The translations under genes were made by a program, and so were the position numbers. The notes below the pieces were generated by a model. That model saw only the letters and a list, made by a program, of their open reading frames with translations, searched no databases and was not told where the DNA came from. 32,345 nucleotides of DNA from an uncultured Clostridia bacterium (GTDB lineage Bacteria > Bacillota > Clostridia > Lachnospirales > Lachnospiraceae), in assembly GCA_946624325.1 (NCBI GenBank), contig CAMOSC010000009.1:1-32345 (forward strand). Direction: 5' to 3'. This document shows positions 1-32,345 of this stretch, piece by piece. Each line of letters starts with the position of its first letter. The first letter of the stretch is position 1.

Positions 1-2
1 CG

Positions 3-632
3 GACGACATCGTCAACGAGTTCGGCGCGGACACGCTGCGCACCTACGAGATGTTTATCGGCGCGTTTGACCTTGCCGCCGCCTGGAGCCAGGAAGGCGT
101 GCGCGGATGCCGCCGGTTCCTGGACCGCGTGTGGAAGCTTCAGGAGATGGTCAGCGAAGAGGAAGGCTATTCGGCCGCGCTTGACGCCAAAATGCATCAG
201 ACCATTAAAAAGGTCTCTTCCGATTTTGAAAGCCTGAAATTCAATACCGGTATCGCGGCCATGATGTCCCTGGTGAATGACTTCTACAAGGCCGGCAGTG
301 TGACAAAGGGTGAATACAGAACCCTGCTGCTGCTGCTCAATCCCGTTGCCCCGCATATCACGGAGGAGCTTTGGGAGCGGGCCGGTTTTGAAGGAAGACT
401 TTATGTCGCGGCCTGGCCGCAGTATGATGAAGCCAGAACCGTTGAGGCTTCTATTGAAATTGCCGTACAGATCAACGGAAAGACGAAAACCGTTGTCAAG
501 CTTCCGAAGGATGTATCGAAGGAAGATGCCATCGCCGCCGGCAAAGAAGCTCTCGGCAGCCGTCTGAGCGGAACCATCGTAAAAGAAATCTATGTGCCGG
601 GAAGGATTGTCAATATCGTACAGAAGCCGTAA
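3..632 (+). CDS. leuS: Leucine--tRNA ligase, C-terminal part (5' truncated by window edge)
   Basis: Open frame runs in from the window start (DDIVNEFGADTLRTYEMFIGAFD...), anticodon-binding domain with LLLLLNPVAPHITEELWE and C-terminal IAVQINGKTKTVVKLP, typical of LeuRS. Confidence 0.93.
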   Translation, partial: DDIVNEFGADTLRTYEMFIGAFDLAAAWSQEGVRGCRRFLDRVWKLQEMVSEEEGYSAALDAKMHQTIKKVSSDFESLKFNTGIAAMMSLVNDFYKAGSVTKGEYRTLLLLLNPVAPHITEELWERAGFEGRLYVAAWPQYDEARTVEASIEIAVQINGKTKTVVKLPKDVSKEDAIAAGKEALGSRLSGTIVKEIYVPGRIVNIVQKP

Positions 633-718
633 AACAGCAGGAAAAATATTCCCGCTGTGATCGGAAGGCCAAAGCAGGAGCTGCCTGCCGCCTTCAAAAG
701 TACGGCAAAGCTGCCTTA

Positions 719-759
719 TACAGCCGGAACACCGTGTTATCCTGCGGTTTCCGGCTGTA
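719..759. terminator. Inverted repeat downstream of leuS
   Basis: tacagccggaa (719-729) / ttccggctgta (749-759), perfect 11-bp arms; no clear U tract, so termination is uncertain. Confidence 0.4.
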
Positions 760-790
760 CTGCAAAGACGGAGAAATCGGAGGAAGCGGA

Positions 791-2524
791 ATGAAACTCA
801 GAAGGAAACGGAAAGGATTTTCGTCCGGCTGCCTGATACTGACGGCCATCCTTGTTCTCTGCATATTCGGACGGGCACCCTTTGCCCGGGCGGACGAAAA
901 CTACGGGGCGGACGCCTATTATTATGTCAGCTACCTGGAGACGAATTACCCGGAGCGTGCCGTGGCGAATCCGAATCTGGATGCGGCTTCCGCCTGGCTG
1001 AAAAGCCAGATCACCAATATGGGCTACGAATACGGGAGCCAGCCGTTCTCGGTCCCGCTCGGGGAATACGTGATTAATGGGGAGAATATTTATTTTTCCA
1101 AACGGGGTGAGAGCGACCGCGTGATCGTGGTGGGAGCGCACTATGATTCGGTTCTGACCCGGGGAACGGATGACAATGCCAGCGGTGTGGGAGTCCTCCT
1201 TGAGACTGCTGCGAGGGTCTCCGCGGGAGGCATGTATCCCTTTACCATCCGCTTTGTGCTGTTTTCCGCCGAGGAGCCTGGATGCGTCGGGAGCAAATAT
1301 TACGTGGAACAGCTGAGCGCCGAGGAGCGTGCTAGGATTCTCTGCATGATCAATCTGGACACGATCGGCGCCGGCGATTATATGTATCTGTACGGAGGAA
1401 GCGCGGAAAACGGAACGATTGTCCGCACCTGGGTTGTGGAGCAGGCCCTTGAAGCAGCCGAAAGCCTGGGGCTTGCCATGTCCACCCATCCGGATGTGAA
1501 TCCGGAATTCCCTGCGCCGAGCAAGCAGACCGCCAGCGACCAGGAAGCCTTTAATGCGGCGGGAATCCCGTATCTGTACTGCGAGGCGTCCAACTGGAAC
1601 GGCGGTCCGATGACGAATTTCTATCAGACGGACAATCCGGCGGTGGCCGACGGCAAAATGATGCACGTGGCTGCTTATGAAAGTCTGGCATTTTACAATC
1701 AGACCTTCGGAAACCGCTTCCGGGAACACCTTGCGGCTTATGCGGAGCTTCTGGACTGGCTGCTGAATAACCTTGTGCCCGATTCCGGCACAGCGGGGCT
1801 GTCTTTTGAAGAACGCAGCGAGACGGTCAGGGCTGTCTCCGACGTGAGGATCCGCAGATCGCCCTCCACGGGGGCGGAGGTCCTGGATGTCCTGAAGTCG
1901 GGAGAGGAGATTCTGCGCGTCGGCTACAGTGAAAGCTGGAGCCGTGTATCACGGGGGGACCAGACCGGCTATATCAAGACGGAGTTTCTGGAACCGCAGG
2001 AACCCACGAGCGAAGCTTTGGAGACAGAGCCTGCCGAAACGGATTCTGCCGCAGAAGAACCGGAAGACCTGACAGATGAGGACGAAAGCGCGTTGACGGA
2101 ACCGGAATCCGGGGATCTTTCCGAAACAGGGCTGTCCGGGACGGATCCGGAAAAGGAGCAGTCTTCCGCGGCGGATACTGCTGAGGAGGAGACGGCTGAA
2201 GAAAAAAGCAAATCAGTCCCGGAGACGACCTATCCCGGAGAACCCGAAACCGTGGTTCTGACTGCCGCGCCATCTGCACCGGATCGCTCCGGGCCTTCCG
2301 GAAATGCACTGGTGGATCACGCGGTTTCCGAGGTGAAGGATACGGCGGATACGCTGACAAATTCCGTTCGAAAGGTGTTTTCCGGTTTTTCTCCGGAAAG
2401 TTTTTCGGAGACCATTCGCCGTGAACCGGCGCTTGCGGCGGCACTGATTGTCGGAATCATTCTGCTTGCGGTTATACTCTGCCTGGTGGTTTACCTGATC
2501 AGACTCCGAAGCGGAAAGAAATAA
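791..2524 (+). CDS. Secreted/membrane-anchored M28-family metallopeptidase with SH3-like domain, acidic linker and C-terminal TM helix
   Basis: ATG with upstream ggaggaagcgga; N-terminal signal-like MKLRRKRKGFSSGCLILTAILVLCIFG; M28 motifs GAHYDSV, TDDNASGVG, FSAEEPGCVGS; SH3-like VRAVSDVRIRRSPSTGAEVLDVLKSGEEILRVG; Glu-rich linker; C-terminal hydrophobic segment followed by RLRSGKK. Confidence 0.85.
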   Translation: MKLRRKRKGFSSGCLILTAILVLCIFGRAPFARADENYGADAYYYVSYLETNYPERAVANPNLDAASAWLKSQITNMGYEYGSQPFSVPLGEYVINGENIYFSKRGESDRVIVVGAHYDSVLTRGTDDNASGVGVLLETAARVSAGGMYPFTIRFVLFSAEEPGCVGSKYYVEQLSAEERARILCMINLDTIGAGDYMYLYGGSAENGTIVRTWVVEQALEAAESLGLAMSTHPDVNPEFPAPSKQTASDQEAFNAAGIPYLYCEASNWNGGPMTNFYQTDNPAVADGKMMHVAAYESLAFYNQTFGNRFREHLAAYAELLDWLLNNLVPDSGTAGLSFEERSETVRAVSDVRIRRSPSTGAEVLDVLKSGEEILRVGYSESWSRVSRGDQTGYIKTEFLEPQEPTSEALETEPAETDSAAEEPEDLTDEDESALTEPESGDLSETGLSGTDPEKEQSSAADTAEEETAEEKSKSVPETTYPGEPETVVLTAAPSAPDRSGPSGNALVDHAVSEVKDTADTLTNSVRKVFSGFSPESFSETIRREPALAAALIVGIILLAVILCLVVYLIRLRSGKK

Positions 2525-2537
2525 GAAGAGGATATTT

Positions 2538-3173
2538 ATGACGGAACTCTCTATCAATGATTTTCTGTCCCGGCTTTCTTCCGGAGCACCCGTTCCCGGA
2601 GGAGGAGCGGCCGCTGCCCTGGCGGGAGCAATCGGGGCGGGTCTGGGCGGCATGGTGTGCAGCCTGACCGCGGGAAAGAAAAAGTACGCCGCCTATGAGA
2701 CGGATATCAAGAGGCTGGCGGCCTCCATGGAAGAACTGCGGTCGGGTCTTGCCGGGCTGATGCGGAAGGATGCCGAGGCCTTTGAACCCCTTGCCGGTCT
2801 GTACAAGGTGAAGAGCTGCTCTTCGCCGGAGGAGGAACGGGCGCTTGAAATCCGGAAGGAGCAGGCGCTGGCCGGGGCCTGTGCGGTGCCCCTGGAGGTG
2901 CTTCGTCTCTCATGCCGCTGTCTGGAAGGCCTGGAAGAACTTGAACGGAAGGGCTCGGTACTTGCCTGCAGCGATGTGGGCGCCGGGGCTTCCCTGGCAG
3001 CGGCAGCGGCTCAGGCAAGCTTCCTGAATGTCCTCATCAACACGAAAGCCATGAAGGACCGGGAGACGGCATCACGCATGCAGGGGGAAGGAGAAGCACT
3101 TCTGAAATCTGCGAATGATACTGCCGGGCGGATTTACGCAAGGGTAACGGACCGGCTTGCTCCGGGAAACTAA
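2538..3173 (+). CDS. Cyclodeaminase/cyclohydrolase family protein (formimino-THF cyclodeaminase / methenyl-THF cyclohydrolase FchA-like)
   Basis: N-terminus MTELSINDFLSRLSSGAPVPGGGAAAALAGAIGAGLGGMVCSLT is characteristic of the family; adjacent to folD. Confidence 0.88.
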   Translation: MTELSINDFLSRLSSGAPVPGGGAAAALAGAIGAGLGGMVCSLTAGKKKYAAYETDIKRLAASMEELRSGLAGLMRKDAEAFEPLAGLYKVKSCSSPEEERALEIRKEQALAGACAVPLEVLRLSCRCLEGLEELERKGSVLACSDVGAGASLAAAAAQASFLNVLINTKAMKDRETASRMQGEGEALLKSANDTAGRIYARVTDRLAPGN

Positions 3174-3178
3174 CCTGC

Positions 3179-3350
3179 ATGCTGCGCGGTACAGGATACA
3201 CAGGCCTCAGCGGGGGTAGTTTCGGGAGTAATTCGCATGCCTCGCGGCGCAGGATACACAGGCTCCACGCGGGGCTGTTTCGGAATAACCTGTATGCCCG
3301 GCGGCGCAGGTTACACACAGGCCTCCTGGGGAGGCCTTTTCAGAGTAAAG
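3179..3350 (+). repeat. Three imperfect tandem copies of a ~57-58 bp unit upstream of folD
   Basis: Units begin at 3179, 3237 and 3294: atgctgcgcggtacaggatacacaggc / atgcctcgcggcgcaggatacacaggc / atgcccggcggcgcaggttacacacagg. Confidence 0.8.
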
Positions 3351-3365
3351 GGCGGAGGGCTGGCC

Positions 3366-4220
3366 ATGAAATTGCTGAAGGGAACGGATTATATCCGCGC
3401 GAACAGAGAAATGCTTCTGAAGCGTGCACAGGCGCTGCCGCGGGCTCCCAGACTGGCAGTGGTGCGGGTAGGGGAAAGGCCGGATGACCTGTCTTATGAG
3501 CGGGGAGCCGCGAAACGGCTTTCCGGATTTGGGGCGGAGCTGGTTTCGGTATCCTTCCCGGAGGATGTGCAGCTGGAGACGTTTCTGGACGCCTTCGGGA
3601 AGCTCAATGCCGATCCGCTTGTTGATGGAATCCTTCTGCTGCGTCCGCTGCCGCGTCATCTGGATGAAAGCGCTGTCATTGCCCTGCTGGATCCGGATAA
3701 GGATGTGGACGGGATTACCCCGCAGAATATGGCGAAGCTGTTCATGGGGGCTTCGGAAGGCTTTGCCCCCTGTACTGCGGAGGCGGCTCTCCGGCTGTTA
3801 AAGACAGCCATTCCGGATCTGACGGGAAAGCGCGCGGTGGTGATCGGGCGAAGCCTGGTTGTCGGGAAACCGCTTGCAATGCTGTTACTGGCGGAACACT
3901 GTACGGTAACCATATGCCATTCCCGTACGGAGAATCTGGCTGCGGTCTGCCGGGATGCGGATATTCTGGCTGCTGCCGCGGGAAAGGCGGGACTCGTAGA
4001 CGGATCCTTCGCATCGGATGAAGCCTGTATCCTGGATATCGGGATTCATGTGCGGGAAGACGGCAGTATGTGCGGTGATGTCGCGGCGGACTCGTTTGCG
4101 GAGAGGGATGTGCTCCTGACACCTGTGCCGGGCGGCGTTGGCAGCGTCACCACCATGATCCTTACGGAGCATCTAATCAGGGCGTGTGAGAGGAAAATGC
4201 TTCAACGCAGTCATGGCTGA
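3366..4220 (+). CDS. folD: Bifunctional methylenetetrahydrofolate dehydrogenase/methenyltetrahydrofolate cyclohydrolase
   Basis: Start chosen at MKLLKGTDYIRANREML; motifs DGILLLRPLPRHLDE, DPDKDVDGITPQNMAKL, AVVIGRSLVVGKPLAMLLL, LTPVPGGVGSVTTMIL. Confidence 0.95.
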   Translation: MKLLKGTDYIRANREMLLKRAQALPRAPRLAVVRVGERPDDLSYERGAAKRLSGFGAELVSVSFPEDVQLETFLDAFGKLNADPLVDGILLLRPLPRHLDESAVIALLDPDKDVDGITPQNMAKLFMGASEGFAPCTAEAALRLLKTAIPDLTGKRAVVIGRSLVVGKPLAMLLLAEHCTVTICHSRTENLAAVCRDADILAAAAGKAGLVDGSFASDEACILDIGIHVREDGSMCGDVAADSFAERDVLLTPVPGGVGSVTTMILTEHLIRACERKMLQRSHG

Positions 4221-4263
4221 ATCAAGTCATCCGCAGCCGGCAGGTCAGGGTACTGCTTCGTAT

Positions 4264-4368
4264 GGGGAGGAGACATATTTTGCCCACGGCTGCGCCTTTT
4301 CAGGCGTGGCTGCAAAATAGTCATCCGTGGACATAAGGTCAAAGTGCGAAACTACGTTTCGGGAGGAG
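4264..4368 (+). repeat. SD-flanked intergenic element, copy A (upstream of dut)
   Basis: ggggaggagacatattttgcccacggctgcgcc...ggcgtggctgcaaaatagtcatccgtggacataaggtcaaagtgcgaaactacgtttcgggaggag; nearly identical to 26339-26442 and partly to 15952-16110. Confidence 0.88.
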
Positions 4369-4375
4369 AAGGAAA

Positions 4376-4816
4376 TTGGAGACAGAACGTATTCAGGTCC
4401 GGTACCTGAGCGACCGGATTGAAAGACTGGCTTATATCGGCGGCAAATCCGACTGGGTGGATCTGCGCGCGGCGGAAGAGGTCCGTATGAAGGCGGGCGA
4501 ATACCGCCTGATTCCGCTGGGCGTTGCCATGAAGCTTCCGGAAGGATATGAGGCGCATATCGTCCCGCGCAGCAGTACCTTTAAAAATTTCGGGCTGATC
4601 CAGACGAATCACATGGGCGTGGTAGATCAGTCCTATTGCGGGGATAACGACCAGTGGTATTTTTCGGCCTACGCGCTTCGCGATACCGAAATCCATGTCA
4701 ATGACCGGATCTGCCAGTTCAGGATCATGAGGAACCAGCCGCAGCTGTGCTTTGAGGAGACGGAGCATCTCTCGGATGTTGACCGGGGCGGTTTCGGGTC
4801 CACCGGGAGAAGCTGA
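4376..4816 (+). CDS. dut: dUTP diphosphatase (dUTPase), TTG start
   Basis: ORF starting TTG after ggaggagaagg; motifs [76 protein letters not shown]. Confidence 0.9.
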
Positions 4817-4878
4817 AGCGCCGGCGCCTGTTCCGGGGTTATACCGGCAATGGCCGGGCCGGATATTGCAGGCGCTTC

Positions 4879-4905
4879 GGCGTGCTCACCGGCTGCAAAT
4901 CCGTG
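4879..4905. repeat. MITE-like element, core fragment
   Basis: cggcgtgctcaccggctgcaaatccg resembles the core ggcgtgctcgccagatgcaaatctg of the full copy at 4954-5105. Confidence 0.55.
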
Positions 4906-4953
4906 GCGAATCATGAATTATTGACAGAGGCATCCATGAACCTGCACAGATTG

Positions 4954-5105
4954 TACCTGTTCAGAGCCAGACTCCAGAAATGGCGAAACGATGCCGTTTC
5001 TGGAGCTGCGGCGTGCTCGCCAGATGCAAATCTGAGCGAAAACATGGATTTCGGCCAGCTGAATCCATGCGTCCGCACAGATCTGCGCCTGGCTCTGAAC
5101 AGGTA
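4954..5105. repeat. MITE-like cruciform element, full copy 1
   Basis: Perfect 17-bp terminal inverted repeats TACCTGTTCAGAGCCAG (4954-4970) / CTGGCTCTGAACAGGTA (5089-5105); internal hairpin ctccagaaatggc/gccgtttctggag and a second arm. Confidence 0.88.
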
Positions 5106-5115
5106 CATGCAAACA

Positions 5116-5164
5116 CGGCTGCGGAAGAATGTCGGTTGACATTTTCCGCAGCCGCGTTTTTATG
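5116..5164. terminator. Strong intrinsic terminator between convergent dut and cystatin-like genes
   Basis: cggctgcggaagaatgtc ggtt gacattttccgcagccg followed by cgttttta; one-nt bulge. Confidence 0.88.
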
Positions 5165-5198
5165 GATATCGGCGGTACAGCAATTCAGAATGTGCGGG

Positions 5199-6401
5199 TT
5201 ACTCCGCCTCGGGCTGGGAATAAGCCGCGATGTCAATATCCGCGATATTGAGAATCTGGACTTCTCCGGAGAGGTTTTCATAGAGGTAAAGGAGCGTATA
5301 GTGCGGAACGGCGTTCGGTACCACGGGGGTTGTGACGCACAGGAAGCAGTGGTTTTTACCGGCAACTATCTGGCTGCCAAGGTATGCGACCGGCTGGTAA
5401 TCGGCTCCCAAGAGGGTGGAGAGGGCGGCATCCAGCAGATGCTGGCGCTCCTCGTCGATCTCAAAACGCTCGGGTATGCTCCATCCGCCGAGGACGCCTC
5501 CGAATCCGGCAGGCGCCGGCTCGACGGCTTCTTCCGTCATCAGCTCCTCTTCCGTGACAGGCTCTTCTTCCGTTATCAGTTCTTTTTCCGTGACCGGTTC
5601 TTCTTCCGTCATCGCTTCCTCTTCCGTGATCGGTTCTTCCTCCGTGGCGAGCTCTGAGAGCGCGGCCGGATCAAAGACCATAGTACCGGTCACCTCCGCC
5701 TCTTTGCCATCGGGACTTTCAAATATATAAACAAGATAATAGGAAGGCTCTGCGCCGGGATAGACCGTACGCGCCTGGGACAGGAAGCAGTGCCTGGTAC
5801 CGGCAACAACCTGGGACGCAAGGTGGGCAACGGGCATGTAATCTACGCCGAGAAGCATTCCGGTGGTGCGCTCAAAAAGGTCCGTGAGTTCTTCGGTCAG
5901 CTCGGCGGAATCATCTGCCTGCCATCCGCCCATGAGGAGCTCGTCAGCGGTTTTCGGAATCTCTTCGGGAATATATTCACCGCCCTCCGCCAGATTCGAC
6001 ATACCGGCGATATCCAGGTCGGTGATGCCCAGAACCGAGGTGTTTCCCTGCAGATCCTCATAGATGGAAACGACTGTATAGTAGGGAATCGAACCGGGAT
6101 AGACCAGGCTGGCACGCGCCAGGAAACAGTAGTTTTTCCCTGCAACCAGCTGACTTCCCAGGAAGGCAACCGGCTCATAGGAGACACCCATCAGCCTTGC
6201 CATGGTATCCTGGAACAGTTCAGATAGTTCTTCGGGTATTTCCGGATTTTCGGAAACCTGCCATCCGCCCGCAAGCTGCGGGGTCTCGGTAAAATCCGCC
6301 GGTTCTGAGGCGGTTTCCCCGGGCTCCTGCGCATAAACTGCGGATATTCCGGACAGCATCAGGACTGTGGAAAGTGCAATCAGTCTTTTCTTCAGCTTCA
6401 T
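5199..6401 (-). CDS. Secreted protein with three cystatin/stefin-like domains
   Basis: Signal peptide MKLKKRLIALSTVLMLSGISAVYA; three ~85-aa repeats GGW..-Y.PVA.L.SQ[LVI]VAG..[YH]CFL...-[YH]Y..[VL].[IL][YF]E; strong SD aaggaggtttgt upstream. Confidence 0.75.
   Translation of the reverse strand: MKLKKRLIALSTVLMLSGISAVYAQEPGETASEPADFTETPQLAGGWQVSENPEIPEELSELFQDTMARLMGVSYEPVAFLGSQLVAGKNYCFLARASLVYPGSIPYYTVVSIYEDLQGNTSVLGITDLDIAGMSNLAEGGEYIPEEIPKTADELLMGGWQADDSAELTEELTDLFERTTGMLLGVDYMPVAHLASQVVAGTRHCFLSQARTVYPGAEPSYYLVYIFESPDGKEAEVTGTMVFDPAALSELATEEEPITEEEAMTEEEPVTEKELITEEEPVTEEELMTEEAVEPAPAGFGGVLGGWSIPERFEIDEERQHLLDAALSTLLGADYQPVAYLGSQIVAGKNHCFLCVTTPVVPNAVPHYTLLYLYENLSGEVQILNIADIDIAAYSQPEAE
5530..5655 (-). 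repeat. 18-bp coding minisatellite, seven degenerate units, encoding a TEEE[PAL]x hexapeptide linker
   Basis: Units tcttccgtcatcagctcc / tcttccgtgacaggctct / tcttccgttatcagttct / ttttccgtgaccggttct / tcttccgtcatcgcttcc / tcttccgtgatcggttct / tcctccgtggcgagctct on + strand. Confidence 0.9.
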
Positions 6402-6447
6402 ACAAACCTCCTTAACGATTCTGAAGGAAACGCAAATGATTTCTTTC

Positions 6448-6476
6448 AGTATACCACATCATATCTGCCGCCACAA
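6448..6476 (-). promoter_or_regulatory. Candidate sigma-A promoter for the cystatin-like gene
   Basis: Reverse strand TTGTGG-17 bp-TATACT, upstream of start at 6401. Confidence 0.5.
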
Positions 6477-6525
6477 TGGAAAAAAGGCGTTACTTTTTTC
6501 GGGGAAGCCGTTTTTGTGCGGGAAG

Positions 6526-6632
6526 CCGGGCAATGCCCCGCATTACCGCAAGAATGAACCTGTTCCTATTCAATGAAGCTGCGGCTGTCCGCAGGCATTG
6601 CAACTGATCCGGGCAATGCTCCGCATCACCGC
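6526..6632. repeat. Pair of 24-bp direct repeats upstream of the iorA promoter
   Basis: ccgggcaatgccccgcattaccgc (6526-6549) and ccgggcaatgctccgcatcaccgc (6609-6632), 2 mismatches. Confidence 0.75.
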
Positions 6633-6655
6633 GCTAAAGAATCAAAGTATTTTAA

Positions 6656-6684
6656 TTGACAAATCCACCGCGATTGATTATACT
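6656..6684 (+). promoter_or_regulatory. Sigma-A promoter upstream of iorAB
   Basis: TTGACA (6656-6661), 17 bp, TATACT (6679-6684). Confidence 0.8.
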
Positions 6685-6812
6685 AATTCGGAAGGCCTTT
6701 TACAGACGGACTGTACGGCCTTCCCGCCGCCGGGGGCGGCCGGAAAACAGGCAGGGGAGCGGCGGTTTGAATGAACGCGGTCTCTGCCGGGACATGAAAG
6801 GACAGCGGAAAC

Positions 6813-8552
6813 GTGAAAGAATTACTGATCGGTAATGCCGCCGTAGCGCGGGGATTGTATGAAGCCGGATGCGGGTTCGTATCCAGCTATCCGGGAACGC
6901 CCAGCACGGAGATCACGGAGTTTGCGGCGAAATATGATGAGATTGTCTGCGAATGGGCGCCGAACGAAAAGGTAGCGCTGGAGGCCGCCTTCGGGGCATC
7001 CCTCGGTGGGATGCGGGCTGCATGCTGCATGAAGCATGTGGGACTGAATGTTGCGGCTGATCCGCTTTTCACGCTTTCCTATACCGGGGTGACGGGCGGA
7101 GTTGTCGTCTGCGTGGCGGATGACCCGGGCATGCATTCCTCCCAGAATGAACAGGATTCCAGGAATTATGCGCGTGCCGCAAAGCTTCCGATGCTGGAGC
7201 CGGCGGATTCGATGGAGTGCCTGGAATTCGCCAAAACGGCTTTCGCGCTTTCCGAGCAGTTTGACACGCCGGTGCTTCTGCGCACCTGTACCAGGATAGC
7301 CCATTCCCAGAGCATCGTTGAGACGTCCGCGCGCACGGAATGCCCCGTTAAACCCTATGAAAAGCATCCGGAAAAATATATCATGATGCCCGCCTATGCA
7401 AAGAAAAGGCATCCGTTTGTCGAAGAGAGGACGGAGAGGCTTTCGGAGTATGCGGAAACGGCGTCTTTCAACCGGGAAGAGTTTTACGACGATAAAATCG
7501 GTATTATCACTTCCGGAACCGCTTATCAGTATGTGCGTGAAGCATTCGGGGAGTCGGTCAGCGTCCTGAAGCTGGGGATGGTTTATCCGCTCCCGGAGAA
7601 AAAAATCCGGGCATTTGCGGCAAAGGTACAGAAGCTGTATGTCGTAGAGGAGCTGGATCCGTTCCTGGAAAATGCCGTGCGGGCTTTGGGAATCGAGGTT
7701 ACGGGAAAGGCGCTTTTCTCCATGCTGGGCGAATTCTCGCAGAAAACCGTCCGGGAAGTCTTCGGTCTGGAGAATCCGGAAGCCGGGAAGCTGTCCCGTG
7801 AGATTCCGGCCCGTCCGCCCATGATGTGCGCCGGCTGTCCGCACCGCGGGATGTTCTATGCCATGGCAAAGAAGAAGCTCACGGTACTCGGTGATATCGG
7901 CTGCTATACTCTCGGAGCCCAGGCACCGCTGTCCGCGCTGGACAGCACACTCTGCATGGGCGCTTCCGTTTCGGGGCTGCACGGCTTCAATAAGGCCCGC
8001 AGAGCCGAGGCGGAAGGAAAGAGCGTTGCGGTGATCGGAGATTCCACCTTTATCCATTCGGGTGTTACCGGTCTGATCAATATAGCTTATAATGCCTCCA
8101 ATTCCACGGTGGTTATCCTGGACAATTCCATCACGGGCATGACGGGTCATCAGCAGAATCCGACTACAGGCTACAATATAAAAGGGGATCCCGCCGCAAA
8201 GATTGATCTGGAAACGCTCTGCCGCGCGGTCGGAATCAACCGTGTCCGGGTTGTAGATCCCTATGACCTGAAAGCCTGCGAGGATGCGCTTACGGAGGAG
8301 CTTGCCGCTCCGGAACCCTCCGTGATTATCTCCAGGAGGCCGTGCGTACTGCTCAAGTATGTCAGGCCGAAAACTCCGCTGCACGTTTCCCGGGAAGATT
8401 GCAGGGGCTGTAAAAAGTGCATGAAATTCGGGTGCCCGGCTATCAGCTTCCGGGACGGAAAAGCGCAGATTGACCGCACGCTTTGCGTAGGCTGCGAGGT
8501 CTGCAGCCAGATCTGCCCGTTTGGCGCGTTTGTAAAGGAGGGAGAGGCATGA
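6813..8552 (+). CDS. iorA: Indolepyruvate ferredoxin oxidoreductase alpha subunit (GTG start)
   Basis: MKELLIGNAAVARGLYEAGCGFVSSYPGTPSTEI; TPP region GDSTFIHSGVTGLINIAYNASNSTVVILDNSITGMTGHQQNP; C-terminal CRGCKKCMKFGCP and CVGCEVCSQICP iron-sulfur motifs. Confidence 0.95.
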   Translation: MKELLIGNAAVARGLYEAGCGFVSSYPGTPSTEITEFAAKYDEIVCEWAPNEKVALEAAFGASLGGMRAACCMKHVGLNVAADPLFTLSYTGVTGGVVVCVADDPGMHSSQNEQDSRNYARAAKLPMLEPADSMECLEFAKTAFALSEQFDTPVLLRTCTRIAHSQSIVETSARTECPVKPYEKHPEKYIMMPAYAKKRHPFVEERTERLSEYAETASFNREEFYDDKIGIITSGTAYQYVREAFGESVSVLKLGMVYPLPEKKIRAFAAKVQKLYVVEELDPFLENAVRALGIEVTGKALFSMLGEFSQKTVREVFGLENPEAGKLSREIPARPPMMCAGCPHRGMFYAMAKKKLTVLGDIGCYTLGAQAPLSALDSTLCMGASVSGLHGFNKARRAEAEGKSVAVIGDSTFIHSGVTGLINIAYNASNSTVVILDNSITGMTGHQQNPTTGYNIKGDPAAKIDLETLCRAVGINRVRVVDPYDLKACEDALTEELAAPEPSVIISRRPCVLLKYVRPKTPLHVSREDCRGCKKCMKFGCPAISFRDGKAQIDRTLCVGCEVCSQICPFGAFVKEGEA

Positions 8553-9130
8553 CAGATACAAAGAGCATCATGATCGTCGGAGTCGGCGGCCAGGGATCCC
8601 TGCTTGCCAGCAAGCTCCTCGGGCGCCTTCTGGTGGATGAGGGGTACGATGTCAAGGTATCCGAGGTCCATGGCATGAGCCAGCGGGGCGGATCCGTCGA
8701 AACCTATGTGCGGTTCGGAAAGCGCGTCAGCTCACCCATTATTGAGGACGGTGAAGCGGACATTATCGTTTCCTTTGAGCGGATTGAGGCGGCCAGATGG
8801 TTTTCGCGGCTGAAAAAGGGCGGGACCATTGTAGTCAATACCCAGATGATTGATCCCATGCCCGTCATAATCGGCGCAGCCGAATATCCTGCGGATGTTC
8901 TGGAAGAAATGCAGAAAACCGGGGCCGCGGTGGATGCCATCGACGCCCTGGCCCTCGCGGAGGAGGCCGGTTCCCCGAAAGCCGCAAACATAGTCCTGAT
9001 GGCAAGGGTGGCCAAATATTTTGATATACCGTATGATAAATGGATTCAGGCGATTGAGAAAACCGTTGCCCCGAAATTTGTGGAGCTCAACCGGAAGGCG
9101 TTTTCTCTCGGCTACCATTATCAGAAATAA
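8549..9130 (+). CDS. iorB: Indolepyruvate ferredoxin oxidoreductase beta subunit
   Basis: MTDTKSIMIVGVGGQGSLLASKLLGRLLVDEGYDVKVSEVHGMSQRGGSVETYVRFG; ATGA overlap with iorA stop; SD ggagggagag. Confidence 0.93.
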   Translation: MTDTKSIMIVGVGGQGSLLASKLLGRLLVDEGYDVKVSEVHGMSQRGGSVETYVRFGKRVSSPIIEDGEADIIVSFERIEAARWFSRLKKGGTIVVNTQMIDPMPVIIGAAEYPADVLEEMQKTGAAVDAIDALALAEEAGSPKAANIVLMARVAKYFDIPYDKWIQAIEKTVAPKFVELNRKAFSLGYHYQK

Positions 9131-9200
9131 ATCGATGGGCGGGCGGGAGCTTTTCCCGCGGCGTACCGCTGTTGCAGTAGTAAGGATTTTTCGGTAGCAT

Positions 9201-9353
9201 GTTACTGTTCAGAGCCAGGCGCAACTCTGTGGAGAATCACGGATTCCGCTGGCGGAAATCCGTGATTCTCCGCAGAGTTGCATCTGGCGAGCACGCCACA
9301 ACTCCAGAAATGGCTGCTTTCGCCATTTCTGGAGTCTGGATCTGAACAGTAAC
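9201..9353. repeat. MITE-like cruciform element, full copy 2 (inverted relative to copy 1)
   Basis: gttactgttcagagccag ... ctggatctgaacagtaac terminal inverted repeats (1 mismatch); internal hairpins gcaactctgtggagaatcacggattccgc/... and aactccagaaatggc/gccatttctggag. Confidence 0.9.
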
Positions 9354-9402
9354 CGCAGCAGTATCGTGAATCTCCGGGACCCAGACAAGGAGGAATTGCA
9401 AA

Positions 9403-10710
9403 ATGGGACCTTTTTATCAGGAGGAAATTGAAACCGCCTCGCGGGAGCAGATCCTGGCCTGGCAGAATGAGCGGCTTGTAAAGCAGGTCCGCAATGTCTA
9501 TGACAATGTGGAGTATTACCGCAGAAAAATGGATGAGAAGGGCGTGAAGCCGGAGGATATCCAGTCTGTGGAGGATCTGTACAAGCTTCCGTTCCTGACC
9601 AAGGACGATCTGCGCGACGCCTATCCGTACGGCCTTATGGCCCGTCCCCTTTCAGACTGCGTCAGAATCCAGTCTACCAGCGGTACAACGGGAAGACGCG
9701 TGGTGGCATTCTATACGCAGCATGATGTGGACCTGTGGGAGGAGTGCTGTGCCAGAGCTATTACGGCTGTCGGCGGTACGAAGGAGGATGTCTGCCAGGT
9801 CTGCTACGGATACGGACTGTTTACCGGAGGTCCCGGCTTAAACGGCGGTTCCCACAAGGTGGGCTGCCTGACCCTGCCCATGTCCTCCGGAAATACGGAC
9901 CGTCAGATTCAGTTTATGATTGATCTGCAGGCCACGATCCTCTGCTGCACCCCCTCCTATGCGGCTTATCTGGGAGAGAGCATCATCGAGAGGGGACTCA
10001 GGGACCAGATCAGGCTCAAGGCGGGCATTTTCGGCGCGGAAGCCTGGACCGAGGAGATGCGGCACGATATCGAGCAGAAGCTCGGAATCAAGGCTTATGA
10101 TATTTACGGGCTGACCGAGATTTCCGGCCCGGGTGTTGCGTTTGAGTGCAGTGCTCAGAACGGCATGCATATCAATGAGGACCACTTTATCGCGGAGGTG
10201 ATTGACCCGGCGACCGGCGAGGTGCTTCCGGAAGGCTCCAAGGGTGAGCTCGTGTTCACCAGCATTACCAAGGAAGCGTTCCCGCTGCTGCGCTACCGCA
10301 CCAAGGATATCTGCATTCTGAGCCGCGAGAAATGCTCCTGCGGACGCACGCATGTCAAGATGACGAAGCCTCTGGGCAGAAGCGACGACATGCTGATCGT
10401 CAAGGGCGTCAATGTATTCCCGAGCCAGATCGAGACGGTTCTGCTCCAGAAGGGCCTTACCTCGAACTATCAGATCATCGTGGACCGCGTCAATCACAGC
10501 GATACCATTGAAGTTAAAGTCGAAATCACTCCCGAGCTGTTCTCCGACGATATGTCAACGCTGTCAGCAAGGGAAAAGGAGATCGTGGATGCTCTGAAAT
10601 CCATGCTGGGAATCTATGCAAAGGTCAGCATAGTGGAGCCGAAGTCCATTATCCGGAGCGAAGGAAAGGCCGTGCGCGTCATCGACCGCAGAAATCTTTA
10701 CAAGGGATAA
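9403..10710 (+). CDS. paaK: Phenylacetate-CoA ligase family protein (AMP-forming)
   Basis: IQSTSGTTGRRVVAFYTQHD, YGLTEISGPGVAFEC, GELVFTSITKEAFPLLRYRTKDI, GRSDDMLIVKGVNVFPSQIE. Confidence 0.93.
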   Translation: MGPFYQEEIETASREQILAWQNERLVKQVRNVYDNVEYYRRKMDEKGVKPEDIQSVEDLYKLPFLTKDDLRDAYPYGLMARPLSDCVRIQSTSGTTGRRVVAFYTQHDVDLWEECCARAITAVGGTKEDVCQVCYGYGLFTGGPGLNGGSHKVGCLTLPMSSGNTDRQIQFMIDLQATILCCTPSYAAYLGESIIERGLRDQIRLKAGIFGAEAWTEEMRHDIEQKLGIKAYDIYGLTEISGPGVAFECSAQNGMHINEDHFIAEVIDPATGEVLPEGSKGELVFTSITKEAFPLLRYRTKDICILSREKCSCGRTHVKMTKPLGRSDDMLIVKGVNVFPSQIETVLLQKGLTSNYQIIVDRVNHSDTIEVKVEITPELFSDDMSTLSAREKEIVDALKSMLGIYAKVSIVEPKSIIRSEGKAVRVIDRRNLYKG

Positions 10711-10729
10711 ACAGCCTTCTGCGGGTTTT

Positions 10730-10773
10730 CCCGGATTTGCATGCGGCGAACACGCCGCAACTCCGGAAATGGT
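10730..10773. repeat. MITE-like element, truncated copy (orientation as copy 2)
   Basis: ccggatttgcatgcggcgaacacgccgcaactccggaaatgg; its reverse complement matches the ctccggaaatgg-ctgcggcgtgctcgcc-atgcaaatc core of the other copies. Confidence 0.65.
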
Positions 10774-10831
10774 TTCTTATCAGCAATGATACCGTAACAT
10801 TTGTTTTCATATTTATCACAGGAGGTTCACC

Positions 10832-11263
10832 ATGACAATTCAACAGCTCTCGGTTTTTGCGGAAAACCGGTTCGGAACGACCCTCAGTGTTACGGAAGCC
10901 CTGGGGAAAGCGGGAATCGATATCAGAGCGCTCAATGTAGCCGATTCCGAAGGCTTCGGCATCCTGAGAATGATTGTGGACGATACGGAGAAAGCGAAGA
11001 ACGTACTGGATCAGGAGCAATGCATCACATCCGTTGCGGAAGTCCTGGGCGTTTACATTCCGGATTCTCCGGGCGGCCTTTCGGAGGTTCTGCGGATCCT
11101 GGCGGATCATCAGGTGAATATTGAGTATCTCTATGCTTTTATCGTGAAGAGCGACGTTAACGCCTGCGTGGTGCTTCGCGTCAGGGATAACGAGGAAGTG
11201 GAGCAGATTCTCACGGAGGCGGGCATTAAGCTCGTCAGCAGGGAGGATATCCAGGGGCTGTAA
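10832..11263 (+). CDS. ACT-domain protein (tandem ACT, amino-acid-binding)
   Basis: MTIQQLSVFAENRFGTTLSVTEALGKAGIDIRALNVADSEGFGILRMIVDD and second module; SD aggaggttcacc. Commonly found beside iorAB/paaK. Confidence 0.85.
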   Translation: MTIQQLSVFAENRFGTTLSVTEALGKAGIDIRALNVADSEGFGILRMIVDDTEKAKNVLDQEQCITSVAEVLGVYIPDSPGGLSEVLRILADHQVNIEYLYAFIVKSDVNACVVLRVRDNEEVEQILTEAGIKLVSREDIQGL

Positions 11264-11343
11264 ACCGAAGCTCCGGGAACGTACAGTTTCAGGATCGGGT
11301 GGGTGGAAAACCATCCGCCACCCGATTCCGCAGGAGAACATTC

Positions 11344-11364
11344 GCAGCCTCCGGCTGCTTTTAT
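11344..11364 (+). terminator. Intrinsic terminator after the ior-paaK-ACT cluster
   Basis: gcagcc tcc ggctgc tttta. Confidence 0.7.
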
Positions 11365-11367
11365 CCG

Positions 11368-11416
11368 GAACCCGGCAGATGTGGAAGCCGCAGCGGCTTT
11401 TACGCCTGCCGGGTTC
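11368..11416. repeat. Nested inverted repeat upstream of 11521 gene
   Basis: gaacccggcag (11368-11378) / ctgccgggttc (11406-11416) with inner aagccg/cggctt. Confidence 0.65.
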
Positions 11417-11442
11417 CTGCGCGAAGCAATGGCTTCCCGCTG

Positions 11443-11471
11443 TTGACAGCGCCTGGATGGCGTGGTACAAT
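11443..11471 (+). promoter_or_regulatory. Sigma-A promoter
   Basis: TTGACA (11443-11448), 17 bp, TACAAT (11466-11471). Confidence 0.82.
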
Positions 11472-11520
11472 ATACAAACTCTCTACAGGAACAGGAATGC
11501 AAAGAAAGCGGGTACAGGCA

Positions 11521-12153
11521 ATGCTGCATATCGAGAATACTTCAGTCATGAATTTTGAAAATGCCGTTCGCGGAGCAAGGAACCCCATGAACAGCTGGAA
11601 GCGCATGGACAGTACGACAGATGCCGAGGGCAACTTTCATTTCGGGCCGAATGACCTGGATCTTGCCGTGCGCCTGGTGCGCGCCGGCTCGGATCACAGA
11701 AAATTCCTGAGAATGGTATTTGTGTGCATGGATGTCACGGCACCCCTTTACTGGTGGAAGGAATATGACACCTATAAAGTGGCGACGGTTGCCAATTCCA
11801 CGAGCACCATGCACAAAATCCACAGCAGGTCTTTTTCCATGGATGATTTCTCCACAGACCATATGACGGCGGGTACGCGGTCGTTTATGGAGGGTATCGT
11901 GGAGAAGCTGGAGGAAATCCGGAAACGCTATCTGGAAACGAAATCGAAGGAGGACTGGTACGACCTCATCCAGCTGCTCCCCTCGAGCTATAACCAGAAG
12001 CGGACCCTCACCCTGAATTACGAGACCCTGATCAATATTTATCATTCCCGGCATGATCACAAGCTGCAGGAGTGGCATACTTTCTGCAACTGGATTGAAA
12101 GCCTGCCCTACGCAGGGGAGCTGCTGACGGGAGCGGAAGAAACAGAAGGTTAA
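11521..12153 (+). CDS. Uncharacterised protein, possible divergent ThyX-like (FAD-dependent thymidylate synthase) fold
   Basis: Start chosen at MLHIENTSVMNFENAVRG; layout HRKFLRMVFVCMDVTAPLYWWKEYDTYKVATVANSTSTMH ... LLPSSYNQKRTLTLNYETLINIYHSRHDHKLQEWHTFCNWIESLP resembles ThyX helix order, but the canonical RHRxxS motif is absent. Confidence 0.5.
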   Translation: MLHIENTSVMNFENAVRGARNPMNSWKRMDSTTDAEGNFHFGPNDLDLAVRLVRAGSDHRKFLRMVFVCMDVTAPLYWWKEYDTYKVATVANSTSTMHKIHSRSFSMDDFSTDHMTAGTRSFMEGIVEKLEEIRKRYLETKSKEDWYDLIQLLPSSYNQKRTLTLNYETLINIYHSRHDHKLQEWHTFCNWIESLPYAGELLTGAEETEG

Positions 12154-12236
12154 GGGCAGCGCGGATGCGCGCCGCCGCAGCATGAAAAACGGACCTGCCG
12201 GTCCGGATCACAGAGAATACGCATGGGAGTACTGCG

Positions 12237-12698
12237 ATGAATTTGATGATCAAAGCGCCGGCAGGTTTTTTTATGCCGCTTTTTTCTTTTACCGCCATGC
12301 TGCTTTTTGCCCGGCTTGCCATGCAGGACTGGCAGAGCAGGAGACTGTCGAGGCGGGAACTGCTGCTTCTTCTGGTGCTTGGAGGGCTCAGGCTTTTGGG
12401 GGAAAATGCGGCCCCGGACTGCCTGGCCGGGTTTGCGGCGGGGTTTCTCCTTTTCCTGATCCCGTATCGGCTCTTCCGGGGGAAAATGGGCAGGGGAGAC
12501 GTGTACCTTGCGGCAATTCTGGGGCTGTGGATGGGATTCGGCGCATTTCCGGAGGCAGTGGCCGCGGCGATGGCCCTTGCGGCGGGAGCCGCGCTGATGC
12601 GCTTCGGGAGAACGGGGCTTCCGATCGGAACTTTTCTGATCCTGGGAGCCGCCATCTCGCAGCTGATGCGTGCGCTGGAAAAGGTCCTGGCTGGATAA
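12237..12698 (+). CDS. Stand-alone A24-type prepilin peptidase (GxGD aspartic protease)
   Basis: MQDWQSRRLSRRELLLL (first catalytic Asp context), FRGKMGRGDVYLAAILGLWMG (GxGD motif), LPIGTFLILGA; multiple TM segments. Confidence 0.78.
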   Translation: MNLMIKAPAGFFMPLFSFTAMLLFARLAMQDWQSRRLSRRELLLLLVLGGLRLLGENAAPDCLAGFAAGFLLFLIPYRLFRGKMGRGDVYLAAILGLWMGFGAFPEAVAAAMALAAGAALMRFGRTGLPIGTFLILGAAISQLMRALEKVLAG

Positions 12699-12773
12699 CG
12701 CGCCGGGAGAGCTTTCATGGGCAGGCGCAGCACGGATATCCGGCTCTTTTTTGCGTATCACCGTAAAACGCGC

Positions 12774-12802
12774 TTGCCAGTTGGCAAGGTTTGTACTATA
12801 AT
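12774..12802 (+). promoter_or_regulatory. Sigma-A promoter of pta, overlapped by an inverted repeat
   Basis: TTGCCA (12774-12779), 17 bp, TATAAT (12797-12802); palindrome CTTGCCA-GT-TGGCAAG at 12773-12788. Confidence 0.85.
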
Positions 12803-12872
12803 ATACGCGGTTCATTCCTGCAGAGGAAGGGTATGCTCCGCGCTCAGGCGCGGAAAGCGGAAAGGAGAAAAC

Positions 12873-13868
12873 ATGGGATTTATTGAGAGCCTTAAGGTAA
12901 GGGCGAGAGCTGACAAGAAAACAATCATTCTTCCGGAATCCATGGACAGAAGAACCTGGGCGGCGGCTGAGCAGATTCTCCGCGAGGATATTGCAAACCT
13001 GATCATTCTTGCAGGACCGAAGGAAGTGGAGGAGTTCGGAAAGGAATTCAATACAGAGGGTGCTACCATTATCGACCCCGCCACCTATGAGAAAACCCAG
13101 CAGTATATCGATCTTTTCGTGGAGCTGAGAAAGAAAAAGGGCCTTACCGAGGAAGAGGCAAGAAAGATCGCCCTGAGCGATTTTGCCTACTATGCATGCC
13201 TGATGATCAAGGCCGGCGATGCTGACGGTATGGTTTCCGGAGCCTGCCATTCCACGGCGAATACGCTTCGTCCCTGCCTGCAGATCATCAAGACAAAGCC
13301 CGGCGTTAAGCTGGTTTCCGCCTTCTTCCTGATGGTGGTTCCGGACTGCGAGTACGGCGAGCACGGCGTGTTCCTCTTCGCGGACAGCGGCCTTGTACAG
13401 GATCCGAATCCGGAAGAGCTTGCAGCCATTGCCCAGTCCTCCGCGGAGAGCTTTGAACTGCTTACCGGAGCAAAGGCCAAGGTGGCCATGCTGTCTCATT
13501 CCACCAAGGGCAGTGCAAAGCACGACCTGGTGACCAAGGTTACGGATGCGGTGGCAATCGCCCATGAGCAGTATCCGGATCTCCTTCTGGACGGCGAGCT
13601 GCAGTTTGACGCGGCGGTGGTTCCCTCCGTTGCCGCCTCCAAGGCTCCGGGAAGCCCGGTTGCCGGTCAGGCAAACGTCATGATTTTCCCGAACCTGGAT
13701 GCCGGAAACATCGGCTACAAGCTGGTTCAGCGCCTTGCAAAGGCAGAGGCCTACGGACCTATCACGCAGGGAATCGGAGCTGCCGTAAACGACCTGTCGA
13801 GAGGCTGCAGCGCAGAGGATATCGTCGGTGTGGTTGCCATCACCGCGGTACAGGCGCAGGCACAGTAA
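12873..13868 (+). CDS. pta: Phosphate acetyltransferase
   Basis: MGFIESLKVRARADKKTIILPESMDRRTWAAAEQI; DGMVSGACHSTANTLRP; AMLSHSTKGSAKHD; VMIFPNLDAGNIGYKLVQRLAKAEAYGPITQGI; SD aaaggag. Confidence 0.96.
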   Translation: MGFIESLKVRARADKKTIILPESMDRRTWAAAEQILREDIANLIILAGPKEVEEFGKEFNTEGATIIDPATYEKTQQYIDLFVELRKKKGLTEEEARKIALSDFAYYACLMIKAGDADGMVSGACHSTANTLRPCLQIIKTKPGVKLVSAFFLMVVPDCEYGEHGVFLFADSGLVQDPNPEELAAIAQSSAESFELLTGAKAKVAMLSHSTKGSAKHDLVTKVTDAVAIAHEQYPDLLLDGELQFDAAVVPSVAASKAPGSPVAGQANVMIFPNLDAGNIGYKLVQRLAKAEAYGPITQGIGAAVNDLSRGCSAEDIVGVVAITAVQAQAQ

Positions 13869-13917
13869 GACGGCAGACGGTTTTTGCGCCTGTCCGCCTG
13901 TTTCCTGAAAAATCCGG

Positions 13918-13946
13918 TTGACAAACACGGGCTGTTTCGATATAAT
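13918..13946 (+). promoter_or_regulatory. Sigma-A promoter upstream of yceD-rpmF-plsX
   Basis: TTGACA (13918-13923), 17 bp, TATAAT (13941-13946): consensus. Confidence 0.9.
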
Positions 13947-14000
13947 ACTTGAGTATGTGTCAGTGTCCCCGTACTTTTTACGGGATGACAGGAGGATTGC

Positions 14001-14534
14001 ATGCAGATAGATCTGACGGAGTTTTTTTCAGCGGCCGGTCTGACAAAGGAGATGGAAGTCCCCTTTGAACAGAAGGAGGTGTGCTGGAACGGAGAGCAGT
14101 ATCCGGTTTCGGAGGCCCTTCCGGTTCAGCTTACGGTTACCGGCGAAGGCGGCGGTGTGCTCAGCATATCCGGAAGTGCCCGTCTCACCCTGGAAATCCC
14201 CTGCGGCAGATGTCTGACACCTGTGGCATATCCGTTCACCCTGAGCTTTGAGCACAGGATTGAAACCGCGAATGAAGGGGAAGAAGACACGGAGGCGACG
14301 GACGAGCAGCCTTTCGTCCTGAACCATCTGCTTGATGTTGACCGGCTGGTCAGCGAAGAGCTGTATGTAAATATGCCTATGAAGGTTCTGTGCAAACCGG
14401 ATTGCCTCGGGATCTGCCCGAAATGCGGCTGCAACAGAAATATCAGGGATTGCGGCTGTGACCTTTTTGAGCCGGATCCAAGAATGGCTCTGATCCGTGA
14501 CCTGTTTCAGGGAGGCGGAGAGAACGGTTCCTGA
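14001..14534 (+). CDS. DUF177/YceD family protein
   Basis: Cys-rich C-terminus CKPDCLGICPKCGCNRNIRDCGCD, location immediately before rpmF. Confidence 0.92.
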   Translation: MQIDLTEFFSAAGLTKEMEVPFEQKEVCWNGEQYPVSEALPVQLTVTGEGGGVLSISGSARLTLEIPCGRCLTPVAYPFTLSFEHRIETANEGEEDTEATDEQPFVLNHLLDVDRLVSEELYVNMPMKVLCKPDCLGICPKCGCNRNIRDCGCDLFEPDPRMALIRDLFQGGGENGS

Positions 14535-14589
14535 TATCGGATCAGGCTGTAAATGACGAAGCACGGCTTCGGTAAAAGGAGGTGGGATC

Positions 14590-14772
14590 ATGTCTATTTG
14601 TCCGAAGAACAAATCCTCTAAGGCAAGAAGAGACAAACGCAGGGCGAACTGGAAGATGGGAACCATGAATCTGGTTAAGTGCAGCAAGTGCGGTGCACTG
14701 ACGCTTCCGCACAGAGTCTGCAAGGCCTGCGGTTCTTACAATAAGAGAGAGATCATTTCTGTGGAAGACTGA
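14590..14772 (+). CDS. rpmF: 50S ribosomal protein L32
   Basis: MSICPKNKSSKARRDKRRANWKMGTMNLVKCSKCGALTLPHRVCKACGSYNKREII; SD aaaggaggt. Confidence 0.97.
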   Translation: MSICPKNKSSKARRDKRRANWKMGTMNLVKCSKCGALTLPHRVCKACGSYNKREIISVED

Positions 14773-14779
14773 TCGTAAC

Positions 14780-14806
14780 AAGTGCCCTGCCCTGTGCAAG
14801 GCACTT
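14780..14806 (+). terminator. Hairpin between rpmF and plsX (attenuator/partial terminator)
   Basis: aagtgcc (14780-14786) / ggcactt (14800-14806) followed by ttgcgttt. Confidence 0.6.
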
Positions 14807-14829
14807 TTGCGTTTCGGAGGTTATTGAAT

Positions 14830-15831
14830 ATGGTAAGAATTGCACTGGACGGCATGGGCGGCGATAACGCGCCTTCCTGCATGGTTGAAGGAGCGCTTGA
14901 CGCGCTTTCGAAAAACAAGGATATTCAGATTACGCTCGTCGGTGTTGAGGAGAAGCTGCAGGAAGAGCTTAAGAAACACGGGGGCGTACCGGAACGACTC
15001 AGCATAGTGCCCGCCACCGAAGTGATTGAGACAGCGGAGCCGCCCGTCGAGGCAATCCGCCATAAAAAGAATTCCTCCATTGTGGTAGGGCTCCGTATGG
15101 TCCATGACCTTCAGGCCGATGCCTTCGTGTCCTGCGGCAGCACCGGTGCGCTGCTTGTGGGCGGACAGCTGCTGGCCGGCCGGGTGCGCGGCGTGCGCAG
15201 GGCCCCGCTGGCCCCGCTGATCCCTACGGTAAAGGGCGTATCATTGCTGATTGACTGCGGCGCGAACGTCGATGCGAAGGCCCAGGACCTGGTATCGTTT
15301 GCCCAGATGGGTTCCGTCTATATGGAAAATGCCATGGGCATTCAAGAGCCGTCGGTCGGTATAGTCAACATCGGCGCCGAGGAGGAAAAGGGGAATGCCC
15401 TCGTGAAGGAGGCTTTCCCGCTGCTTAAGGCCTGCCCGGGAATCCGTTTTGTCGGCAGCGTTGAGGCCAGGGATATCCCCTACGGCGCCGCGGACGTGCT
15501 TGTAACGGAGGCCTTTGTCGGGAACATCATCCTCAAGCTTTACGAGGGTGTGGGAACCGCGCTGATTAAGGAAATCAAAAAGGCCATGATGAGCAGTTTT
15601 ACCGGAAAAATCGGCGGTATGCTGGCAAAGCCTTCCCTGAAGGGGGTTGTCAGGAAATTTGATTCCAGTGAGTACGGCGGAGCACCGCTTCTCGGGCTGA
15701 GAGGACTTGTGGTCAAGGCACACGGAAGCTCCACAGCAAAGGAAGTCAGCAACGCCATTTTGCAGTGTATAACGTTTAAAGAGCAGAATATTGCCGAAAT
15801 GATTGAAGAACGCCTTGCCGGCCAGCCCTGA
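14830..15831 (+). CDS. plsX: Phosphate acyltransferase PlsX
   Basis: MVRIALDGMGGDNAPSCMVEGAL; SCGSTGALLVGG; DCGANVDAKAQDLVSFAQMGSVYME; VTEAFVGNIILKLYEGVG. Confidence 0.97.
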   Translation: MVRIALDGMGGDNAPSCMVEGALDALSKNKDIQITLVGVEEKLQEELKKHGGVPERLSIVPATEVIETAEPPVEAIRHKKNSSIVVGLRMVHDLQADAFVSCGSTGALLVGGQLLAGRVRGVRRAPLAPLIPTVKGVSLLIDCGANVDAKAQDLVSFAQMGSVYMENAMGIQEPSVGIVNIGAEEEKGNALVKEAFPLLKACPGIRFVGSVEARDIPYGAADVLVTEAFVGNIILKLYEGVGTALIKEIKKAMMSSFTGKIGGMLAKPSLKGVVRKFDSSEYGGAPLLGLRGLVVKAHGSSTAKEVSNAILQCITFKEQNIAEMIEERLAGQP

Positions 15832-15879
15832 TGCGGGCGTTCCCGCAATGCAAGGAGAGATCAGAGAACTGTTCCGCAC

Positions 15880-15951
15880 CTGCCGCTGTTTGCGGACAGG
15901 GGTGCAAAACAGGTATCCGCAGCCATAAAGTCACAGTGCAAACGGTGTTCC
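15880..15951 (+). repeat. SD-flanked intergenic element, right-half copy D
   Basis: ggtgcaaaacaggtatccgcagccataaagtcacagtgcaaacggtgttcc, matching the right half of copies A/B/C, followed directly by gggaggag, the left edge of copy C. Confidence 0.75.
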
Positions 15952-16110
15952 GGGAGGAGACATATTTTGCCCACGGCGGAACTTTTGTCCACGACAGAAC
16001 TTTTGCCCACAGCGGAACTTTTGCCACGGCGGAAATTTAGCCGGTTGTGGCTGCAAAACAGTCATCTACGGCCATCAGGTTCAAGTACAAAACGGTGTTC
16101 TGAGAGGAGG
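15952..16110 (+). repeat. SD-flanked intergenic element, copy C with internal 18-bp tandem expansion (upstream of acpP)
   Basis: gggaggagacatattttgcccacggc ... ggttgtggctgcaaaacagtcatctacggccatcaggttcaagtacaaaacggtgttctgagaggagg; tandem units at 15965-16035. Confidence 0.85.
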
Positions 16111-16116
16111 TATCAC

Positions 16117-16347
16117 ATGGAATTTGAAAAATTGAAAGCGATTATTGCGGATGCCATGGGAATTGACGAGGACGGGATTACGCCTCAGACGAGCTTCAAG
16201 GAGGATCTCGGGGCGGATTCCCTGGATGTTTTCCAGATCGTTCTCGGAATCGAGCAGGAGTTTGATATTGAGATTCCCGAGGATGCGGTGGAGAGCATCG
16301 AGACGGTGGAGGATGCCGTGAATGCCATCCGCGGGGCAAAAGCATAA
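16117..16347 (+). CDS. acpP: Acyl carrier protein
   Basis: MEFEKLKAIIADAMGIDEDGITPQTSFKEDLGADSLDVFQIVLGIEQEFDIEIPEDAVESIETVEDAVNAI; canonical DSL motif. Confidence 0.97.
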   Translation: MEFEKLKAIIADAMGIDEDGITPQTSFKEDLGADSLDVFQIVLGIEQEFDIEIPEDAVESIETVEDAVNAIRGAKA

Positions 16348-16479
16348 GAAACCGCAGCCGGATAACCCGGGCAGCCTGCGAAGGAAGGTTTTAAGCCGGA
16401 CGGGCAGGGTGACCGCGTTTTCCGCATACGGTTCCGAAGGGAACGTCTGAACGGGCGTTTCCATATAAAATGATTGCGA

Positions 16480-16512
16480 CGCCTGTCCTTTTCTTCTGGA
16501 AACGGACAGGCG
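16480..16512 (+). promoter_or_regulatory. Hairpin 24 nt upstream of the rnc start
   Basis: cgcctgtcc (16480-16488) / ggacaggcg (16504-16512), perfect 9-bp arms. Confidence 0.6.
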
Positions 16513-16536
16513 CATGCCATAGAAAGGGGAAATACG

Positions 16537-17229
16537 GTGAACAAACTGGAGGAGATTATCGGTTATCATTTCCATGATCCGTCCCTGCTTGAACTGGCCC
16601 TGACGCACAGCTCCTACGCGCACGAGCATTTTGCCGGGAAGCGGCACGACAACGAACGCCTGGAGTTTCTCGGGGATGCGGTGCTGGAACTGGTTTCCAG
16701 TGATTTTCTTTACAGCCAGCATGAGAAATATCCGGAGGGGGAGCTGACAAAGCTGCGGGCAAGCATTGTCTGTGAGCCCACGCTTGCCCTTTGCGCGGAT
16801 GCCATTTCGCTCGGAAGCTTTCTGCGGCTTGGACGGGGGGAGGAATCAACGGGGGGAAGGCACCGGGCGTCCATTACGTCGGATGCCATGGAAGCGCTGA
16901 TCGGGGCGATCTACCTGGATGGTGGTTTTGCTAATGCAAAAGATTTTGTCATGAAGTTCATCCTGAATGACCTTGACAGCAAGAAGCTCTTTTATGATAG
17001 CAAAACAATCCTTCAGGAAATCGTCCAGAAGGAGTTTGCGGATCCGCTGTCCTATGAGCTGGTGTCAGAGGAAGGGCCGGATCACGACAAGCGCTTCTGT
17101 GTCCGCACCTTCATCGGAACAGTTCCGTACGGCGACGGAGTCGGACATACCAAGAAGGCGGCCCAGCAGGTCGCGGCTTATAAGACCATTCTGATGCTGC
17201 GTGAAAAGACGAGGGAAACATGTACCTGA
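16537..17229 (+). CDS. rnc: Ribonuclease III (GTG start)
   Basis: MNKLEEIIGYHFHDPSLLELALTHSSYAHEH; NERLEFLGDAVLELVSSDFLY; dsRBD near C-terminus. Confidence 0.97.
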   Translation: MNKLEEIIGYHFHDPSLLELALTHSSYAHEHFAGKRHDNERLEFLGDAVLELVSSDFLYSQHEKYPEGELTKLRASIVCEPTLALCADAISLGSFLRLGRGEESTGGRHRASITSDAMEALIGAIYLDGGFANAKDFVMKFILNDLDSKKLFYDSKTILQEIVQKEFADPLSYELVSEEGPDHDKRFCVRTFIGTVPYGDGVGHTKKAAQQVAAYKTILMLREKTRETCT

Positions 17230-20200
17230 AAAGCATTGAGATACAGGGCTTTAAATCGTTTGCAAACAAGACCCTGTTTGAATTTCACAACGGAATCACC
17301 GGTATTGTGGGTCCAAACGGCAGCGGGAAAAGCAACGTGGCCGACGCGGTGCGGTGGGTTCTGGGCGAACAGAGCGCCAAGCAGCTGCGCGGAAGCAGCA
17401 TGCAGGACGTTATTTTTGCCGGCACCGAGCAGAGGAAACCGCAGGGGTTTGCCTCGGTGGCGATCACCTTCGACAATTCCGACCATGTCCTGAATGTGGA
17501 TTTTGACGAGGTTACCGTTACCAGAAGGGTATTCCGTTCCGGTGAGAGCGAGTACATGCTGAATCAGACTCCCTGCAGGCTGCGCGACATCAATGAGCTT
17601 TTCTTTGACACCGGCATCGGCAAGGAGGGATACTCCATCATCGGCCAGGGCCAGATTGACCGGATCCTGAGCACTAAGCCCGATGAGCGCAGGGAGCTGT
17701 TTGACGAGGCCGCCGGCATCGTCAAATACAAGTACCGCAAGAATGCGGCCATGAAGCGGCTGACGAGCGAGCAGGAAAACATGGTGCGCCTGACGGATAT
17801 CATGTCCGAACTGGAACAGCGCGTCGGTCCCCTGCAGAAGCAGTCCGAGAATGCCAGGGAATATCTGAAGCTGCATGATGCCCTCCGGGAACGGGAGATC
17901 AATGCGTTTGTGCTGGAAAGCAGACAGGGTGAGGAGAGCCTGAAGAAAACCCTGGACCGCCTCGAGATCGTCACGGGGGACTTTGAAGCGCGGCAGGCGG
18001 ATATTGAGAACCTGAGAAAGGAGTATGCCTCCGGGGAACAGGCTCTCGCAGACGCCGATGCGGCCATAGAAGAGGTCAGAACGCGCCAGGAGAAGCTGAA
18101 GGCCGCTCTCCAGGAGCGCGAAGGCCAGATCCTGGTGCTGAAGGAGCAGATCCGTACGGAGGAGCTGCGGACGGAACATGCCGAGAGCAGAAAACGCCAG
18201 CTGGAAGAGCGGGCGAGCGAGCGTGCGGATAACCGGAAGGAGACGGCTGAAAAGCGCCAGGAACTCAACCGGCAGATCTATGATGCCCAGTCAAGCCAGG
18301 CAATCCTCAACCGCAGGGCAGAGGAGCTTCAGGAAAAGCTCTCTGACGCACAGCAATTGATCCGCTCGGGGCAGAGCAGGGTGATCGGCCTGCTGAACCG
18401 GAAAACAGAGCTGGCGGCGGATCTTCAGAAATACGACACGTTACTGGAGCAGCTGCGGATTCAGAAATCCCAGCTCACCGGAGACCTGCTGAAGTCCGGT
18501 ACAAAGGAACAGGAGACCTCCGAAGAGCTGAAGCGCCGCGAGGCAACCCTTGCCAAAAGGCAGGAGACGCTGGAGAAAGGCCGGCGGAAGCTTTCGGAGC
18601 TGGATGCGCTTCTGCGCGGGCAGCGGCGGGAGTTTGAGGATCTGCAGAATGCCTACGGCGAGCTGCGCCGGGCCCATCAGGCTTCGCTCACCAGACAGGA
18701 AAGCCTCAGAAACCTCGCGGAGCGCTATGAGGGCTACGGGAACGCCATCCGGCGGGTGATGGAGGAGAGAAGCTCGGAACCCGGTATCTGCGGCGTGGTC
18801 GCGGATCTGTTTCATGTGGAGAAGGAATACGAAACGGCTATTGAAACGGCACTCGGCGGCAGTATTCAGAATATCGTCACCGACACCGAACAGACGGCAA
18901 AGCGGCTGATCGGTTTCCTGAAGAAGAACCGCCACGGCCGGGCGACCTTCCTTCCCCTCGATGCCATCACGAAAACGCAGGACTTCCATCAGCGGGAAGT
19001 GCTGAAGGAGGAGGGAATCATCGGCCTGGCGAGCGGGCTGGTGCGCACCGAAAAGAGATACGACAGCGTACGGGAGTTCCTGCTCGGCAGAATCGTCGTT
19101 GCCGATACCATTGATCACGCCATGCGGGTTTCCGCAAAGTACAAAAGGACCCTTCGCATTGTCACGCTCGAGGGGGACCTGCTGAATCCGGGAGGCTCCA
19201 TGACGGGCGGCGCATACCGCAACAGCAGCAACCTTCTCGGCAGAAACCGGGAAATGGAGGCGCTGGAAAAACAGATCGCCGGGGAGAAGGAGAAGCTGGA
19301 AAAACAGAAAAGAAGGCTTGAACAGCTTTCCGGAAGTATCGGAAATCTGGACAGGGAGCTCTCCGAGCTTCGCCAAAATGCTGAGGATGACCGCCTGAAG
19401 GAGACGGCGGAGCGGATGCGCCTGGATGCCGAGAAGGAGCAGCTGGAACAGATCCAGAGGGATGCCGGCCATACCCGGGCGGAACTCCTCCTTCTGGAGC
19501 AGTCCGTGAAGGAAGCGATGCAGAAGCGGAGCGAAGTCCTGGAGGAGTCCGGACAGGTTGAAAAGGATCAGAGCCTTACGCAGACCGCTTCGGAGGAATC
19601 CATCGCGAAGTCCGAGAGCTGGCAGGACGAGCTGAAGGAGGTCCGGGCGGGCCTTCAGGAACAGGAGCTGGTGCTTGCCAGGCTTTCCCAGTCGGATGCC
19701 TTCCTCTCCGAAACACTGCTGCGGCTCTCCGAGGAGGAGCGCGGCGAGGGCGGGGAGCTTGAATCCCTGAACAATGATCTTGAAAATTCGCGGGAGGCGG
19801 TGTCGGGACTGAATGCCAGGATCGCATCGCTTTCCGATGAAAACGTGCAGGCGGGCGAGGCGCTTACCGCGTGCGTGGCGCAGCTGGAAGTGCTCACGAA
19901 GGACCGTGAGCGGAAAAACAGTGACCTCAGGGGCTTCTTTGAGAAGCAGGAGGAGCTGTCGGGACAGCTCAGGCTCCTGGACAGGGAGCAGAATACGCTG
20001 GAGAATCAGAAAAACAGACAGGAAGAGCGCCTCAACGACCTGACTGAGAATCTCTGGACGGAATATGAGCTGAACCCCAGTCAGGCGAAAGCCCTGTTCT
20101 CGGAGAACGGCGTACCTTTGCAGGAGCTGCGAAAGGAGATCAAAGCCTTAAAGGAGCAGGTAAAAAAGCTGGGCCCCGTCAATGTCAGCGCCATCGAGGA

Positions 20201-20777
20201 ATATGCCGAGGTCAGTGAGCGCTATGAATTCATGAAAAAACAGTATGATGATCTGGAGGTATCCAGAAAGATGCTGTTAGATGTCATAGAGGAGCTGGAC
20301 CGCGGCATGCGAGAGCAGTTTACGGAGCAGTTTGCCCTGATCCGCGAGGAGTTTGACCGGGTTTTCAAAGAGCTGTTCGGAGGCGGAAAGGGCACCATTG
20401 AGCTGGTTGAGGGGGAGGATATACTGGAAGCCGGCATTTCCATCATCTCCCAGCCGCCGGGCAAGAAGCTGCAGAACATGATGCAGCTTTCGGGAGGAGA
20501 AAAGGCCCTGACGGCCATCGCCCTGCTGTTCGCCATCCAGAACCTGAAGCCGTCGCCCTTCTGCCTGCTGGATGAGATAGAAGCGGCGCTGGATGACTCC
20601 AACGTGGGTCGGTTTGCGGGCTACCTCCATAAGCTGACGGCGCACACGCAGTTTATTGTCATCACGCACAGAAGGGGCACCATGTCTTCGGCAGACCGCC
20701 TCTACGGTATTACCATGCAGGAGAAGGGCGTATCGGCCCTCGTCAGCGTAAACCTGATTGAGAATGAACTGAGCTGA
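17220..20777 (+). CDS. smc: Chromosome segregation protein SMC
   Basis: MYLKSIEIQGFKSFANKTLFEFHNGITGIVGPNGSGKSNVADAVRWVLGEQSAKQLRG; coiled coils and hinge; LSGGEKALTAIALLFAIQNLKPSPFCLLDEIEAALDDSNV. Confidence 0.98.
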   Translation: MYLKSIEIQGFKSFANKTLFEFHNGITGIVGPNGSGKSNVADAVRWVLGEQSAKQLRGSSMQDVIFAGTEQRKPQGFASVAITFDNSDHVLNVDFDEVTVTRRVFRSGESEYMLNQTPCRLRDINELFFDTGIGKEGYSIIGQGQIDRILSTKPDERRELFDEAAGIVKYKYRKNAAMKRLTSEQENMVRLTDIMSELEQRVGPLQKQSENAREYLKLHDALREREINAFVLESRQGEESLKKTLDRLEIVTGDFEARQADIENLRKEYASGEQALADADAAIEEVRTRQEKLKAALQEREGQILVLKEQIRTEELRTEHAESRKRQLEERASERADNRKETAEKRQELNRQIYDAQSSQAILNRRAEELQEKLSDAQQLIRSGQSRVIGLLNRKTELAADLQKYDTLLEQLRIQKSQLTGDLLKSGTKEQETSEELKRREATLAKRQETLEKGRRKLSELDALLRGQRREFEDLQNAYGELRRAHQASLTRQESLRNLAERYEGYGNAIRRVMEERSSEPGICGVVADLFHVEKEYETAIETALGGSIQNIVTDTEQTAKRLIGFLKKNRHGRATFLPLDAITKTQDFHQREVLKEEGIIGLASGLVRTEKRYDSVREFLLGRIVVADTIDHAMRVSAKYKRTLRIVTLEGDLLNPGGSMTGGAYRNSSNLLGRNREMEALEKQIAGEKEKLEKQKRRLEQLSGSIGNLDRELSELRQNAEDDRLKETAERMRLDAEKEQLEQIQRDAGHTRAELLLLEQSVKEAMQKRSEVLEESGQVEKDQSLTQTASEESIAKSESWQDELKEVRAGLQEQELVLARLSQSDAFLSETLLRLSEEERGEGGELESLNNDLENSREAVSGLNARIASLSDENVQAGEALTACVAQLEVLTKDRERKNSDLRGFFEKQEELSGQLRLLDREQNTLENQKNRQEERLNDLTENLWTEYELNPSQAKALFSENGVPLQELRKEIKALKEQVKKLGPVNVSAIEEYAEVSERYEFMKKQYDDLEVSRKMLLDVIEELDRGMREQFTEQFALIREEFDRVFKELFGGGKGTIELVEGEDILEAGISIISQPPGKKLQNMMQLSGGEKALTAIALLFAIQNLKPSPFCLLDEIEAALDDSNVGRFAGYLHKLTAHTQFIVITHRRGTMSSADRLYGITMQEKGVSALVSVNLIENELS

Positions 20778-20843
20778 GGAGTAAGCCCTGTATTTCACGG
20801 CATAAGCACCGGCGGCAGAACGGACAGACGGAAGGAATAAACG

Positions 20844-21782
20844 ATGTTTGAGAAGAAAAAAAGTATATTTCAGCGCCTGAAGGAAGGCCTCACAAAAACC
20901 CGGGACAATATTGTATCCGGGATTGATTCCATTTTCCATGGGTTTTCGGCGATCGACGATGATTTTTACGAGGAACTGGAGGAAGCGCTGATTATGGGCG
21001 ACCTCGGCGCAAAAACCACAGAGCAGATCCTCGACAACCTGAAGGAACAGGTGAAGGAAAGGCATATAAAAGACCCACAGGACTGCCGTCAGATGCTGAT
21101 TGACAGTATCTGCCGCCAGATGGATCTCGGGGAAAATGCCTATGAGTACGAAAAGCGCAAATCCGTCGTCCTGGTGATCGGCGTAAACGGTGTGGGAAAG
21201 ACCACCTCCATCGGAAAGATCGCTTCGCAGCTGAAGGAGGACGGAAAGAAGGTCCTGGTTGCCGCCGCGGATACCTTCAGGGCCGCCGCGATAGACCAGC
21301 TGGACACCTGGTGCAGGCGCGCCGGCGTTCCCATGATCGCACATCAGGAGGGATCCGACCCCGCCGCGGTCATCTATGACGCCATACAGGCTGCCAAAGC
21401 CCGGGACATCGACATCCTGATCTGCGACACGGCCGGCCGCCTCCATAACAAGAAAAATCTCATGGAGGAGCTGAAGAAAATCAACCGTATCATCGACCGC
21501 GAATATCCGGAGTGCTACAGGGAAACCCTTCTGGTCCTGGATGCCACCACCGGTCAGAACGCCATGGTACAGGCTCAGGTTTTCACGGAGGCCGCTGGGA
21601 TTGACGGCATCATCCTGACCAAGATGGACGGTACCGCGAAAGGCGGCATCGCCGTTGCCATCCAGTCGGAGCTCGGTATCCCCGTGAAATACATCGGCGT
21701 AGGCGAGAAGATAGACGATCTCCAGAAATTTGACGCGGAGCAGTTTGTCCGCGCGCTGTTTGACGTAAAGCGCGATGAATGA
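20844..21782 (+). CDS. ftsY: Signal recognition particle receptor FtsY
   Basis: [64 protein letters not shown]. Confidence 0.97.
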
Positions 21783-21885
21783 ATGGACGGCGGCCCGAAG
21801 CCGTAAGGGGAGGAGCGCATTTTTCGCTCGCCCTGTGTATTGAGAGGTACATGGAAGACGAAGAAAGTGTGTCAAGAAAAAATAC

Positions 21886-21914
21886 TTGACATCCGGACAC
21901 GGATCGTGTATGAT
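21886..21914 (+). promoter_or_regulatory. Sigma-A promoter upstream of ylxM-ffh
   Basis: TTGACA (21886-21891), 17 bp, TATGAT (21909-21914). Confidence 0.82.
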
Positions 21915-21931
21915 ACATCGGGTGATGCAAA

Positions 21932-22276
21932 GTGGAACGAATTGTTGAACGCACATTGCTGTATGATTTCTATGGGGACCTGCTTACCGAGCATCAGAAA
22001 CAGATCTATGAATACATCGTATTTCAGGACCTGTCCCTGAGCGAAACGGCTCAGCTTGCGGGAATCAGCCGTCAGGGCGTACACGACCTCGTGCGCCGCT
22101 GTGATAAAATCCTGGCGGGTTATGAGGAGAAACTGCACCTTGTGCAGCGTTTCCTGACCATACGGGAGTCTGTGGAGGAGCTTCATCAGAAAGTGTGCGC
22201 CTTTGCGGCCCGGAAGGGGGAAGCCCTTCCTGCCGAGATTGAGTCTGCCTGCCAGAAACTGCTGCAGGAAATCTGA
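21932..22276 (+). CDS. ylxM: YlxM/p13-like DNA-binding protein (GTG start)
   Basis: LLYDFYGDLLTEHQKQIYEYIVFQDLSLSETAQLAGISRQGVHDLVRRCDKIL; immediately upstream of ffh. Confidence 0.92.
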   Translation: MERIVERTLLYDFYGDLLTEHQKQIYEYIVFQDLSLSETAQLAGISRQGVHDLVRRCDKILAGYEEKLHLVQRFLTIRESVEELHQKVCAFAARKGEALPAEIESACQKLLQEI

Positions 22277-22302
22277 GAGGTCTCCGGAAAGGATGCGACT
22301 GC

Positions 22303-23661
22303 ATGGCTTTTGAGAGCTTAACGGAAAAACTGCAAAATGTCTTTAAAAGCCTTCGCGGGAAGGGACGCCTGACAGAGGCGGACGTCAAGACCGCGCTGAA
22401 GGAAGTAAAGATTGCCCTGCTGGAAGCGGATGTGAACTTCCGGGTTGTGAAAAACTTTGTGTCGGCCGTCCAGGAGCGGGCTGTGGGGCAGGATGTCATG
22501 AACGGCCTGAATCCCGGACAGATGGTCATCAAAATCGTAAATGAGGAACTGGTGTCCCTCATGGGATCCGAGACCACGGAGCTGAAACTCCTTCCCGGAA
22601 ACGAAATCACGATCATCATGATGGTTGGCCTCCAGGGCGCCGGTAAAACCACTACGGCGGCCAAGCTGGCCGGAAAGCTGAAGGCAAAGGGAAGACAGCC
22701 TCTGCTTGCCGCCTGCGATGTCTATCGCCCGGCAGCCATCCGTCAGCTGCAGATCAACGGCGAGAAGCAGGGTGTGGAGGTTTTCACGATGGGTGAGAAC
22801 CACAGCCCGGTGGATATAGCCAGGGCAGCCGTGGAGCATGCGGCTTCACACAATCAGAATGTGGTGCTGCTGGATACCGCGGGACGTCTTCACATTGACG
22901 AGGACATGATGGATGAGCTGGTCCGTATCCGGAACGCGGTTCCCGTGACACAGACCATCCTTGTGGTCGATGCCATGACGGGTCAGGATGCCGTAAATGC
23001 CGCCTCAAGCTTCAATGAGAAGGTGGGAATTGACGGGGTGATCCTGACGAAGCTCGATGGTGATACCAGGGGCGGTGCCGCGCTTTCCATCCGGCAGGTG
23101 ACCGGAAAACCGATACTCTATATCGGTATGGGAGAGAAGCTCTCCGATCTGGAGCAGTTTTATCCGGATCGTATGGCATCGCGTATACTCGGTATGGGCG
23201 ACGTCATGAGCCTCATCGAGAAGGTGCAGGCGCAGGTCGACGAGGAACAGGCCCGCGAGATGGAGCAGAAGCTCCGCAAGGCAAGCTTCAACCTCAACGA
23301 CTACCTGGACCAGATGCAGCAGATGAAAAAGATGGGCGGCATCGGAGAAATCATGAAGATGCTTCCCGGTATGGGTCTCAACATGAAGGCCAAAGACATG
23401 CCGGATATGGATGTGACCGAAAAGCAGATGGCGCGCACCGAAGCCATAATCCGTTCCATGACCCCGAAGGAACGGGAAAATCCCGATATCATCAATGCCT
23501 CCAGGAGAATACGCATCGCCAGAGGCGCCGGCGTGGATCAGGCGGAGGTGGGAAGACTGCTCAAGCAGTTTGAGCAGGGACGCAAGATGATGAAGCAGCT
23601 GCCCGGCATGATGGGCGGCAGGGGAAAACGGGGAAGGTTTAAGCTTCCCTTCGGATTATAA
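22303..23661 (+). CDS. ffh: Signal recognition particle protein Ffh
   Basis: MAFESLTEKLQNVFKSLRGKGRLTEADVKTALKEVKIALLEADVN; GLQGAGKTTTAAKLAG; M-domain Met-rich C-terminus. Confidence 0.98.
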   Translation: MAFESLTEKLQNVFKSLRGKGRLTEADVKTALKEVKIALLEADVNFRVVKNFVSAVQERAVGQDVMNGLNPGQMVIKIVNEELVSLMGSETTELKLLPGNEITIIMMVGLQGAGKTTTAAKLAGKLKAKGRQPLLAACDVYRPAAIRQLQINGEKQGVEVFTMGENHSPVDIARAAVEHAASHNQNVVLLDTAGRLHIDEDMMDELVRIRNAVPVTQTILVVDAMTGQDAVNAASSFNEKVGIDGVILTKLDGDTRGGAALSIRQVTGKPILYIGMGEKLSDLEQFYPDRMASRILGMGDVMSLIEKVQAQVDEEQAREMEQKLRKASFNLNDYLDQMQQMKKMGGIGEIMKMLPGMGLNMKAKDMPDMDVTEKQMARTEAIIRSMTPKERENPDIINASRRIRIARGAGVDQAEVGRLLKQFEQGRKMMKQLPGMMGGRGKRGRFKLPFGL

Positions 23662-23682
23662 GGAAAATGGAGGAAAAAAGAT

Positions 23683-23925
23683 ATGGTCAAGATCAGATTA
23701 AAGAGAATGGGTCAGAAGAAGAGTCCTTTCTATCGTGTTGTCGTAGCGGATGAGAGAGCACCGAGAGACGGAAAGTTTATCGCCGAGATCGGTATCTATG
23801 ATCCGAATCAGGATCCCAGCCTGATCAAAATCGACGCCGAGGCTGCCAAAAAGTGGCTTGGAACCGGTGCGCAGCCTACCGATACCGTTGCAAAGCTGTT
23901 AAAGATCGCCGGAATCGAGAAGTAA
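23683..23925 (+). CDS. rpsP: 30S ribosomal protein S16
   Basis: [41 protein letters not shown]. Confidence 0.98.
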
Positions 23926-23964
23926 TATCGCCCGACAGTCTGAAACCTGCCCGGAGGTAGAGAT

Positions 23965-24192
23965 ATGAAGCGCTTGCTGGAAATCATTGCAAAATCGCTT
24001 GTCGATCATCCGGATGAAGTGGTGGTTACCGAGACGGAGAACGAGAAGGGTATCCTCCTTCAGCTGAAAGTGAATCCGCAGGATATGGGGAAGGTAATCG
24101 GAAAACAGGGAAGGACCGCACGTTCGATCCGGACTCTCGTTAAAGCTTCGGCATCCAGCGATGACAAGAAGATTATTGTTGAAATTGAGTAA
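23965..24192 (+). CDS. khpA: KH-domain RNA-binding protein (YlqC/KhpA)
   Basis: MKRLLEIIAKSLVDHPDEVVVTE...DMGKVIGKQGRTARSIRTLVKA, directly after rpsP. Confidence 0.93.
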   Translation: MKRLLEIIAKSLVDHPDEVVVTETENEKGILLQLKVNPQDMGKVIGKQGRTARSIRTLVKASASSDDKKIIVEIE

Positions 24193-24203
24193 TTCATAAC
24201 GGT

Positions 24204-24238
24204 AAAAGATCCTGGCTTTCGGGCTGAGGGTCTTTTTC
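24204..24238 (+). terminator. Intrinsic terminator after khpA
   Basis: aaaagatcctggctttcgggctgagggtctttttc: stem AAAAGA.CC / GG.TCTTTT with trailing T run. Confidence 0.72.
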
Positions 24239-24257
24239 GGTTTATGGATCGTTTCCG

Positions 24258-24317
24258 GTACTGCTCAGAGCCAGACTCCGGAAATGGCGTAAAGGTGCCA
24301 TTTCCGGAGCTGCGGCG
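24258..24317. repeat. MITE-like element, truncated copy (left end, orientation as copy 1)
   Basis: gtactgctcagagccagactccggaaatggcgtaaaggtgccatttccggagctgcggcggg; matches left terminal repeat and first hairpin of 4954-5105. Confidence 0.82.
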
Positions 24318-24367
24318 GGAAACCGAAGGAAGCTTCGGTTCGGTCTGCGGACGGAAAGGAGATTGAT

Positions 24368-26188
24368 ATGAAGCTTTCACTGATGACTTTTTCACTGATG
24401 CGGGAAGGAATCAAAAAGATTATCGATGCGGATATTTTATGCAGGATTATCCGTGAAGCCGGGTATGAAGAGGCGGATATTCTGGAGAGCGAGTTTGCGC
24501 TCTATGGACGAAAGGAGCTTCTGGACGCGCTGAAACGGCACGGGGTCCGCCTGGGCTGCCTGATCACGGAGCTGCCCTTTTTTACGGCGCCGGAAACCGT
24601 TGGGAAGCTGGCGGCATCGGCGCTTGACCTGGCCCGGGAATCGGGCTGTGCATGGCTGATGGTTGTGCCCGGCGGAACGGGGCCCGATGACAGAAAAGCC
24701 TGCGCGGCAATGACCAGGGAGGAACTCTTAAGCAGGACGGCGGAGTGCTTCCGCAAGGTCTGCTCCCTTGCCGGACCGCTGGGTATCCGTGTCGTTTTTG
24801 AGAATACCCCTCATGATTTCAAACCGCTTTCATCCGCCAAAGACGTAAAGGCCGTGCTGGACGGGGTACCGGGACTGGGCCTTGTTTTCGACACCGGAAA
24901 TTTCCGGGTTGCGGATACGCATGCCGACGAGCTGGAGGCTTACGAGCTTCTGAAGGACCGGATCGCGCGGATTCATCTGAAGGATGTGCGCATCGCGGAT
25001 TTCCCCGACGGGGAGCGCTGCACGGACGGGCGTTCCATAAAAGCCGTACTATCCGGCAGCGGCGTCATTCCGCTGTGCGAGCTGATACGCAGAAGCCTTG
25101 CGGACGGCTACAGCCAGTCCTATGCGGTAGAGTATGCGGCACCCTCCGACACCCACGGGATCGGACACCGGGATACGGCTGCAATCTATCTGAAGCAGCT
25201 GCAGAACATGGAAGCGGGAACCTTTGAAAAGTGTCCGAAAGGCAGCATTCCGGGGATTGAAAAGCCGGTATCCAGGATTTTCTTCGGGACAGCCATCCGC
25301 CCGGTTATGATGCGGGCGAATGCCAGTATCCTGCTGGATCTGGCCGCCGCCTGGGGAATCAATGCCTTTGACTGCGCGAGGGGCTACGGGGAAGCGGAAA
25401 TCGCCCTGGGGGAATGGGTGCGTGCGCGAAAGAACCGGAGCGAGGTTGTGATTCTGACAAAATGCGGAAATGTCGGACCTGACGGAAGCGTGCTGGTCAA
25501 CCGCGGGGTGATTGAGCGGGAACTGAACGAGAGCCTGCAGCGGCTTCAGATGGATTACGTGGACATTTTCCTGCTGCACCGGGATGACCCGAAAACACCG
25601 GTCAGTGAGTTTATAGAAGCGCTGAATGATGCGAAACGGGCAGGGAAGATCCGGGTGTTCGGCGTTTCAAACTGGACAAATGAGCGCATTCAGGAGGCCA
25701 ATGCCTACGCCGCTTCGAAAGGCCTGGAGGGCTTTGGCGTTTCAAGCCCCAATTACGGGCTGGCGAGACAGGTCCGTGACCCCTGGGGCGGCGGCTGTGT
25801 TACGATTGCCGGCCCGGAGAACCGTATGGCCCGTGCATGGTATGAGAAAACGGGCATGCCGGTGCTGGCTTATTCCAGCCTCGCAAGAGGTTTTCTCTCG
25901 GGACGCTTCCGCAGCTTCGATGAAGCCGGGGCAAAGCGCGTGATGGATTCCTTCGGCCTGAAGGGATATCTTTCCGAGGATAATATGGAACGCCTGAAGC
26001 AGGCGGAGGATCTGGCAGAGCGCACGGGCTTAAGCGTTCCGCAGGTGGCCCTGCAGTTTGTGCTGGCAAGCCCCATGAAGGTGTTTGCAATCGCCGGGAC
26101 GAGCGGTTTCGCACAGCTGACGGAGAATGTCCGGGCAGCGGCGCGTCCCATGGATCCGGAGGACTGGAAACGTCTGGACGCAATCTGA
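24368..26188 (+). CDS. Two-domain fusion: sugar phosphate isomerase/epimerase-like TIM barrel plus aldo/keto reductase
   Basis: N-terminal MKLSLMTFSLMREGI...VFENTPHDFKP...LVFDTGNFRVAD...IARIHLKDVR (xylose-isomerase-like); C-terminal FDCARGYGEAEIALGEW, VILTKCG, DYVDIFLLHRDDP, FGVSNW (AKR, Asp/Tyr/Lys/His tetrad). Confidence 0.88.
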   Translation: MKLSLMTFSLMREGIKKIIDADILCRIIREAGYEEADILESEFALYGRKELLDALKRHGVRLGCLITELPFFTAPETVGKLAASALDLARESGCAWLMVVPGGTGPDDRKACAAMTREELLSRTAECFRKVCSLAGPLGIRVVFENTPHDFKPLSSAKDVKAVLDGVPGLGLVFDTGNFRVADTHADELEAYELLKDRIARIHLKDVRIADFPDGERCTDGRSIKAVLSGSGVIPLCELIRRSLADGYSQSYAVEYAAPSDTHGIGHRDTAAIYLKQLQNMEAGTFEKCPKGSIPGIEKPVSRIFFGTAIRPVMMRANASILLDLAAAWGINAFDCARGYGEAEIALGEWVRARKNRSEVVILTKCGNVGPDGSVLVNRGVIERELNESLQRLQMDYVDIFLLHRDDPKTPVSEFIEALNDAKRAGKIRVFGVSNWTNERIQEANAYAASKGLEGFGVSSPNYGLARQVRDPWGGGCVTIAGPENRMARAWYEKTGMPVLAYSSLARGFLSGRFRSFDEAGAKRVMDSFGLKGYLSEDNMERLKQAEDLAERTGLSVPQVALQFVLASPMKVFAIAGTSGFAQLTENVRAAARPMDPEDWKRLDAI

Positions 26189-26338
26189 AAAGGGCTGTGG
26201 GAATCTTTTTCGGGACTGCGGCGTCCGGGCATACGAAATAAAAAGAAAAGGATACAAAAGCTGTTGCATGTGCGCCGGACTGCCGATATACTGTAACCGA
26301 TTGTCATAATGCTTCCTGCAAAGCAGGCCCGGGACATT

Positions 26339-26442
26339 TGAGGAGACATATTTTGCCCACGGCTGCGCTTTTTGCAGGCGTGGCTGCAAAATAGTCATCC
26401 GTAGCCATTAGGTCAAAGTACAAAACTCCGTTTAGGGAGGGG
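26339..26442 (+). repeat. SD-flanked intergenic element, copy B (upstream of P-loop kinase)
   Basis: gaggagacatattttgcccacggctgcgctttttgcaggcgtggctgcaaaatagtcatccgtagccattaggtcaaagtacaaaactccgtttagggagggg; near-identical to copy A. Confidence 0.88.
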
Positions 26443-26451
26443 TGAAAAATC

Positions 26452-27399
26452 ATGAGCGTGGAATTTGGAAAGAAGCTGAAGGAACTTGAAAAAAGCTGGA
26501 GACTGCCGCAGATTCCGGAGGAGATTCCCCACGGGGATATGCCCGGAGACCAGGTGGTCATCGGAGAGGGCCATATCCGGAAGGCGGAGCTGATTTTCCC
26601 GAAGCTTCTGGGACTTGCCGGAGATATTCTTTCCGGGAGAACACAGGATAAGATTGTTATAGCGGTCAGCGGGGGCTCGGGTGTCGGAAAATCCGAGACG
26701 GCATCCCTGCTTTCCTGGTTTTTTGCGCAGGCGGGCATCGGAAGCTATACCCTTTCGGGGGATAACTATCCCAGAAGGATCCCTGCCCAGAATGACGCCG
26801 AGCGCCAGCGCGTATTCCGGGTAGGCGGTATCCGCGGCATGCTGGCCGAGAAGGTATACTGCGAAGCCGCCGCAAAGGAGCTTGCCGGCCTCTGGGAGCA
26901 GGATACGGATGCCGAAGGAAAGCTGTGTGAGAAATATCCCTGGCTGGCGGTATACCAGAAATACGGCAGGGAGGCGCTCGCCGGGTACCTCGGGACCGAA
27001 AAGGAACAGGATTTTGACGAGCTTTCGGACATTATCCGCTCTTTCCTGGACGGTGCCGGTAAAATTTTCCTGAAGCGCATGGGGAGAACCCCCGACGCCC
27101 TCTGGTATGACGAAGTGGATTTCTCGAACGTGCAGGTGCTTGTAATCGAGTGGACGCACGGCAACAGCGCGTTCCTGAAGGGCATCGACATTCCGGTGCT
27201 GCTCAACAGCACGCCCGAAGAGACCAGGGAACACCGCAGGGCGCGCAACCGCGACGGTAAGACGGACAGCCCGTTCACCACCATGGTGCTGGAGATCGAG
27301 CAGGGGAAACTTGATGCGCGGGCGGAGGCGGCGAAGCTGATTGTCTCCAAGAGCTGTGAACTGTTAAGCTTTGAGGAATACTGCAGGCTGATGCGCTGA
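26452..27399 (+). CDS. P-loop kinase, uridine kinase/phosphoribulokinase-like superfamily, substrate unknown
   Basis: KIVIAVSGGSGVGKSETASLLSWFFAQAGIGSYTLSGDNYPRRIP (Walker A), VQVLVIEWTHGNSAFLKGIDIPVLLNSTPEETREHRRARNRDGKTD. Confidence 0.75.
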   Translation: MSVEFGKKLKELEKSWRLPQIPEEIPHGDMPGDQVVIGEGHIRKAELIFPKLLGLAGDILSGRTQDKIVIAVSGGSGVGKSETASLLSWFFAQAGIGSYTLSGDNYPRRIPAQNDAERQRVFRVGGIRGMLAEKVYCEAAAKELAGLWEQDTDAEGKLCEKYPWLAVYQKYGREALAGYLGTEKEQDFDELSDIIRSFLDGAGKIFLKRMGRTPDALWYDEVDFSNVQVLVIEWTHGNSAFLKGIDIPVLLNSTPEETREHRRARNRDGKTDSPFTTMVLEIEQGKLDARAEAAKLIVSKSCELLSFEEYCRLMR

Positions 27400-27415
27400 A
27401 ACACCGGAACATCTT

Positions 27416-27436
27416 CCCGGAAAGGGCTTTTCCGGG
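27416..27436. repeat. Hairpin between kinase and GH13 genes
   Basis: cccggaaa / tttccggg with 5-nt loop. Confidence 0.55.
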
Positions 27437-27556
27437 CCTGAAGCAGCAGGGAAGGCTGTCTGCAGCCGGCTGGCGCCGCGGCTTCTGAAGCGGCAGGCCC
27501 TGTCGGCTTTCGGAGCATGCTTCCAGAGCGCTGCGATACGTGAACAGGAGGATATT

Positions 27557-29254
27557 ATGAATAAGAATCCATACGGCCCCATGCTCAACGCTTATCCGGA
27601 CAGCATGGGCGGGAAACTCGGAGATATCGTGAAGCTCCTGCAGAGTCCGGAACTGAAAGGGGCTTTTACCTCCTTCTACATTCTGCCGAGCATCTTTAAC
27701 ACCGACCTGGACAGGGGCTTCTCCATCATCAGCTATGATATCAGCGAAACGCTCGCGGATCCCGAGGATCTTCCGGCGCTGCAGGAGCTGGGCATTGACC
27801 TGAAGCTGGATTTTGTGCTGAACCATCTGTCGGTTCTGTCGGACCAGTTCCAGGATATCCTGAAAAAGGGAGACGACTCGGAATACAGGGATTTCTTCAT
27901 CGACTGGAACCGTTTCTGGGAGGGCCACGGCACCATGACGGAAGCCGGGTATATCGAACCGGATCCCGATGTCATCCGTGATATGTTCTTCAGGAAACCG
28001 GGATTGCCCATCCTGATGGTGCGCATGCCTGACGGACGCGATGTCCCCTACTGGAATACCTTCTACCAGGAAGTCCGCTATGATCCGGTGGATGCGCAGG
28101 ACCTGATGGCCGCAATGCCTCTTCAGTACGGCACGGCACAGCGCCTGGCTGAGACGGTGAATCAGGCGCTTGCGGAAGGGAAGACTCCGCCGGAAATCGA
28201 TTTCGGTGCCCTGGGGGCTTATCGGGACGCCGTGGTCAATGTCCTGGAAGGGAGAAGAAAATATCTCGGGCAGATGGACCTCAACATCCATTCCCCGCTG
28301 GTTCTGGAGTATTACCGGGAAACACTGAAGAAGCTGGCCGGCTACGGCGCGGCGATTGTGCGCCTGGATGCCTTTGCCTATGCGCCGAAGGAGGTCGGGG
28401 AGCGGAATTTCTTCAACGATCCGGGTACCTGGGACCTGCTGGCGCAGATCCGGGAGATGGCGGATGCGTGCGGGCTGCGACTGCTGCCCGAAATCCATAC
28501 CGCGTATGAGGAACGCAGGCATGAGGAGGTCGCCGCGAAGGGCTACATGGTTTATGATTTCTTCCTGCCGGGCCTCATGATAGACGCGCTTGAAAGCAGG
28601 AATCCGGAAAGGCTTGCGGCCTGGGCCTGTGAGCTGCTGGAAAAGAAGATCCGTACGGTCAATATGCTGGGCTGCCATGACGGTATTCCGCTGCTGGACC
28701 TGAAGGGCCTCCTTTCCGACGAACGGATCGATGAGCTCGTTGAAATCCTGATGAGCCGGGGCGGCGGCGTCAAGAACCTGCACGCGAAGAAAAAGATGTA
28801 TTACCAGGTGAACGCCACCTACTTCAGCGCCATCGGTGAGGATGAGCGCAGGCTTCTGTTAGCGCGTGCGGTGCAGATGTTTATGCCCGGAAAGCCCCAG
28901 ATCTGGTATCTGGACCTCTTCGCGGGCAAAAACGATCACGAGGCGGTAAAACGCGCGGGCGCCAACGGACACAAGGAAATCAACCGCACCAATCTCTCCG
29001 TGGAGCAGGTGCGGGAAGGCCTGAAGCGCCCGGTGGTGTCAAGGCAGATCGATCTGCTGCGGATGCGCGCCGGATATGCGGTCTTTCATGAGTCGGCGGA
29101 TATTTCCGCGAAAGCGGAGGGAAGCCGGCTTGAAATCAGCTGGGAAGCCGAGGGACAGCGCGCCATGCTTTCGGCGGATTTTGATTCCCTGGATATCTCG
29201 ATCCGTATCTGCGAGACAGCTTCCGGAAACGTTCTGTATACATTTACCGCGTGA
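27557..29254 (+). CDS. GH13 glycoside phosphorylase (sucrose phosphorylase-like, GH13_18 type)
   Basis: DLKLDFVLNHLS, FIDWNRFWEG, AIVRLDAFAYAPKEVG, LLPEIHTAYEERRHEEVAAKGYMVYDFFLPGLMI, GCHDGIPLLDLKGLL, GKNDHEAVKRAGANGHKEINRTNLS; same order of motifs as sucrose phosphorylases. Confidence 0.85.
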   Translation: MNKNPYGPMLNAYPDSMGGKLGDIVKLLQSPELKGAFTSFYILPSIFNTDLDRGFSIISYDISETLADPEDLPALQELGIDLKLDFVLNHLSVLSDQFQDILKKGDDSEYRDFFIDWNRFWEGHGTMTEAGYIEPDPDVIRDMFFRKPGLPILMVRMPDGRDVPYWNTFYQEVRYDPVDAQDLMAAMPLQYGTAQRLAETVNQALAEGKTPPEIDFGALGAYRDAVVNVLEGRRKYLGQMDLNIHSPLVLEYYRETLKKLAGYGAAIVRLDAFAYAPKEVGERNFFNDPGTWDLLAQIREMADACGLRLLPEIHTAYEERRHEEVAAKGYMVYDFFLPGLMIDALESRNPERLAAWACELLEKKIRTVNMLGCHDGIPLLDLKGLLSDERIDELVEILMSRGGGVKNLHAKKKMYYQVNATYFSAIGEDERRLLLARAVQMFMPGKPQIWYLDLFAGKNDHEAVKRAGANGHKEINRTNLSVEQVREGLKRPVVSRQIDLLRMRAGYAVFHESADISAKAEGSRLEISWEAEGQRAMLSADFDSLDISIRICETASGNVLYTFTA

Positions 29255-29260
29255 GAGAAA

Positions 29261-29290
29261 AGAGGGGCAGGCCGTCAGGCCTGCCCCTCT
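29261..29290. terminator. Bidirectional intrinsic terminator between convergent GH13 and plsC genes
   Basis: agaggggcaggcc gtca ggcctgcccctct flanked by aaaa and ttta; perfect 13-bp stem. Confidence 0.9.
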
Positions 29291-29298
29291 TTATGAAG

Positions 29299-30045
29299 CT
29301 ATTGCTTTTCGTCCTCCCGCATCTGCGTGAGCATCCCGATCAGGACCGAGCGGAGATGCTCTCCGGAATGCTTGCGCTGCTCGGGCTCCAGCTTTTTCAA
29401 ATCTATAGGCTCGCCGATGCGTATTTTCACGACCGTCGGGCGTATCCGGGGGAAATGATCCTCCAGAATCTCCGAGGTGTGCAGCATGGCAATGGGAATA
29501 ACCGGACAACCGCTCTTTTCCGCAATTTTCATGCTGCCCTCCTTAAAGGGGAGCAGATCCAGCTCATTTTCGGTGCGCGCCCTGGTACCTTCCGGATAAA
29601 TACAGAGGGAGATACCGGACTTCACTTCTTCAATTCCCTTCAGAATCGTTTTAAGCCCTTCCTTAATGTTCTTCCGGTCCAAAAACAGGCAGTGGATGTA
29701 TTTCATCCAGAGGGAGAGAAGCGGAATTTTAAGAAATTCCACTTTCGCGACGTACCCCGTGACCGCGGGAAAGACCAGGTAGCTGATGACTACGTCAAAA
29801 TAGCCGCGGTGGTTGCCCACATAGAGCACCGGCCTGTCCGCGGGAATGTTTTCAAGGCCTTCCACGGTATAGCGGGACCCGCTGAGCTTGTAAACCACAT
29901 AAAAACCGAACCGGACATAGCTTCTGGAAAGCCTGTCCTTCAGCCCGGGATTTTTTTTGCCGATCAGCCAGAAGACGAAAGCCGGAATACAGCCGATCAC
30001 AAGGAACAGGACAACAAAGAGCAGGATCAGGATTAAGCGGATCAT
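29299..30045 (-). CDS. plsC: 1-acyl-sn-glycerol-3-phosphate acyltransferase (PlsC family)
   Basis: N-terminal TM; YVGNHRGYFDVVI (NHxxxxD-like), ISLCIYPEGTRART, KEGSMKIAEKSGCPVIPIAM. Confidence 0.92.
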   Translation of the reverse strand: MIRLILILLFVVLFLVIGCIPAFVFWLIGKKNPGLKDRLSRSYVRFGFYVVYKLSGSRYTVEGLENIPADRPVLYVGNHRGYFDVVISYLVFPAVTGYVAKVEFLKIPLLSLWMKYIHCLFLDRKNIKEGLKTILKGIEEVKSGISLCIYPEGTRARTENELDLLPFKEGSMKIAEKSGCPVIPIAMLHTSEILEDHFPRIRPTVVKIRIGEPIDLKKLEPEQRKHSGEHLRSVLIGMLTQMREDEKQ

Positions 30046-31634
30046 GATTCGGCATCCTCCTCGGGCGGTGCGTCGGGATTCAGCATGCGCGCAAGCGCTT
30101 CATCCTCCTCGGGTTCGGTTCCGGGCAGCGGTTCACAGCGGCCGAAAAGCTCCGTCATGGCCCGCAGGTTTTCCGCCAGCTTCGGCGTCAGATGATCCGC
30201 CCGGAAACGGAAGCCCCAGTTGCCGGACGCAACGGCGGGCGTGTTCATGCGGCAGTCGCTCCCGAAGCCCAGAACATCCTGGATCGGATAGATGCTGTAG
30301 CGTGCAATGGAGGACATCGCGGCGCGGATCATATCGTAGTGAATGATATTGCCGTCCGTGTTGAGATACCGGCGGACACGGTCCTGAACCACGGGCGACT
30401 GGGCCTGGTACCAGCCGTAGGAGGTATCGTTGTCGTGGGTGCCGGTATAGCAGATGCAGTTGTCGGTGGTGAAACGGTAGGGCATATCGCCGTTGTCCTT
30501 CGGATTTCCGAAGGCAAACTGAAGAACTTTCATGCCCGGAAGACCGAAGTCATCCCTGAGCTTCTCAACCGGCGGCGTAATGATGCCGAGATCCTCGGCC
30601 CATATGGGGATGTCCTTCCCGAATTCCTTGCGGAGGCGGAGAAAGAGCTTTTCACAGGGGCCCGGCATCCATTTCCCCTTCATGGCGGTTTTTGAACCGT
30701 AGGGAATGGCATAAAACTGTTCAAAACCCCTGAAATGGTCAATCCGTATGCGGTCTACCAGGCGCAGCTGTCCGCGCACGCGGTCCACCCACCAGGCATA
30801 GCCGTCCTTCTCCATGGCCTTCCAGTCATAGAGCGGGTTTCCCCAGAGCTGTCCGGTGGCGGAGAAGTAATCCGGGGGAACGCCTGCGACAACCGTGGGA
30901 TAACCCTTGGAATCCAGCAGGAACAGACCTCTGTTGGCCCAGACGTCGGCGCTGTCCATGGCCACGAAGATGGGGATATCGCCGACGATTTCGATGCCGT
31001 TGATGTGTGCGTATTCCCGGAGGGCATGCCACTGACGGAAGAAGAGGAACTGGATATATTTATAATATTCAACGGAATCTGCCAGCTCCCGGTTCCATTT
31101 TTCGCGAACGGCGTCGTCCGGGTCGCGGAGATCGTCATCCCATTCGAGCCAGCAGGCTCCGCCATGGGCGTCCTTCCCCGCCATGAAGAGGGCATAGTCG
31201 TCCAGCCAGCGGGCTTCCCTGTCGCAGAAATCGCGGAATTCCTTCACCATGGAGACGGGTGCGTTTTCCCGGAAATAGGAGAAGGAGCGCTTCAGCACCT
31301 TTGTCTTGGCCGGGATCACATCCCCGTAATAGATGTGGTTCGGATCAAAGCGGGGATAATCGGAGAGGGATTCTCCCGCAAGCAGGCCGTCCCGGACCAG
31401 CTCATCCGGACTGATTAAGAGCGGCTGGCCGGCAAAGGCTGAAAAGGACTGGTACGGCGAATCACCGTAGCCGGTAGGCCCCAGGGGCAGGATCTGCCAG
31501 ATTTTCTGGCCGGCGCCCACGAGGAAATTGATAAAATCGTATGCGCCTTTTCCGAAATCCCCGATCCCGTAGGGAGAGGGGAGACTGGTGGGATGCACCA
31601 GGATTCCGGAGTAGCGCGGACTAAGCTCTGACAT
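30042..31634 (-). CDS. malQ: 4-alpha-glucanotransferase (amylomaltase)
   Basis: SGILVHPTSLPSPYGIGDFG, WQILPLGPTGYGDSPYQSFSAFAG, GDIPIFVAMDSADVWAN, RIDHFRGFEQFYAIP, WAEDLGIITPPVEKLRDDFGLPGMKVLQFAF, YTGTHDNDT. Confidence 0.97.
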   Translation of the reverse strand: MSELSPRYSGILVHPTSLPSPYGIGDFGKGAYDFINFLVGAGQKIWQILPLGPTGYGDSPYQSFSAFAGQPLLISPDELVRDGLLAGESLSDYPRFDPNHIYYGDVIPAKTKVLKRSFSYFRENAPVSMVKEFRDFCDREARWLDDYALFMAGKDAHGGACWLEWDDDLRDPDDAVREKWNRELADSVEYYKYIQFLFFRQWHALREYAHINGIEIVGDIPIFVAMDSADVWANRGLFLLDSKGYPTVVAGVPPDYFSATGQLWGNPLYDWKAMEKDGYAWWVDRVRGQLRLVDRIRIDHFRGFEQFYAIPYGSKTAMKGKWMPGPCEKLFLRLRKEFGKDIPIWAEDLGIITPPVEKLRDDFGLPGMKVLQFAFGNPKDNGDMPYRFTTDNCICYTGTHDNDTSYGWYQAQSPVVQDRVRRYLNTDGNIIHYDMIRAAMSSIARYSIYPIQDVLGFGSDCRMNTPAVASGNWGFRFRADHLTPKLAENLRAMTELFGRCEPLPGTEPEEDEALARMLNPDAPPEEDAES

Positions 31635-31655
31635 GAAAGCTCCTCCTGTCTGGAT

Positions 31656-32345
31656 TCACTCCTGTAAGGGTTTCCCGGCGAGTTCCCTCCTGTGCGCATC
31701 AAGAATGCGGTTGATGCGGCCCGTGGGGATCAGGAGGTCGTGCAGGGATGCATTGTGATTCAGGTGGTCTATGATAAGGGCAATATATTTGCTGAGATCT
31801 ACACTCACATAATAGGGCCGTTCAAGAAGCTCGGGCCGCTGGTATATGAGGTTGGTGGTGAAAATGTGGTCAATGATGCCCTCCTCATAGGCCTGGTCGA
31901 ATTTGGCAAGACCGCCCGTAAAGAGCCCGAAGGTGGCGGCGCCGTATACCTTGCGCGCTTTTCTGTTCTTCAGCTCGCGCGCAACCTCGAGCATGCTGTC
32001 GCCGGAGGAGATCATATCGTCGAGGATGAAGACGTCTTTTCCCTCCACGTTGCTGCCGAGGAACTCATGGGCAACAATGGGATTCTTCCCGTCCACAATC
32101 CGCGTGTAGTCGCGGCGCTTGTAAAACATGCCCATGTCCACCCCAAGATAGTTTGCCAGCTGTACGGCGCGGCCCATGCCGCCTTCATCCGGACTGATGA
32201 CCATCAGATGGTCGCTGTCGATGGCGAGATCGGGCTCCGTGCGGAGCAGCGCCTTGATAAACTGGTACACGCAGGGAATGCTCTCGAAGCCGGCGTGCGG
32301 GATGGCGTTCTGTACCCGCGGATCGTGCGCGTCAAAGGTGAGAAT
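31656..32345 (-). CDS. prs: Ribose-phosphate pyrophosphokinase, C-terminal part (runs off window end)
   Basis: Reverse frame open to the window end: ILTFDAHDPRVQNAIPHAGFESIPCVYQFI...VISPDEGGMGRAVQLANYLG...DVFILDDMISSGDSMLEVARELK (PRPP loop). Confidence 0.92.
   Translation of the reverse strand: MLTFDAHDPRVQNAIPHAGFESIPCVYQFIKALLRTEPDLAIDSDHLMVISPDEGGMGRAVQLANYLGVDMGMFYKRRDYTRIVDGKNPIVAHEFLGSNVEGKDVFILDDMISSGDSMLEVARELKNRKARKVYGAATFGLFTGGLAKFDQAYEEGIIDHIFTTNLIYQRPELLERPYYVSVDLSKYIALIIDHLNHNASLHDLLIPTGRINRILDAHRRELAGKPLQE

Follow-up and report, generated by a model that had tools for sequence, protein, structure and literature searches.

A protein of three tandem stefin-like domains in a Clostridia genome, a likely secreted inhibitor of papain-family proteases

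The minus-strand gene at 5199-6401 of the window (the whole 32,345-nt stretch of DNA analysed here) encodes three tandem stefin-like cystatin domains behind a signal peptide recognized by eye. We consider it quite probable that the product is a secreted, soluble protein in which each domain most likely inhibits a papain-family (C1) cysteine protease, with targets that probably lie outside the cell. Animals and plants use the cystatin fold to block papain-like proteases. The cystatin identity of the three modules is well supported by sequence profiles and by predicted structure, and residues at the three sites where cystatins contact their proteases are among the best conserved of the domain.

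Three cystatin domains in one reading frame

The first-pass annotation had proposed a secreted protein at this position, and the reading frame bears this out by its length, its ATG start, its AAGGAGG ribosome-binding site and its signal peptide, read by eye (Table 1). The signal peptide ends in ...SAVYA|Q, which by eye is a type-I site without a lipobox, and the AlphaFold2 (AF2) model places a helix inside it at residues 6-15. It is a lone gene, flanked by two plus-strand genes named by eye, one dUTPase-like (ending at 4816) and one indolepyruvate oxidoreductase-like (starting at 6813), and a search of its own genome returned only itself as a full-length match. Its GC content of 56.2% equals that of the window and housekeeping genes surround it, so contamination or foreign DNA was rejected; a phage origin was likewise rejected, as a phage search returned no relatives.

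Table 1. Features of the three-domain gene, in window coordinates
Feature	Position	Strand	Basis and remarks
Three-domain stefin-like protein gene	5199..6401	minus	400 aa, stop included; ATG start, strong Shine-Dalgarno sequence
Ribosome-binding site AAGGAGG	6407..6413	minus	5 nt upstream of ATG; read from sequence
Signal peptide, residues 1-24	6330..6401	minus	Cleavage after VYA; by eye from translation
Cystatin-like domain 1, residues about 44-132	6006..6272	minus	Profile A1 E 4.2e-35 (A1 includes domain 1); AF2 helix 57-67, strands 73-86, 88-99, 107-115, 121-128
QLVAG first-hairpin loop, domain 1	6138..6152	minus	Sequence; between-strand break in model
Cystatin-like domain 2, residues about 157-246	5664..5933	minus	Profile A1 E 4.1e-33; AF2 helix 170-180, strands 188-198, 202-210, 221-228, 235-243
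QVVAG first-hairpin loop, domain 2	5799..5813	minus	Sequence; falls between strands 188-198 and 202-210
Cystatin-like domain 3, residues about 304-392	5226..5489	minus	Profile A1 E 2.4e-37; AF2; Foldseek
QIVAG first-hairpin loop, domain 3	5358..5372	minus	Sequence; model strand break at its Ala
Acidic low-complexity spacer TEEEPxTEEELx, domains 2-3	5528..5646	minus	TRF; direct repeats D1; low pLDDT

The three homologous modules of about 90 aa start at residues 44, 157 and 304, and each contains GGW, a helix and the motif QxVAG-x-N/R-[YH]. Their homology, claimed earlier from the translation, is confirmed by local alignment of the module pairs, which scores 191-243 where shuffled sequences average about 26 (z 34-46). 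The first-hairpin motifs that had been quoted (SQLVAGKNYC, SQVVAGTRHC and SQIVAGKNHC) are all present, while the accompanying statement that one Cys follows the loop in each module applies to modules 1 and 2 but not to module 3, which has two (HCFLC). The spacer between domains 2 and 3 is encoded by an 18/36-bp tandem repeat detected by TRF. In a domain tree, domains 1 and 2 group most closely with one another (support 0.88), and domain 3 branches deeper. Based on this branching, the third copy probably arose by lineage-specific duplication, and the triplication is most likely independent of that in eukaryotic multicystatins, as judged from a tree that held no eukaryotic domains.

We found that profiles built from the related domains recover cystatins. 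At their cut-offs, no Pfam or NCBIfam model matched the protein, and direct hmmscan and phmmer searches with the full-length sequence returned only noise. The anticipated assignment to PF00031 was therefore obtained only in part: the protein does not reach the curated cut-off, whereas among 30 relatives no Pfam model scores better than PF00031, at a sub-threshold E of 0.018. When searched against the PDB, a set of 177,635 sequences of which cystatins are a tiny fraction, profile A1 (14 domains) returned 22 matches, the best 15 of them cystatins or stefins (best E 0.0035). With profile A3 (30 domains), the top seven matches were all cystatins and 18 of the 27 matches carried cystatin or stefin names, although the single-match E-values behind the assignment are modest (best 0.0006). 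In a phmmer search with a single domain of one relative, cystatin A/stefin A were the only matches (E 0.14-0.19). Chagasin-type inhibitors (I42, Ig-like inhibitors of C1 proteases) gave no Pfam match, and the fold is that of a cystatin by Foldseek.

The predicted structure agrees with this assignment. The AF2 model of domain 3 (13-sequence alignment; mean pLDDT 88.1, pTM 0.78) has a helix at 17-27 and strands at 33-46, 48-59, 67-75 and 81-89, which make up an antiparallel sheet of four strands. The first strand gives way to the second at the Ala of QIVAG, which is thus the tip of the first hairpin. The first-pass annotation had staked its family call on such a helix and sheet, and the model contains both, with QxVAG at the hairpin tip. 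In the full-length model, the helix and four strands recur in each module and the best match is a phytocystatin; its pLDDT of 59.6 probably reflects the thin alignment and disordered spacers, and we used only its per-module elements. A Foldseek search of the PDB with domain 3 gave five best matches that were all cystatins (probability 1.00, TM 0.54-0.61). The modules could instead share an unrelated alpha+beta fold, of the NTF2/ketosteroid-isomerase or AroH chorismate mutase type, and carry QVVAG by chance; profile A3 has a weak AroH match (E 0.01), and Foldseek lists ketosteroid-isomerase-like proteins with probabilities up to 0.85. However, every better-scoring match is a cystatin, AroH is absent from Foldseek's 50 best, and the ketosteroid-isomerase-like matches have TM values of only about 0.32-0.37, whereas the top cystatins reach 0.54-0.61. 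We rejected both folds, since cystatins score better by profile and by Foldseek, and regard a chance resemblance as highly improbable. The family call made earlier is thus sustained, with cystatins, family I25 of MEROPS clan IH, as the best matches both by structure and by profile.

Relatives and known cystatins

Relatives occur in rumen and gut metagenome-assembled genomes (MAGs) of Solobacterium, Oscillospiraceae, Ruminococcaceae and other Bacillota, in Planctomycetaceae MAGs as a two-module form, and on plasmids of Aureibacter and Persicobacter. Matches were present in 4 of 41 near relatives (the window's own genome counted), in 12 of 391 genomes of the class, or about 3% of that sample, and in 3 of 399 genomes of the phylum. 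Most relatives are two-module lipoproteins or secreted proteins; others are single-module lipoproteins (L054, L055) or single-module proteins that measure about 90-110 aa and lack a signal peptide (L058-L062). The protein studied here is the sole three-module form among the relatives found, and it lacks the lipobox Cys that most of them carry.

The relatives' gene neighbourhoods contain no widely shared neighbour and no protease gene conserved alongside, and a protease-inhibitor operon was rejected on the former ground. L002 and L054 both have an anti-sigma-like gene nearby, L004 and L053 have one large open reading frame in common, and local synteny is seen in a few close-relative pairs (L005/L051 and L060/L061). 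In L053 (1-3397), a mobilisation-like gene and a gene for a resolvase-like recombinase, both identified by eye, stand immediately upstream of the two-module relative, an arrangement suggesting that this relative was transferred by a mobile element.

Among characterized families, the modules most resemble stefins, or type-1 cystatins (MEROPS I25A; stefin A, 1dvc/1gd4), in their domain of about 90 aa, N-terminal GG, helix and predicted fold, in the QVVAGTNY first hairpin and probably the LxG second hairpin, and in needing no disulfide pair. Each module has one or two Cys just after the loop and no C-terminal Cys pairs, and so lacks the two disulfides of type-2 cystatins. Unlike classical stefins, which are single domains without a signal peptide, the protein combines a signal peptide with three domains. 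The family also departs from stefins in its G-G-W, in the Cys after the loop and in falling below the PF00031 cut-off, and where stefins have an SLPG turn it mostly has [DN]L[SQED]G.

Bacterial stefins, including those of Clostridium, were described in 2009 by Kordis and Turk (PMC2784779). The present proteins belong to the same superfamily, share the class Clostridia and have a similarly patchy distribution, but are tandem and either exported or lipid-anchored; the single-domain relatives L059-L061, likened by description, look like the 2009 proteins. Polaribacter EAQ42446 is also bacterial and carries a triplicated cystatin domain, although it belongs to another phylum and to the cystatin rather than the stefin lineage and is fused to another gene (PMC2784779; compared by description only). 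Eukaryotic multicystatins, such as potato multicystatin and the kininogens, likewise hold several inhibitory cystatin domains per chain. Consequently, exported multi-domain stefins in gut Clostridia are new, whereas bacterial stefins as such have been known since 2009. A search of the open-access literature found no experimental or biochemical study of exported tandem stefins. Functions for bacterial cystatins were no more than proposals in 2009. Neither Pfam nor NCBIfam annotates the present group, whose members recur among rumen and gut genomes, are exported and would be easy to express and assay.

Contact-site conservation and possible targets

In stefin-papain complexes, cystatins contact C1 proteases through three segments: the N-terminal Gly, the first hairpin and the second hairpin. 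Across 30 related domains, QxVxG ranks first of 86 five-residue windows for conservation and is strictly kept in 26 of the 30. The least variable positions, in module numbering, are G45, Q41, N47, G76 (second hairpin), W4, P34 and G2; apart from P34, each of the seven falls within or next to one of the three contact segments. The N-terminal GGW, GSW, GAW or GGY is found in 25 of the 30 domains, with GGW in all three modules of the window protein. The second-hairpin contact is PW in type-2 cystatins and LPG-like in stefins; in the present domains, the Gly of LxG is strongly conserved, and there is no conserved Pro or Trp; affinity may therefore differ from that of the eukaryotic proteins.

From this conservation we infer that the three-domain protein likely inhibits C1 proteases. 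Each domain would act as a reversible, substrate-like plug in the active-site cleft, composed of the N-terminal Gly segment, the QxVAG first hairpin and the LxG turn of the second hairpin. The tandem copies could hold several enzymes per molecule, or could have diverged in target from one another. The enzymes blocked would most likely be extracellular. They could be cathepsins, from ciliate predators or the animal host, or else papain-like peptidases that neighbouring bacteria or the organism itself secrete. Some proteins with a cystatin fold, such as monellin, are not inhibitors of C1 proteases, and the modules might likewise be binding or structural surface modules, a reading favoured by the lack of conservation at second-hairpin (L2) contact residues other than Gly. 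A bare scaffold, however, could vary at QxVxG, here the most conserved part of the domain, and would not be expected to keep its contact positions. Conservation thus favours inhibition, and we think a purely non-inhibitory role improbable.

If inhibition is assumed, its target could be the organism's own secreted papain-like peptidases rather than those of others. The genome does encode two C1A peptidases, at C15:20762-21415 and C135:4716-5426, with a transmembrane segment or signal peptide by eye. C1A genes are also found more often where the inhibitor is present (7 of 15 genomes) than where it is absent (36 of 190, class sample; Fisher p 0.019, uncorrected for kinship), and they occur in 4 of 6 inhibitor genomes within the class sample itself (p 0.017, likewise uncorrected). 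However, eight of the 15 inhibitor-bearing genomes have no C1A match, so self-control is not a general role; moreover, none of the five other genomes of the same family for which the class sample lists C1A has an inhibitor match, and the inhibitor gene and the genome's own C1A genes are not neighbours. We therefore judge an internal function unlikely, though worth weighing. Eukaryotic cathepsins, from ciliates grazing on rumen bacteria or from the animal host, are a serious candidate to which we would give somewhat less than an even chance. The named relatives come mostly from rumen and gut MAGs, besides the two-module Planctomycetes ones; the rumen ciliate Entodinium strongly expresses C1A cathepsins that are proposed to digest engulfed microbes (PMC6925433); and eukaryotic proteases are the targets that Kordis and Turk suggested for bacterial stefins (PMC2784779). 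Against this, some relatives are small and lack a signal peptide (L058-L062), and others occur in Aureibacter and Persicobacter. More speculatively, and with probability on the low side, the exported or lipid-anchored tandem stefins of rumen and gut Clostridia might shield the cell against digestion by ciliate or host cathepsins. Blocking such cathepsins would explain resistance of gut bacteria to grazing or host proteolysis, and a shield of this kind would amount to a bacterial defence against predation, based on a fold familiar chiefly from eukaryotes.

Repeats and other features of the window

At 734-2524, 3-5 kb away from the stefin-like gene, is a gene whose product was recognized by eye as a secreted M28-like aminopeptidase that has an SH3-like region and is anchored in the membrane at its C terminus. 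A dispersed repeat of about 150 bp has one copy at 4957-5107, immediately beyond the 3′ end of the stefin-like gene, and another at 9197-9349. Its consensus has perfect 18-bp inverted ends, GTTACTGTTCAGAGCCAG...CTGGCTCTGAACAGTAAC. The repeat is predicted to form a hairpin with a three-way junction, at -82 kcal/mol for the plus strand and -86 kcal/mol for the minus strand. The genome holds at least 40 copies, 79-90% identical, among which compensatory changes seem to occur when judged by eye; Rfam gave no match, and the element is MITE- or REP-like. A second dispersed intergenic element, with the common core GAGGAGACATATTTTGCCCACGGC, occurs at 4265-4366, 15952-16107 and 26338-26440. Finally, a 58-bp tandem repeat of 2.6 copies occupies 3171-3317, between a cyclodeaminase-like and a folD-like gene.
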